A stretch of DNA of 64,000 nt from Chloranthus sessilifolius. Its lineage: Eukaryota > Streptophyta > Magnoliopsida > Chloranthales > Chloranthaceae. Location of the stretch: NCBI GenBank assembly GCA_021018995.1, contig CM037597.1:2679299-2743298 (forward strand), read 5' to 3'. Each line of letters opens with the position of its first letter. The first letter of the stretch is position 1. A program made the position numbers and the translations under genes. The notes under the pieces were generated by a model. It saw only the letters and a list, made by a program, of their open reading frames with translations. It was not told the origin of the DNA and searched no databases. Positions 1 through 64,000 of this stretch are shown here, piece by piece.

Positions 1-489
1 TGCTTTCAAGAAACGCTGGTGCATTTAGAGAAACTAAAAAAAGCAGGTGCATTTTATATGATGTGACCACTTTTTTCGGAAATGTGTGATGTAACAACTT
101 CAAGTAAAGGCTACTTTTTGTGTGATGTGAGAGGGCTTGTATCATTTCACACTTCAACCGTAGCAAACGATTATTTATTTTATTATAATTATATAGGCCG
201 ATGGGTATCTATTGAATCATATTCCTTTATGGACTGATACTCAAGTCTGATATTGATTTTGACACCTTGTATATAATTGGATGCCTTTAAATATTAAGAT
301 CTCACATATTTCTGAAATCCTAATTTTTGTGAAACTCTTTTAAAACATTTTTTCTAGCCTAATAACCTAAAACATTTGTAAAATAGATATGTATTTCTAA
401 AGTCTCCTTAAATTCATCCACTTAATCTTTGACCCATTGACTATTTTCAATAAGATTGTAATTACGCTGAAACCTAATTATAAGGTACC

Positions 490-725
490 TTTTTTGGGAT
501 TTGTGTCATGTAAAATGAAAAAATTGTCCGTCTGGCTTTGCGCCCATGATCACAAGATCCTTTGTGTGTAAAGATTGGGACAAATACAATCTCCATCAAC
601 TTATTCAAAGTAGTCAATGGTTTTCAACCTGAGTGAATTGAAAGATTCGATTGATGAATTTAAAGGAACTCTATGTAATTTGAAATTTTCAATGGATGAA
701 TTTAAAGGAACTCTATGTAATTTAC
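490..725. repeat. Partial copy of palindromic MITE family P
   Basis: The stretch carries the half-element signature of a family seen many times in this window: 'gatcacaagatcc', then 'aagattgggac', then 'caaagtagtcaatgg'. Only one arm is present. A 30-bp segment ending 'ctctatgtaattt' is repeated directly at about 653-682 and 693-722. No coding potential is seen here or in the flanking 1-490. Confidence 0.5.
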
Positions 726-784
726 ACTTGTATCCCGTTCACCCCTCCTAACACTCCTTAATTAATTACGGTGTCAACACTGGT

Positions 785-961
785 TAATGGCCGGTTAGGT
801 CCTCCAATTGAGGAGAGTGACCGTATTGGAGGAAGGTGCCCGTTCTCTAAGATATACATGGAGCTCCATGTGTCATCGAAATAGTATTATAAGTGTCACA
901 TAAAGCTCTATAAAAAATCTTGGAGGAAGCTCACCGTCCTCCATCAATGGACTGAACCCTT

Positions 962-997
<36 letters not shown>

Positions 998-1010
998 GAT
1001 ATATATATAT
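785..1010. repeat. Foldback-type repeat ending in (CT)n(TA)n microsatellite
   Basis: The ends read 'taggtcctccaattgagg' and 'accgtcctccatcaatgg', and the core contains 'ggagctccatgtg'. A related copy lies at 27550-27900. In both copies the outer edge runs into a CT/TA microsatellite (960-1010 here, 27468-27545 there), so the microsatellite probably travels with the element or marks its preferred target. Confidence 0.5.
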
Positions 1011-1178
1011 TAGTAATAATCAAACAAAGGAACATTTTCGTCCTTCTACACCTGCTAAGTTCCACATATTCTTGTACCGTCAAACTACGGATTGATTTTG
1101 TGAAAGGTGGATCAGTAAAAGGAGTGACGTTTAATCTTTGTGAGATCATGAATCTTGTACTGAAGGTGTATTTAGAAG

Positions 1179-1497
1179 CATAGTCACCCAAGCCGGGGTT
1201 GGGTAATAATTTGGGAAGGTTAAAATTTGGAAAATACGGAAATTTAGGGAAAGTTCTGAGAAATATGTGGAGAGAAAAAATAAATAACAAATACGATTAA
1301 AAAGTATAATTTTTTTTTAAATGTTAAAAAAGCACAATTTATTATACAACTTTGGAATTATTCATAATTTGTTTGCGAACTTTTAAAAGCACATGATTTT
1401 TGAACAATTTATGAATAATTTGAGATTAATTTGCAAAACCTCAAATTCATGAATTATTCGCAAATTTTTTAAAAATTCAGCGAATTTGGTGACTATG
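1179..1497. mobile_element. hAT-type MITE, family C
   Basis: The element starts 'catagtcaccca' and ends 'ttggtgactatg', giving inverted ends. The flanks tttagaag (1171-1178) and tttaaaag (1498-1505) match at 7 of 8 positions, which fits an 8-bp hAT-type target duplication. The interior is AT-rich with no transposase. Sister copies with the same ends lie at 4741-5105, 17460-17871 and 25680-26019. Confidence 0.7.
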
Positions 1498-1515
1498 TTT
1501 AAAAGTAGTTGGTGT

Positions 1516-1693
1516 CATAGTGTCAAATTTCGTTTTCAGTAATTTTTTAGTGGGGGACCTTTCGGATTAATTTCGATACCTTCCAGAAAAAATTAGACAA
1601 AGTTTCCGGGATTAAAACTATAAAAAATATATATTTGATACTTTTAAAAAAAATTACTATAATATATACCAAATTACTAACATATTTAAAATA

Positions 1694-1733
<40 letters not shown>

Positions 1734-1811
1734 AATTAAAAAAAATACCGAAGTTTCGCCCAAAAATACCGAAATTACCGAAAAATAATTTCGGCGAAAT
1801 TTGTCACTATG
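1516..1811. mobile_element. Second hAT-type MITE, family C-like
   Basis: It lies only 18 bp from the preceding element. It starts 'catagtgtcaaattt' and ends 'aaatttgtcactatg', with flanks gttggtgt and gttggtct (7 of 8). It contains an (AAT)n microsatellite at about 1696-1730. It is non-coding. Confidence 0.65.
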
Positions 1812-1829
1812 GTTGGTCTTAGGTTTCGG

Positions 1830-2130
1830 GAGTCATTACCTGCACACACTAAGTCGCATTTGCACAAAATTTAAATGAAAAACTTGGTATTTTGGGGACG
1901 AGTGACATGTGGAGACACCATCTAAGCCGTCTAATTTGAAGGCTGCAATCAAAAGATCTTTAGTGCAAAACAACATCGAAACATAGGAGAGATTTTTTCC
2001 ATGCCAACCTTTTGCACTAAAAATCTTTAGATGACGACCTTAAAGTCAGACTACTTAGATGGTATTTCTACATGGTACAAGTCTCCAAAATATTAAATCT
2101 TCATTTTATATTGTTTCCACATGGCACGCA
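1830..2130. repeat. Family B MITE copy, diverged
   Basis: It shares 'aatgaaaaacttggtat', 'gggacgagtgacatg' and 'gccgtctaatttgaagg' with the better preserved family B copy at 28735-29140. The second arm is diverged. A 62-codon reading frame here is incidental. Confidence 0.5.
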
Positions 2131-2433
2131 AGGCATATGCAGCACATGCTCGGAGATGTGCCGGTTTTAAGGTTCAAGCAATGCCATGGCTCTCATGCCA
2201 TATGCCAACGACTGGGTCCCGCCCAAAGTGTTGGGGGCAACATATAAGATTTGGCGGCCGTACTTCCAACTATTAGAGGAGGAAGTTAGAGATCTTCACG
2301 CCACATACATCCGACAGTGATTGATGGTACTGTGGAAGAAGAATTACAATTCTATCGTTTTACGATTGGTAGAAAAGAGAGAAAAAAGAGAAAAGAAGAC
2401 TTATGTTACATACAACTTAAAGCCTCTCTCTAA

Positions 2434-3765
2434 GGGCACGTTCACTTCGTTGTAATCCAATTGCATGTACTAATCACTTTACATATAATAAAGTACACTT
2501 TTTTTACTTGTAAAAGGTACACCGCTGATGTAATATGATCGTTCAGTTCACTGTAAAATGGTGTAAAATCCACTTTATAGGCTACTATTCACTTTATGGC
2601 GAAGTGAACAATTTCTGTGATTTTTTGCATATACTATTGACCATCTGAAATGAGAAGTTGATGGTCCAAACAGTAGCCTAAATCTGAAGTTCATGTTATG
2701 CCTATCAAATGGTCGTCAGATGTTGATTCCACATGGTGCACGTCCCTAAAAGTGAAGGTTAACTCATTTGCCTATAATGTAGGTCACTATTACAAACTTA
2801 CATGACTAAAGTTGGCTGGTTGGTAGACCAAAAATTTGCATCAACAAACAATTCTGACCGTTAAAAAATTCAATATCAATTTTTGATCTACACATTATCT
2901 ACATGATGGCCTTCATTATGTAGGATCTAGATTAAATATACTGATCCAAGTATATGATAAAACTGATTTCAAGCATTATTCTTGGTGCTGCCCATTATCA
3001 CCCAATACCCTTCCTTGAAGAAATAAATCTCTGTCAACGTTTCAAAAAATCTCATATTTATTTAACAAATTTTTCAGTCTCTCTCTCCTCTCAATGGCCT
3101 CTAATGGAGTCACTGCAGTGAGAATTTGAAAAAAATATGCAGAAGGTTTTTGGAGAAAATCAAGGTTTATATGTGAAATTTAGCTTGTTTGAGGAAAACA
3201 ATTGAGGAAAAAAATTTATTTTATCAATTTAGTTTTCTCGATTTTTCATTCTTCCTATGTCGTCCAAAATTAGGATTTGTGCTTAATTAAAGCTTATGAG
3301 ATTTTTTTTTTTTCTTTTCTGTTGCTTGATTTCAGCAACATGGAACAAGAGATATTGAGGATCTGAAGTTCAAACAAGCAAAAACTGAGGAGTTTAGGGT
3401 TTTGGTGGTCAAGGTTGGAAGGTAGAAGAGGATTCAAACAGTAGCCTAAATCTCCACTTTACACCCTTCAAACGCTAATGACCCAAGAGAAAAAATGTTC
3501 ATCATGAATAACCGACCACCACTACCTAATTTCCGGCGACTCGTCACTCAGATCTCGCGCAATAATTTTGGCCATTGCCTATTTTACCTACAATAAATGG
3601 ATATTACGAGTCCCAGTCTCGTAAGTCAAAATTATTGCAAGATAAAATTTAGTGGCACAAAACCCAAAAAATTACATCAAATGAACAACCATAGTTATAC
3701 TTTTTAACGGTAAAATAGAAAAATTGGGCATAATATTCCGGGATTACAGCAAAGCAAACGTGCCC
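2434..3765. mobile_element. Harbinger/Tourist-like non-autonomous element (1332 bp)
   Basis: Terminal inverted repeats of about 27 bp are visible: the left end begins GGGCACGTTC and the right end is the complement, ending GAACGTGCCC-like 'caaacgtgccc'. Both run into 'gtaatcc'/'ggattac'. The element is flanked on both sides by TAA (2431-2433 and 3766-3768), the 3-bp target typical of PIF/Harbinger elements. No transposase frame is seen. The interior (about 3060-3430) is less AT-rich and might be captured sequence, but I do not recognise it. Confidence 0.7.
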
Positions 3766-3768
3766 TAA

Positions 3769-4115
3769 GTCGCATATATTTATAGATGTGTGGAAGATAC
3801 AATGTTGAACACGCACAATCTAGCGGTTGTATTAATGAACCCTAGGCTACACAAAAGCTAACACAAAGACCCTACACCACATGGACCCACAAGATAGGAT
3901 GAACAGTTGAACCTGTCCTGAAAACTGTAGGGGCAGATGAGTTAATTTATATGGTGAAAAATTTTTACCCATCAACTCATTTTTCTGTGTTTCTTATAAC
4001 AACCATGCTTCTTTTACAGCAGTGAATAAAATTTTACAAGAACAATTACACTCCTTTTAATGAAAGATAGTTGAGAACACCCACCATGAACATTTCAGAA
4101 TTACTCGGGTCTGAA
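3769..4115. other. 3' flank of the WVD2-like gene, probable 3'UTR
   Basis: No element or gene is recognised here. On the minus strand the part next to position 4116 would be the 3'UTR of the WVD2-like gene. No clear polyadenylation signal could be chosen. Confidence 0.35.
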
Positions 4116-4281
4116 TCATCGCCATGCTGGTGCCACTTGTCTACATGGAAATCCATCAAGTCATTCAGTAAAATCATAGTATTACACATGGTAATATAAG
4201 AAAGATCTATCTACACATGCCAAAAACATACCTAAGCTTCCTCCCATTTAGCAGCAGATCCATTGATCGCGATGGTGTAAT
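4116..4281 (-). CDS. WVD2-like gene, exons 8-9 and stop
   Basis: Exon 8 (4232-4281) follows 'acttgcag' and ends CTTAG|GTATGT. It encodes ITPSRSMDLLLNGRKL, comparable to the IPTTRAKSPKLGRRK stretch that closes TPX2 domains. Exon 9 (4116-4140) follows 'ccatgtag', restores frame (phase 2) and ends RQVAPAWR then TGA. Exon 9 is the weakest call of the model. Confidence 0.45.
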
Positions 4282-7200
4282 CTGCAAGTAATCATATTAT
4301 CGTAAGAAAGCGACACCGCTGACCACATTTACACTGATTAGGGCCATGAAAGCATTCTTTTATGCCATGTGGCCATATGACACATATCTTTAGTCAATCC
4401 AAGTAGTCCAAAAAGCAGCTCACACGTCTCAGCCAAATAATCAAAAGCTTATAAGAGCTTTGGACCATCCAATTGTTGCACTTTAAGATCATTGAGCACG
4501 TATCGAAAAGTTCAAATCCTCTAATGAGTGTGATCTTTAGGACTATGGTCACTTCTAATATGAAGTATCACTTTAATGAATTCGATTGCAAAAATTATAT
4601 GCCACTTGGCCTCTTTTTTTGCTATAATATAACTTATGAAAGGTAAGACATGCCTAACTGCAGTGTATTATAATTTAGAGATGCAATTATCCATTAACGG
4701 GTAGATACAGTGGAGTTGTGCACCTGATATTGTCGACGATCATAGTGACCAAGTCGGGGTTTAGGAATAAATCGGCTTAGAAAAAAATTGAAAACATCCG
4801 GCAGAATTCTTTAAATCCGGGAGAAACATACAGTCAAAATTTTGGAAAATAAATAAGAAAAATTATAAATATTTATTAATTATAAATTTTAAATATTAAA
4901 ATTAGGAAAAATAAAAATATTTGAAAACGTTCGGGAAATATTCTTGAAAACTTTGAGAAATTTGCAAGTAATTCTTGAAATCCGCAAATAATTCTTGAAA
5001 TTCGTTTTTTGAAAAAAAGCCTCAACTACTTATAATTTTATTCATTTAAAAAAACATGAATTATTCATAACTTTTTCAAAAAGTCAGGGGAATTTGGTCA
5101 CTATGTCGACGAGCCACTTTATCTACTTATGCGCAACTACATGCGATCATCAATATCATTTCGATTTACAACGGAAAAGAAAAACAATTGGAACAAAAAA
5201 TGACCTTTTTATCGGCTGGCTTTGGGATTCTGCTCTTGTAGAAACTAGGCAGAGGAGAGGCTATAAACTTTGAGCTTTGTTGTATTTCTCCCTTATAGGA
5301 ACTAAGCTGCGGAGGGGCTGCAAACTTTGAACTTTGTCGGATCTCTCCTCCCCTGTAGAAATTAGGCCACGGGGAGGCTGCAAACTTCGAACTTTGTCGT
5401 AGCTCTCCCATATTTGTTTCCACATTTCGCTGCAGGGCATACATTTAAACAAGATGCTTTATATGCTATGTCTGCTCAAAAAGACAACATGTCTACACAT
5501 GAGCACAAAATAATTTATAAAAATAAATAAATTCAGAAATACAGAAGTGTTTCTGAAACTTCATAAATAATATACATATCGCCTATGGCTGAGAATCGGT
5601 ACATATCATTCATATTCCCAGGCTGTACTTTAAACTATAGTTGCGCCATAGTCTATATTATTTACGGAAGCATGCAAGTAGATCACAGAATAAAGAACAA
5701 AGAAAAAAAAGAGATCGGTGTCCCAGATAGAAGGTAAAAAAATCCAAACTCAATGCCATGTAAGTAACTGAACGCTTCTGAAATGGGACTCCGATAAGAG
5801 TACTAGGGGATTATAGCAAGGAGACCCCCTATCCCTTATGCTCTTTAATATGGTGGGAGAAGCACTATGTGTGCTGCTGCATCGTTCCTCATGATTGGGA
5901 GAAACGGATCTGTAAGATATTTTGTCATAATCATGATTAAACTTAGGAATGGTCCCGAGATGTTGTAAATTGCTAAGTAAAATTAGTGTGACTGGCCTAT
6001 TTCACTGTCGGGTGGACGGACGTCCGTGACTGAACTCACGGATGTCCATGAGTGATTCACGAACGTCCGCGCCCCGACAGTATAAAAAGGGTTTTCAGTT
6101 TTGGGAAGTTAGAACTTCCGGGAAAATTTTTGAAATTTCGAATTTTTTTTTCTGAATTCCCTTTGAGATAACTTTGCGTTCTTCAAATTAGATCTCTCAA
6201 AGAATTTTCTTTTTCCTCTGCGATCTGAGGTTAAGATTGTTGGCTCGTGTGAAATGAGTGGACCATCATTAGAGATGACGGTTGAAGGCAATAGTTTTTC
6301 ACTATGGAAGGGATGATTGTGAGATGCAGTCTTTGTTGGTGAGAAGATTAATAGGGCATATCATTCTTAAGGCACTATAAGAATTTATTTATTTCATAGT
6401 GGATTGTTTGCTTTAGATCTGAAATAGATCCCGTGGCTTTAACTTGTGATAGGGTTTTCCACGTAAAAATCGTTGTGTTTATTTTGTGGTTGTGATTGTT
6501 CTTGTGATTGTTCTTTTTATTATTCACATTATTGTATTATTAGAAAGATCACCTATTTCCCCGAAATTTCAGGATCCCTCATTACTCAACTACAGTATGC
6601 TGATGATATTATTATTTTTTGTAGAGCGGAAAGTAAGGAATCTAAAGCCATTAGAAGGGTGTTAACCATATAAAAAGCAGTGTCAGGGCAGAAAGTTAAC
6701 CTTCACAAAAGGAAGCTCTCTGAGATTAGAGTGGAGAGAGACACGGAGGAGCTAGCTGCTGAGGTTGGATGTATGGTGGAAAAGTTGTTGATGAGTTTGA
6801 AAGCTGAGGACTGCATTGTGGGATCCAGTCATCCATAGATACGGAAATGTATTTATGGATCAAATTTTTAACCATGGTCGATCACTTATGAGCTACAAGG
6901 AAGCAACAAGGAGATAGAGCACAATGGGGCTGAGATGTGTATGCTAAGATGAATGTGTAGTAACAAGAAAGGATAAAAGTAGGAACGAGTAAATGAGAGG
7001 AAAATTGAGAGTAGCACCTATAAAGGAAAAAAATTTGGAATGTTGCTTGAGGTGGTTTGGACATGTCTGTCAGAGGCCAGAAGCAGACCCTATAAGGAGG
7101 GTTGGGACTCTACAAGTACAAGGAAGTAGGAGAAGACCCAGAGGGAAGCAATGAGAAGGGACATGAAAGAGTGTGATGTTATAGAGAGCTTAGTGTTGAT

Positions 7201-10200
7201 TATAAATGAGTGGGGAAATAAGATTCACAAAGCCAACCCTAAGTAGATGGGAAAAGGCTATGATGATGATTATGATGATTACGATGATGTCAAACCATTT
7301 GAGGGATGTTGACCATCTCCTCCCATTGATCATAATCAAACTGATGTTCCAGCCTCAGTGGAGAACTTCATTAAAGGATGAAATAAAGGACCATTTTCAG
7401 TGAGAGGAAGGGCCCATAAGAGGTGGCTCCCGCTGACAATTATGTGAAGCCTATGGAAACAGAGAAATAAAAGAGCCTCTCAAGATAGAGACAAAGAAAG
7501 AAGAAAATCTTATTGATTATGTTAAAAGCTTCTTTATTCTATGGGCTTGCGGCTTAAGACAGTTCATAGGAATTAGACAGTTTTCAAGGAGTTGGAAGAC
7601 CAGTATACTAAGGTAGGCATAAGGGAAAGAAAACCTATATGAGTGTTGGAGATCCCTTCTGTCGAATACCGAAAGCTTAATTTTGAAGGTAGCCTGGCCA
7701 GCATTGGTGGTACCTATCGAGAATTTGAAGCAAGAGTGATCTTAGCTCTTCAAGGCCCGAAAGCGAGAGTGGGAGTCCCAAATGAACTGGAAGGGAGAGC
7801 CATACTTGAAGATCTTAGAATTTTCATATTGTGCTTAGAATTATTGTTTTCAGATTATTTGAAATAGGCTTTTTTTTATATATGATGTGAAGGTATGCAG
7901 GAAACAGAGAACTATTAATCAACCAACATGTAAATGGCCAGTGGTGAGCAATTTACCTCATTTTGCTTCTGTCTTCTCATATTACTTCTGACACCAAAAT
8001 CAGTTATGCCAGTATGATTTGACTCCTTCTGAGCAAGAAGGTTGGTAGACCTAGAACTGGAAATCCACACACAACCAAGACTCCTTTATCAATTCAAAGA
8101 TCTAATATGAAATTGCATTATAATATGAAATTCATGAGAGAAAAGAATGATTTCATATAAATGTATCAACTATCAACAGAACGAATAAAGATGAGAGGAT
8201 AAAAGCAAGCATTTCAAACATAGAAATCGATTCAAATGAGAACTTTACAAGTACTTAAGAGGTTAAGGTCTGAACATGTATTACATGGTTTTCAGTCTGC
8301 GGTCATCTGCGTCTCTTCTCTTAGACATGGCAAGCTGGCTGTCCATTACAATGGATTCTCTCACTTCACAACCCCTAAACGTATATATAAATTTAAGATT
8401 TTGTCAACAAACAAGGAAAAGTAACCATTTGTTGCATACAACTTCCATCAACTTTAGTTTTAATTTTTCATGAAACTCATCAATCTAAATCAACCTTCTG
8501 TTCTCTTGAGCTATGTTTTTCATTCCAATGGTAGCAGTTTTCTCCTTTGAAGTGTTCTGAAAAATAACAGACGAGGAGCACAATCATGCATCACAGATAA
8601 CTGAAATTAGAAAAATTAATGGCAACAACTGTTGGAAATCTAAAATATTATTGACTCATCATGTCCAAGCCAAAATTCAACTATGCAAGATCAACATCCC
8701 ATACCAGCTCCAAACCAAATGTAAGAGTGCCACTAGAAATTGGAAGTTCACCTGAAGACAGGAGATGCCCTTTGCATGAGCTGGGGACTTCATAAATCTG
8801 TTAGGAGCTTGGGATGTCTGATGCCCATAAGTAACATCACTATTGTTAGTAAGAATAGCCACTTGTTGTCGTGGGACAGTAACATTGGAGCGTACGTCGG
8901 TCAGTGGCTTGTGAGGAGACACAAAGGTAGATTTGTTATTGCTTGATCCTCTATTAGAAGTAGTTGTCTTTCTCAATTCAGTGCTGTTTTCTGGCTTAGT
9001 TGTTGCCTTATGCTGAGAGTATTTGAGTTTCTGTGATGATCTAACTGTATCTTCCTTGACTCTGTGGTCCAATTTCCTGTTGTTTCTAACAGGAGAAGCA
9101 GGCACCTTGCAAAAAATCACAAACATGTCAGAAAATGCACGGAGATAATGGTAAATAGGTTAGTGTTTGATGATAGATTTGATATAATTTATTGGATACC
9201 TCTGTTTGTGCTTACAAGTTTACTGAAAGCGCCTACGTCTGAAACCCACTCAAACCCATTGACTGGTTCCAATCAGAAGATGGAGGCCGTTTTTCGCTCC
9301 AATCTTTCACACAATGGATCTTGAGTTCATGAACGTACCATCAGATGGTGAGTTTTTTATTCCAAGTGGCACAGATCCCAAAAATATGGCCCTAAATCAC
9401 GTTTGAGAGTGATGTATGCCATGTGATTTTAGGGTCACTTTTTAGATGGCATGAGGGATAAAAAACTCACCATCTGATGATACGTTCATGGACTCAAGAT
9501 CCATTGTGTGAAAGATTGGAGCGAAAAACGACCTCCATCATCTGATTCGAACCAGTTAATAGGTGTTACTAGGTTTCAGACGTAGGTGCTTACAGTAAAC
9601 CTTTACGCGCGAACAGAGGTATCCTAACTTATTATTGAATACAATTAAAATTTTTATTACCTTAGCCTTAGAAAAGGTTGTGCGATCTTTGTAATTCTTC
9701 GGACTTGACTCAACTCTGTCAGGGACAAGATTGGAAGCCTGCTTAACCTCCAAGGTTCTTTCAGTTGACACCGCAAATTCCAGTGAAGCAGCCTCGGGTT
9801 CAACAGTTATTATTGAGCACTCATCTTTCCTCAAGACCTCTCTGTCATCAAAGTCATTACAATCCTTATTTCGTTGCTCAATTTCTTTTCTCGTATCATC
9901 ATCAGATCTTCTTCGTAACGAATCAGGATAAGATGATGTTGATTCTGTTTCAGAGTATTGAACTTGAGGAGCATCACTAGAGTTTTCTTTCTCTATGGTT
10001 AGTTCAATACGGTTTTCGTCTATGTGAGGAATTTGATTTGTTACTTCACTATCACTCTTTTGTCTATCTTCGGCAATTTGGCTACATGCACCAGTATTAC
10101 CACCAGAATCCAATGCGAGTGCTGTTTGCTGATCCTGTTGTAAAGCCTTCATAGCTCGAATTCGTTTGTAATATTCTTCAAAGTACGCCTTTTTTTGAGC

Positions 10201-11582
10201 GACTAAACCAGGCGCTTTGAATTTCTCCAGTTCCTCCTGACATCTGTTATGAGAGAACACAGACCGCTTTTCCCATGACAGCGATTCAACTGCGAATCTT
10301 CCAAAGGATATTGAACCATGATCGAGGATTAGGTTGATTGATGTTGCCTGTTCATCAAATAATTAAAATATATAATATAATAAGCAAAACATTGATGGAA
10401 GCCTAAATAAAGAACAAATTTAATGGAACACTTAATTTATTACAAAGAAGACTAAATTTCAAAAGCGCAACACGTACCACTTGTCCTTATCTGAAAAGAA
10501 AACTTCATTTACATTTAACAGATCTGAAAGTCTAAGTTTCAAATTGGGCATTTTTGCATCATGTACAAGAAAATTTAGTTTGTTGACGATCTTGCATTTT
10601 TTTTATGATGGGTTTTATTCAAGGGTCTTCGACATTTGTTGAAGATGTCATATACGTAAACTTCAGGCAAAACTTGTTATTTTAACAACTAAAAAAGGGA
10701 AAATCGGCTATATAACCTAATAAGAAGCCAAATGAATCTTTCTACAACGCCATGAAATCTAAAAGGATCAGATGAAGAGTAGATATCTATTAGAGTAGGT
10801 TTTGGCAGATTGAGCATACAGTTAGAGCTTGACCAGTTTAACTGTGTATTTTTCATGTTCAAAAAGAAAGAAGAGGAGAAAGTCGTCGATTCATAATCAA
10901 GATAAATATATCTCATACTTAACAAACCAAAACAGTTGGCTAAAAAAAAAGTACACTATTATTCACAACTCCGCTGATGTGTATAACACACAAAGCAGAT
11001 GAGATTGGCAACGTACAATTTCGATTTCTTTTATAAGCTAAACCACATTATAACCAGTTCTGCGATACAGAAAGATATAGATAAATGATTAGCTTGTACA
11101 CATAGTCACCAAGTTGGGGTTCAAGAATAATTCATTAATGTTAAAAATCAGAAAAATCAAGCAAATTTGGCAAGTTTAGGGAAAAATTTGGAGAAAAATA
11201 TTAGAATTTTCTTTTTTAAAATTAAAAAAATAATAAAAATCAAGATTTATTAAAAAATATGGATTATTCGTGAAGTTTTTAAAACCAAGTTTTTCACATA
11301 ATAATTCGTGATTAGTTCGTAGAAAGATAGAGATAACCAATACATTTGTATGAAGTGAAAAGTGAGTTGAAGATGCAGTTGATCCAAATAATCAAAATAA
11401 TATGACAAGCACCTATAAATGTGGACGACGAAAATTAGCTTGCAGAAACATGACAAACATGTAAATCCAAAATTAGTGAAATCAAGTCATGAATCATTAC
11501 AATGACTTACATTGGAATCATTCCGATCGGAGAACTCGTCATGTGACCAGTCACAGTAAGCACCACCAATATCAGCAGCCAT
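4116..11582 (-). CDS. WVD2-like / TPX2-family microtubule-associated protein, nine coding exons
   Basis: My model joins exons 11511-11582, 9661-10347, 8752-9105, 8495-8556, 8285-8374, 7957-8056, 5205-5429, 4232-4281 and 4116-4140. All have GT-AG borders and consistent phases, giving 554 aa. The N-terminal region has the conserved ISFGRF, SLSWEKRSVFSHN and 'APGLVAQKKAYFEEYYKRI' block (residues about 37-88) typical of WVD2-like 7 proteins. The middle is Ser/Lys/Thr-rich linker. The C-terminus has the TPX2 signature (S-K-F-x-A-S-P-x-P-x-F-Y) and KKITPSR. The family binds cortical and spindle microtubules. The exon for the central TPX2 helix (KLEEK-like) was not found between 5430 and 7956. Exons 6 and 7 are both phase 0, so direct splicing keeps frame. 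Exons 1-3 and 7 are firm. Exons 4-6 are likely. Exons 8-9 are tentative. Confidence 0.75.
4741..5105. mobile_element. hAT-type MITE, family C, in intron 7 of the WVD2-like gene
   Basis: The ends are 'catagtgaccaag' and 'ttggtcactatg'. The target duplication tcgacgat/tcgacgag (4733-4740 and 5106-5113) matches at 7 of 8 positions. Its right end lies 100 bp from the TPX2 signature exon. Confidence 0.75.
5205..5429 (-). CDS. WVD2-like gene, exon 7: tandemly triplicated TPX2 signature
   Basis: The acceptor is 'ccctgcag' (5437-5430) and the donor is 'aaaaag|gtcatt' at 5204, phase 0, 75 codons. The signature appears three times: QSSKFAASPWPNFYRG, QSSKFAAPPQLSSYKG and QSSKFIASPLPSFYKS, in units of about 60 and 57 bp. 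As known to me, family members have one such block (R-x-S-x-x-F-x-A-x-P-x-P-x-F-Y). The third copy is followed by IPKPADKK, which leads into KKITPSR of the next exon. Confidence 0.7.
5700..6545 (+). mobile_element. LTR-like promoter segment (retroelement remnant)
   Basis: A foldback 'actgtcgggtggacggacgt' with its complement ending 'cccgacagt' (6004-6083) is followed at once by TATAAAAAGGG (6081-6091), as in plant LTR promoters. After it comes an ATG frame at about 6254 (MSGPSLEMTVEGNSFSLWKG then stop) resembling a copia gag start. No second LTR or pol gene is present. It lies in the large intron 5430-7956 of the WVD2-like gene on the opposite strand. Confidence 0.4.
6550..6830 (+). pseudogene. 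L1-type LINE reverse transcriptase fragment
   Basis: The translation TQLQYADDIIIFCRAESKES contains the reverse-transcriptase catalytic box YADD (6594-6605), followed by a K-x-x-L-x-x-x-x-x-V-S-G-Q-K-V-N-L-H-K pattern as in plant L1 ORF2. A stop at 6671-6673 and further frame breaks show it is dead. The rest of the RT is absent. Confidence 0.7.
6880..7290 (+). pseudogene. RTE-type LINE 3' end
   Basis: The order of blocks resembles the C-terminus of plant RTE-clade LINE proteins, with several frame breaks: M-R-M/C-x-x-x-M-N-x-C, then a W-F-G-H-V/C-R-x-P-E region, then E-x-R-R-D-M-K-E-C and 'MGKGYDDDYDDYDD'. It ends in a GATGAT-type simple repeat (7260-7290), the kind of tail these elements carry. 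Confidence 0.55.
7380..7875 (+). pseudogene. LINE ORF2 tail with RNase H domain remnant
   Basis: The frame at 7643-7867 reads KLNFEGSLASIGGTYREFEARV...NELEGRAILEDLRI. This is the RNase H (RVT_3) pattern KLNFDGS...GIGG..R......L.......NEAE..AL..GLR with the first catalytic Asp replaced by Glu (NFEGS). Upstream, SLWKQRNKRA resembles the W-x-x-R-N linker of plant LINEs. It lies just outside exon 6 of the WVD2-like gene, antisense to it. Confidence 0.6.
7957..8556 (-). CDS. WVD2-like gene, exons 4-6
   Basis: These are three short exons: 8495-8556 (NTSKEKTATIG...QENRR), 8285-8374 (GCEVRESIVMDSQLAMSKRR...) and 7957-8056 (SRSTNLLAQKESNHTG...RRQKQNE). The joins are phase 2, phase 2 and phase 0. Family parallels are the ENRR block, a R-x-S-[IL]-[IV]-M-[DE] block and an R-S-N-x-R block ahead of the TPX2 helix. 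If the exon 4 donor is not used, translation stops at TAG 8487-8485, giving a 394-aa protein without any TPX2 domain. Confidence 0.55.
8752..9105 (-). CDS. WVD2-like gene, exon 3 (basic linker)
   Basis: The acceptor is 'ttttttgcaag' and the donor is 'cag|gtgaac' at 8751, phase 0, 118 codons. The product is rich in Lys, Arg, Ser and Thr (VPASPVRNNRKLDHRV...), as in the basic linkers of WVD2-like proteins. The preceding intron (9106-9660) is largely one MITE. Confidence 0.8.
9194..9624. mobile_element. Palindromic MITE family P, 9-bp TSD, in intron 2
   Basis: The arms are long and almost fully complementary: 'ggatacctctgtt' at the left against 'aacagaggtatcc' at the right, through 'gcgcctacgtctgaaacc' and 'ggtttcagacgtaggtgc'. 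The flanks taatttatt (9185-9193) and taacttatt (9625-9633) match at 8 of 9. A 9-bp duplication with long inverted arms fits a Mutator-type MITE. It fills most of the 555-bp intron 2. Confidence 0.8.
9661..10347 (-). CDS. WVD2-like gene, exon 2 (conserved KAYFEEYYKRI block)
   Basis: The acceptor is 'gaacag' (10348-10353) and the donor is 'aag|gtaata' at 9660, phase 0 at both ends, 229 codons. It carries the diagnostic SISFGRF...SLSWEKRSVF stretch and 'VAQKKAYFEEYYKRI', then an acidic, Ser/Glu-rich low-complexity tail. GTG at 10260 is an internal Val codon, not a start. Confidence 0.88.
11100..11335. repeat. Family C MITE, left part only
   Basis: 'catagtcaccaagttgggg' at about 11100 matches family C ends, and the interior has the usual 'aataattca' and 'tttggagaaaaat'. 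The right end is not found. It lies in intron 1 of the WVD2-like gene. Confidence 0.45.
11511..11582 (-). CDS. WVD2-like gene, coding exon 1
   Basis: Exon 1 starts ATG at 11582 and encodes 24 residues (MAADIGGAYCDWSHDEF...). It ends with a strong donor GTAAGT (11510-11505), phase 0. Upstream on the minus strand is 'ttttctcag' at about 11640-11630, a good acceptor for a 5'UTR intron. A four-codon upstream reading frame (ATG at 11617, TAA at 11605-11603) would sit in the leader. Confidence 0.7.
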
Positions 11583-11636
11583 TTCTTCCAAAGCCAGATT
11601 ACTTACACCAATAACATCCCCCTAAACACCTGAGAA

Positions 11637-12500
11637 AATAAAAACCAAGCTCCACATGAAAACAAAAAAGTGGCTAAAAAATCATAAGTTTCAGTTCTAC
11701 CCATCTATGATTACAGACCCCAGAATCCAAATTTCAGGGTTTTCCAGCTACCACACCAATTTCGTTATTACCAACCCTGAAATTAACATCAGACTCAAAT
11801 AACTGAAATAATAATAATAATAAATCAAGCTCCACATTTTTTTTTTTTAAAGGGTAGAAAAAAATTATAATTTCAGCTTTTCCCATCTATGATTATAGAC
11901 CTCAGATTCCCAAATTCTGGGTTTTTCAGCTACCACAACAATTTCAATATTACCAAGCCTGAAATTAACATCTCCCTCAAATAACTGGGAAAAAAAAAAT
12001 CAATCTCCACAATTTAAAACAAAAAATGCTAAAAAAATCATAAATTTCAGCTCTTCCCATCTAACAATACAGACCCAGATTAAAAATATCCAGAATTCTT
12101 GAACTTCCAATATTACCCACACTGAAAAGACAAAAACCAATATCCTAGCTCTTTTAATAGAGATACAGACTAAAACAAGAAAAAGGCTAAAAAATCATAA
12201 ATTTCAGCTCTTCTCATCTATATGATTACAGACCCAAGATTCCAAAATTCAGTATTTTTGAGCTACCACAACAATTTCGATATTACCAACCCTGAAATTA
12301 GCATCTCCCTCAAATAATTGAAAATAAATAAATAATCAAGCCACACATTTAAAAAAAAAAAAAAAAATCACAAATTCAGTTCTTCCCATTTAAAACTACA
12401 GACCCAGATTCCAAAATTCAGAATTCTTGAGCTACCAAAACAAATTCAATAATACCCACCTGAAAATACAAAAAACCAATATCCTAGAAAAAGCCAAACA
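11637..12500. repeat. Tandem array of about five or six imperfect 150-185 bp units
   Basis: The block 'catctatgattacagaccc' ... 'agctaccacaacaattt' ... 'accaaccctgaaatta' ... 'ctccctcaaataa' recurs at about 11700, 11885, 12055, 12215 and 12385. Each unit is separated by an A-rich spacer with poly(A) or AAT runs. The array abuts the acceptor upstream of coding exon 1 of the WVD2-like gene, so it would lie in the 5'UTR intron. Confidence 0.8.
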
Positions 12501-13396
12501 GAGTCATGGCAGCTAATTTTAAAAGGCAAAACGTGGTAGTAGAGCAGTTTGGAAACCTCTTTAAGTAAATAGTATACTAATTTTATTGGGTTTGGTAACG
12601 TAGCTATAAGATTTCTGAGTCAGGGGGGAGCGTCAAGATTACGACGGGCTGGTTGTAGTTAAGAGAAGAGAACGTTATAACACAAATAAGTGAGGTAATT
12701 TAATAGAATTTTTTTAAAGGGCAAAAGGTGAAGTAACTTGTGTCTTCCCTTTTCTTGCTGTTTTTCGACAACTTTTTTTCCCACTTCGTTTTATTGGATG
12801 AAACGCAACCCACCAAGTGCACATGGAGCCCGTGGTTGTAACGTTGGCAGCGATTGACATCAACGGGCCAACGAGCCATTAAGAGATTTTTGTCTGTTCA
12901 AGACTTCAAGGTTTTTTATTTTATTATTATTTTTAAGCTGTCTTCTACAGGATCAGGGCCCCTTAAATTCTGTGAAATTAAGCTTTTCTAAGATTCAGCA
13001 GCTTCATAAGCTTAACAATCTTATGAGACACTCCTCTTCTTATCATCTTCTAAACCAAAGTGAAATTAAAAAGAGTAAACATCGGGCATATGTGATACAT
13101 ATAGGCCGGCTCTTATATGGACGGGTGTAAGTGTAACCATGGTTTTAATTTTTAAATCTCGCAAGATGAGATTCTGAAGTGTTTTGTTTCGGGATAAAAC
13201 ATAAAAAATATTATAATTTATATAAGGTATTAATCTTGTACACTATTAAAAGTGTATTACTCATTACATATAAAATAAATAAATAAATAAAAATAGTATA
13301 GCACTCATTCAATTTGTACACAGGAGACTATTTTAAAAAAGAAAAAAGTGTACTAAATCAATTTGTACACAGAAGACTATTTTATCCAAACATTAT
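12501..13396. other. Intergenic/intronic AT-rich DNA, nothing recognised
   Basis: No coding exon, RNA gene or complete transposon is seen. Short (AAAT)n runs occur at about 13270-13290. If the 5'UTR exon at 21.9 kb is right, this is 5'UTR-intron sequence. Confidence 0.4.
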
Positions 13397-13540
13397 CTAG
13401 GGATGCAAGCTTTGAACCGCACACCAAAACCGAACCAAAAATTGAGGCTCCCGAATCGAACCATACCAAAAACCAATTCAAACCAAACCGAACCTCAATT
13501 CGGTTCGAGTGGATCGAAACCGAAAACCAAGGGTGTTCTT
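13397..13540. repeat. Family D MITE fragment
   Basis: It begins 'ctagggatgcaagctttga' and continues with ccgaacc/ggttcgg-type repeats, as in the complete copies at 20725-21093 and 44318-44634. The matching right terminus is not found, so it is truncated. Confidence 0.5.
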
Positions 13541-14149
13541 TAACTAGGATGTGTTCCAATCATGAACAAATCACTTGGATTGTTTATATTGGTCCAAAAT
13601 ATTTGCTATATAATATTGAAGTGTTTTTTAATGGTGTAAGATCATTCAAAAGATTATTTTCATTTCACGTCATCTTGTCGAGATACAAGACGTCTAATGG
13701 CTAATTTTTTATAATTATTTTAAGTTGTAGATATTTTTGAATATTTTTCCAAGATTATCTTATATGTGCCTTTTTAAAAATCTCAAGTCAATACGTATCA
13801 GATAATATCAATTATGGGTTGGCCAAACTAGTTGATATTAATGTAAAATATTCAAAATTATATAAATAACTTAAAATAACAATAATAAAATGACATAATA
13901 AGACATTTTGATATTATATCCAGCTTAGGCCGATACGACCGGATATTTAACCCTATATCAAATCAGAGGTTTATTTCATTAAGCCTCTTCGTACCTCACA
14001 AGCTCCAACCCGAATAAAGCGGCAGCCCAAGATTTTATATCCACCTTGAATCAAAGGATGGAGATCATTTCCACCACCACCGCCTCCCCTTAATCTTCCA
14101 GGCAATATATACTTGAGCTCATCACCCATTTATCAAGTGTGGATTCATG

Positions 14150-14630
14150 TGGCATACATATGAGCGGGGTTCTCAGGTCACTTTTGAGAAGGTATTTCAT
14201 GTGGAACCAACATTTGACCGTTTAATACGTAGGCTGAGATCTTGTGTGGAAGATTGGTACGAAAAATGATTTTTATTATTTACAACTTGTGAACTTGCGA
14301 CCTCACGCCACCTCTTGTAGTCGGTATGCATTGACCTCTTTGAAACAGACGATGGAGATCATTTTTTATCCCAATCTTCCACACAATAGGTCTTGAGATT
14401 ATGGGCATACCAACAAAGGGTCAATTATTTATTTCGCGTGGCAATGTGGCACACATACCAAAAAAGCATTAAAATCATATTTGAGAGTGAGGCGTGTCAT
14501 ATGATTTTAAGGTCAGCTTTTGATAAGTGTGCCTTGTAGAATGAAAACCTGCCCATCAAATGATACCCTCAGCAATCTCAAAATCCATTTTGTGAAAGAT
14601 TAGGACGAAAAAGGCTCTAATTCAAAGGAT
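14150..14630. repeat. Family P MITE, composite copy
   Basis: Opposed arms carry 'tgacctctttgaaacagacga', 'aatcttccacacaatagatc' and later 'aatctcaaaatccattttgtg'. Part of a second copy overlaps at the left (14150-14290). The outer ends are not sharp. Confidence 0.5.
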
Positions 14631-15569
14631 TCAAAGGATCTATGCATGGGTGGTGGAGGATAGAGAGTGAGGTCACACAAGGGGATATAAATCGCGGTAC
14701 CCAAATTGTTAACTCTCCATTAAGCTAAAGGCTACACGTGGTACATTCACCAAAGGTTAAAACCAGGTGGAAACTTCAACTAGAATATTATAAACAGGAA
14801 GATAATTTTACAAACAGCTTATATAGCGCGACGTGACTGATTGCAATGCTTAAGCCACTCTATATGTTCAGGCAGTCATGTCGTGCTACGGCTACTTTTG
14901 AAGAGCCAGATATGCGAAAATCCCTCCAACCATGCTTTTTAAATTCCCGTGAGTTCGAAGAGTTCCTTTAAGTCTTCAAATTAAAGAATCTCTTTTCACA
15001 CTTCAAATGTAAAAAATTATTATTATATTTCAAAATTATTGATCACTAGAGGGAAGGAACTGTAATAAAATAATAATAATTGAATAGTGTGGTTGAAGAA
15101 TAAAATCAAGATATTCTTCAAATTTTGTAACACAATTTGAGTTCTTTAAATTTTAGCCACACCAACATCTGCACTTTTCACGCTAAATGTAGCCTACTCT
15201 TCATGTTCAGAAAGAGGACATTTTACTATAATGCCCCCAAATTTATTTGTTGAACGGTAAAATTTAAAAGTATTTTAGTAATCTTATTATTGACATAATC
15301 GCAGCCTTATCCTATTTATATGGGAGTTATAATATTACTAAATATATTAAAATTATTATTTGTTCTAAAAAAAAAAAAAAATTTTAAGAAGTAGCAACTC
15401 CTATGAATCCTATCAATTTTCTTATTAATCGGCTAAAGCTTAGATTATTAATAGTTCCAATAGCTATTTCAATAATAGCCCACTAATCTATTTGTTGACA
15501 AACTTTTTTGACCATGATCAATTTACTCAACCAATCTAAAGGCCAAGATTTAAAAGATTAAGATCACTT

Positions 15570-15925
15570 ATGGCATAGTTCTTTGCTAGCCCCTGTCAGA
15601 ACAGAGTTCGCCTATTTAAATTGGTTCTCATTCTCTTTTCTAACTCCCTGCATATGAGGATTTACCTGTTCTAACAATCACCTCCCTACTCTTTACTAAC
15701 TCTCTATCAAAGCAAATAAAATCTGGCTTGGTAAAGAGTGAGTAGAGAGGAGGGTAAAACTACTGAATAGGTAAATCTTGCATAAAATCTTGCTATGCAA
15801 GGAGTTATCAAGGAGAGGGGGTACCTGCTAAAGCAGTTAGTGAGATGTTAGCAAAGAGGATGGGAACCTGCTAAAGCAAGTGAACTCTGCTATAGCAGGG
15901 GCTAGCAGAGAGCTATGTCATACGC
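15570..15925. mobile_element. MITE with tgctagcccctg terminal arms
   Basis: The left arm is 'ggcatagttctttgctagcc' with 'cctgtcagaacagagttcg'. The right arm is the complement, 'gtgaactctgctatagcagg' with 'ggctagcagagagctatgtc'. The interior is non-coding. The class is uncertain because no convincing target duplication was identified. Confidence 0.6.
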
Positions 15926-16790
15926 AACCTAACTCTCCTAGAGGCTATTTACACACGTGTCAAGTATGCCTCATTGCGCTCAAAACTCTACATAGAGATA
16001 TTGACGATGATTATCAAATATCGCAGAACAAAATATGATATGATGAGATAGAATGCAATAGAAACAAAGCCAGGGATAATCCGTTGTTCTATAGCCCCAA
16101 GGCTATTTACAACTAGCCAATTTAGAATTCTCAAACAATATAGTAGTCAATTCAGAATTCTTAGACGATGTACTAGTAGTGCATCAAAGATGCAGTCATC
16201 GATTCCTCCTAAGAAGCCACAATTAATGCGAGCAAACATATTAATTAGGAGAAACACATTTTTGCTATGCTACTATTATTTTTCCATCTCACTTAAGTAA
16301 TTTAATACTATACAAGTAAGATTATATAAACATAGCAACCTTCTCATATTCCTATGAGAAAATAAGACTGCATAAAAAGAAGTATTAAAATAAATATTTA
16401 TTTGAAAATCCACCATGAGCCTTGTTTATATTTTTTATTTTTTATTTTTTATTTTTTATTTTTTAAAAGAGCCTTGCTCATTTAATCTAATGACAAGGTT
16501 TCAATGACGATCTGTCATAGGGCACTTTGGTATTCTATTATAGTAGCATTAAATCTCATTATAAGGGTGTTACTAAGACATATTAACATAACCCATTATA
16601 AAAAGTCTCACCTAAAAATTAATTATATATTATAAAACTTCTGCATAAATTTAAAAATATTATAATATTGTAATGCAATCTAAATGCGGGGAAATAATTA
16701 TTTCTTGTCGGGTGGTTATAATTACTATTAAAGGATTTTACGACACTAAAATAAATAAGAAATAAAATAAGAAGGATAACGAAACATGAC

Positions 16791-16935
16791 CATAGTGACA
16801 AATTTCTTCCATTCTCCCAAATTTCTCCAAAATTTACTGAAATTTTTACCTAAATTTTTTCAAAATTTAATCTAGATTTATCCAAAATGATTCGAAATTT
16901 CAAAATATTGCCGTAAACAAAATTTGTTACTTTGA
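16791..16935. repeat. Short family C-like MITE
   Basis: It begins 'catagtgacaaatttc' and ends near 'aaatttgttactttg'. The body is made of 'caaaatttactgaaatttt' type repeats. The ends are degenerate and no target duplication is clear. Confidence 0.4.
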
Positions 16936-17459
16936 TCATAACAGGCTTTTAACAAATTGGGCGATCATCCACTAATAAGCGAAGTGACACGTGTTTGGGC
17001 AATCGAAGCTATCAAAAGAATAGCTAATATTGGGAGGTACCCTGACCCCAAAAATACATTGACGAGAGATTTGAACTATCTGATTGAAGCACTTTAATTT
17101 TAATATAGACAATTGTACAGAATTTTTTAGCGGTCCCGTATGGTCCTATTCATATAAGCATAGTTACAAAAATTGACTTTTTTTTATATATAAAAAAAAT
17201 AATTGTTTAAAAATGAGTTTTTTCATAAAACGTTGGGAAAACATTTAAAACGTGTTTTTTTTTTTAAATTGCTATTTTTACATTGTAATTTGTAAACGTA
17301 TTTTTTATGAATTTTTGCCAAAAACTTCTGCTTCCCCCACCCTAATAAATTTGTAAATGCTGTCTAAGCAGGAATGGATAATTGTAAATTTACTTTTTTA
17401 GACAAGCAAAATATCTGTTATCTGGTGAAATCATTGAAAGACACAAAAAGAGTTTCCAT

Positions 17460-17871
17460 CATAGTCACAATTTTTTCCAAATTTCACCAAAATGGGATTC
17501 CATAAATTTCTCCAATTTCAATAAATCCACAAAAAATTTCAAATTTTTGACAAATTTTGAAATTTCGGAGTTGTCAAATTAGATTCATTGTTTGATTAAT
17601 TGCACTATCTATCGTATCTTTGTGATGTTTCTTATTATTATGCGTTCATGTCAATTGTGAATTATATAATGCATATATTTTATTATTTAAAATAATAATT
17701 TTTCGGTTTAGATAGGTAAATATATGTTTTGCATTTTTTCATAATTTATATTATTTTTTATTATTTATTTTTATAATCCACAAAATTTTCTAGTATTTTT
17801 TTTACCAAAAAAATCTTTCCTGAATTTGTCTGAAGCGAACTGAAGCGACCCTACTAAACTTTGTTACTATA
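17460..17871. mobile_element. hAT-type MITE, family C
   Basis: The ends are 'catagtcacaattttt' and 'aactttgttactata'. The flanks gtttccat (17452-17459) and gttttcat (17872-17879) match at 7 of 8. The interior is AT-rich and non-coding. Confidence 0.65.
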
Positions 17872-17979
17872 GTTTTCATATCATTGTCTCCCACTAAAAA
17901 AAGATATTGAAGAATATCCAATCGTAGCAAAAAGCCAAACTTTTGTAATTAATATTATGGATAAACTTTTTAAAAAGGC

Positions 17980-18600
17980 ATTTTTATCTCACACCATTAA
18001 AGTTTGATTTATCATCATGTCATGTGGCACACATCTATGACTAATCTAAATCGTTCAAGTGGTAATCCATCATTAGAACATATCTCAGCCAAAGATACAT
18101 GTGCATAAGTAGATGTAAATCATTTGATTGGTGAACTTAAATATCAACCACCAAAATTGAAAGCAACGGATGATGTTATAGTCAACGGATCAGATGGTTT
18201 AAATCTCCTTGAAACACTATTTTTAGGCTTGTTTCACTTCAATCTATGGTCTATCATTTGGACAGGACAGACCACCCACATCTTAAATAGTTGATTGCGT
18301 AAGATCATTTAAACACCAAAAATAAACACCATTTTGGTGTTTAAATGACGGGAAGGAGAGTCGGATCCTTTTCATAAAGGAGTAATGGCTCTTCACCAAC
18401 ATTTAAATATCAAAACGGTGTTTAAATGATCTTATATCATTAAATTAGACATTTTATCTTACACCGTTAATGTGTGATTTATCATGATGTTAAGCCGTGC
18501 ACACCTTTGATCAATCTAAACTGTTCAAATGGAAATCCATCATCAGAACATAACTTGGTCCAAAGAAACATGCCTAAAACTTTATCCATATAATATTTAG
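17980..18600. repeat. Inverted/direct repeat region around a gtttaaat palindrome
   Basis: A block 'gatttatcatcatgtcatg ... aatccatcattagaacata' (17990-18090) recurs as 'gatttatcatgatgttaag ... aatccatcatcagaacata' (18470-18570). Between them lie the opposed sequences 'atttaaacaccaaaa' and 'ttttggtgtttaaat'. A third relative lies at 28110-28240. It is an unclassified repeat family. Confidence 0.5.
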
Positions 18601-18759
18601 TAGTATAACTGAATTAATTTAATTTCTTTGAATCAATTAATTCAAAACTTCGTTTTTCTTCTCAAAAAAGAAAAATAACTTACTTCGTTTTAAATTAATT
18701 TATTGAATTTCAAATTATAAGCTTTTTATGGATGCTCATCTGCTTAGTCTCCTGCATTT

Positions 18760-19140
18760 CTATTATGGTAGATAAGTATTACAAGAAGGATAGCTCTATT
18801 AGCACATTCAAAATCATTGAATACTTTAAATCGGACAATGGAAATCATTTTATGTCCGAAATCTTCCACATAATGGAAATCTAAAGGCCATGGGCATACG
18901 ATCATATTTATATTCCATGTGGCATACATTCCCAAATGTGACCTGAAATCAGGTGGCACGCATCACAGTAAAGCATGATTTTCTTTTAAGAATGTGTTAT
19001 GAAATCAAAAATTGATCGTCCACTGGTATGCTCGTGATCTCAAGATCCATTCCGTGGAAGATTGAGACAAAAAATGATCTAATTCAAAGCAGTCAATGAT
19101 TTTTATCATAAGTGCCCTCAGTAATTCAGTAGGTGCGAAT
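18760..19140. repeat. Family P MITE copy
   Basis: The opposed arms include 'aaatcttccacataatgg' and 'gatctcaagatccattccgt', with 'catgtggcacacatt'-type arms between. The terminal bases are diverged. Confidence 0.55.
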
Positions 19141-19482
19141 ATAATTATCCTTTAAAGTAACAAGAATTAGAAGTTACAACTATCTAATTGTAGAATCTCA
19201 AGTAATTAAAAGGTTTGCTTAAAGGGTCAAGTCAAGTTAAATATTTTCTTATGCATGGTCATGTACAAGACACGTGCATTCCTACCACTTCCAAAAGAAT
19301 ATGAAGGGATTAAAGGTATGCTTAAAGGCTAGTCCAATTAAGGTATTGATTCAAAGCAAATCCTATAAAGACAAAATCACATGAAAACCTTTTCAACCAT
19401 CAAGTTAGGAATAATACTTATAGCTTATCTAACGATAATAATCCTATGAAGATTCTGTGTTGAAATAATCATATCATCTGAG

Positions 19483-19655
19483 TATGATTCAAAATTTCAG
19501 CCGATAATTCAAATTATTGGCCTAATCTTATCAATTTCAGTCCCCGCCGAAACAAAAATTTAATCAGAAATTTCGATCAAATAATGTATGAAAGGATAAT
19601 TTTTGGCTGAAATTTTCGGTTTCAACCATGCCCGAAACTGGTATTTTGACCCTTG
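19483..19655. mobile_element. hAT-type MITE, family F, copy 1
   Basis: The interior reads 'ttcaaaatttcagccgat ... ggctgaaattttcggttt ... ttttgacccttg'. The flanks catctgag (19475-19482) and gatctgag (19656-19663) match at 7 of 8. Confidence 0.6.
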
Positions 19656-19794
19656 GATCTGAGTGTGCAAATCATATCATTTTCTAGCAACCATATTTTG
19701 TTTGGTTGCAGCCCAGAAATCGAATCGGCCAAACAATCTTAACGGCAAGATCATTGTTTCATCACTGCCAAAAATATGTTTCGGGCTGGGATTT

Positions 19795-20020
19795 AACAAT
19801 AGCTATATAAAAACAATATTAAAGAAAAAAAATTAAAAATTCCCAAAGGGCATTTTTGATATTTTATTCGGTTCACTTCGGATACATATTGGTCCATCAG
19901 ACCCGACATTGACTGATATTTAACCCAATATTTATGCCATATATATCTTACCAAATATGGCCTAACCCGATACATATAGTCCGATATAATAGATATCTCC
20001 AATTTTTAAAACCATGGTTT
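19795..20020. repeat. Family E-related repeat (gatacatat/ccgatat motifs)
   Basis: Motifs such as 'cggatacatattggtcc', 'gatatttaaccc' and 'acccgatacatatagtccga' are shared with 59000-59310 and 13740-13980. The boundary 'tttttaaaaccatgg' resembles the end at 59305. Ends and target duplication are not resolved. Confidence 0.4.
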
Positions 20021-20111
20021 CGGTCAATCCACATAGTGGTCTTCAAGATGGACCATCTGGATATCTTCCACAGATCCTGAGTGTTGTATAGATGTCCTGA
20101 ACACCATCCTC

Positions 20112-20283
20112 CAAGGTTCAAAATTAAAGCCGATAATTTAAATTATCAGCCTAATCTTATCGGTTTCGGTCCACACCAAAATGAAAATTTGATCAGAAAA
20201 TTTGGTCAAATAATGTATGGAAGGATAATTTTCGGTTTCGGTCATGCTCGAAACCGAAAACAAAACCAATATTTTGACCCTTG
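20112..20283. mobile_element. hAT-type MITE, family F, copy 2
   Basis: It starts 'caaggttcaaaatt' and ends 'ttttgacccttg'. The flanks ccatcctc and ccatcctt match at 7 of 8. Dense 'cggtttcggtcc' motifs keep several frames open by chance. Confidence 0.7.
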
Positions 20284-20296
20284 CCATCCTTGGTGC

Positions 20297-20480
20297 CAAG
20301 GATCAAAATTTCGGCTCAAATGACCAAAATTTCGGCCAAAATTATCGGTTTCGGTCCCCACCAAAACCAAAATTTTGGACCGAAACTTCGGTCTATTTTG
20401 TATGGGGTTCATATTTTCGGCCGAAATTTCAGTTTCGGTCCCCTCCAAAACTGAAATGAAATCCAAAATTTTGATCCTTG
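20297..20480. mobile_element. hAT-type MITE, family F, copy 3
   Basis: It starts 'caaggatcaaaatttcgg' and ends with the complement 'ccaaaattttgatccttg'. The flanks cttggtgc and cttgttgc match at 7 of 8. It sits 13 bp from copy 2, so two related elements chose adjacent targets. Confidence 0.72.
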
Positions 20481-20724
20481 CTTGTTGCTGGGCCATAGTA
20501 TGTGATACCCATTCTTTATCTAAATTCATAACCCAAACGGAGGGTTCGGTCCAATTGGGTTGAATCGGATTTAGAGTTCAACCACATCTGCAGCTCTTGG
20601 ATATGAAAATTTGACTTTCATGATTTTTTTGTTTATAGGATGACGTGCAAAAAAGATTCTTCTATTTTCAAGGACCGCAGATGTGGTTGAACACCAAATC
20701 CAATTCAACCTGATTGGACCCGAC

Positions 20725-21093
20725 TAGGGATGCAGGTTCGGTGTACTGAACCAAACCGAACCCAATTTTTCGGTGTTCAGTTTGGTACACCCCAAACCGA
20801 AACCAATTCGGTTCGGTTCGGTTCGGTTCAAATTTTTTTTTATGAAAACGAATCAGTTCGGTTGGGTTTAGGTAAAATACCAATTTTTAGGGTATTTTTT
20901 TCGTGTTTTTATCGGGGTTTTTCGGTTTACTCAACCTACTCCCTCGGTTTTCGGTTTCAATCCATCCAAACCAAAACCGAACCGAATTGGGGTTCGGTTC
21001 GGTTTGTGTCGGGTTTTGGTGCGATTCGGTCAGGTTCGGTTCCGTCGGTTTTTGGTTCGGGTTTGGGTGTTCGGTTCAAAACTCGCATCCCTA
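20725..21093. mobile_element. hAT-type MITE, family D (369 bp, perfect TSD)
   Basis: It begins TAGGGATGCAGGTTCGG and ends with the complement 'aactcgcatccct' plus A. The 8-bp duplication gacccgac is perfect (20717-20724 and 21094-21101). The interior is packed with ggttcgg/ccgaacc repeats, which leave reading frames open on both strands. These are not genes. Confidence 0.85.
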
Positions 21094-21204
21094 GACCCGA
21101 CCATGGCCAAGCAAAAGGTACAATTTCTTCCAAGAAAGTTCCCAAATGATCTAACTTTCTATCTTTAGATTTTCCAAAAAAAAAATTCTTTTCATGCTAA
21201 GTTT

Positions 21205-21222
21205 GGGGGGGGGGGGGGGGGG
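21205..21222. repeat. Homopolymer G run (about 18 bp)
   Basis: An uninterrupted run of G follows 'gctaagttt'. It could form a G-quadruplex. Its length is likely to be unstable or mis-sequenced. Confidence 0.8.
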
Positions 21223-21418
21223 AAATTAAATTCCCAAGACCCGCCAGAAAATTTCATTTTTTCAGCCGTTTTGAATGCAAGAGTTAATTACCCGAGATTT
21301 CCGATTCCTACCGTTAATTATAGAAATATTTATTAGCTTTATTAATTTAACCATGAAATTAAATAATAAAAAATGTAAATTTAAAGATTTTCAATTTCTC
21401 CTATATCTTCTGATCTGG

Positions 21419-21592
21419 TCTCTTGTAAATAAATTTAAAATTTTCATCATAGAGATCAGATCGTAAACTTCAAATCTTTCACTGTAGAAAACTAAGTATA
21501 ATATTTGCCTCTTCGCCCATTTCTTCACATCTAAACAGCGCAAGAACAACAAATAAACGTATACACCCCTAATTTTTTTAAATAAATTCCAA
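21419..21592. repeat. Duplicated segment, copy 1 (copy 2 at 25441-25612)
   Basis: Both copies read 'taaacttcaaatctttc', 'agaaaactaagta', 'atttcttcacatctaaacag' and 'caagaacaacaaataaa' in the same order and orientation, about 4 kb apart. This copy lies just inside the proposed 5'UTR intron of the WVD2-like gene. The other lies beyond its promoter. Confidence 0.8.
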
Positions 21593-21909
21593 ACCAGATC
21601 CTAGAAAAACTAACTGAACTTGATGTATAGATTAAAGTACGAATTAAAAAAACAAATATCGATCACATTAAACAGACTTCTCAATTGAATTGCAGCGAAT
21701 TTACTCAAATTACACGATTTGCGTGATCTCGAACCCGATCTTTAAGTTCAAGATCAAGAAAACCTTTACAGAACCGATCTTAAAACAATAATTCAAGCAC
21801 TGCCAGTTCAATATGAAGGAAAACAATGATATAATGTAGTAATAAACAGCAGATTGTAAACAAATGCAGTAATAAACACGAAATCGAAGTGAAATGAAAG
21901 GAAACTTAC

Positions 21910-22270
21910 CTTAGATCAGCAAACAGAGGGAGGAAATCCGCGCAAAGAATCACAGATCTGACTTTAGAAACGAATTTCAACGATTAGCAAAGAAGCGTAA
22001 TTGCTCTCTCTTTCTCTCTCTCTCTCTCATTCGGTGACGGATTAGATTAGAGTGAGAACTGAGAAGACTCTCTCTCTCTGCTCTCTCCTCTCTCTCTCTC
22101 TCTCTCTCCTCTGTTTCTTCGATTCGGTGACTGATTAGAGTGAGAAGATGATGTGAGACTTGAGAGAAAGAGACATAAAGCTACCAATTTGTGGACGTGG
22201 CCCGCTAGAGTTAGAAAAGATACCCTGTACTTCTGATACACGTATCCTCAACGATTGCTGCTAATGAGAC
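21910..22270 (-). other. Probable 5'UTR exon of the WVD2-like gene
   Basis: On the minus strand an untranslated-leader-like stretch contains GA/CT microsatellites (22003-22030, 22067-22112). It ends 'gctgatctaag|gtaagttt' with a consensus donor at 21909. The nearest downstream minus-strand acceptor with a coding start is 'ttttctcag' at 11630, 48 bp before the WVD2-like ATG. Splicing would remove about 10.3 kb. The link is inference. This exon could instead belong to an unrecognised non-coding transcript. Confidence 0.45.
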
Positions 22271-22299
22271 GAGATTTGTAAACCAATTGAATTGAGACT

Positions 22300-22323
22300 C
22301 AATTTTATAGGTTACGCACGTGC
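22300..22323 (-). promoter_or_regulatory. Candidate promoter: TATA box and G-box
   Basis: On the minus strand, CACGTG (22317-22322, a G-box) is followed about ten bases later by CTATAAAATT (22301-22310). This would put transcription start near 22270, just upstream of the proposed 5'UTR exon. Confidence 0.4.
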
Positions 22324-22432
22324 CCCTTGTCGGTTGGAGCGTTGACGCCAAGTTTGAATCTTCGCCCACATGGAAGCCTCACGTGACTGATCAAGATGAG
22401 GGGAGATGAAATATAAACAATTTTTATTTAAA

Positions 22433-22846
22433 AGCGAGCCATTACTTGCACACACTTTTTAAGTGATTGCATCGGATTGCAACAAATTTAAAAGAAAGAC
22501 TTGTAAATTTGGCAGCCTTTACTATATGAAAACACAATTTAAGCCGTTTGATTTGAACGCCATGATTTAAAGATATTAATTGTAAAAGATTAGAACAAAA
22601 TAAAACTTACGTCATTTGATTAAATGGAGTCAAAGGTAACAAAATATAATTCAACAATTGACTAAATAGATCATATGACAAATATCATGTTTTGCTCTAA
22701 TTTTATGTATCAAAGATCTATTGATCATGGAGTTCAAATAAGACGGCACATTTTACATTTTTTGCATATCACATATCCCTAAAATACCAAGTCTTTCTTT
22801 AAATTTGGTGCAATCACTTGAAAATCGTGTGCAAGTAATGGCACTC
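22433..22846. mobile_element. Family B MITE upstream of the candidate promoter
   Basis: The inverted ends are 'gagccattacttgcacac' and 'gtgcaagtaatggcactc'. The flanks ttatttaa and ttattaaa are similar. The interior arms carry 'gatctattgatcatgg' and 'gccgtttgatttgaacg' motifs of family B. It is non-coding. Confidence 0.65.
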
Positions 22847-22901
22847 TTATTAAAAATGGCTCTGAACTTTTGAAATATTACACCAAAACCATTATAGAAA
22901 G

Positions 22902-23577
22902 GGGAATTTCCAAGATCAATCCTATCAAATTCACCTTTTTCGTTAGAGACCCTATAGTTTTCATTTCCCATCAAGGATCAAAATTTCGGCCGAAATTATC
23001 GGTTTCGGTCCCCATCAAAATGATAACTATGGACCAAAATTGTTGTATGGGACCCAAATTTTTAGTTTTCGACCGAAATTTTGATCCTTGTTTCCCATAA
23101 TCGACCAGCATTAAGCCGAGCCAATTCCAACTAGCAGAAAAAGTCTCAAATGATCCTTCTTACACTTTTATCGTTGTACATGGTTTAAAATTTTTAAAAT
23201 TTATATATTTTTATATTTACACAATGTGAAGCAGCATCATTTTAAAAAAAAAAAGGTGATATCTCTTCTTTAACAAAAAAAAGGAAAGTTAAAGAGGCGA
23301 TAATGCCTTTTTCATATCAACCCTCGGCACCATCGATCTTTATATTGTGGCCTTTAAATCAAATGGCATAAATGTTGATTCACATTGTGTAAATATAAAG
23401 AAGTGCAATTTTTAAAAATTTAAACTATGCAAAATGATAAAAAGTGTAAGAAGGGGTATTTGAAACTTTTTGTGCTACTGAATCGCTTCACTTGAGCTAA
23501 TCGATTTAAGGAAAATGAAACTATAAGGTCTCTGATGGAAAAGGTGAATCTGATAGGGTCAATTCTGAAAATTTCCC
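22902..23577. mobile_element. Non-autonomous MULE related to the 35.3 kb element
   Basis: Its ends, 'gggaatttccaagatcaat' and the complement of 'aattctgaaaatttccc', continue into 'agagaccctatag' and its complement. These match the terminal repeats of the 8.1 kb MULE. No clear 9-bp TSD remains. The interior has no coding capacity and carries a nested family F MITE. Confidence 0.7.
22972..23090. mobile_element. Family F hAT MITE nested in a MULE (perfect TSD)
   Basis: This 119-bp element starts 'caaggatcaaaatttcgg' and ends 'gaccgaaattttgatccttg'. It is flanked by perfect 8-bp repeats tttcccat (22964-22971 and 23091-23098). It must have arrived after the surrounding MULE. Confidence 0.85.
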
Positions 23578-23754
23578 TTCAAAAAATGGAGATTCCAGTA
23601 ACGTTGTTTACTGGGTACCTTTATGTTTAGAGTTTTGTTTTTACCTTAGAGGGTCTCCACCTATATTATATTTACCTTATAGGGTCCTACCTTTCCCTTA
23701 TTACCCAATATGGTCTCATACCCTCAACATAAGAAATAAATAAATAAACATTTA

Positions 23755-25432
23755 TGGCTTGTTTGGATAGGGGGAAAGAAAAAGAAATCATAGGAAATGA
23801 AAGGAAATGTGATACTTTTCTATGTTTGACAACAAAATTGTGTCACTGAAAATCATAAGAAAATTTAAAATTTTCTTTTCCATTGGAAATTAATAAATCC
23901 CTCTAAAATAGAAGGTTTCATCAGAAAACTTGTCATTCTCGATTTCTCTCTTTCTCTCTCCTCTATCTCTCACTCTATTTTTTAATGAATAAATTGAAAC
24001 AAAATTAACTATTGAAAAAATTACAAAAATTAAAATAAAATAATAAAAATTAAATAAAATAAAGATTAAAAAAAAGAACAAAAATTAAAAATAAAATAAG
24101 ACTTTTAAAAAAAAAAAAATAAATAAATAAATAAATAAATAAAAATAAAAATATTAAAATATTAAAATATAATATATAAAAATTAAAAAATTTAAAAAAT
24201 TAAAAAAAATAAAATAATACAAAAATACAAAATAAAAAGTATTTTTTTAATTTAAAAAAAAAATTAAAAAAATTTAAATTTAAATTAAATTTTTTTTAAA
24301 ATATTAAAAATAAAAAAATAAAAATAAAAAAATTATAAATTATAAAAATAAATAAAAATAAATAAAATAAATAAATACTTTTTTTAATAAAATAAATAAT
24401 AAATAATAATAATAATAATATAAAAATTAAAAAAATTTCAAAAATAAAATAAAAAGAGAAAAATAGAAAATAAAATAAAATAAAATAAAAATAATAAATA
24501 AATTTTTTTAATAAAATAAATTAAAATAAAATATAAAAATACCAAAATTTAAAAAATTTAAAAAATTTTAAAAATAAAATAAAAATACAAATATAAAATA
24601 AAAATAAATAAATAAATAAAATAAATAATAAATAATAAATATAAATATAAATATAAATATAAATTTTTTTTTAAAATATAAAATAGTCAAATAATAAAAT
24701 AAAATAAATAAATAATAAAATAAATATTAATAATATATAAATAATAATAATAAATCAAATAATAAAATAAAATAAAATAAATAAAAGATTATTTATTTAT
24801 TTATTTATTTATTATTATTATTATTTTTTTAATAAATTTTTTTTAATTATTTTTTTAATTATTTTTTTATTATTATTTTTTTATCAAAAGAAAGAGAGAG
24901 AGAGAGAGAGAGATTTTATTTTTTATTTTTTTACTTTTTATTTAATTTTTATTTATTTATTTTAAAAATAAAGTAAAAAAATAATAATAAAATTAAATAT
25001 GAAAATTTTCAAAATTAAAAAAAATAATAATAATAAATAAATAAAAATTAAATCTCTCTCTTTCTTAGCTTTTTATTATCATTCTTTTTTCTAGATATCT
25101 CTCTTTCTCCTAAATTTTCTCTCTACATACTTCTTTTAATTTCTCTCTCTTAATTTTTTTTTCTCTCATCAAATTTGTCTTTTTCTTTTAAATTTATTTT
25201 TTCTCTTTCCTAATTTTTCTTTCTCTCACGAAATTTCCTTTATAATAAAAAGTTAAATTTATTAGGTGTGTAAGATATACTATTGATAATGGTCATTTTC
25301 TATTTTCTATGTGCCAATTACACAATCCAAACACCGTAAAATAATAAATTCTTATGAATTCCTAAAGAGCTAGAATCCATTAAATTTACAAAATCTTTTC
25401 CTATATTTTTTGAAAAATTGCCAAACAGACCC
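23755..25432. mobile_element. AT-rich Harbinger/Tourist-like element (1.68 kb)
   Basis: The end 'ggcttgtttggat' faces the right end 'gccaaacagaccc', and both sides carry TTA (23752-23754 and 25433-25435). The core (about 24000-25060) is almost pure A/T: AAAT and ATTT runs in opposite order on the two halves, so it could fold back. It also contains a (GA)n run at 24895-24912. Confidence 0.65.
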
Positions 25433-25440
25433 TTAGAAAC

Positions 25441-25612
25441 AAGGTCTAATAAATTTAAAAATCTTATCATAAAGATCTTAAACTTCAAATCTTTCTCTAT
25501 AGAAAACTAAGTAGAATATTTTTCTTTTCGCCTATTTCTTCACATCTAAACAGTGCAAGAACAACAAATAAAAATATACACCCGTAATTTTGAAAAAATA
25601 AAATAAATTCTT
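25441..25612. repeat. Duplicated segment, copy 2
   Basis: This is the direct repeat of 21419-21592 (see there). It begins within ten bases of the right end of the Harbinger-like element. Confidence 0.75.
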
Positions 25613-25679
25613 TTTCAGGTTGGTTTGTAGAAACCGAACTGAAAACCAAAATTTCGGTTTCAATTAACCTTATCTGCAC

Positions 25680-26019
25680 CATAGTCACCAAATCGGGATT
25701 CGGCAATATTTCGGGAGGTTAAAATTCGGAAAAAATCTGGCAAATCCAAGAAGTTCGGGAAAATATTCGGAGGAAAAATCGGAGAGAAAAATTTTAAAAT
25801 AAAAATAAAAAGATTTAAAATTTTAATTTGTTTTTTTTTTTTAATTAGTAAGTCACAATTTTTTGAAAATTTTGGAATAATTAGTGTGTTATTCACAAAT
25901 TTTTGTGATTAGGCGAATATTCGAAAAATTTGTGAAAATTTTGGGATTAATTTGGGGGATCTTAAGTTCGCGAATTATTCGTGAATTTTCCAAAAAATTG
26001 GCGATTTTTGTGACTATGA
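25680..26019. mobile_element. hAT-type MITE, family C
   Basis: The ends are 'catagtcaccaaatcggg' and 'cgatttttgtgactatg'. The flanks atctgcac (25672-25679) and atctgctc (26020-26027) match at 7 of 8. Confidence 0.75.
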
Positions 26020-26334
26020 TCTGCTCCACTAGCTCCATGATTGCCCTCCTTCAGTGTTCTCCATGATCACACGATCAAAGTTAAAATGTTTGCACGTGTG
26101 AGCGCATGGAAAAAAGGTAGGAACGCGACACCCGACAAGGGGACCACGCAAAGCATCCCCACCATAGCATATAGTGGACTCTTCTGCCTTAGAAATATAG
26201 GGAAGCAACTTTTGGTTTCTAATTGGATAAGTTTTAGTACCAAACAATAGGTGCAAACCCAGCATGGGAGCCCAAATTCTTTTCGTGGGTATGCCATTTT
26301 TTTAAGAGTAGTTTGAAATTCAGCCACCGAATCT

Positions 26335-26930
26335 TTGAGTAGGCTGAACTACTTTGGATATGATGATGGAGATCGTTTTTTAACCCAATCTTTCATATGA
26401 TGGATCTTGAGATCATTGGTGTAGTATCAAACGATCAATTTTTTATTTCACACGGTACACATCACTAACAATGACCTTATTTAAGCGTGATAGTTCCAAG
26501 TGATGTTAAGGTCACTTATTTGGAATGTGTACCACATGAAATAAAAAACCGATAAGTGAATGGTAAGCCCATGGTATAAAAAATCGGCTAATACATACCG
26601 ACACGTATTGGTTTCTCGGAAAACCAATACGTGTTGGTATCTCAACTCGGTATCAGCCGATACGGGCCCGTGTCGGCTAAAACGTATCGGGTATCGGCCC
26701 GATACCTCTATTTTCTTTTCTTTTTTTTTTCTTTAAAGAAAAAAAATAGAGGCCGATACGTATTGGTATCAACTGAGTTGTATCAGTCCTCCATGGACCG
26801 ATACCTAAGTTCGAGACCGGTTTTGACACCTTGGGTAAGCCAATGATCTCAAGATCCATCATGTGAAAGATTGGGTTGAAAACAATCTCCATCGTCAAAT
26901 CCAAAGAAGTCGATGGGTTTCAGCCTGAGT
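26335..26930. mobile_element. Family P MITE split by a nested element
   Basis: The left arm (26335-26571) and right arm (26835-26930) carry the complementary 'gatggatcttgagatcattgg' parts and 'gatctcaagatccatcat'. They are separated by the family E element 26572-26834. Inner arms such as 'gtacacatcac' and 'atgtgtacc' also oppose. Confidence 0.65.
26572..26834. mobile_element. Family E MITE nested in family P
   Basis: It begins 'tggtataaaaaatcgg' and ends 'ccggttttgacaccttgg'. The flanks gtaagccca and gtaagccaa match at 8 of 9. The body is built from 'cgatacgtattggtatc'-type palindromes around a T/A run. The 9-bp duplication suggests a Mutator-type MITE. Confidence 0.65.
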
Positions 26931-27048
26931 GAACTCAGAGATTTGGTGGGTGGATTTACTCAGAGATTCGGTGGATGGATTTAAACGTACTGTTTTTTAA
27001 TCTTTGCATGCACATGGATGGAGGCTTCTTCCAAGTCTTCATATAAGC

Positions 27049-27256
27049 TGTGTTTGGGAATGCTCTTTGACGGCAAAGAGCAGCTCTCCGCTCTAATGCA
27101 TAGTACCTTAGTATAGGATTGTGTTTGGCTGTAAGTGCTTTTAGCTCTTTCAGAGAGTGAAAGATCTGCATGTGGTCTCTTTAAAGAGCAATTTAAACCT
27201 GCTCTTTTAAGTGAGGCTACTCTTTGCCTCAAAAGAGTAATCCCAAACACAACCAT
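27049..27256. mobile_element. MITE with tgtgtttggga ends
   Basis: The inverted ends are 'ctgtgtttgggaatgctct' and 'gagtaatcccaaacacaa', with opposed 'aaagagcag'/'ctgctctttt' inside. It is about 208 bp. The class is unresolved because the target duplication is unclear. Confidence 0.6.
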
Positions 27257-27465
27257 AACAACTCCATTAGAGCACCAATTATAGATGATTGGGTCATCAA
27301 TTCAGTAAATCCCAACTTTCACCAGCTTAGGAGGGCTTTGTACTTAAACTTGTGATCATCGTGATCAGTCCACTAATGGGGTTAGTCCGTAGAGCTTACT
27401 AGGGTGGATTGCTTGGTCCCATACCCTAATCTCAGTGACTTTTTAAAATGACCCTAAAGCCTAAG

Positions 27466-27467
<2 letters not shown>

Positions 27468-27545
<78 letters not shown>
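27468..27545. repeat. (TC)n(TA)n microsatellite
   Basis: About 16 TC dinucleotides are followed by about 20 TA dinucleotides. The run abuts the repeat at 27550-27900, as in the copy at 785-1010. Confidence 0.9.
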
Positions 27546-27549
<4 letters not shown>

Positions 27550-27553
<4 letters not shown>

Positions 27554-27900
27554 TTATATGGGAGCCGCTTAGGTCCTCCAATGGAGGATGGTGACCGTCC
27601 TCCAAAATCCACGTGGAGCACAGGTGGACAGTTTAGATCAATATTTTTTTTTTTTTTTTAAAAATCAATTTTTTTTAAACAAAACCGACAAGTCAAAGTT
27701 TGACGATTTTCATTGGTCCACATTTCACGGTTCAAAAAATACACGGTGGAGATGAGTTTTTAATTTTTTTTGTTTCAAAGATGATCTAAGCAATGCACCC
27801 AAGCTCCACGTGGCATCGAACAAAAATTTTGGGTGCCACGTGGAGCTCCGCGTGGAAGGTTGGAGGATGGTGACTATGGGAGGACGGATCCCTTTTCCTA
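27550..27900. repeat. Foldback-type repeat (tcctccaatggagg family)
   Basis: The left end 'ggtcctccaatggagg' with 'tggtgaccgtcctccaaaa' opposes 'ggaggatggtgactatggg'. Inside, 'gctccacgtgg' and 'ccacgtggagct' form arms. It is homologous to 785-950. Confidence 0.55.
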
Positions 27901-28734
27901 TATATACAACTTTCGGGCGGGTCCAGGCCTTATTTTGAGCTTTGGATCCAAGCCCGGTCCGGATTAATAAGGCTTGGAGAATGTTTGATGCACTCCGGTA
28001 CTGGCTCAGTCCATTGAGAGCCCTAGTTGGAATGTTATTAATTTAAAATAATTAGTTCGAACTGATATTTAAACAATTGTGTTTAATATTTAAATAGTAT
28101 TTAAATGATCTTATAGGGCTACACTATTAAAGAAAACTTTATTATTATGTCATATGGCAAACAATTGGAACAAATCTAAACGTTCTAAGTGGCAGTCCAT
28201 CATTGGAGCATGTAAAAACAAATGAATTGCTAGCAAGTGGACGCGATTCATCTGATTTGTGTTTGATGAACTTTAATATTTGCCGCTTAAGAAGTGGGAA
28301 AAAAAAAATGAGCGTATGGTTAAATGCCCTAGTAAGCGGGAGGTCTTGAGTTCAACTTTCAATGAAAGCAAAAATTTTGAAATACTAATTTGAATCAAAC
28401 GATAGAAATTGTTTTGTGTTCCAACATTCCCCATAGATCTTACTATCCGTGCTCACATTTTATACTTTTAGGCTTTGAGAGCCAAGAAAGTGTTAGTTTC
28501 CGAGCCTTTTCTGCAGAAAATGTCATTTTCTAGCACTTTCTGAGGTTTTCCTGTGTTTGGGAGTTTTTATTGGGTTGTGTGTTTTCATTGCATTTTCCTA
28601 AGAAATTGATGTTTAGTTTTTGGAGGATTTTGTTCAGAAAAGTTTAATTTCCAAGCTTGAGCTACTATAGTACACGTAAGGAGTCTCACTGAATCCTTTC
28701 TTCTCTAGCCAATATCCTAATTAACAGTCATTTA

Positions 28735-29140
28735 AGGGAGCCATTAATTACACATGTTTTTCAAGTGATTGCACTGGGAGCCATTAATTGCACACGTTTT
28801 TCAAGTGATTGCACTGAATTTAAAGAAAAACTTGGTATTTTAGGGACATGTGATATGCAAAAATGTAATGTGGGCCGTCTAATTTGAAGTTCATGATCAA
28901 TAGATCCTTGTCATATGATCTATTATAGTTAACTGTTGAATTATAAAATAGCCTTTGACTCTATTTAATTAAATGATGAAAATTATATTTTATTCTAATC
29001 TTTTGCAATTAATATATTTAAATCATGACTTTCAAATCAAATGACTTAGTGTTCTCACATAGTAGAGGTAGCCAAACTTGCAAGCCTTTCTTTTAAATCC
29101 ATTGCAATCACTTGAAAAGCGTGTGCAAGTAATTGCTCTC
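28735..29140. mobile_element. Family B MITE, best preserved copy
   Basis: The left end 'agggagccattaatt' opposes 'aattgctctc'. The flanks gtcattta and atcattta match at 7 of 8, which fits hAT. The first 40 bp of the left end are duplicated ('gggagccattaattgcacac' appears again at 28770). The long arms oppose through 'aagtgattgcactga' and 'aatcacttgaaaagc'. Confidence 0.7.
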
Positions 29141-30228
29141 ATCATTTAAATGTACAATTAATTGTCATTTAAACACAACTTTTAAATTTAGGGGTTGGCA
29201 GTTTAAATGAGGAATAAATATGATATTTACTTCATGCACCCATCAGTGACATTTAGAAGTGTCATTGATAATTTCTCATTGCAGCCACCTTGAAGGCGGT
29301 GGGAGACTTTTCAAATAATGTCAAACAAATAACATAGTAACAGCCATATAAAAGAAGCTACATTTGAAGTGATTTTCTCATAACCTGTCAGACATAAGTC
29401 TTTAACACATTGCTGATTTGATGTCTATAAATTTTGATGATCATCCGATTAATATAATCGCTTAGATGAAGCTTATAAACGCATGCGGCTATAGTACGAA
29501 GAAGAACACAATACACTTTCCGACATTTTCTTGAAAAAGTGTAGAACACAAGAAAAGATTACAAATGGAGGAAAGTGGGTTTCTGAGTAACTCAAAAACT
29601 TTCTCAAAGAAAGTCACTTTCCTCATAAATTGAGGTAGTGATATTCTGAACTTTGGAGAGAAAAGCTCAGAAACTGTCAAACGAGCCCTTAATGATATAA
29701 CATCGTGGAAACATCAATACAATATTTAAATAAAATAAGGAGAGTAAAGATTCCTAGCCCATGCTAGATTTGGCACTGAGATCAATTACCTTTTCAAATG
29801 CTAAAGACCCCATTATATTTGAAGACCCCATTATATATGGGCAAATAAACTAGCGAGAGTAACACTTATAAAATCTCAATGATCTGACACTCATATAATA
29901 TATGCAGACAAATTTGCCTTGGACTAGAGAGATTGCCCCACCTTCACAACCACCAAATCCTAAGGAAATCTTCCCTTTTTCATTTAAGGGTCCTCATTGA
30001 CCTCTTAAATAATGAGCTCCTCTGTTAACCGACTTGGTAACGGGTATCGGTCCATGGGGATCGATATGTATCGCCAATATGGTAGATTTTGTATAATTTT
30101 ATTTATTTTTTAGTAAATTCAAAAAAAATATGGAAAAAGTATAAGAAAAGTATCATAAAAAGGGTGTGTGAGTGTGTTATAGACTTAAAACTATCACAAA
30201 GAATTCACCAATACACATTTAGATGTTA
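29141..30228. other. Intergenic, nothing firmly recognised
   Basis: AT-rich sequence without coding exons. 'actttccgacattttcttg ... gtcaaacgagccc' (29515-29690) and 'gagccaagaaagtgttagtttcc' (28478) look like opposed ends of an old element spanning the family B MITE. A short family E-like motif lies at about 30030-30085. Confidence 0.35.
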
Positions 30229-30639
30229 CTAGTAAATATGCACGTGCGTTGCACGTGTTAATTTATAAAATTTAATAAATATTGGTAATATAACTTATTA
30301 ATTTATTATGTTTTTATATATGGTTTTTATCTATGTTTTATATGTGATCGTGCAAGACAAATTTAAAATTAAGATAACTTTCTTGAAGATAAAAAAAATA
30401 GTGTTTATTATAAGTGATAGAAAATAAAAAATTATTTAGTAATTGGAATTATACTTTTTTAAGGAGTTTTTTCAATATAATCTCCTCACAATTTTCAACA
30501 TACAGATTTTTTGAGCACCTACACTTAGAATCTATCGACTATACTGTTGGAGATGAATGTAAATCATTAACAACAATATACTAATCTATCAAGCGTGTTC
30601 ATAGCAGCTTTTAGTGCACATAAACTTTTCTCAATTTCC

Positions 30640-30860
30640 TTTCTTTTCGTTAAATAAGATAGTAAAAATTGGTGGTTAATGATACACCTATCATCTCAAG
30701 ATCCATTGCGTGGAGGATTAGGATGACTGGATAAGGAAGGATCTCTATTATGTGATTCAAAATAGTTATATAGTTTTTTAAATGGGTGCCCTCATAGATT
30801 CTGTGGGTACAAATGAAGGTTTCTTTAAAAAGTGTGTTGATGGGAGATCTCAAACGTTCA
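30640..30860. repeat. Family P MITE fragment inside the Helitron
   Basis: It carries 'catctcaagatccattgcgt', 'ggaggattaggatga' and 'gattcaaaatagtta' in family P order. The second arm is missing. Confidence 0.45.
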
Positions 30861-31779
30861 ATCAACTTATCTTAAGTTGAACTTTGATCATATCTTTCTT
30901 TAATTTAAACTTTTATTCCAATTTTGATTAGAATGTGAGAATTAACCACCATATTTTTGTATATGATATTTGATTAAATCAGGCTCAAACCTCTAGCGTG
31001 ACCTCATCCAAACTGAAAAACTCGACCCGATCTAACAAAAAAACCCCTATTTTTCATGATTTTCATAGATAAAAGCTCAGGTTCCGACTGTCAAATTTAT
31101 GTGTCAACCTAGTAAAAAGTCTTGGTCGAGCAGGTCATGTATTAGGTCGATCTGACCTGTGATAGCCTACTATTATTATGGGCTTAAAGTTTGCATAGTA
31201 TAAATGTCATACATCTATAAGGGGGTTAACAATCAACACCAAATTTTAGGTAGAGATGAGGTGTATTATCATCTTTGAGCAATACCTTATTCATGGACGA
31301 CCCAAGAGGCCCAAGTTTTAACCATGCACAAAAATTTGTTTCACGCCCTGCACATTTGTAGTTTGAGCTTAAAAAATGTTGCTTAGGTCTAGCCCAAAGG
31401 GGTTCAGATGAGCTTGGGTTAAGTTTCATTGAAAAGTGTTAAATAATTGGCTAAATCTGAGTTTGATCACTGATAAGGCCTGATATTTAGGCCCAAGCAT
31501 GACCATTCGGATAATAAACTTTAGTCAGAATCAACTCTTTCAGAGCATGGATGGCCAAATTTTTTATGGGGACTAAAAATTTAACTTAAACTCAGCACCG
31601 TTGTCATGTGATCCTAAAATATTATGGTACCCATTACAACCTAGATAATAAAAATTAAAATTAAATTAAATTTCATTAAGTGTGCCCAATAAACAACCTA
31701 AATAAAAAAAATGAATGCTACCGTCACATTGATTTTTGTTATTGCTACATTATTTAAGCAAACTAAATTAGGTTGACTG

Positions 31780-32020
31780 TTTTGAAATTGAAGATGGAGA
31801 TTATTTTTTTCCCATATTCCACACAGTAGGATTTGTGGTCATAGATACCATAGACAGTGTGATGTTAATTTCATGTAGCACATATGTCAAAAAGTGAATG
31901 CGATTAGAGTGTACCATTAAATGTGGTTCACGCTCATTTTTTGAGATGTGTGTCACGTAATATCAACAACTGACTAATGATAAGGCTATGATCTCAGATC
32001 CATTGAGGGACTCTAATTTA
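31780..32020. repeat. Family P MITE copy inside the Helitron
   Basis: 'gattattttttt', 'attccacacagtagga', 'gtagcacatatgtc', then the opposed 'tgtgtcacgtaatatc' and 'gatctcagatccattgag'. Both arms are present, but the ends are worn. Confidence 0.5.
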
Positions 32021-32329
32021 GATTTGAGTCAAGACCATCTTATTCCAAATATATTATAATATTTCATTAATTTTTATTTAACTTTCTAATAAAATATTAT
32101 TATTATGCTCAAGACCATGTAATGAGTAGCTTGTAATAGGGTACTGATATTCTCACTCCAAAAGACTACTTTCTCCTCCAGCTGACATGCATTGACTGCC
32201 TTTGAATCACATGATCAAGATCATATTTTGTCCCTCTCTTCTGCAAAATGGATCTATCGATTATGAGCCCACCGTCAGACTGCCATTTTGAAATTTGTTG
32301 AAATAGGGGTCGAATGAAACTTTCAACGA

Positions 32330-32548
32330 GATTTCGGTGATTTCCCAGAAATTTTTGTTATGATTTCCCAAAATTTTTTGTTAATTTTAGCAAAATTTCA
32401 TTAATTTCGACGAAATTAGCATTTTTTGTTACATTTTTGGCTATCTATTTTAAATAAAGAATAATACTTCTATAAAAAAATTCTGAAATGTACCCAAAAT
32501 GAAACGAAACGAACCCTCACCAAAATATTGCTGAAAATGAAAGTTGTC
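32330..32548. repeat. Family C-like MITE remnant
   Basis: The body of 'gatttcccagaaatttttg' and 'cgaaattagc' repeats ends 'aagttgtcactatg' at 32548, the family C right end. The left end is not found. Confidence 0.45.
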
Positions 32549-33119
32549 ACTATGTTTATAATATATATTATTTTATATAAAATTATAATATTTTTAGAAG
32601 AAGTCAGGTCCAACAATTTAAATCTAGTATGATGCTCATCGTTATTTAAACCCTTAAAAATAAAAGGGAATTTTAACTTTTACTACTTCCACATCTTGAG
32701 GGTTTCAAATAAGATACATAAAAAAAATCACACAAACATATGGAGCCTCGCATGGTTACATATTTAAAATTTATAATATATTTTTCTATAATTATTTAAA
32801 ATATTCAAAGATTGACACTATAAATTTTCCTCGAAATGTGATCCGAGAAACATGCTTAATGTATGCCAATAATTGTGTTCAGTTTTTGGGAAGTATCACA
32901 TGGAATTAATATTTTATTTGTTTTGTTTGATAGTGGGTCCATTATGTTAAAATCTTATGTGTTGAAGATTTTGATGAAAAACCATCCCCTTAGGCAGCCA
33001 TTCAAAACAAGCAAGCTCATTCAAATTGTGCAACAATGTAGCATGTGACAACCAAGGTAAGAAAAAAGAATCTCCAGTTGTAAATAAAGGTACCTTGTTT
33101 AGAAAAGGTCAGTGTTATC

Positions 33120-34520
33120 ATTATACTAATGTAACAACCGTCTCACTTAAGTAAAATCAGTTGATCCCCTTTGAAGCGAATGATGGAGATCCTTTTTCAT
33201 CCTGATCTCGAGAAAATAGATCGTGAGATTATGAGCCTACCATTAGATCAAATGTGATTCTATGTGGTACACATAAAAAAAGTAAACATAGCGTCTGATC
33301 GTCTTATAGTATGCCCATGATCTCATTATCTATTGCGTACACCCACGCAGAAAAATAAACAAAGTAGATCGTTTTTTGTCTCAATCTTCCACACAATAGA
33401 TCTTGAGATCATGGTTCTACATCCGATGGTATGATTTAATTTCACATGGCAGACCTCCCGAAAAGTGGCTTGAGTGCAACATTTGATGTACGCCCATGAT
33501 CACATTCCTTTTTAGAGATATGTGGCACGTGGAATCAAAATATCATTTGATGGTACACCCATGATCTTAAGATCTATTATGTTGAAGGTTTGGTTGAAAA
33601 ATGATCTCCATCGTATGATTCAAAGCTGTCTCAACTTGGGTTTCATGTGATTTAACCATTGACTGCTTGGAATTGACGGTAGAGATCATTGTCCTACGAT
33701 TAGATGGTAAGATTTTGATTTCACATGACTGACCTCCCAAAAAGTGATTTGAGTTCCACGTTTGATGTACATGATTAAAAATGATCTCCATCGTCTAATT
33801 CAAAACAGTCTCAACTTAGGTTCTACAAAGTTAAATGGCTGACTGTTAGATGGTGGTGAACATTTTTTAGTCTCAATCTTCGATAAAATAAATCTTGAGA
33901 TCATGACCCTATCATAAGAAGGTAAGATTTGGATTCCACGTTACAAACCTCCTGAAAAGTGATCCGTGAACCATATTTGATGTATGCCCATGATCATGTT
34001 CATAATTAGGTGCGTGCATCACGTGAAATCAAAATATGACCGTATGATGGTAGGATCGTGATCTAAGATCTATAATGTTGAAGCTTTGGATGAAAGAAAA
34101 TCTCCATCGTCTCCTTCAAAGCAGTCCCAACTTGGGTTTCACGTGTTTAAACCATTGACTGCTTTGAATCAAGGGTGGAGATCATTTTTTGTCACAATCT
34201 TCGCGACAATAGATATTGAGATCATGGTCTTACCATCGGACAGCAAGATCTTGATTCTAAGCGACGGACGTCTTGATGAGTGATCGGGGAACCAAGCTTG
34301 ATGTGCGCCCATAATCATGTTAATTTTTTGTAATGTGTGTCATGTGGGATCAAAATACAACCATCTAATTGTATGCCTATGATCTCAAGATCTATTATGT
34401 CAAATTTTTAGATGAAAAGAACCCCATCATCTGATTTAAAGCAATCTCAAGTTCAGTCTGATTCAAAGTAGTCTCAAGTTCAGTTTCATGTGCTTAACCT
34501 CTAATATATGGATGAAAAAC
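33120..34520. repeat. Tandem array of family P MITE copies
   Basis: The unit 'gattgactgctttgaat ... gtggagatcattt ... aatcttc ... atagatcttgagatcat ... gatctaagatctataatg ... gaaaatctccatcg ... caaagcagtc' recurs at about 33170-33360, 33360-33640, 33655-33830, 33830-34130 and 34140-34450. Adjacent copies share the 'ctcaacttgggtttcatgtg' junction. Head-to-tail arrangement of MITEs is unusual. Confidence 0.7.
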
Positions 34521-34689
34521 AATCACCATCATTGGAAATATTGTGACTTCTCCTACACTAAATGTGACTTTTTTTTCTTCAATGTGATGATTTTATATAT
34601 GCTAACACTAACCTAAAGCATCTGTTACATATAAGTTTTACGTTTATCAATTGTCGTAATTAATGAATTTAAATATTTAAAGTTAAGAT

Positions 34690-34930
34690 GTATATTGCTT
34701 GCGGAATTTCAATGGAATCTTGTCTAAAAGATGGTGTAAATTGCCAATTATGATAATTCTAAATATAAAGGTGAGATATCCTATATTTAAAGAGATATGA
34801 GATTTTTAAGGAACTATAGATAATCTTATCTAAAAGATCGTGCTAATTGCGAACTATGATAATTCTAAATATAAACCTGAGATATCTTATATTTAAGGAG
34901 GTGCAAGATTTTTAAGGAAGTATAGATAAT
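34690..34930. repeat. Direct duplication of about 115 bp near the Helitron 5' end
   Basis: 'aattgccaattatgataatt ... gagatatcctatattt ... gatttttaaggaactat' (about 34738-34822) is followed by a second copy (about 34850-34930). It lies within 400 bp of the Helitron 5' terminus. Confidence 0.65.
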
Positions 34931-35144
34931 TAAAGAATGTTTTTGATTGAAAATTTAAGAAAATTAAGGGTATATAAGATATTTTAGGGGTTAATATGGT
35001 ATAGAGGGATATTTTGTTCCCAAAGTATGAAAACACTAAAATTGACACAAATTAGGGGGGGTCATTCGTGCTTTTATATAATAGTAAGGATTATTTTTAA
35101 CAAAAACAAAAGATTGAAAAAATAAAATAAAATAATTTCAAAGC

Positions 35145-35294
35145 TAGAGCTCTCGGCTGATACTTGAGCCATCTTGACCGATACCTGATACGTATCGACC
35201 GATATCAATACCACCTGGTATCGAGGTGGTATCAGTTCGTTTGGTCAAAATACCGATACGTATCGGTATCGGTCGATATTTGATACCATGGTGT
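35145..35294. repeat. Family E repeat at the MULE insertion site
   Basis: Motifs 'ccgatacctgatacgtatcg', 'gataccacctggtatcgagg' and 'tacgtatcggtatcggtcg' mark a family E copy. The 8.1 kb MULE begins ten bases after 'gataccatgg'. Confidence 0.6.
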
Positions 35295-35303
35295 CAAGTA
35301 ATT

Positions 35304-35400
35304 GGGAAATTTACCTGATCGACCCTGTCAGATACACCTTTTACGTCAGAGACCCTATATTTTCACCTTTACCCAAACCGACCCGCTACACGTCGAACTG
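35304..35400 (+). repeat. Left terminal inverted repeat of the MULE
   Basis: GGGAAATTTACCTGATCG, then 'gaccctgtcagatacacc', 'gtcagagaccctatatttt' and 'cacctttac' match the right end in inverted orientation nearly base for base for about 70 bp, with weaker similarity beyond. Confidence 0.92.
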
Positions 35401-35678
35401 TCGCCCGCCTTTAGGAAATGCCGAAATTACCCCCAATGTAATAAATAACCATCCTTTATTTAACTCTTTACCATTTACCTTTTTTATTTTTTACTTTTTC
35501 GTTCGAAGTCGGTGGAGAGACGATGTCGATTTGTAGTCACTGGCGTTCCGTTTTTCAATCTTCAAGCTATCAAATTTGTAAGTTAGAAATAAAATTATCT
35601 TCCATTTCTGTAGAGTTTTTTCTTCTTCTTTCATCGGTGTATATTTTGATATAATTTTTTAAGGTTACTTTAAATACA

Positions 35679-35800
35679 ATCAATATCGACCATATATAAA
35701 ATCGTTATCGACTGTATATAGAGTCGATATCGACTATATATACGGCCGATAACGATTGTATTTATAGCCGATATCGATTGTATTTATAGTCGATATCGAA
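35679..35800. repeat. 22-bp repeat array A of the MULE
   Basis: About six units, each 22 bp, of type 'gtcgatatcgactatatata'. The core is TCG-n4-CGA or a close variant, and AT-rich linkers keep the period exact. It lies between the left terminal repeat and the DUF1985 gene. Confidence 0.9.
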
Positions 35801-35939
35801 AATTTTAAGGACCACATCATTATCTCAACCTGATTATATATTACAGTTCATTTAACATTTAAACAATCCGTGTTAGTATGGGACTTAGTCCTTTCTTTTT
35901 TATTACAGTTCATTTCAACAAGCTGTTGCCAAATGTTCC

Positions 35940-36606
35940 CCTAGTACCATTTCGAATCTCTACGATACCGCTAGCCCAACTCGAAAGGAGTTGTTGAGAG
36001 CATTAGTTTTCGATGAAATATTTTAAATACCTAAGGGTGTGAGATTTTTTGGAGATATGGTCGATGCGATATTGACTTTTTGGGTTGAAAAAAATCACTT
36101 TCAAATTGGGAAGACTAATATCTATCTTCGGAAGTTGGACATTACATTGATACTGGGCTTTGTTGTAGTTAGCCCCCGAAAAGTATACCCCGTCCATTAA
36201 ACTATTGGAAGAACAAACCATTCGATACAAATATTTTCGTGGAACGCCTCCTGAGAAAATTCTCCTGTCTCATATAGATAATGCAATTTGGAGAGCGAAA
36301 AGTGATGACGACTTCGTAAAGTTATCTCTTTTATATGTGTTGTGTATATTTCTTTTTCCCGAGTCCCATCATTAGCTGGCGGAAGACCATATTGACCTCA
36401 TCGATGATGTCGAGAACTTCAATCGAACTTCGTGAGATCTCCACATGTACCATGACTTGATCGAGTATATAATAAAGTGCGCGACGAATATAAAGACTGT
36501 CGAGATGGATAAAGCCCTTAAGACATACAACACATATGGATGCATGTGTACTTCAATAGTGGACTTATGAGATGTTGCCAAATATCTCGCCTGTACGGAC
36601 AACCCT
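35940..36606 (+). pseudogene. DUF1985-like domain, decayed
   Basis: Conceptual pieces include 'DMVDAILTFWVEKNHFQIGK', 'NIYLRKLDITLILGFVVV' and, after a frame change, 'LLSHIDNAIWRAKSDDDFVK', then 'LIDDVENFNR' and 'MYHDLIEYI'. This order matches the DUF1985 domain found upstream of Ulp1-like proteases in plant MULEs. At least one frameshift (about 36195) and stops (for example in HH*LAEDH and NRTS*DLH) interrupt it. The domain name is from memory of the family and no search was run. Confidence 0.65.
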
Positions 36607-36786
36607 TAAGAACTATTTTTCACGATTATTAAAATGATCGAACAAGGTGCAATCAAGGATCAAATGCTACACTCACGAATAGATGTTGAACCAGCAAGGT
36701 ATGATGTCTATTAAATAATTCAAATTTATCAAGTCAAGGAGTAGAGAGATTCGATGCCGATTGAATAAAGGTACCAACTGCTCAAC

Positions 36787-37016
36787 GAGTCGATAATGAT
36801 TTCATCGAGAATCGATACCGATTCATTACAGAATCAATACCGATTCATTACAGAGTCGATGACAATCTATTACAAAGTCGATAACAATCTATTATAGAGT
36901 CGATAGCGATCTATTATAGAGTCGATAACGACTTCTTAATTAGTTGATAACAACTTCGTAAATAATCGATAATGACTTCGTAACTAGTCGATAACGACTT
37001 ATTAAAGAGTCGATAC
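36787..37016. repeat. 22-bp repeat array B of the MULE
   Basis: About ten contiguous units such as 'agtcgataacgacttcttaa' plus two bases, keeping the 22-bp period throughout. Variants caat for cgat and ttga for tcga look like CG-to-TG/CA decay. It separates the DUF1985 exon from the next coding block, an intron-like position. Confidence 0.92.
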
Positions 37017-37069
37017 CTTGCATTTAGAATATATTATTAATTTAATTTGTTATTTTTGGTGTTTCATTT

Positions 37070-38176
37070 TCTTTCAAAAGGTTTGTGCTCCCCTCGTACC
37101 TATTAGCTTTGAATTAGAGATATCCGTCTTAAAGGAATATCTACAGGGTCGAAAGGTGGTTGGGGGGAAGAGAAAAGAGGTTCATGAACCAGTTGAGAAA
37201 GCTGTGGAAGTTGTGCGATCGAAGAAGAAGAGAAATTACATTCCAGTAGAAAATATTGATGAGGAAGAATTTGACGTCCAATCGACGTCGGATGAAGAAT
37301 CGTCATCAGAAGAGGGCCCTATTCATGTAGAGCTGTCGAGAACTAGGGGGCCACGAAGGAGAGCCCAGCCACAAAAGGGAGCCTAGTTGCACCGACCTCC
37401 TCCAATGAGTCTTTGTTGAGGAGGATCGACGGTCCGGTGATGGAGAACTTGAAGCTCACCCAAAGAGTAAGCCATTTGGAGGGAGAGAATGTGGTCATCG
37501 TGACACATTGTGCCTCCGTAGAGAAACTATGTAACTCTTTGAATGAGCGGCTCAATTCAAGGGATGTAGAGTTGCAGAAGATGATTCACTACAACATGTT
37601 GGTCAGAAAGGGCCAGAGAAATCTGAAAGAACTTTTTGAAAATATTTTAGAAGCGACACCTAAGGTATGTGTTGTAACATAGTTTGTATAAGTGAATACA
37701 ATTCCAGCCAGATTTCTAATTCTAATAATGTTATAATTAATGTTCAGGATGCCGCTATTTCGAAGCTGATATCGAAGGTGTATAGCCCAACCTTCGATAA
37801 GGGACCATCTCCTCCCATGCATGAGGATCCTCCCACCTAAAAGGGACCATCTCCTCCCATGCATGAGGATCCTCCCACGGATGAGGTGACAGCAACTGTT
37901 GACGGGCGACTTGAGTCTCAAGTCGATAAGGGTCCAGCTAGTGAAGAGCAAACCTCATCCCAATTGTCCCAGCAACAAATTGACCCTCACTTAAGACCTA
38001 GGCAAGAAAAACCCGTGAAATCAATTGCCATCAAACCTAGGACACATCGAAGGGGAGCAATGGCAAAAAAACCTGTAACGGAGAAGGCCACTGAAGGACC
38101 GATGGTTGATGCAACTATTGAGCCTGGACCTATGGCTGATGCTACTGCTAAGCTGACAGCGGAGCAAAATACCTGA
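37070..38176 (+). pseudogene. MULE middle exons: acidic/basic linker and coiled coil
   Basis: 37018-37386 encodes a Lys/Arg- and Glu/Ser-rich linker (GKRKEVHEPVEKAVEVVRSKK..., then DEEFDVQSTSDEESSSEE). 37413-37663 encodes a heptad-rich segment (LTQRVSHLEGENVVIVTH...ELFENILEATPK) ending at a donor 'aag|gtatgt'. 37749-38176 follows 'tgttcag' and carries a tandem 38-bp duplication ('gggaccatctcctcccatgc' twice, 37800-37880) with an in-frame TAA between copies. This is typical of linkers between DUF1985 and Ulp1 in these elements. It has no independent function that I recognise. Confidence 0.55.
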
Positions 38177-38471
38177 TGGACCTGTGGAACAAGCCTGAAT
38201 CTGAGGACGAGTAAGTCATTCTTTCAAAGTATGATAATTAGTTAGTAGTAGTTTATCCTAATTTATTATTTTTTACGAAAATTAGTTACGTTGGTCGTTA
38301 TTTATGCAGCACCTACGTAAGCACCGTCGGTGATTATACGCTGGTGGTACAGTCTTTAAGATGTTTGGCGGGCATGGAGTACTTTGATAATATTATAAGT
38401 AAAGTAACCTTAGAACTCATATAATTTAATTATTTCATTATTGCTACTGTAAGCATCAAATAGACTGTATA

Positions 38472-38725
38472 AATTCGTCGACGAGTCTATACAGAGTCGA
38501 TATCGACTCTATAACAAATCGATATCGGTTCTTCCTACAGTCGTTATCGACTCTATAAGTAATCGTCATCGATTCGTTATATAGTCGTTATCGACTCTAT
38601 AATGAATCGATATCGATTTCCTCTGGAGTCGGCATTGATTGTGTATCGAGTCGATGACGATTACTTATATAGTCGATAACGACTCTATTTCGAGTCGTCA
38701 ATGACCATATACATTGAAGGACCGG
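38472..38725. repeat. 22-bp repeat array C of the MULE
   Basis: About ten or eleven units such as 'agtcgttatcgactctataa' and 'aatcgatatcgatttcctct', at an exact 22-bp step. It separates the linker exons from the protease exons. Confidence 0.92.
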
Positions 38726-38783
38726 TGACGACTCTTTTGAATGTTACTTATTTCCTTAACTGTAACTGCATTGGTTTCAAATA

Positions 38784-39663
38784 ATGGGTGCCTACCTGAG
38801 ACTCTTGGACGTAATTGATGACGCTATTAATCTTGATCGAAAGGACAAATACTTTCTTATGTGCCCTACCATTCTAACCTACATGAGCTTTGAAATAAAC
38901 GATTTCAATAAGTTCCTTCTTACTGAAAAATTGTACAATGAATTATTCGAGATACAAATCAAATGGTGGGCTGCCCATAAACTCGAAGAGAACCAAGGCA
39001 AGAAGTTGCTACAAAATTTCTTCTTCAATTAGTTTCAGAATCTGTAGGCTCACGATTGCAGCACAGTATGCTTCCAACATCTTTATAATTTTTTCAATCA
39101 TATTCTTTGAGATTATATTTTTTTTTATAGATATTTTTTCCAATTCATTCACAACAACCATGACACTGGGCGCTTGTAATTGTGAAGGTACTCAAATGAT
39201 CGATATTGGTCGTCGACCCTATTTTTAATAGTCCCTCTAAGAAAAGATATTCAGACCAATTGAAAACGTTGGTATGATATTTTGCTTAGCATATCTTTTA
39301 TCAATGTTAGCTTAGCATATCTGACATTTCTCTATTTCGAAATAGACACAATACCTTCCCGCGATTTTATATTCATACGGTGATTGTATTGCACTGAACG
39401 TGAAGACCTATCCTTGGTCATCTAGTGATTGTCGATACAAAGGTCTTCCCTGACAGACCAATTCGAGTGATTGTGGGGTGTTTGTGCTGAAGTATGTGGA
39501 GTACTTCATGCCGGAGAAGAAATTTGACTTTGCACAATCAGATATGAGTAGGTTCAGGGCAAAAATTAGCCATGCCTTGGTTAAATACACTGGCAATAGA
39601 GGAGTGAAATTGGAGCAGGACCCTGGTGAAGAAGTACCAGTGGTTCCGTCCTCAAAAGAGTAA
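38784..39663 (+). pseudogene. Ulp1/C48-type cysteine protease domain, decayed
   Basis: Blocks are in order: an N-terminal part (38784-39032, LDVIDDAINLDRKDKYF...), then HWALVIV at 39164 with its catalytic His, then VVDP about 50 bp later with the Asp, then SSDCGVFVLKYVEYF with the catalytic Cys at 39472-39474, and a tail FDFAQSDMSRFRAKI ending TAA at 39661-39663 region. This is the C48 deSUMOylase-like fold carried by many plant MULEs. A TGA directly before the His codon (39161-39163) and other breaks show it is a pseudogene, although the triad codons survive. Confidence 0.75.
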
Positions 39664-39782
39664 TGTAAATGAAACATTTTTAATGTAAATTGCATTCTGT
39701 ACATTCGAATTTTAGTTGTGTACATTCAAATTTCAATTGTTACTGTTAATTATTTAACCACAACTAAATTAAGTTTTCAATG

Positions 39783-39938
39783 AAGTCGCCATCGACTGTA
39801 TATACAGTTGCCATCGACTATATAAATAGTCATTGTCGACTTTATATATAGTCGCTATCGACTTTACATATAATCGTCATCGACTGTCTATCCAATCGTC
39901 AACGACTTTATATACAGTCGCTAACGGCTCATTTACAT
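39783..39938. repeat. 22-bp repeat array D of the MULE
   Basis: About seven units such as 'agtcgccatcgactgtatat' and 'aatcgtcaacgactttatat'. It lies between the 3' ends of the two convergent genes. Confidence 0.9.
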
Positions 39939-40089
39939 AATCCATGATCCATATTTATGAGCAAGTATACAGTCTAAAATTACAACTATTATGAAACAAA
40001 AAATATCAGGATTCTGAGTTTCTGAGAAAATATACATTGTCTCGTTTATATTCCATCTATCACTATTAAAAATATACACTATCAACCCA

Positions 40090-42140
40090 TTGGTCTCACT
40101 GCTGTACAACTCCTGCGATTGTTACCATACTTATTTCCTTGCATACGAGCAAGGCAAGCCATGAATGTGCCAATGACGGCAAGTACACGTCTTGTGTTCC
40201 AAGTCTACGTAATGAATGAAAATTTTGAAATTGACTTGAAATTGATCACGCCCGTATGGTTGGGCTCTCTTTCTATCGGCCCATTGCAGCACCTTCTTTA
40301 TGTGCTCGTCTGCTTTCGGGTAGAGGAGGGTGGTCTATTTCTCAAATATTTGTCAGCGCTTTTGAAAATGATTGGCGACTTTCTCTCTAGTAGTTCTGAT
40401 TAAGTCGATAATTGGTCTCTCTTGAGCTATCTTTAGTACGCTATTCAAGCTTTTAACATTATTCGTCGTCAGAGAATCATACTGTCTTCCTTTCATATAT
40501 ACGTGTATTCAATGCTTCGGGTCTATTTTCAAAATATACTCTACGGCCCGAGGATCAGCAACATCTTTTTTCATTTTGTTAATAAAATAATTAAATCTCT
40601 CTACTGAATATGCAAGCGCAGCGCTCCATCATAGACCCTTCACATTATTTTTGGGATACTTGTGTACCAAATTTTATGTCATATGTCGCATACAGTAGTT
40701 GTGATATGTATTAGGGAAGCTATGCTTCACCGCCTTTATTAAACCCTTCGACCTATCCATGATAATAATGAAATCTTCGGTAAACTCACCGATCACGAAC
40801 ACACCTACCCGTTTAAGAAACCACATCCACGTATCTTCTTATTCTCTTCTTCTAACTCGACGATGGCAAATACTAACGGTAATATATGGTCATTACCGTC
40901 TTACGTTGATGCAATAAGTAGGATCTCTTCGAAACATCCCCATAGGTGTGTGTCATCTACAAGTAATATGCGACGAAGCGTATTGCGGTAGCTTCCGCTG
41001 CACGGGCCAAAACTCTAAAAAAATCTTTAGAATTTATCGTCAAGCGTAAGTTGAAAGGATGTTTATATATTAGGATCTACTCTCTCCATCTCCTTCACGT
41101 AGGCCGATAGATCCACAAATTGTCCTTCTTAACTACCTCTAATATCATTAAGGGTAAGCTCTTTCCTCCTCCAAGCCTTAACATATGAGATTTACATATT
41201 ATAAGCTTTTGCAATATCAAATATTATCGACGCCGGTGTGTAGTCGAATCCTTTCATAAGTTTCTCCCATACATAGTTGGATACGAAGGAGATTATTGCA
41301 TTACGGTAACCGTGCTATCCGATCTTAGCGGCCCCGCATATATGAGTACTATTGAATGTCTTAATTTTGAAAGAGTCGAGTCCAGTCAATTTAGACTCAT
41401 GTATTCGCCATGAACAATCGTGTTTGTAGCATCCGGCTATCACTCGATAACTAGCGGATTTTAAAGGTCGAATTTGGAAGTTTTTCTCCACCGCGTACTC
41501 TTTCAATGCTTTTTGAAATGTTTGTTTGTGTCTAAAGATCTCTCAAACTTTAAACGTCCAATTTCGGTATTCAGTTTCCACCTCTTCATCGGAGGAGTTG
41601 TCCGATGTCTCTGACACTTCATAATCTCCGTCTACTAGGGGATTATCAATGTCTCTCACAAAAAATTTTGGATCCTCTTTTATAAACTCATCTGGTTCAC
41701 TTTCATATGCTTCTTCTAAAATATCTTCATTAGTGGGTTGAGGATGACTACGCCATTCACTAACGGTGTTCTCAGGTGGTTGACTAGATCCTTCACCGAA
41801 GGGGTTTTGATGTGATTAATTAGATCTTTCACCGAAGAGGTTCTAGCGTGGTTGACTAAGCCCTTCATCGAAGGGGTGCTCATATGTATGGACAAGGGGT
41901 TGAGCTTCTTCGATAATCCCATCGATGATATGGTAAAACATAATTTATGAGCAATCAAGTTGTCCATTCATCGGGAAAGATATGACTGAAATCGTCGGTA
42001 TCCACCACCCTTTCTGAAGTGTAGTCTAACCCTTGACTACATTGTTGTGACCCATGCATATATTTTAGTGGGTTATCATACAATTTAACAGGAACATTGT
42101 TTAAATCAATAGTTGCTTTCCTTACAGACATGTTCGTCAT
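40090..42140 (-). pseudogene. MuDR-type MULE transposase, decayed
   Basis: The gene starts ATG at 42140 (MTNMSVRKATIDLNNVPVK...). A 36-bp tandem repeat (SVKDLVNHLRTP-type, about 41755-41900) and an acidic segment follow. The MuDR N-terminal DNA-binding domain lies at 41315-41506 (EYAVEKNFQIRPLKS...CSWRIHESKL...FNSTHIC). FVDLSAYVKEMERVDPN lies near 41100. Downstream DDE-region sequence is traceable only in pieces, with many stops and frameshifts, so the transposase is inactive. As in the family, the product would cut and move the element by its terminal repeats. Confidence 0.8.
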
Positions 42141-42659
42141 AATATAGTTGTCATCGCCTAACGGGACGGTATCATATATAGTTCTATCCTCCTTAAACTA
42201 ACATGACTAAAATGAAAGGTTACTCACAAAAGCAGTCTCGCCAAGAGCTACTTGTTCAGCTTCTACTCAGAAGGATGACGATTCCTTAATAATGAATACC
42301 TTTATGATGTCCACTCCGGATTTATAAAATGTAAATAGGGTGGCCAAATCATTAGAATCTAAAATGTCAGCAACTATAAGGGTATTCACTATCTTCATAT
42401 TGAACTTTATGAAAATTGTTTCATCTACCCACGTAAAATTGACAGCAGACTTTCGTCTTATAAATTATTCATAAGAAATACCTGTTGAAATGTTAATAAC
42501 CCCCTGCCGGCCACCTTCATACAAGCCAGCATCGCCTACAAGAGGGCCATCATAGTGACAGAAAAGAAAAATTTTCACTTCCGTTATCGTCTATTTAAAA
42601 ATGAAAAGGAAGAGGTCATAAGACTGATGACACAAAAAAAAGAAGATGATTGTTAACAC

Positions 42660-42912
42660 TTTATCGACTGTTTATATAATCGATATCGACTATATTTACT
42701 ATCGTTATCGACTCTATATACAGTCGATACAATCGATTTCGACTGTATATAGAGTTGATAACGATTATGTTTACAATCGATATTGACTGTATATAGAGTT
42801 GATAATGATTACAGTTACAATCGATATCGACTGTTTATACAATCGATATCAACTGTATATAAAGTCGATAACGATTATATTTACAATCGATATCAGCTGT
42901 TTAAAAAATTGA
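42660..42912. repeat. 22-bp repeat array E of the MULE
   Basis: About eleven units, for example 'aatcgatatcgactatattt' and 'agttgataacgattatgttt'. One unit is cut short (agtcgatac at 42722-42730). It lies in the promoter-proximal gap between the transposase start and the right terminal repeat. Confidence 0.9.
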
Positions 42913-43310
42913 TCAAGAAATAAAATCTTTCTTTTACTACATCATTAAGAAACCTTAATAAACTAAAAATGGGGACCAATAAACTTAAATTATTTTTTAT
43001 ACTGCACCATTAAGAGACCTTAACAACCTAACAAACTAACAAACTGAAAATAAGGTTTAAGTAGGATACCTCACGTCGCAACGGCAAAGTGCAGAGTCTT
43101 CTTTTCACAATGGTGAAATGCAGGGGTTTTTTCTCCTAAGCCTCTGTTTCTTCTTCGAGATAGCAGATTGGAACAGATTAGACTAAGAAAAAAGACGTCG
43201 TTATCTGACCCACCTCTAACTTTTTAGCAGATTAAAATAAGGAAGAGGATGTTTTTATGGGTTAAAGAAAGTTATAGAAGGGAGTAATTTGGACTTTTTA
43301 CTCTCCTTAT

Positions 43311-43410
43311 GGTCGGCTAGGCTTGGAGCTGGTCGATTTGAGTAAAGGTGAAAATATAGGGTCTCTGACGTAAAACATGTATCTGACAGGGTCGATCAGA
43401 TAAATTTCCC
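43311..43410 (-). repeat. Right terminal inverted repeat of the MULE
   Basis: It is the complement of the left end (see 35304-35400), including 'gagtaaaggtgaaaata' and 'agggtctctgacgtaaaac'. It ends 'aaatttccc' directly before the target duplication. Confidence 0.92.
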
Positions 43411-43419
43411 CAAGTAATT

Positions 43420-44245
43420 TAAACAACATGAAAAAAAATATCTAAGGGGTCAAAGAATCTAAGAAACATCTCTACTAAGGGTGTCACTGGGTTGGGCTTG
43501 AGCTTGGCCCGACCTGCTATAGGCTGGGTATGAGCTACACTTTTAATATGAATAAAATTACTATATTATCCTCATTTTAATCCATTAGTGTTTTAAAATG
43601 AGGGTATATTTGTAAGTTTATCTCAAATACGTTTGGTTTAAAGGATCAGATGGGCTCATGTCCAGCCCGAATTCACCTTAAAAAAATTAAAAGGTTGACT
43701 TGAATTGACTTTTGCCAGCCCACCCCAATCAAGTACGATTATGTGGCTGTCCGGGTATTCCTCGGATCGGATATGGGCTAAGTTATTTTTTATTCGAAAA
43801 TAAGCAAGGCGGGCATAGGCCGATCATTTTAGCCTGTTTAAAATTTGACTCGTTAAGGCTCGCGGCTCAACCCCGCTCCGCCCATTGAAACCCTTAATCT
43901 CCACTGTCGATTGAGTTCGGGCCAAGACTTAAACTAGTAAATTTTAAATTGGACTTTTGAAACTATCCCATACCCGACCCAATTACTGATCGGGCCGAGC
44001 TCATTTTTATTCGACATACCTATCTCAACCCATACCCGGCCCATTCAGGCCAGGCCGATCCATGTGCTGTCTAACAATTTCTTTATAATTTATATAGAAA
44101 TTTTCTCAAATGATGGGATCGAGATAAAACTGGCCTATTTTTAATCAGGCTTTGGAACTAGACCATACCCGACATGATTACTAATCGGATCGGACTAGCT
44201 GAGCCTATTTTCATCATGGGTGCGCACGACAGTCCACACATCCGT
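43420..44245. other. Intergenic, degenerate GC-richer repeat
   Basis: Alternating 'gggcttgagc', 'ggcccgacc', 'atacccgaccc' and 'cgggccgagctc' motifs suggest an old foldback repeat (about 43480-44210). Related bits lie at 27905-28010 and 30980-31510. No coding exon is seen. Confidence 0.35.
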
Positions 44246-44306
44246 GTGACTTTGTGATGTGCACGGACTTCCAAGGCATGAAAGTCCGTGCACATTACAA
44301 AGTTAC
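44246..44306. repeat. Near-perfect 26-bp stem hairpin
   Basis: 'gtgactttgtgatgtgcacg' plus 'gacttc' pairs with 'gaaagtccgtgcacattac' plus 'aaagttac', leaving an eight-base loop 'caaggcat'. It sits just upstream of the family D MITE and 0.5 kb before the SANT gene start. Confidence 0.7.
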
Positions 44307-44317
44307 ATATTCTAGAC

Positions 44318-44634
44318 TAGGGATGCAAGTTTAGTGTACCGAACCAAACTGAACCTGAATTTTTCGGTGTTCGGTTCGGTTCGGTTTGGCATGTTTTTCT
44401 TTTTCCTGAAATTGAAACTGAAACTGATTTGGTTCGGTTCAGTGCCATACCTACTTTGTTTTTTTTTTTTTCCGATTTACTCAATCTACCCCCTCAATTT
44501 CGGTTTCAAGCCACCCAAATTGAGCCCACCCCAATTTGCTTCCGTTTGAATTGGTTTTCGGTGCGGTTCGGTTCAGTTCAGGAGCCTCAGCTTTCGGTTC
44601 GGTTTCGGTGTTCGGTTCAAAACTTGCATCCCTT
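44318..44634. mobile_element. hAT-type MITE, family D, in the SANT gene promoter
   Basis: It starts TAGGGATGCAAG and ends 'aaaacttgcatccct'. The flanks ttctagac (44310-44317) and ttctagag (44635-44642) match at 7 of 8. Its right end is 176 bp upstream of the chosen ATG (44811). Open frames through it are an effect of its ggttcgg repeats. Confidence 0.8.
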
Positions 44635-44810
44635 TTCTAGAGTAACTCATATAACAGTGAGTTAGAACAGCATTTAGTGTTGTATGTGGACCACATGGAA
44701 TAGTTGAACCCCATGTTTGAAATTTGAATGTGGATAAAGGGTCGTTTCGCTCTCTTCTAAGCCCCTCCTTTTCTTTTAAAAACAATCAAATCTACCAAGT
44801 GTTTGTTGAA

Positions 44811-45629
44811 ATGCCACACAGAAACCCCAATAGCAATCCAGAGACCAGTTCTCATACAAGCATTCTCAGAAGATCTCCCAGATTTCTCTCTCAAGAAAAA
44901 TCCCCTGAAAACGAAGACAGAAACAACAAGGCCAAAAAGGCCAATTCGAGGAAGAAGAAGCAGAACCCACGAAATGTAGGAACAGATTCAACAGAAGACA
45001 TTTCTCTGATCAAAACCCACGAAGGGTATCTTCATAGCGATAGGAGAAGATCTCTTAGATCATATAGCGTTGCGAAAACCAACCATAACGAGGTAGGTGC
45101 CGGGTCGAAAAATCCGAAAAGATCTGATAATGGGCGCAGAAAATCACTGCGGTTTTCAATTACGAAACCAAACTTTGACGAAATCACAAAGAAAACCGAA
45201 AATGAAAGCCCTGATCGACACAAAGGAGAGATCACCGGGTCTGAAAATCCTGAAAGATCTAATAATGGGCACAGACGATCACCGCCGTTTTCAGTTACGA
45301 AACCATACTTTGATGAAATCGGAAAGAAAACCGGAACCGAAAACCCTGATGAATTGAGAAATCCGAAGGAGAAGGCGAGTAAATGTTCGTTAAAGATGGG
45401 AATTAATGGGTCTGAGGAGTTAAAGGGCAGTTCTGTAATTTCTGCGGTGGCGCTGAATGGAGGAGAAAAGAAGAGGAGAAAAAGAGAAGGTGGGGTTGAG
45501 AGGAGAACTGGAGCATGTGAAGAAGGGTGCAGTTTCGGAGGGTGGACCAAAGAGCAAGAAACGGCATTGCAGAGAGCTTACTTTTCGGCAAAGCCTTCCC
45601 CTCATTTCTGGAAGAAGGTTTCTAAATTG
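44811..45629 (+). CDS. SANT protein gene, exon 1
   Basis: 273 codons: basic N-terminal region, two or three tandem RRKSLRF/HRRSPPF units, a KKRRKREGGVERR basic patch, and the first two helices of the SANT repeat. The exon stops after Leu273 at a GT donor preceding a pyrimidine-rich stretch. Confidence 0.88.
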
Positions 45630-48076
45630 GTATTTTTTTTTCCCACTTTTTACTGTTCTCTTGATAATTTGCTTTGATATGTTTCTTTAATTATAGGCTT
45701 ACTTATTTATGGCATAATGTAGTGGAGAAACCCAAACGTTTTAAGGGGGTCTCATTAGAATGAACATGAACCATGAAGGTTCATAAGGGATGAATGACCT
45801 TATAATGCCGGCTGGTTCTTTTTGTTTGATCGAAGAATGGATAGTTGCCCATTTCTCCATGTTCCACATCTAGGGAGGATAGAACGATCGATCAATTCAG
45901 TGGTAGAGTAACGCCAGGGTCGGCCTGAGATTTTGGTGGCCCCAGGTGAGTTCCTAAAATAGGGCCTTTAACTACTGAACTGGGTTACACCTTTGGAGGG
46001 CGGGGCCCTTATTTTTTGTATAAAACTTGGGGTAAACTTTAGGGCCCTAGGCGACTGCCTCTTGGGCCAATGCCGAGGGCCGGCCCTGAGTAACACCATG
46101 GTAAGGCGTAAGTCATCGGTTTAGATGCGATAAAGGGCTTCCCCGACACTTCAGTCTTAGTCTTCTTTTTCAGCTGTTTCCAGTTCCTACAACACCGTGG
46201 GTAGACATCAACATGGATTTGGTGTTGGGGTTATCGCAAATGAGAGCTGGCCATGTGGAAAAGTTGACAGATAAGTCACCTTATTGTCAAAGGCAGATGA
46301 TCCCCTCTTTATGGGTTATGCCCTACTTATTATGACCCTAGTGACGTGTTTTTGAGCAATTGAAATTATCAGGTTGGTAGTAAACCTTAAAGTGGGCCTA
46401 GCGATCATGCATGGTTGGATCTAAATTGGGCAATCTATACACTCTAAAGGCGGACAGACGACTCTAAAATCATTTTTTGGCATGACCTTTGGCTGGGGGA
46501 CAAGCCTCTTTCCGTAGCTTTCCCTTCAATCTTCAGAATGACAGTATCAACCATTACGTAGAGTTGTTGCAAGGGAATTGGGTTGGAATGTGAACACACG
46601 GAGAATGCTCAAGGACAAGGGGATTGACGAGTTTGTCTCTCTTTTTAGGCTGCTCCACTCTGCTATCCCTAATGCTACCCACGGGGAAAAAAGATTTTGG
46701 TCTAAATCTTTGAAAGGCAAATTTATTGTGACTTCTCTATACTGGCACCTCCTTAGACTCAAAGTCACTCACTCTTCGAGGCCGGAGTGGCTCAATTTTT
46801 GAAAAGTTAAGATACCGCCAAAAATTAAATTTTGTGCGGTCTTCGAAACAAATGCCCCCTTTGTATGCTTGCCAGGGAGTCTGTCTCCCACACTCTAATT
46901 CACAACAATTTCTCCTTTAGATTGTGGAGCAAAATCATACAAACTTTGGGTGTTTCATGGGTTTTCCCGAGTTCGGTGGCGTTACTGCTTGGGCAATGGG
47001 AGGAGTGTCCTCAGTCAGATGTCTTCTCTCAATTGTGGAGTTTTGTGCCCTATGCGGTTTGCTGGGTACTTTGATTGGAAAGGAATCTTAGGGTTTTTTG
47101 AAAGAAGGCTCAACCAAGACTATTGGTGCTACGTTCTATTACTGAGTTTATCTCCAACTGGGTTGTGGCTAGTGGCAAGTTTGGACTAGACCTCCAGCCC
47201 TTGATTGCCACCTTTTTTGAACTAGCCCCACTCTTAGCTAGAGAATCCTATGCCTACTGTCCTCACCTCTTCCTGTTCCCCTTGGCTTGGCAACCTTTTT
47301 ATTTGGTGATTTCCCGTGGCTGACCGGAGACTACTATTCCATGTCTTTCGGAGCTCTTCTTTCTCCTTTTGTTGTACTTTTTTCCCTTCTTTAATACAAT
47401 TTTATCTTTACTGATAAAAAAAATATCTATGCACTCTAACATGGACGGTATTTATTTTTTGTAATGGTTGGACTTAAATTGCACCAATGTGATGGTGCTA
47501 ATCCTCTAATAGACGTGATTTTTTAGCCGAGACTACTTTGATTGATCAACATGTGCACCACATTGTAAAAGAGTGGGGTGGTCATGGCACTGTCTATTTA
47601 ATAGTGGCATAGGAGTTTCTCTCTCTCTCTCTCTCTCTCTCTGTTGTTATTATTACTATTATTATCATTATTATATTAGTACTACTATTATCAGGGTGAT
47701 GATCCTCTCACTCGAGCATCCCAACAATACACGCCGCACATCAACGTGACGTGTATGTGAGTCACAAGTGACTCGAGTCATATGCCATTTTCCGTTTATA
47801 TAGGTGTTAAGATCTCAAGAGATTTTTGGTAATTCAGAACACTAAAATATTTCTAAGATTCTAATCAATCCTTAAGGGCCTGTTTGGATATTCCATTTAT
47901 ATGAATTAAATTTATTCAATTGAAATTTACTCAACTTTTAAATTCAGTTGAATTGAAATTTGTATTGCTAATCACATGTGTCCTGTTTGGCAGTATTACA
48001 TAAACCATAATTTGAAAACTAAGATGCTTTTAGCCACTAGAAGAGAATCAGAGTAGATGGGGTTAGAGGACACACC

Positions 48077-48112
<36 letters not shown>

Positions 48113-51100
48113 TCACCCATCTTTTTAAAACATGCTGGCTGGTTGAATAATTTCAACAAACAAGTCATAGGCATCATGCTAGCAACACTAGCATGATCGG
48201 ATAGATAAATCCATCATGGTTGATTGATACATGAATACATTTGGAATGCTAAAAATCACAAGACAACACTAGCATGATAGGATATGATGCAATCACACAT
48301 AGTTTCGATTATAATATTATAGAATTATAATTCATTAAATACATTTAGAATATACTTACATGATTAGAATCATTAAAGAGATGGCCCTATTTCTGATCTC
48401 ATTTCATGAACCAAGATTATCACTATCTCATGGTGATCACGAAACTATGACTTACACCGATTTTTGACTTTTGTTTTTATGATAAAATCATCTGATAGTG
48501 GTCGGGAAACACATTTAAAATGGATTATCGCCTATCAAGAAAAAATTTAGGAGATCAAGAAACACAGTTAGGAATATCTTGTATGAGATAATGATGATAA
48601 AATTATCTTATTGTTCTCTTCGTATTTGATTTTTATTAAAGAAAAAGAAATTTTTTTTATGATCAGGAACCCATCTTGAAACATGAAGTTTGAATTATAT
48701 ACAACATATCTGGGAGAAATGGGCCTAGAGATTTAGCTTGGAGAGGGCACCTTGCAGAGAAGATACATTTGGAGAGAATGCTCTCAAGTCTAAGCCCAAA
48801 TTCTGTTTCTTCTTGCATTCAACACCTATCTTTCCAGCGAGAGTTTATAAAAAAACGCAAGCCTGCGCCCGAGTTTTTAAGTGAAGAGAATTAAAGCAGG
48901 ATAAATTTAGGTAAGAATAGCATTTATCTCGCTTTAATTTAGATTAGTTTTTTAAATTTAGCTAAATTTAATTTGAATGACCTTAATGTCCCCAAACATC
49001 TCCTTCGTACAAAATATAATTTAAATGAACTAAAAATTCCTTTAAATGCTCTTTTGAAGGGTTACCAAACGGGCCCCAATCTTTCCTAAAACATAAGATA
49101 TGCATCATAGGATACATATCTTCTTTATCAATCCTCGATATTCTCTATTACCCTCCTGGTATTGCTTGTTCCTTCTAATAAGGAACGTTCAATTGTTTAC
49201 ATTTAATGCTGCCCCTTGATCACCTGATTGAATGGTTGATGCATCAAAAAAGCGTTCATTATACTATTAGTGGTCACGATTCCACTGTGAAGTCCATCAC
49301 AGTTGCATGCTGCACTTCTCAAAGTATGTTGGAGCAGATGGCCCACTCGATCAGATCTATCTTGATCTCTGCCAGGAGAAATCAAAGATGAATCGTGCGA
49401 GGTAAGTGTTGTTGGAGAAGTCTTTAATAAAGACGATATGAGATCATGGAGCTATGACGATGAGGATGATGGAAGGGTTAAAGAGGTGGATGGGTTAGCG
49501 GTTGATGATTAGATCGTGGTATCAGAGTTATTGTTGGCTCAGATCTGCCATCATGCCGGCCATGGTATTGGGTCCCACTTCTTGGAACCTTCTCCTTATT
49601 GCATGATCTTGGCATTTGCTTTATAACATCTCCTTTGACTATAGTGTGAGAATGTTGCTGCAACCAACCTCACAACCAACAATATCTAAATCCAGCATAG
49701 AGGGTGAGTACCAGGCTCTCTCAGCCATAAGTGTCAAGGTTCAATGGCTTTGATACCATGCGAAATTCCAAGATACTACATCTTGAATGATTTTTCTGTA
49801 TTCCCAATAAGAGGAGAAGCCTCTTTAAATAGAGGTGAATATATCCAATTAAGATCTTAAGAAATCTTAATAATTCAAAATATGTCATAAAATATTTCTA
49901 AGATTTTAATCTATCCTTTATTTTTCCTTAAACATAATATATGCATCATAGGATGCGTATCTTTCTTATCATTTTTAAATACTCTATATTAACTTAAGCC
50001 ATTAGAACTTGAAACCCATCAAGAAAACTCATGTAATTTTAGTTTCTATCTTCCATATGCTGGTCATTAGATGTGGAAACCCATTGAGGAGTCTTTATAA
50101 GGTTATTTATTTGGTATTAGGAGCTCAGGACTTTGCACTAAGGCTGGTGCTTGGATTATAGTACATATGTGGCTGAGGTGTACGTCGATTCAGATTGCTC
50201 ATATGGCAGAAGTTTGCAAACTCAAAATCACTTTAATCAAAAAATTCTAGCTGTTTGATCAATGTAAATTTTCATTTAAGATATAGAACATTGCCCATGT
50301 TCAATATAGTTGTTCACGTATAAGCTTTTGTAATCTGTTTATCTCGCAAATGGTTAAAATTGATTGTTCTATCCAGTTTTTGGGTTGAAGCCAATTTCCC
50401 AAACTCCATCTTAAGACACAAGTTTTTTGTAGGTGATCATATCTATAGCGATCTAATTTTTTGGTTGACCTTTACGCTTCCTCTAAACTTTCTTGTGATG
50501 CTTCAAATGGCTAAGGCACCATTCAATATTTGGGTTGAAACCAATTTCCCAGGCTCCACCTTCAGACATAAGTTTTTTGTAGGTGATCATAATCTGTAGT
50601 GATCTAATTTTTTGGTTGACCCTAACGCTTCCTCTAAACTTTCTTGTGATGCTTCAAATAGCTAATGCACCGTTCATTTTTTTATGTTTGATTGTGATCT
50701 TTTCTGCCATGTTCTAGTATTTGGTTTACTTCCATCCCTCCCAAAGTCCCAATTTCCATTGAATGCCGTCTTTAGATAAAATTAAGACAGGCAGGCAGCT
50801 CATAAAAAAAGGGAAGAAGAAGAAGAGGAAGAGCCGAAGAGGAAGAGGAGGGGGAGGTCCCATTACTCAGTGGAGTCTTATTACGAAGTAATTCAAAGGA
50901 ATTGGTTTCCAGAAGTAATTAAAAGGAATTGGAACACTGTTGGAGGCTTACTTCTTAGATGGAAAAAGCCTCCAAATATAGTTACGAGTGAACTTTTGAT
51001 AGAAATTCGTTGAGAAATCTTGGAGCCACTGGGATTGGATATTATTAAGGACAACTAAGGAGAGTGTGTTATGGTGTTCTCAAGTCTTGTGTGTTTCAGA

Positions 51101-54100
51101 GAATGCTAAAGTGAAAGGTAAGGCATTAATAGAGGTTGCTAAAATCATACCCAACTTGGAAGTAGATTTGTTTATGGTAGGAGGTGATTCTTTTAGATGT
51201 TTGGAGTGGGTTGTGGGCATCAAGAAGTACATGGATGCTAGCCTATAATATTGACGAGAATATTATATTCGAGCAAAACTTTGCAGACCAGTGACATTGC
51301 AGCATGGTATCGAAACTCGCCCAATTCCAATGCGTATTGGTTTCGTCGCGAACCGATACCACCCCGATACGTGTATCGGGGTGGTATTGGTATCAAGAAG
51401 TACATGGATGCTAGCCTATAATATTGACGAGAACATTATATTGGAGCAAAACTTTGCAGACTAGTGACATTGCAGCATGGTATCAAAACTCGCCCGATAC
51501 CGATACATATCTGTTTCGTTGATAACCCATACTGATACCACCTCGATACAGGTATCAGTATCAATATCGGTATCGGACTAATACGGGTCAGTATCGGCCG
51601 ATACTCCCTCTGTATCAGCTGATACAATTACTCTTTTTCTTTTTTTTTGCTTTTTCAAAAAAAAAAAAAAAAAAAAAATTGGCCGATACATATCGGTTCA
51701 AGATGGATCGATACCCGATACCAATACCAAGTTTGATACATTGCATTACAACCTATGGTTGGCTATTGACATTGCAGTCTATGTTGAAAGGTGTTAATAA
51801 ACAATGCAGCTTTCATAGACTTTATTTACGCATTTATGTCTTATTATATGTTATCTAGTCTTGGAAAAAGGAAATACCTCAATATGCTTTTGACGAGTTT
51901 CATTTCTTATTGTGAAAATTGATGTATCCGAATACAAATATTCTTTCACATTAACCTTTGATTTATTATATATTTTTCCATTTATCCATTTGACATATTC
52001 AATTTCTACACTTACCAATGAAAAGATGTTTATGTTAAAGAAATTATTCTATATTTATTTATTTATTATTCTATATTCTATATTTATTTATTACAAGTAT
52101 TTTTCTTTTTCCACAATTCATATCTTAAATCATGGGAAAGGTGTAAAATCTTTCTTGCCACTATTAAATTTGGAAGATCGGTTGCCTAGATTTCTATGCA
52201 AGAAGGCCAGTTACCTAGATTTGGTTTTCAATTTCATGGGAAGGGTTTTTTTCCTTTTCTTAATATAATCTAAAATTATCAATTAAAAAGAAATAGCCCA
52301 GACAAAATGGCTCACCTTAGGCCTAAGATAAAACCACCAATCCCACTTTTTGTTCACGTGGTCGACTTTTTTTTGGCTTAAACATCTTATAATGATCACT
52401 CCGCCAAAAATAAATGCTCATAAGTTGGAAGATTGGTTGCCTAGATTTCTATCTAAGAAGGCCAGTTACCTAGATTTTGTTTTCAATTTCACGGGAAGGG
52501 TTTTTTTCCTTTCTTAATATAATCTAAAATTATCAATTAAAAAGAAATAACCCAGACAAAATGGCTCACCTTAGGCCTAAGATAAAACCACCAATCCCAC
52601 GTGGCAGACTTTTTTTGGCTTAAACATCTTACAATGATCACTCCGCCAAAACTAAATGCTCATAAGAGGGTCAAACTAGTCAATTTGGGAAGTATAATTT
52701 GGGTCATTACTCATATCTAACATAGGACCATATTAAAGTTCTTGCATAAATGGCCTAAAATGTTCTGCTACTTAGATTCGTGAAAACTGTGTGCCACATG
52801 GCACCAAATAGCTTAAAAGTGCGTATTAAAAAAAAGGGTTAAAAGTGACACAGTGAGGTCTTTATCGTAGGCCCCAAGGTGGGGAGAGTCAAACTGATTT
52901 CAATTTGATTTGGTGGACTGGTGTTCCATGTCCTAGATACATCCTGTAGCTTTGCATCACAAACTTCGGACTGATTTATACAGAAAGGAAAAATTAACAA
53001 GATTGCCTCTTTATTTAGTGGCGCATAACCGCCCCAATTTTAGCCAAGCGGCATATCCTTTTAGCAATCGAATTCATTAAAGTGGTAGCTCATATTGGAA
53101 GCTACCATAGACCCAAATATTACACTCATTGGAAAATTTTAACAATATGATAGTTGTGCATATTTTTTGAAAGGTTGATTAGATAGTTTCAAAGCTCTTA
53201 TAAGCTTTTTGGCATAAAAGTGGGACCTCATAGCCCTACTCGGTGTACATGTAGTCAGTGTTGTTTGACTTTAACTTGGAGTTTGAATTGTAGTTTGACT
53301 CTAACTGGCAATGGCCCAGTTACATTCAAATTCTATATAAGGCTAGTTTCTCTTAGATTAGAAGTAGGATTTGTGTCTTCTATATAAAGGGAAAGCTTTT
53401 AGCCAAATTAGAGAGTTGAGAGATATCATTGCAAAGCTTTGGAAAACTAGTGTAGGGTTTTGTGGACAGCTTTGGTGAGGCATGAGTGTTCTTGTATTCT
53501 TGTGTGATCATCAATATAGTGGACTATCACTACCCGTGGACGTAGGCATATTGCCGAACCACGTAAATATTGTCTCTTGTGTGTTTGTGATAATATTCTT
53601 TTGTTTTTGCATTCTTATTTCATAGTTCATCATGAGATCGTTGGTTAGTTTGTAAGCTTCTGCGCAACATATTGGTATCAGAGAGAGGTTTCTATTCTAC
53701 AATCAGAGATGGCATCGAAGTCCGCAAAAGTTTCGAACGCGAGGTTCGAGGTTGAGAAATTTGACGGGAAGATCAATTTCGGCTTGTGGCAAGTACAAGT
53801 CCGTGGTATCTTGATTCAACAAGGGTTGCACAAGGCATTAAAAGGGCTTTCGAGTAAGCCGGCGAATATGTCCGATGGTGATTGGAAAGAATTCAAACTT
53901 CAGGCGTGTAGTATAATTCCACTATGTCTAGCAAAGGAGATTACGTACAATGTAGCGGGAGAACTCGGCGGCTTCGCTATGAGCCAAATTGTAGAGTCTC
54001 TACATGATGAAATCTCTGACGAGTCATCCATATATCAAGAAGCAACTATACAAGTTGCACATGAAGGCAGGTACTTCTCTCAACAAACATCTTAATGAAT

Positions 54101-57100
54101 TCAATAAAATAATATCTGAATTATTAAATGTTGGAAAAAAGGTTAAAGATGAAGACAAAGAACTATTGCTTTTGTCTTCCCTCCCCGATTCCTATGAGCA
54201 TCTGGTTAGTACGCTGCTCTATGGAAATGATACTATTGAACTGGAGTCGGTTACAACGGCATTGCTTTGTAACGACATGAGAAAGAAAGGTTCAGATAGT
54301 GATACACAAGCAGATGATTTGTTGGTTAGAGGGAGAGCAGAGGACTGTAAATCCGAAAGGGGTGGATCAAAGTTCAGATCTAAATCTAAAAATAGAAAGA
54401 CAGTAGAATGCTACAAGTGTCACGAAAAGGGTCACATCAGAAGACATTGTCCACAGTTACAAACAAAGAAGGATGATGCTCAGGATAAGAAGCAAAAATG
54501 GGTCGTTGATGAGGCTGGTATAGTCGAACAAGAACTGGTTCGCATCTTATAAAGAAGTGAATGGTGGAACGGTTTTGATGGGTAACATATAGCCTGTAAA
54601 ACAGTTGGAAATAGGAGTATCAGAATAAAGATGCACGATGGGGTTGTGAAAACATTGATCGATGTATGCCATGTTCCGGAACTGAAAAAGAATATCGCTT
54701 GGAATTTTGAAGGTGACAAAGGGATCTCTGGTTGTGATGAAAACAAAAAAGGTTGGGAACCTTTACTTTCTATCAGGGAGTACAGTGATATGTGGAGCAA
54801 CAGTATCTACATCAGATGATAGTGGTTTGTTCTCTACACAGTTATGGCACATGCGCACACTGGACTTTATACATTCAGATGTATGGGGGCCTTCAAAGGT
54901 TCCTTCTAAAGGTGGTATCAGGTACTTTGTCTCTTTCATCGATGATTACTCTCGGTATATATGGATCTACATGATGAAGAGTAAGGATGAGGTGTTGAAA
55001 ATCTTCAAGAGGTAAAAGATATTATTTGAGAACCAGACTGAAAGGAGGGTCAAGCGGTTGAGAACTGATAATGGTGGTGAGTACACCAATGGACAGTTCT
55101 AAGAGTTCTGTGAAGAGAAACGATATTGCTAAGCACTTCACAGTGAGAAATACACCGCAACAGAATGGGGTAGAAGAACGTATGAACCAAACTCTACTTG
55201 AAAAGGCAAGATGTATGTTATCCAATGCGGGATTGGGTAGAGAGTTCTGGGCCAAGGCAGTGAGTACAACGTGCTATCTAGTAAACATATCGCCGTCTAC
55301 AGCAGTAGAGTGCAAGAATCCGATTGAGATGTGGTCAGGGAGGCCTGCAGATTACATTGCATTGAGGATTTTTGGTTGCACAACTTATTATCATGTCAAA
55401 GATAGTAAAATTGACCCAAGAGCTAAGAAAGCGATTTTCTTAGGGTATGCAAATGACATGAAAGGATACAGGCTATGGTGTCCTGAGTAGAATAAGGTTG
55501 TGATCAACAGAGATGTGACCTTTGATGAATCTGTTATGCGAACTTTTAGTAAACAAATCATGAAAATTGGAGAAGAGGTGGCAGAAGATCAGTTTGAGGT
55601 GGAGTTAGAAACTCCTACGGCTATTACACCAGAGGAAAGTTTAGAAACAATACTGAGAGAGCCAGAACAATCCTTAGCAGGTGGAAGGCCCAAAAGGAAT
55701 GTTAGAGTACCAATTTGCTACTGTTACGAGGATATAGTTGTCTACGCATTGATGTTGGATGGCAATGGGTCATTTTCATTTAAGGATGTAATCAGTGGTA
55801 GATTTGCACGAGAATGAAAGACTGCAATGGGTGAAGAGATGGATTCTTTTTACAAGAATCAAACTTGGGAACTGATAGAGTTACCTAAGGGAAAGAGAGT
55901 GATTGGGTACAAGTGGGTTTATAAGAAAAAAGAGGGTTCCTCGAAAAGTAGTGGTGCAAGGTACAAAGCACGGTTGGTAGCAAAGGGATATCACTTCGTA
56001 CGAGAAGTAATCGAAGATGGTGAATATCTTTGAAGAAGGTGAGTACGAAGGACAATCCTACGGATATGATGACAAATGTGGTACTGGTGGTCAAGATAAA
56101 ACATTGTTTGGATTTGATCAATGCTCAACAGGTTTGAGCGCCCTCGGGGTGCTGGTGGCAACGACAATATGAGCATAGTGATAATCGAAAGAAAGAGTAT
56201 ATGGTCAAACTTAGAGCCACGTGGAGAATTGTTGTTTGACTCTAACTTGGAGTTTGAATTGTAGTTGGACTCTAACTTGGAGATTGGCTCTAACCTGGAG
56301 TTTGAATTGTAGTTTGACTCTAACTGGTAATGGTCCAGTTACATTCATACTCTACATAAGGCTAGTTTCTCTTATATTAAAAGTAGGATTTGTATCTTCC
56401 ATATAAAGGGAAAGCTCTTGGCCAAATTAGAGAGTTGAGAGATATCATTGTAAAGCTTTGGGAAACCGGTGTAGGGTTTTGAGGAGAGCTTTGGTGAGGT
56501 TTGAGTGTTCTTGTATTCTTGTGTGATCATCAATATAGTGGATTATCGCTGCCCTTGGACGTAGGCATATTGTCAAACCGCGTAAATATTGTCTCATGTG
56601 TGTTTATGATTGATTTTCTTCTGTTTTTGCGTCGTTATTTCATCGTTCATCATGAGATCGTTGGTTAGTTTGTGAGCTTCCGCGCAATAGTCAGCAGACT
56701 GTTTTTACACAAAAACAAAGATATTAGTTCCTTATACAAAACCTCATCTGAGAACGCGAAAAATGAATAGGCAAATTGGCAATTAGTCAAGATGCTGAAG
56801 AAAACTCCCAATGGACACACACTAAAATTGTGGGCTTTATTGCATTTTTGTTAATATTTTTTTTTATATTTTTAATGAAAACTAAAGATATTTTTACGTA
56901 ATTATTTTTACATGAGTGGCTTTACTAATATAGATTTGTTAACATGACATATGAATGTGAGACATCTTCCTAAGATTGGTCCATTGCTATTATAACTCGT
57001 TTATACAAATGCAATTATATCTTAGAGCTATAATGTTAGTTTTTTTCCGATAAAAAAAATCATGTTAGTTTTTTTTTATGGGTAAGCTGGGATAATGGTT

Positions 57101-60100
57101 CAAAATCCGGATGAAACCGATACGTATCGTCCGATGGTATCAATTTCGTTGCAAACAGAATGTATCTACCCATATATTTTTATCGTAACAATATGTATCG
57201 GCCGATACATGAAGACATAAATAACCTAAAAATTAAAGAGGAGAAATACCCACTTAAGGTATATTAGAGAGAGAAGAGAGAGAGAGAGATAGAGAGAGCA
57301 CAATAACACTAATGGACTACATTGCTTCTATTCAAAATATTCAAGTTACAATAGATGAGCCCTTTATATAGAGGGCATACAAGACACTATTTCCATTCCT
57401 AACTAATGTGAGATTAATATATTGCTTACAACTTTAACACACACCATATTTAATATATTATCTCCAACACCCCCTTCAAGTTGAGTATCAATGAGAATGA
57501 TGCTCAAGTTGCTAATTACAAGGACTTTGAAGCATCTCCTCCTAATATTAATGAGGCAAATATACGACCATAAGGTCGATAAAAAAATGCTACATATCAC
57601 AGTAGCGATAAAAGTTTATAAGACCGATAAAAGACTGCATAGCAGCAAAGGCCTTATCATCAAATACTAGGAGGGACAACATGTGTAAAATACTGTGTCA
57701 CAACGTCACACACATACAAATATAAATTGGCAAATAAAAGAAATGGAGGGGGAGGGTCACGGATCTCAGAGAAATGAGCAACATCCAATCGCATGAGTGT
57801 ATGTCGAGAGCTGTAGACATGAATTTTGAGGCAATAAATACAGATTTCTAGGCAGCGATATCCACACTTCACAAATTTCAGGATAGAGGCAACAACCCTA
57901 CACAGACATTTCAACAAATAGCTACTATGCAGTTTCCACCAACAACAGTAACTTATCAAAAATCATCCAACAACTCTCACGGGACTCATATCAAACACCT
58001 ACTATGCAGCAGTAGCCAACAACTCTCACACCAGCAGCCATACAGTAGCCCACCATAGTGGCACAACAACCTTCAATGGCTGCTACACAGCAGTCATCCT
58101 TCTTCTCTACACCATGGATTAAGCAACACACAAATGAATAAATGGCTACACCAAAAAAGACATGGACGATTTCAAAGACAAAAAAAAATATGAATTTAGT
58201 GTTGGAGAAAAGAAACAACTAATGAGACATCAACAAAGATCTCTATGTTCCCGATTTCTGATGCACAGAGATCTGACGAGGTGACAAAGTATAGAGCATG
58301 CATCAAACGGAGCCCTAAAACCGACGCGCGGATCCAATCCGCTTTGATACCATGAAGACATAAATAACCCAAAAATTAAAGATGAGAAATACCCACTTAA
58401 GGTATATTAGAGAGATAAGAGATAGAGAGAGCACAATAACACTAATGGATTACATTGCTTCTATTCAAGATATTCAAGTTACAATAGATGAGCGCTTTAT
58501 ATAGAGGGCATACAAGACACTATTTCCATTCCTAACCAATGTGGGATTAATATATTGCTTACAACTCTAACACACACCATACTTAATATATTATCTCCAA
58601 CAATACATACCAATGTATCGTCTGTAACCGATACACATTGGTTTTGGAATTGGACAATATGTACCAGAAAATTGAGATTTTGACCTATGGGTTGGATTGA
58701 ACCTAAAGCCTCAGGGGTTGCAATTGTTGACCTTCCGGTTGAGCCCACCAACCTTTGAAAGGAAAGAAGACACTTTAACCTCTTAGGCTATCAAGTGATT
58801 TGTAAAATGATTTTGCTAGCTATGAATGCTAGTTATGCATACACAACTTGATGTAATTATACAATTGGGTCATTATAATACTTCACATCTGCAGCATATG
58901 TTGCAAAATATGGACAATATTTTAAAGTGGGTATAGGGTCACCCATCCATTTTGTTTTTAAAACAAAACAGGTCACCTTTGCGCAGAGATTGAAAGTTTG
59001 ATATATATTGGCATACCAATTGGGTCTCAAGCTGAATCGTAACCAATATATCGGATACGTAGCCAAACCAGCTGATATTTAAGCACCTTTTTTATTTCCA
59101 AAAGAACAAAAATATAATTTTTTTTTGGAAAAAGGCACTTTTGGTATTTTTACCGAGTCATATCTGATACATACGGCCGATATTTGACCTTTTTGACCCA
59201 ATGATTGACCCTCTATAGAATCAGGGTGTATATCCATAACGGATGGAGTCTAATCCGATACATGTCAGCCGATATGTACGGGATATGACCGATATTTAAA
59301 ACCATCCATTTGCGGGAAAAGTGGCACTATTTTTCATCAAATGTGCAACTTGATGTGGAGGCCCAGATATGCTTATATATTGGGTATTGAAGATTGTATA
59401 GGAAAAAACATATCTATGGTTGTCGTAGAGGTTAGTCTTAGGGGTTAGTCATAGAAAAAACATATCTATTTTAAAAAGCATATGACTCATATGCTTTTAA
59501 AAATGCTGGTAGTTACTACCACACCATTTTATGTTACAGCCACCTCACTTAGTCATAGTATAAATCCATTGACTGGGTTGATTCAGATGATAGAAATCAT
59601 TTTTCATCCCATTCTTCCACACAATAGATCTTGAGATCACGAGCCTACCATCAGAGGGTCAGATGTTGAATGCACGTGGCACACATTTCAAAAAGTGAAC
59701 GTGATCATCGAGTACCATCAAACATGGTTTGCGTTTAACATCTGACCTTCTAATGGTAGGCCCCGTGATCTTAAAATCTGTTGTGTGAAAGATTGGGACT
59801 AAAAATGATCTCATCTGATTCAAAGCAGCTAATGGATTTTTACTTCTCTTCAGTTAGGTGTCTGTAATATAAAGTGTTGTGGCAGTAACACCAGAATCCC
59901 CCATCTACCTAGTGTTCATCCCTGTAGAATGGCATTGTGCTTTATGATTAAAATCCTTCGTACAATTTCCTTGCAGGTGCCCGGAAAGTCCGCACAGGAG
60001 TGCTTCAACCGAATCAATTCGAATCTCCCAACTCCGGATCAACCCCGACCTCGTTCGAGGAGGAAAACCATCACGAATCTCTCGCCGTTGGGCCATCTCA

Positions 60101-60696
60101 CACTATCTGGAAGTAAACTACTTGAACCCATTGATCTGAATTTTAATAATAAAAGGTCGAAGAGTAGGAAGCAGAAAAATCTTCCTTCGCATAAAACAGT
60201 GAGGCATTTACTGAGGAAGCATCTCCTTGTCGATGATCAAGGGTACGAAGCGGATCTATTCTCAGTTCTCGAGGCTGCCTCAAATCCACCAACTCAGTTA
60301 GAATTGCCCACTACCCCTGATTGTATATTGAAGTCTCCTGTCTTTTCGCAAGAGTTCCATAATAGATTCCCATCCGATCCTCATCGGACGGATCTTATAA
60401 GTCCCGAAGTCTTGAAGCAGGTGAAGAATGCGTCTTTGCACGAGAAGTACATTGACCAACTACATTGCAGAGAGGCGAAGCGAAGGACAGCATCGGGTAA
60501 GCCCGCTAATCGTGTCGTAGCTCAAGCTGGAGGTGTAAAGGGAAGTGGAGATGTTAGAGCCGCGCGGACTGCCTTGGTCTCTGATGCACGGGATTTTGTC
60601 ATGCAATTTCAAAATATAAATGGCAATGCTTCGAGCGGGTTTGAAGATTTTGATGATGACGACAAGGGTGATGATGATGATGGTGGTGGTGATTGA
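44811..60696 (+). CDS. SANT/Myb-like domain nuclear protein, two exons (512 aa)
   Basis: Exon 1 is 44811-45629 and exon 2 is 59977-60696 (TGA stop). The donor is ttg|gtattt and the acceptor is 'tccttgcag', phase 0. The join restores an uninterrupted SANT/Myb repeat at residues about 242-290: GGWTKEQETALQRAYFS, then FWKKVSKL|VPGKSAQECF. Trp245 is the first core Trp. The N-terminus is basic and low-complexity, starting MPHRNPNSN with RRSPRFL. A 45-residue unit (RRKSLRFSITKPNFDEI-type) is repeated, DNA period 135 bp. The C-terminus ends in an acidic Asp-rich tail. An in-frame ATG at 44724 is possible, but the family-like start 'MPxxNPN..RRSPRF' favours 44811. The SANT spacing recalls that of MIS18BP1/KNL2-type proteins. 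The function is otherwise unknown. Confidence 0.85.
45915..46088. mobile_element. Small hAT-type element (174 bp)
   Basis: It starts CAGGGTCGGCCTGAG and ends GAGGGCCGGCCCTG. The flanks agtaacgc (45907-45914) and agtaacac (46089-46096) match at 7 of 8. 'CAGGG...GGCC' ends are common in plant hAT elements. Confidence 0.75.
46170..46330 (+). pseudogene. Ty3/gypsy integrase fragment
   Basis: The translation LPVPTTPWVDINMDLVLGL matches the start of the gypsy integrase core (P-x-P-x-x-P-W-x-D-x-x-M-D-F-V-x-G-L), including the first catalytic Asp. Nothing else of the element is present. Confidence 0.65.
46430..47425 (+). pseudogene. L1-type LINE 3' portion with zf-RVT region
   Basis: Pieces in order: FWHDLWLGDKPLSVAFPSIF, FIVTSLYWHLLRL, then KVKIPPKIKFCAVF, CPLCMLARESVSHTL, 'FRLWSKIIQTLGVSW' and a tail. 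This is the zf-RVT domain that closes plant LINE ORF2. Frame changes occur near 46800 and 46840. The end 'aatacaattttatctttact' plus 'gataaaaaaa' (about 47391-47425) is a typical LINE 3' end with a short A tail. Confidence 0.75.
47790..47870 (-). repeat. LTR fragment, left piece of an interrupted copia remnant
   Basis: 'taagatctcaagagattt' and 'aaaatatttctaagattc' match the better copy at 49850-49915 ('taagatcttaagaaatct ... aaaatatttctaagatttt'). The sequence resumes after the insertion at 47873-49076 with 'ctaaaacataagatatgcat'. Confidence 0.6.
47873..49076. mobile_element. Inserted element with gggcctgtttgg ends (about 1.2 kb)
   Basis: The ends 'gggcctgtttggat' and 'accaaacgggccc' oppose. 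Flanks are caatcctt and caatcttt (7 of 8, with two extra bases at left), which suggests hAT. The TTA/TAA-type target of Harbinger is not matched at the right. It contains (GA)n at 48080-48110. It interrupts the LTR piece at 47790-47870 and 49077-49145. Confidence 0.6.
49077..49985. mobile_element. Copia-type retroelement remnant with two LTR pieces
   Basis: LTR sequence at 47790-47870/49077-49145 recurs at 49764-49985 ('aaacataatatatgcatcat'). Between them lie a PBS-like 'tggtatcagag' (49520), a copia RNase H end (KSSIEGEYQALSAISVKVQWL, about 49690-49755) and an opposite-strand PBS-like complement 'gctttgataccatg' (49750-49763). It is short, rearranged and non-coding. Confidence 0.55.
50379..50672. 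repeat. 147-bp tandem duplication
   Basis: 'tttgggttgaagccaatttcc ... aagttttttgtaggtgatca ... cttgtgatgcttcaaatg' occurs at 50379-50525 and again at 50526-50672 with few differences. It stays open over one and a half units but is not a recognised protein. Confidence 0.85.
51219..51566. repeat. 174-bp tandem duplication containing part of a family E MITE
   Basis: 'tcaagaagtacatggatgct ... agcaaaactttgcagac ... gcagcatggtatc' occurs at 51219-51392 and 51393-51566. The break lies inside the gatacgtatcgg repeats, so unequal exchange within the MITE is likely. Confidence 0.8.
51480..51750. repeat. Family E MITE
   Basis: 'tggtatcaaaactcgcccga' at the left opposes 'ccaataccaagtttgatac' at the right. 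The interior has 'gatacaggtatcagtatc' repeats around a T/A run (51630-51680). The structure is as at 26572-26834. Confidence 0.6.
52170..52665. repeat. Tandem duplication of about 250 bp
   Basis: Two copies read 'gaagatcggttgcctagatt ... gaaggccagttacctagat ... agacaaaatggctcacctta ... aatgatcactccgccaaaa' (first 52170-52420, second 52421-52665). No coding function is seen. Confidence 0.85.
53259..53669 (+). repeat. 5' LTR of the copia element (411 bp)
   Basis: It contains 'ctatataaaggg' (TATA-like, 53380-53391) and ends 'cttctgcgcaaca' right before the primer-binding site. It differs from the 3' LTR at a few dozen positions and by one length change. Confidence 0.92.
53709..54552 (+). pseudogene. 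Copia gag with CCHC zinc knuckle, frameshifted
   Basis: The first frame runs from ATG 53709 (MASKSAKVSNARFEVEKFDG...), with the UBN2/gag pattern FDGKINFGLWQVQV. It shifts at about 54040 into a frame with LNEFNKIISELLNVGKKV and ends with CYKCHEKGHIRRHC (C-x2-C-x4-H-x4-C), the nucleocapsid zinc knuckle. As known, gag forms the particle that packages element RNA. A frameshift prevents one continuous product. Confidence 0.85.
54600..55490 (+). pseudogene. Copia protease remnant and integrase core
   Basis: 54631-54690 encodes a protease-side block (DGVVKTLIDVCHVPELKKN). The GAG-pre-integrase zinc region is shortened to QLWHMRT. The integrase core follows: DFIHSDVWGPSKVPSKGG and FVSFIDDYSRYIWIY, a broken RLRTDNGGEY (stop at 55101-55103), then TPQQNGVEERMNQTLLEKAR. 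The D-D-E residues are recognisable but split by stops and frameshifts. Confidence 0.8.
55500..56130 (+). pseudogene. Copia RT start fused to RNase H end
   Basis: The frame at 55827-56033 begins as the RT domain (MDSFYKNQTWELIELPKG and YKWVYKKKEG, then YKARLVAKG). It passes directly into YHFVREVIEDGEYL, which belongs to the RNase H end of copia polyproteins, followed after a stop by VSTKDNPTDM-type and KHCLDLIN residues. The catalytic YVDD region and most of RNase H are absent, so the element cannot reverse transcribe itself. Confidence 0.8.
56230..56689 (+). repeat. 3' LTR of the copia element (460 bp)
   Basis: It is about 50 bp longer than the 5' LTR because a segment 'ttggagtttgaattgtag' plus 'ttggactctaac' is tandemly repeated near its start (56247-56320). 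It ends 'cgcgcaata' before gtcag. Confidence 0.92.
57210..58602 (-). mobile_element. TRIM-type retroelement (1393 bp) nested in a family E MITE
   Basis: Two direct terminal repeats, 57210-57469 and 58353-58602, start (minus strand) TGTTGGAGATAATA and end GTCTTCA. The perfect target duplication is ataca (57205-57209 and 58603-58607). On the minus strand a primer site TGGTATCAAAGC adjoins one repeat (58352 down). A purine tract GAAGGGGG adjoins the other (57470-57477). The interior of about 880 bp is non-coding. It interrupts family E sequence (57085-57209 and 58603-58690). Confidence 0.88.
58691..59310. repeat. Intronic sequence with a family E-related repeat
   Basis: 58691-58990 shows nothing recognisable. 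59000-59310 contains 'ccaatatatcggatacg', 'acatacggccgatatttgac' and 'agccgatatgtacgggatat', like 19795-20020, and ends 'gatatttaaaaccatcc'. Confidence 0.4.
59572..59842. mobile_element. Family P MITE, complete palindrome, 135 bp before exon 2
   Basis: 'aatccattgactgggttgatt ... aatagatcttgagatcacg ... acgtggcacacatttc' pairs with '... gtttgcgtttaacatctgac ... tgatcttaaaatctgttgtg ... gattcaaagcagctaatgg'. It is a full foldback in the SANT intron close to the acceptor. Confidence 0.65.
59977..60696 (+). CDS. SANT protein gene, exon 2
   Basis: 239 codons from VPGKSAQECFNRINSN (third SANT helix) through a basic linker (RPRSRRKT...NNKRSKSRKQKNLP), a helical middle with EVLKQVKNASLHEKYIDQL, and a final FEDFDDDDKGDDDD tail. 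The strong acceptor 'caatttccttgcag' precedes it. A 3'UTR follows to about 60.88 kb. Confidence 0.88.
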   Translation: MPGKSAQECFNRINSNLPTPDQPRPRSRRKTITNLSPLGHLTLSGSKLLEPIDLNFNNKRSKSRKQKNLPSHKTVRHLLRKHLLVDDQGYEADLFSVLEAASNPPTQLELPTTPDCILKSPVFSQEFHNRFPSDPHRTDLISPEVLKQVKNASLHEKYIDQLHCREAKRRTASGKPANRVVAQAGGVKGSGDVRAARTALVSDARDFVMQFQNINGNASSGFEDFDDDDKGDDDDGGGD

Positions 60697-60880
60697 GTGC
60701 TAAGATGGTTTTCTTTGAAGCTTCTTTGTACATACCTGAAATAGTAATTGAGATTTTTTTCGCAATCAAAAAGAGGAAAAATATGGCCCGTAAACTTTGA
60801 TTTCCTTATGATTTGGTTGTACTGGACAAGTAGAAGTAGAATTTTTAAGGCCCCTGGATTTCGTTGAAGACAGTTATCAA
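60697..60880 (+). other. Probable 3'UTR of the SANT gene
   Basis: It follows the TGA at 60694-60696. It is AT-rich, with 'aatagtaattgag' and 'aaaaagaggaaaaatatgg' that could serve as weak polyadenylation context. Past about 60880 repeat-like sequence begins. Confidence 0.4.
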
Positions 60881-60889
60881 AGAAGTCAT

Positions 60890-61385
60890 GGTATCCATAT
60901 CACCAAATTCTCTGAATTTTTTCAAAATTCGCGAACAATTCACGACTTAAAGGTTCTACGAATTAACAACAAATTATTTGCGAATTTTTGAAAAATTCGT
61001 GTTTTTTTTAGAATTCACGAACATCGCAAATAATTTATGATTTTTTCAATAAATTGTGGTTTTTAATATTTTTTAAGTTTTTTGCACTACTAGACTTATT
61101 TCACTAACTTCGCGATAGATCTTGAGACCATGAGCCTTACCATTAGAGAGTCAGATGTTAGATTCCACCTAACACATCCCAAGAAGTAACCTGAGAACTA
61201 CTTTTTGATGATACACCCAATCATCACAGTCACATTTTGGTTCGTGTGTCATGTGGAATCAATATCCGATTGCCTGATGGTAAGCTCATAATCTCATGAT
61301 CATTTTATGGAAGATTGGGACGAAAAACGATATCAATTGTCTGATTGAAAGCAGTCAATGAGTTTTGCATTTTACAAGCCTGGTT
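60890..61385. repeat. Family C fragment followed by a family P MITE
   Basis: 60890-61080 has the 'aattcgcgaacaattcacg' and 'gcgaatttttgaaaaattcg' body of family C without clear ends. 61085-61385 has opposed family P arms ('gatagatcttgagaccatg' and 'ataatctcatgatcatt'). Confidence 0.5.
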
Positions 61386-61796
61386 GCCAAGCAAGTATCT
61401 CTAGTTGCAACCAAAGGAACCCTAATAAATAAACATTAAGGTGTGAGGTTTAAAAGGAAAGACTAGAGCGACTAATTACAGTGTCAAACATGTATTAAAT
61501 ATTTAGGGTGTAATTGATTTTCAAGTATAGGATAACGCTGTGATGATGATGATATGATCTATGAACGGATCAGTTTTTAATCGCCCAATCATTTAAAATA
61601 TTGTTTATACTATTTTCATGATTTAAAAAATAAATAAATTTTGTTTTATTTTATTTTTATATTCAATAAACAGTGGGTCTCCACCCCTTAGACCTTGATT
61701 AAATGAAAAGAATCTACACAATACGAGTCTCCTATAAAAGAGAAGGAAGACAGAGAGGCAGTGTAAATTTGTACAAAAGCGAGGTGCCTGGTTCTG

Positions 61797-62010
61797 AGAG
61801 TGACCAAGTTGGGGTTTGAGAATAAATTGGCTTTGGCAAAATTCAATCAAATATGGTAAAATTTGTCAAATTCAGAAAAAATAAGGTTAAATTTGCAAAA
61901 AATAAATAAATAAATAAAAGTTTGTGACCAAAATAGGAATAATTTGGAGAAAAGTTGTTTAATTTACATATAATTCCTAAAATTCACGAAATTATTTGAA
62001 AGTTTCATAT
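61797..62010. repeat. Family C MITE, left part
   Basis: 'gagtgaccaagttggggtttg' plus 'agaataaattggc' matches family C left ends. The right terminus is missing or replaced by the element starting at 62027. Confidence 0.4.
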
Positions 62011-62026
62011 TTTACTTGGTAATTAT

Positions 62027-62780
62027 TAGGGCTGTGCATTTTTTGGGCTGAACTGACCAAATCGGATTGAACCGCCGGATTTGGTCCGGTTTGGAAGGGG
62101 ATCGGTTTGGGCTTGGTTTGATAAAAAGAAAAATCGAAAAGTTCGATTTGATTTCAGTTCCGGACCTTCCCAAGCCAACACCGACTGAACCATTATAAGT
62201 AAATTTTTTCAATATATATATATATATATAGTCAACTTGAGTCAAGCAGACAATTAGGCCTTAGATTAATTAGAGTGAATGTGAGGGAGATTGTTTTCAA
62301 TGTCAGAATGTAACCAATTTCCTCTATTGTATTTCCTGTGTAGCAATTGCCTCCCAAAAATAAATTTGATCTATCTTTGGCACTATTTGTGGAACCATTA
62401 TCTATTCATCTCTTCAGGTATTCTTCTTTTATCCAAACTCTGATTAATTAGAGTGAATGTGATGTATTTATTTTTGTTATTTGTTTTGAGAAGGATGAAA
62501 AGATTATAAAAGTAAAATGACTCCGGAAAAAATGAAAATAGTAAAAGTGTAAAGCAAGTTGAGAAATTGGGAAAATTTTGATGTATTCAAGTAGAACTTA
62601 TAGGAAAATCGAAATTGACTGAACCAAACCGAAACCGAAACCGAAACCGAATTGAATAAGGTTGGTTTGGTTCAACAATTGGATGGCTTGGTTTGATTTG
62701 GACATTTAGAAATCGATTAGAACCAATTTGGTTTGTGATTTGGTCCAAAAACCGACCAAACCGAACCGAATACACCCCTA
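62027..62780. mobile_element. hAT-type element, family D-like (754 bp, perfect TSD)
   Basis: It starts TAGGGCTGTGCATTTTTTGG and ends 'gaatacaccccta', flanked by perfect gtaattat (62019-62026 and 62781-62788). The terminal thirds carry ggtttgg/ccaaacc repeats. The centre (62263-62462) is bounded by a 21-bp direct repeat beginning 'gattaattagagtgaatgtg', probably a later insertion or duplication. Confidence 0.8.
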
Positions 62781-62793
62781 GTAATTATAATTA

Positions 62794-63220
62794 GGGAAAT
62801 TTCCCAAATCGGCCCTATCAGATTCACCTTTTCCGCCAGAGACCATATATTTTCACCTTTCACCTAATTAACCAGCTCCAAGCCTAGCCGTTGCCCGCCT
62901 TTATGAAATGGTGAAATTACTCCCAAGGTAACAAATACTCGTAAAAATTTCAAATCATTACTGTTTTACCTTTTTAGTATTTACTTTTCGTTCGAAGTCG
63001 GTGGAAGACAGAGTCATTTCAAAGTCGGTGACACTCGATTATTCAATCTTCAAGCTACCAAATTTATAAGTTAGAAATCAAATTATCTTTCATTACTGTA
63101 GAATTTTATCTTCTTCTTTCGACGGTCTATATTTTGAATTAATATTTTTTATTTTCTTATAATTACACAGCGATATCGGCTGTTAAAAAGTCGGCATCGA
63201 CTAAAAACATAAAAAATATA
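62794..63220 (+). mobile_element. Left-end fragment of the 8.1 kb MULE family
   Basis: From 'gggaaatttccc' through 'gccagagaccatatatttt', 'ttcgttcgaagtcggtgg' and 'caagctaccaaatttataag' it follows 35304-35690. It ends with two units of the 22-bp array (cgatatcggctg and agtcggcatcgac, 63170-63202). The rest of the element is missing. Confidence 0.85.
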
Positions 63221-63329
63221 TATTTTATTAAATGTTGGGATTTGTATATGTGAAAATTTCAATTTCTTAACTTTGTTTTGGAAAATTAAATTGAGGGAGC
63301 AACTTCTTGCACCTAAAAAAGCATGCTCC

Positions 63330-63600
63330 ACCTAGTTTAAAAGAAGGAAGTGGTATTTTGGACCCAGTGCCATGTGAAAACACCATATAAGTCATCTGAT
63401 TTGAAAATCATGATGTAAAAATTTTTGGTGCCAAAGATTAGCATTGATCTTTGTCACATGATTCAACAGAGTCACAGCCAACCATTAGATTCAAAGGTTG
63501 ACTATGTTGAATCATATGATGATCATATTTATGCTAATCTTTGACATCAAATATCTTTACATCAGTTTACAAATTAGACAGCCTGATGGTGTTTCTACCC
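63330..63600. repeat. Family B-related MITE
   Basis: 'gtggtattttggacccagtg ... ccatataagtcatctgattt ... gatcatatttatgctaatct ... gacatcaaatatctttac ... gacagcctgatggtg' forms opposed arms like the copy at 1830-2130. Confidence 0.5.
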
Positions 63601-63602
63601 AA

Positions 63603-63835
63603 GGTATAAAAAATCACCCAATGCCAATATGTATCGGCCTGATATGTATCAGTATCCCAACTCGGGTATCGAATACTGTATCGGCCTGATACATATTGGT
63701 ATCCCAACTCGGCTATCGAATACCGTATCGGCCTGATACATATTGGTATCCCAACTCGGCTATCGAATACCGTATCGGTTGATACGTATCAAGTATCGTC
63801 GATACGCCCCGCCGAGACGTGATTTTTTAAAAATA
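63603..63835. repeat. Family E MITE with a 47-bp tandem repeat
   Basis: It starts 'ccaaggtataaaaaatcac', the family E end. 'gatacatattggtatcccaa' with 'ctcggctatcgaataccg' repeats three times at a 47-bp step (63648-63785). The right end is not resolved. Confidence 0.7.
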
Positions 63836-63893
63836 ATAGATATACCTTGTTTCCACTTGGCATAGCTCCCAAAAATATCTTCTCTTTCTTATA

Positions 63894-64000
63894 AGGGAGC
63901 CATTACTTGCAACATTTTTCAAGTGATTGCACTGAATTTAAAGAAATACTTGGTATTTTTGGGACATGTGATATGTAAAAATGCAATATAGGCTGTTTGA
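63894..64000. mobile_element. Family B MITE, cut by the window end
   Basis: It begins 'gggagccattacttgcaac' and follows 28735-29140 through 'aaatacttggtatttttggg' and 'gggacatgtgatatg'. Confidence 0.65.

Follow-up and report, generated by a model that had tools for sequence, protein, structure and literature searches.

Arrays of a 22-bp repeat in the non-coding gaps of a decayed Ulp1-carrying MULE: candidate sites for an element-encoded protein

In VANDAL21 and VANDAL6 of Arabidopsis, short motifs form dense tandem arrays in the non-coding parts of the MULE, the units evolve together through tandem duplication, and the motif is mostly confined to the element (PMC5735166). The regions targeted by VANC21 comprise introns, non-coding sequence between genes and at the ends, and the stretch upstream of the transposase. 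The VANC motifs of VANDAL21 and VANDAL6 (Hosaka 2017) are non-palindromic 8-9-mers without CpG, and the VANDAL21 arrays have a single orientation (PMC5735166). According to a 2026 review (PMC13317346), the VANC gene of some VANDALs includes an Ulp1 domain, and these act on motifs in non-coding regions. A second gene with an Ulp1 protease domain is also described, in parts of three sources (PMC13317346, PMC2528002, PMC6117577), for Kaonashi (KIU) and other Ulp1 MULEs of Arabidopsis, melon, rice and grapevine. In those same parts, TIR-bearing members are reported from melon and grapevine, and motif arrays of the 22-bp type are not described for Ulp1 MULEs outside Arabidopsis.

The idea considered here is not new, since VANC arrays and Ulp1-carrying VANC genes are already in print; the general principle of a transposon that tags and un-silences itself has been published as well. 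VANC anti-silencing across eudicots was reportedly treated by Sasaki in 2022 (EMBO J), where motif sequence, density and helical periodicity are said to set specificity, and VANC proteins to gain or lose DUF1985, DUF287 and Ulp1. On those terms, nearly all of the case presented here would fall within that study.

The window analysed here is a 64-kb stretch of Chloranthus sessilifolius DNA, in which a MULE spans positions 35304-43410. Its limits are given by 87-bp terminal inverted repeats (TIRs) at 92% and by an exact 9-bp target-site duplication, a 9-mer with five occurrences in total in the window.

35295..35303, no strand: target-site duplication, left copy, 9 bp (same 9-mer at 43411)
35304..35390, plus strand: 5' terminal inverted repeat, 92% complementary to 43324-43410 across 87 bp
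43324..43410, minus strand: 3' terminal inverted repeat, pairing with 35304-35390
43411..43419, no strand: target-site duplication, right copy, 9 bp, an exact match to the left copy

With a MULE-type transposase, TIRs and a 9-bp target-site duplication, the element is a MULE. Judged by the C48/Ulp1 domain detected in its second gene, it is an Ulp1-carrying (Kaonashi/KIU-like) MULE. The first-pass annotation had already proposed a MULE with an Ulp1-type gene, and the transposase domains, the TIRs, the duplication and PF02902 all bear this out. Both genes are decayed. They are convergent, with the transposase on the minus strand and the Ulp1/C48 gene on the plus strand, and their 3' ends flank array 4. 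The Ulp1 gene is thus opposite in orientation to the transposase, as in KI-MULEs.

35889..36714, plus strand: decayed N-terminal coding region (labelled DUF1985 in the first-pass annotation), open pieces in two frames with stops, limits approximate
37081..38210, plus strand: middle coding blocks of the Ulp1-type gene, open pieces, charged and of low complexity, limits approximate
38766..39663, plus strand: decayed region with the Ulp1/Peptidase_C48 catalytic domain (PF02902)
40131..42590, minus strand: decayed MULE transposase (DBD_Tnp_Mut, MULE, SWIM), from domain matches and homologues

Three domains scored above cut-off on minus-strand pieces of the transposase (PF03108, 4.1e-12; PF10551, 5.3e-8; PF04434, 5.7e-6). 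Six homologues were found, all aligned to the element; an organism name is given for four, all of them Vigna proteins with 25-28% identity. These six align up to 41743; the region above about 41815 is assigned by open pieces alone, and profile search found no domain in the outermost N-terminal piece. In the Ulp1-type gene, PF02902 was matched at E=3.4e-18 by the joined pieces and at 1.6e-8, 1.8e-9 and 1.3e-5 by pieces or single frames. The middle blocks contain a canonical-looking intron at 37665-37747, its splice-like sites being judged by eye.

Five arrays occupy the gaps around these coding blocks. In the register that we chose, they hold 46 units, and 40 of the 41 steps measure 22 bp. The sole odd step, of 31 bp, is due to a 9-bp insertion before 42731 in array 5.

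35678..35809, no strand: array 1, 6 units of 22 bp, between TIR and first gene (motif scan)
36788..37029, no strand: array 2, 11 units, the last very degenerate, in a coding gap (motif scan)
38473..38714, no strand: array 3, 11 units (motif scan)
39784..39937, no strand: array 4, 7 units, between the convergent 3' ends of both genes (motif scan)
42656..42906, no strand: array 5, 11 units, upstream of the transposase open pieces (motif scan)

An off-register motif at 38720 (2 mismatches) beside array 3 was excluded from the unit count. Array 2 probably sits in an intron, with an acceptor-like AG (by eye) 3' of it at 37079-37080, and so probably does array 3, which lies 3' of a donor-like GT at 38404. 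Each gene thus has an array upstream, the space between the genes holds one, and the others lie in coding gaps. All five are present where the first-pass annotation had put them, and its placement of the arrays outside coding blocks is true for all coding that could be mapped. The strict 22-bp step that it gave for about 45 units holds, except for the 31-bp step. However, the repeat is not exact as it had claimed: the unit sequence varies, with 215 of 1012 positions differing from the consensus of their own array.

By analogy with the VANDALs, it is rather likely that the arrays are clustered sites for an element-encoded protein, most likely the Ulp1-type product, working as VANC targets do. 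A sequence-specific protein encoded by the element, probably by its second gene, would bind the arrays. Dense binding over all large non-coding gaps would then mark only copies of its own family, and the bound protein would remove their silencing marks, allowing expression of the transposase gene. The expected outcome would be loss of DNA methylation at the element. The 22-bp step could place the sites on one helix face and so favor cooperative binding. If this is right, the VANC-type arms race, in which a transposon tags and un-silences only itself, reaches another family, a MULE with clear TIRs.

The positions of arrays 5 (upstream of the transposase open pieces) and 1 (between TIR and first gene) would also suit sites bound by the transposase, or host-factor sites of the enhancer or subterminal kind. 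Their role would then lie in transposition or transcription and not in anti-silencing. There is precedent for such binding, as subterminal repeat arrays in other plant transposons are bound by transposon proteins. However, three of the five arrays are internal, where end recognition has no evident use, and neither TIR arm of the MULE contains the motif with 0 or 1 mismatch. We therefore consider this explanation improbable.

A self-recognition system of the VANC type had been suggested in the first-pass annotation. The Ulp1-type MULE, the non-coding arrays and their VANC21-like layout agree with that suggestion, whereas its argument from the period fails (see below) and its DUF1985 label found no support. 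Neither DUF1985 nor DUF287 was matched at E up to 10 by the pieces, three read-through frames or joined pieces of the second gene, in a search weakened by the bad decay of that gene and by HMMER filters, which discard weak matches. The N-terminal region matched only MCD_N, a family with no relation to DUF1985, and did so below threshold (E 0.12 and 0.14). The second gene had no homologue among the candidates scored in protein databases (8000 and 815), and nothing usable among solved structures (best E 0.14). The undetected DUF1985, a difference from the VANDALs, and the missing homologue both weaken the anti-silencing reading. So do the clear TIRs (87 bp at 92%), since VANDAL TIRs are described as degenerate in part of PMC10398659. 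This is not strictly against VANDAL membership, because some members of the VANDAL clade carry TIRs according to part of PMC6446971.

The core of the unit is a 14-bp dyad, ARTCG-N4-CGAYT, carrying two CpGs. Among the 46 units, 20 match it exactly, 14 have one mismatch, 10 have two, one has three and one has four; 44 of 46 are thus within two mismatches. The 14-bp dyad, its two CpGs and the 22-bp step set the element apart from VANDAL21 and VANDAL6. Likeness to the VANC6 or VANC21 motif was no higher than in column-permuted controls (P 0.89 and 1.0). This dissimilarity weakens the anti-silencing reading but is not strictly defining, because motifs vary between VANC families. The 64-kb window has 21 exact matches, whereas 100 shuffles gave 0.11 per window on average and never more than 1. 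The arrays account for 20 of the 21. The 21st is inside a second, truncated copy of the same MULE family. A short element with related TIRs is also present.

62794..63202, plus strand: second, truncated family copy with 5' TIR, leader and two array units, 76% identity over 412 bp
22901..23577, no strand: short element, related TIRs in opposite orientation, TIR matches of 81% and 82% over 62-63 bp

The two units of the second copy, at 63168 (3 mismatches) and 63189 (exact), are 21 bp apart and lie at the place of array 1. Both this retention at 76% identity and the near confinement of exact motifs to the arrays, as far as 64 kb can tell, support anti-silencing sites. The short derivative, without array and with no motif at 0 or 1 mismatch, weakens that reading; no exact 6-11-bp duplication was found at its ends. 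In another reading, the element captured a common host satellite or a transcription-factor site. Within the 64 kb, however, the sole exact match outside the element is in its own family, and no other row in a tandem-repeat scan of the window carries the 22-bp unit. Viral contigs, among which plant DNA is scarcely to be expected, gave 0 matches in a pattern scan. Judged from these scans, capture is very unlikely.

The first-pass annotation had attributed the constant period to selection for face-of-helix spacing. In the arrays, 215 differences stand against 1 indel. The transposase serves as a rough control: its 11 stop codons imply about 310 substitutions, beside 1 frame change. Here stops were converted to substitutions with a chosen ts/tv of 2, and any indel whose length is divisible by three is missed. 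Since the element's transposase has about as few indels per substitution as the arrays, the constant period alone is weak evidence and selection on it could not be retained as proven. This match weakens the anti-silencing reading. It fits neutral minisatellites, in which a 22-bp unit would have spread by slippage, been copied between gaps and been tolerated outside coding; a steady period then needs no selection. The 44-bp rows that the tandem-repeat scan gave in arrays 1, 2, 3 and 5 are compatible with plain duplication of two units at a time. The unit may originally have been 11 bp long under this account. It has an 11-bp sub-period: identity is 0.44 at lag 11 and 0.69 at lag 22, whereas the other lags average 0.25 and reach at most 0.32, in a comparison that omitted the first three units of array 5.

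The column pattern bears on the same choice. In each of the five arrays the linker varies more than the core, a pattern that suggests a site bound by protein. Comparison between arrays gives differences at 0.18 for the eight fixed core columns and at 0.53 for the linker. The contrast between core and rest (rank test P 0.006, lowest among the 22 cyclic positions of the mask) is partly circular, because the core mask derives from these very data, having been picked in the first-pass annotation. Column variability in one array correlates with that in the others in a comparison that needs no mask, with a mean rho of 0.36 over the five arrays (permutation P 0.0005), or of 0.28 once the end units of each array are dropped. 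Both the steadier core and this correlation support anti-silencing sites. Drift that is unequal among columns, and similar between arrays, argues against neutral minisatellites, as does a single core common to five separate gaps despite different spacers. However, the correlation reaches P<0.05 in 3 of 10 array pairs. Moreover, in arrays 1 and 2 the four centre columns vary no more than the core does, and in array 5 they exceed it only slightly. The steady centre of arrays 1 and 2 is as neutral minisatellites would have it, and together with the few correlated pairs it weakens the anti-silencing reading. On balance, we judge neutral minisatellites to be rather unlikely.

R/Y covariation in the dyad, within units or across linkers, was examined without pairs with other letters and without the 31-bp step. 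It gave 19/42 and 18/39 complementary pairs, and shuffled data were no lower (P 0.90 and 0.87). The target is very regular, with 20 of 46 units exact to the dyad consensus, which would make binding geometry easy to test. The CpGs of the core, absent from the printed VANC21 and VANC6 motifs, raise the question of whether such proteins read methylation besides sequence. Conceivably, a two-CpG dyad every two helical turns might represent another type of anti-silencing target beyond the known VANC motifs, with a dimeric Ulp1-type protein as its reader. Its sites could sense CpG methylation, and binding and demethylation would then constitute a bistable, self-reinforcing switch; we regard this version as doubtful.

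CpG observed/expected ranges from 2.35 to 3.88 in the arrays. As a sign of past hypomethylation this retention is ambiguous, the transposase region being raised too (0.99, with flanks at 0.69 and 0.61). Moreover, 18 of 20 altered array CpGs are now TG or CA, as expected with methylation at least at times, and this weakens the anti-silencing reading. CpG columns are expected to be the most mutable. However, those of the core changed about as often as its four fixed A/T columns (20/184 against 16/184), which argues against neutral minisatellites.

The arrays lie within a decayed MULE that retains its two ends, which form an inverted repeat of 87 bp (92% identity). An exact 9-bp target-site duplication flanks the element at 35295-35303 and 43411-43419; this 9-mer occurs five times within the window. 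The features are as follows.

35304-43410: MULE, bounded by terminal inverted repeats (TIRs)
plus strand: Ulp1/C48 gene, matching PF02902 when its pieces are joined (profile match, E=3.4e-18)
minus strand: MULE-type transposase whose domains are DBD_Tnp_Mut, MULE and SWIM
35678-35809: array 1 (6 units), in the interval separating the TIR from the first gene
36788-37029 and 38473-38714: arrays 2 and 3 (11 units each), in gaps separating coding blocks of the Ulp1-type gene, adjoining splice-like sites judged by eye
39784-39937: array 4 (7 units), flanked by the convergent 3' ends of the two genes
42656-42906: array 5 (11 units), upstream of the open pieces of the transposase

Both genes are interrupted by stops and frame changes. 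The outermost part of the transposase open pieces has no domain match. We infer that arrays 2 and 3 are intronic, and the transposase start is likewise a putative position. A perfect 42-bp tandem duplication (37799-37878, 1.9 copies) lies in the low-complexity middle of the Ulp1-type gene.

The five arrays of 22-bp period described in the first-pass annotation were recovered. With the register set by the analyst and an off-register motif at 38720 excluded, they comprise 46 units, 44 of which carry at most two mismatches, and the step is 22 bp in 40 of 41 cases (31 bp in the other). In each unit, a dyad of 14 bp is followed by an AT-rich linker of 8 bp. The exact core, ARTCGN4CGAYT, was found 21 times in the window against 0.11 expected, a count reached in none of 100 shuffles, and 20 of these matches fall in the arrays. 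Allowing up to one mismatch gave 40 matches (3.8 expected), including 34 within arrays. An 11-bp sub-period was also detected in the unit: with units 1-3 of array 5 omitted, identity was 0.44, 0.69, 0.45 and 0.69 at lags 11, 22, 33 and 44, and averaged 0.25 (maximum 0.32) at the remaining lags.

Differences between arrays amounted to 0.18 in the eight fixed core columns, 0.42 in the centre and 0.53 in the linker. Within arrays, the core was less variable than the linker in all five; the centre exceeded the core in variability clearly in arrays 3 and 4 and by a bare margin in array 5; arrays 1 and 2 showed no such excess. Column variability correlated across arrays (mean rho 0.36, P 0.0005; rho 0.28 with end units left out), with just 3 of the 10 individual pairs at P < 0.05. 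The lower variability of the core relative to the linker and the correlation across arrays support a functional core common to the arrays, though not beyond doubt. The constant period, previously taken as a sign of selection, gives no such support alone, since the arrays hold one indel alongside 215 differences and 1383 bp of the transposase show a comparable rarity, with one frame change alongside 11 stops (about 310 implied substitutions).

The N-terminal region of the Ulp1-type gene (about 35889-36714) had been labelled DUF1985. This identity was unconfirmed, because neither profile nor homologue searches gave a match to support it. No DUF1985 was detected in the separate pieces, three read-through frames or joined pieces of this badly decayed gene, the sole profile match in these three forms of query being a sub-threshold MCD_N (E 0.12 and 0.14). 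No homologue of the region appeared among the 8000 candidates listed, nor among 815 in another search. In so decayed a gene, the missing match is not proof of true absence.

By analogy with the VANC proteins of Arabidopsis VANDAL MULEs, our best reading is that the arrays would serve as protein-binding sites enabling self-recognition. Protein binding, the protein's source and demethylation are all putative for these arrays. VANC21 binds a short motif whose tandem arrays occur within introns and also upstream of the element's transposase gene (PMC5735166). According to passages of PMC10398659, VANC21 position is influenced by motif density and methylation loss tracks its localisation. Passages of a 2026 review describe a VANC gene with a Ulp1 domain in some VANDALs, and state that its targets are motifs found in the non-coding parts of related elements (PMC13317346). 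The VANC21 system and the present MULE both have motif arrays upstream of the transposase and in introns, putative ones here. Sasaki 2022 reportedly lists helical periodicity among the determinants in its abstract, and is the source of the Ulp1-VANC statement in the review. The general principle of such self-recognition is already published. A CpG-bearing dyad with a 22-bp step in a Ulp1 MULE with clear TIRs was not found in the open-licence papers searched, and we therefore do not claim the type as unreported.

The first 410 bp of the MULE match a truncated copy at 62794-63202 (76% over 412 bp), which retains two units, starting at 63168 (three mismatches) and 63189 (exact, with no other exact motif lying beyond the main arrays), spaced by 21 bp. 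Since these units are retained, array 1 probably predates the divergence of the two array-bearing copies. A 677-bp element at 22901-23577, with TIRs of related type at each end, lacks the motif at 0 or 1 mismatch and an exact target-site duplication. Short derivatives of the family can be without arrays.

The sequence directly adjoining the MULE insertion (35179-35303) aligns to 51300-51571 as two separate pieces, at 74-78%; its similarity to the GTATCGG-rich tandem repeat at 63631-63789 (within 63621-63798) extends across just 26 bp. Two-copy tandem duplications occur at 34716-34930 (106 bp), 45100-45350 (135 bp) and 50379-50676 (151 bp). A decayed Copia-type LTR retrotransposon occupies 53995-55490, with gag and SH3-like matches above the cut-off and integrase below it.
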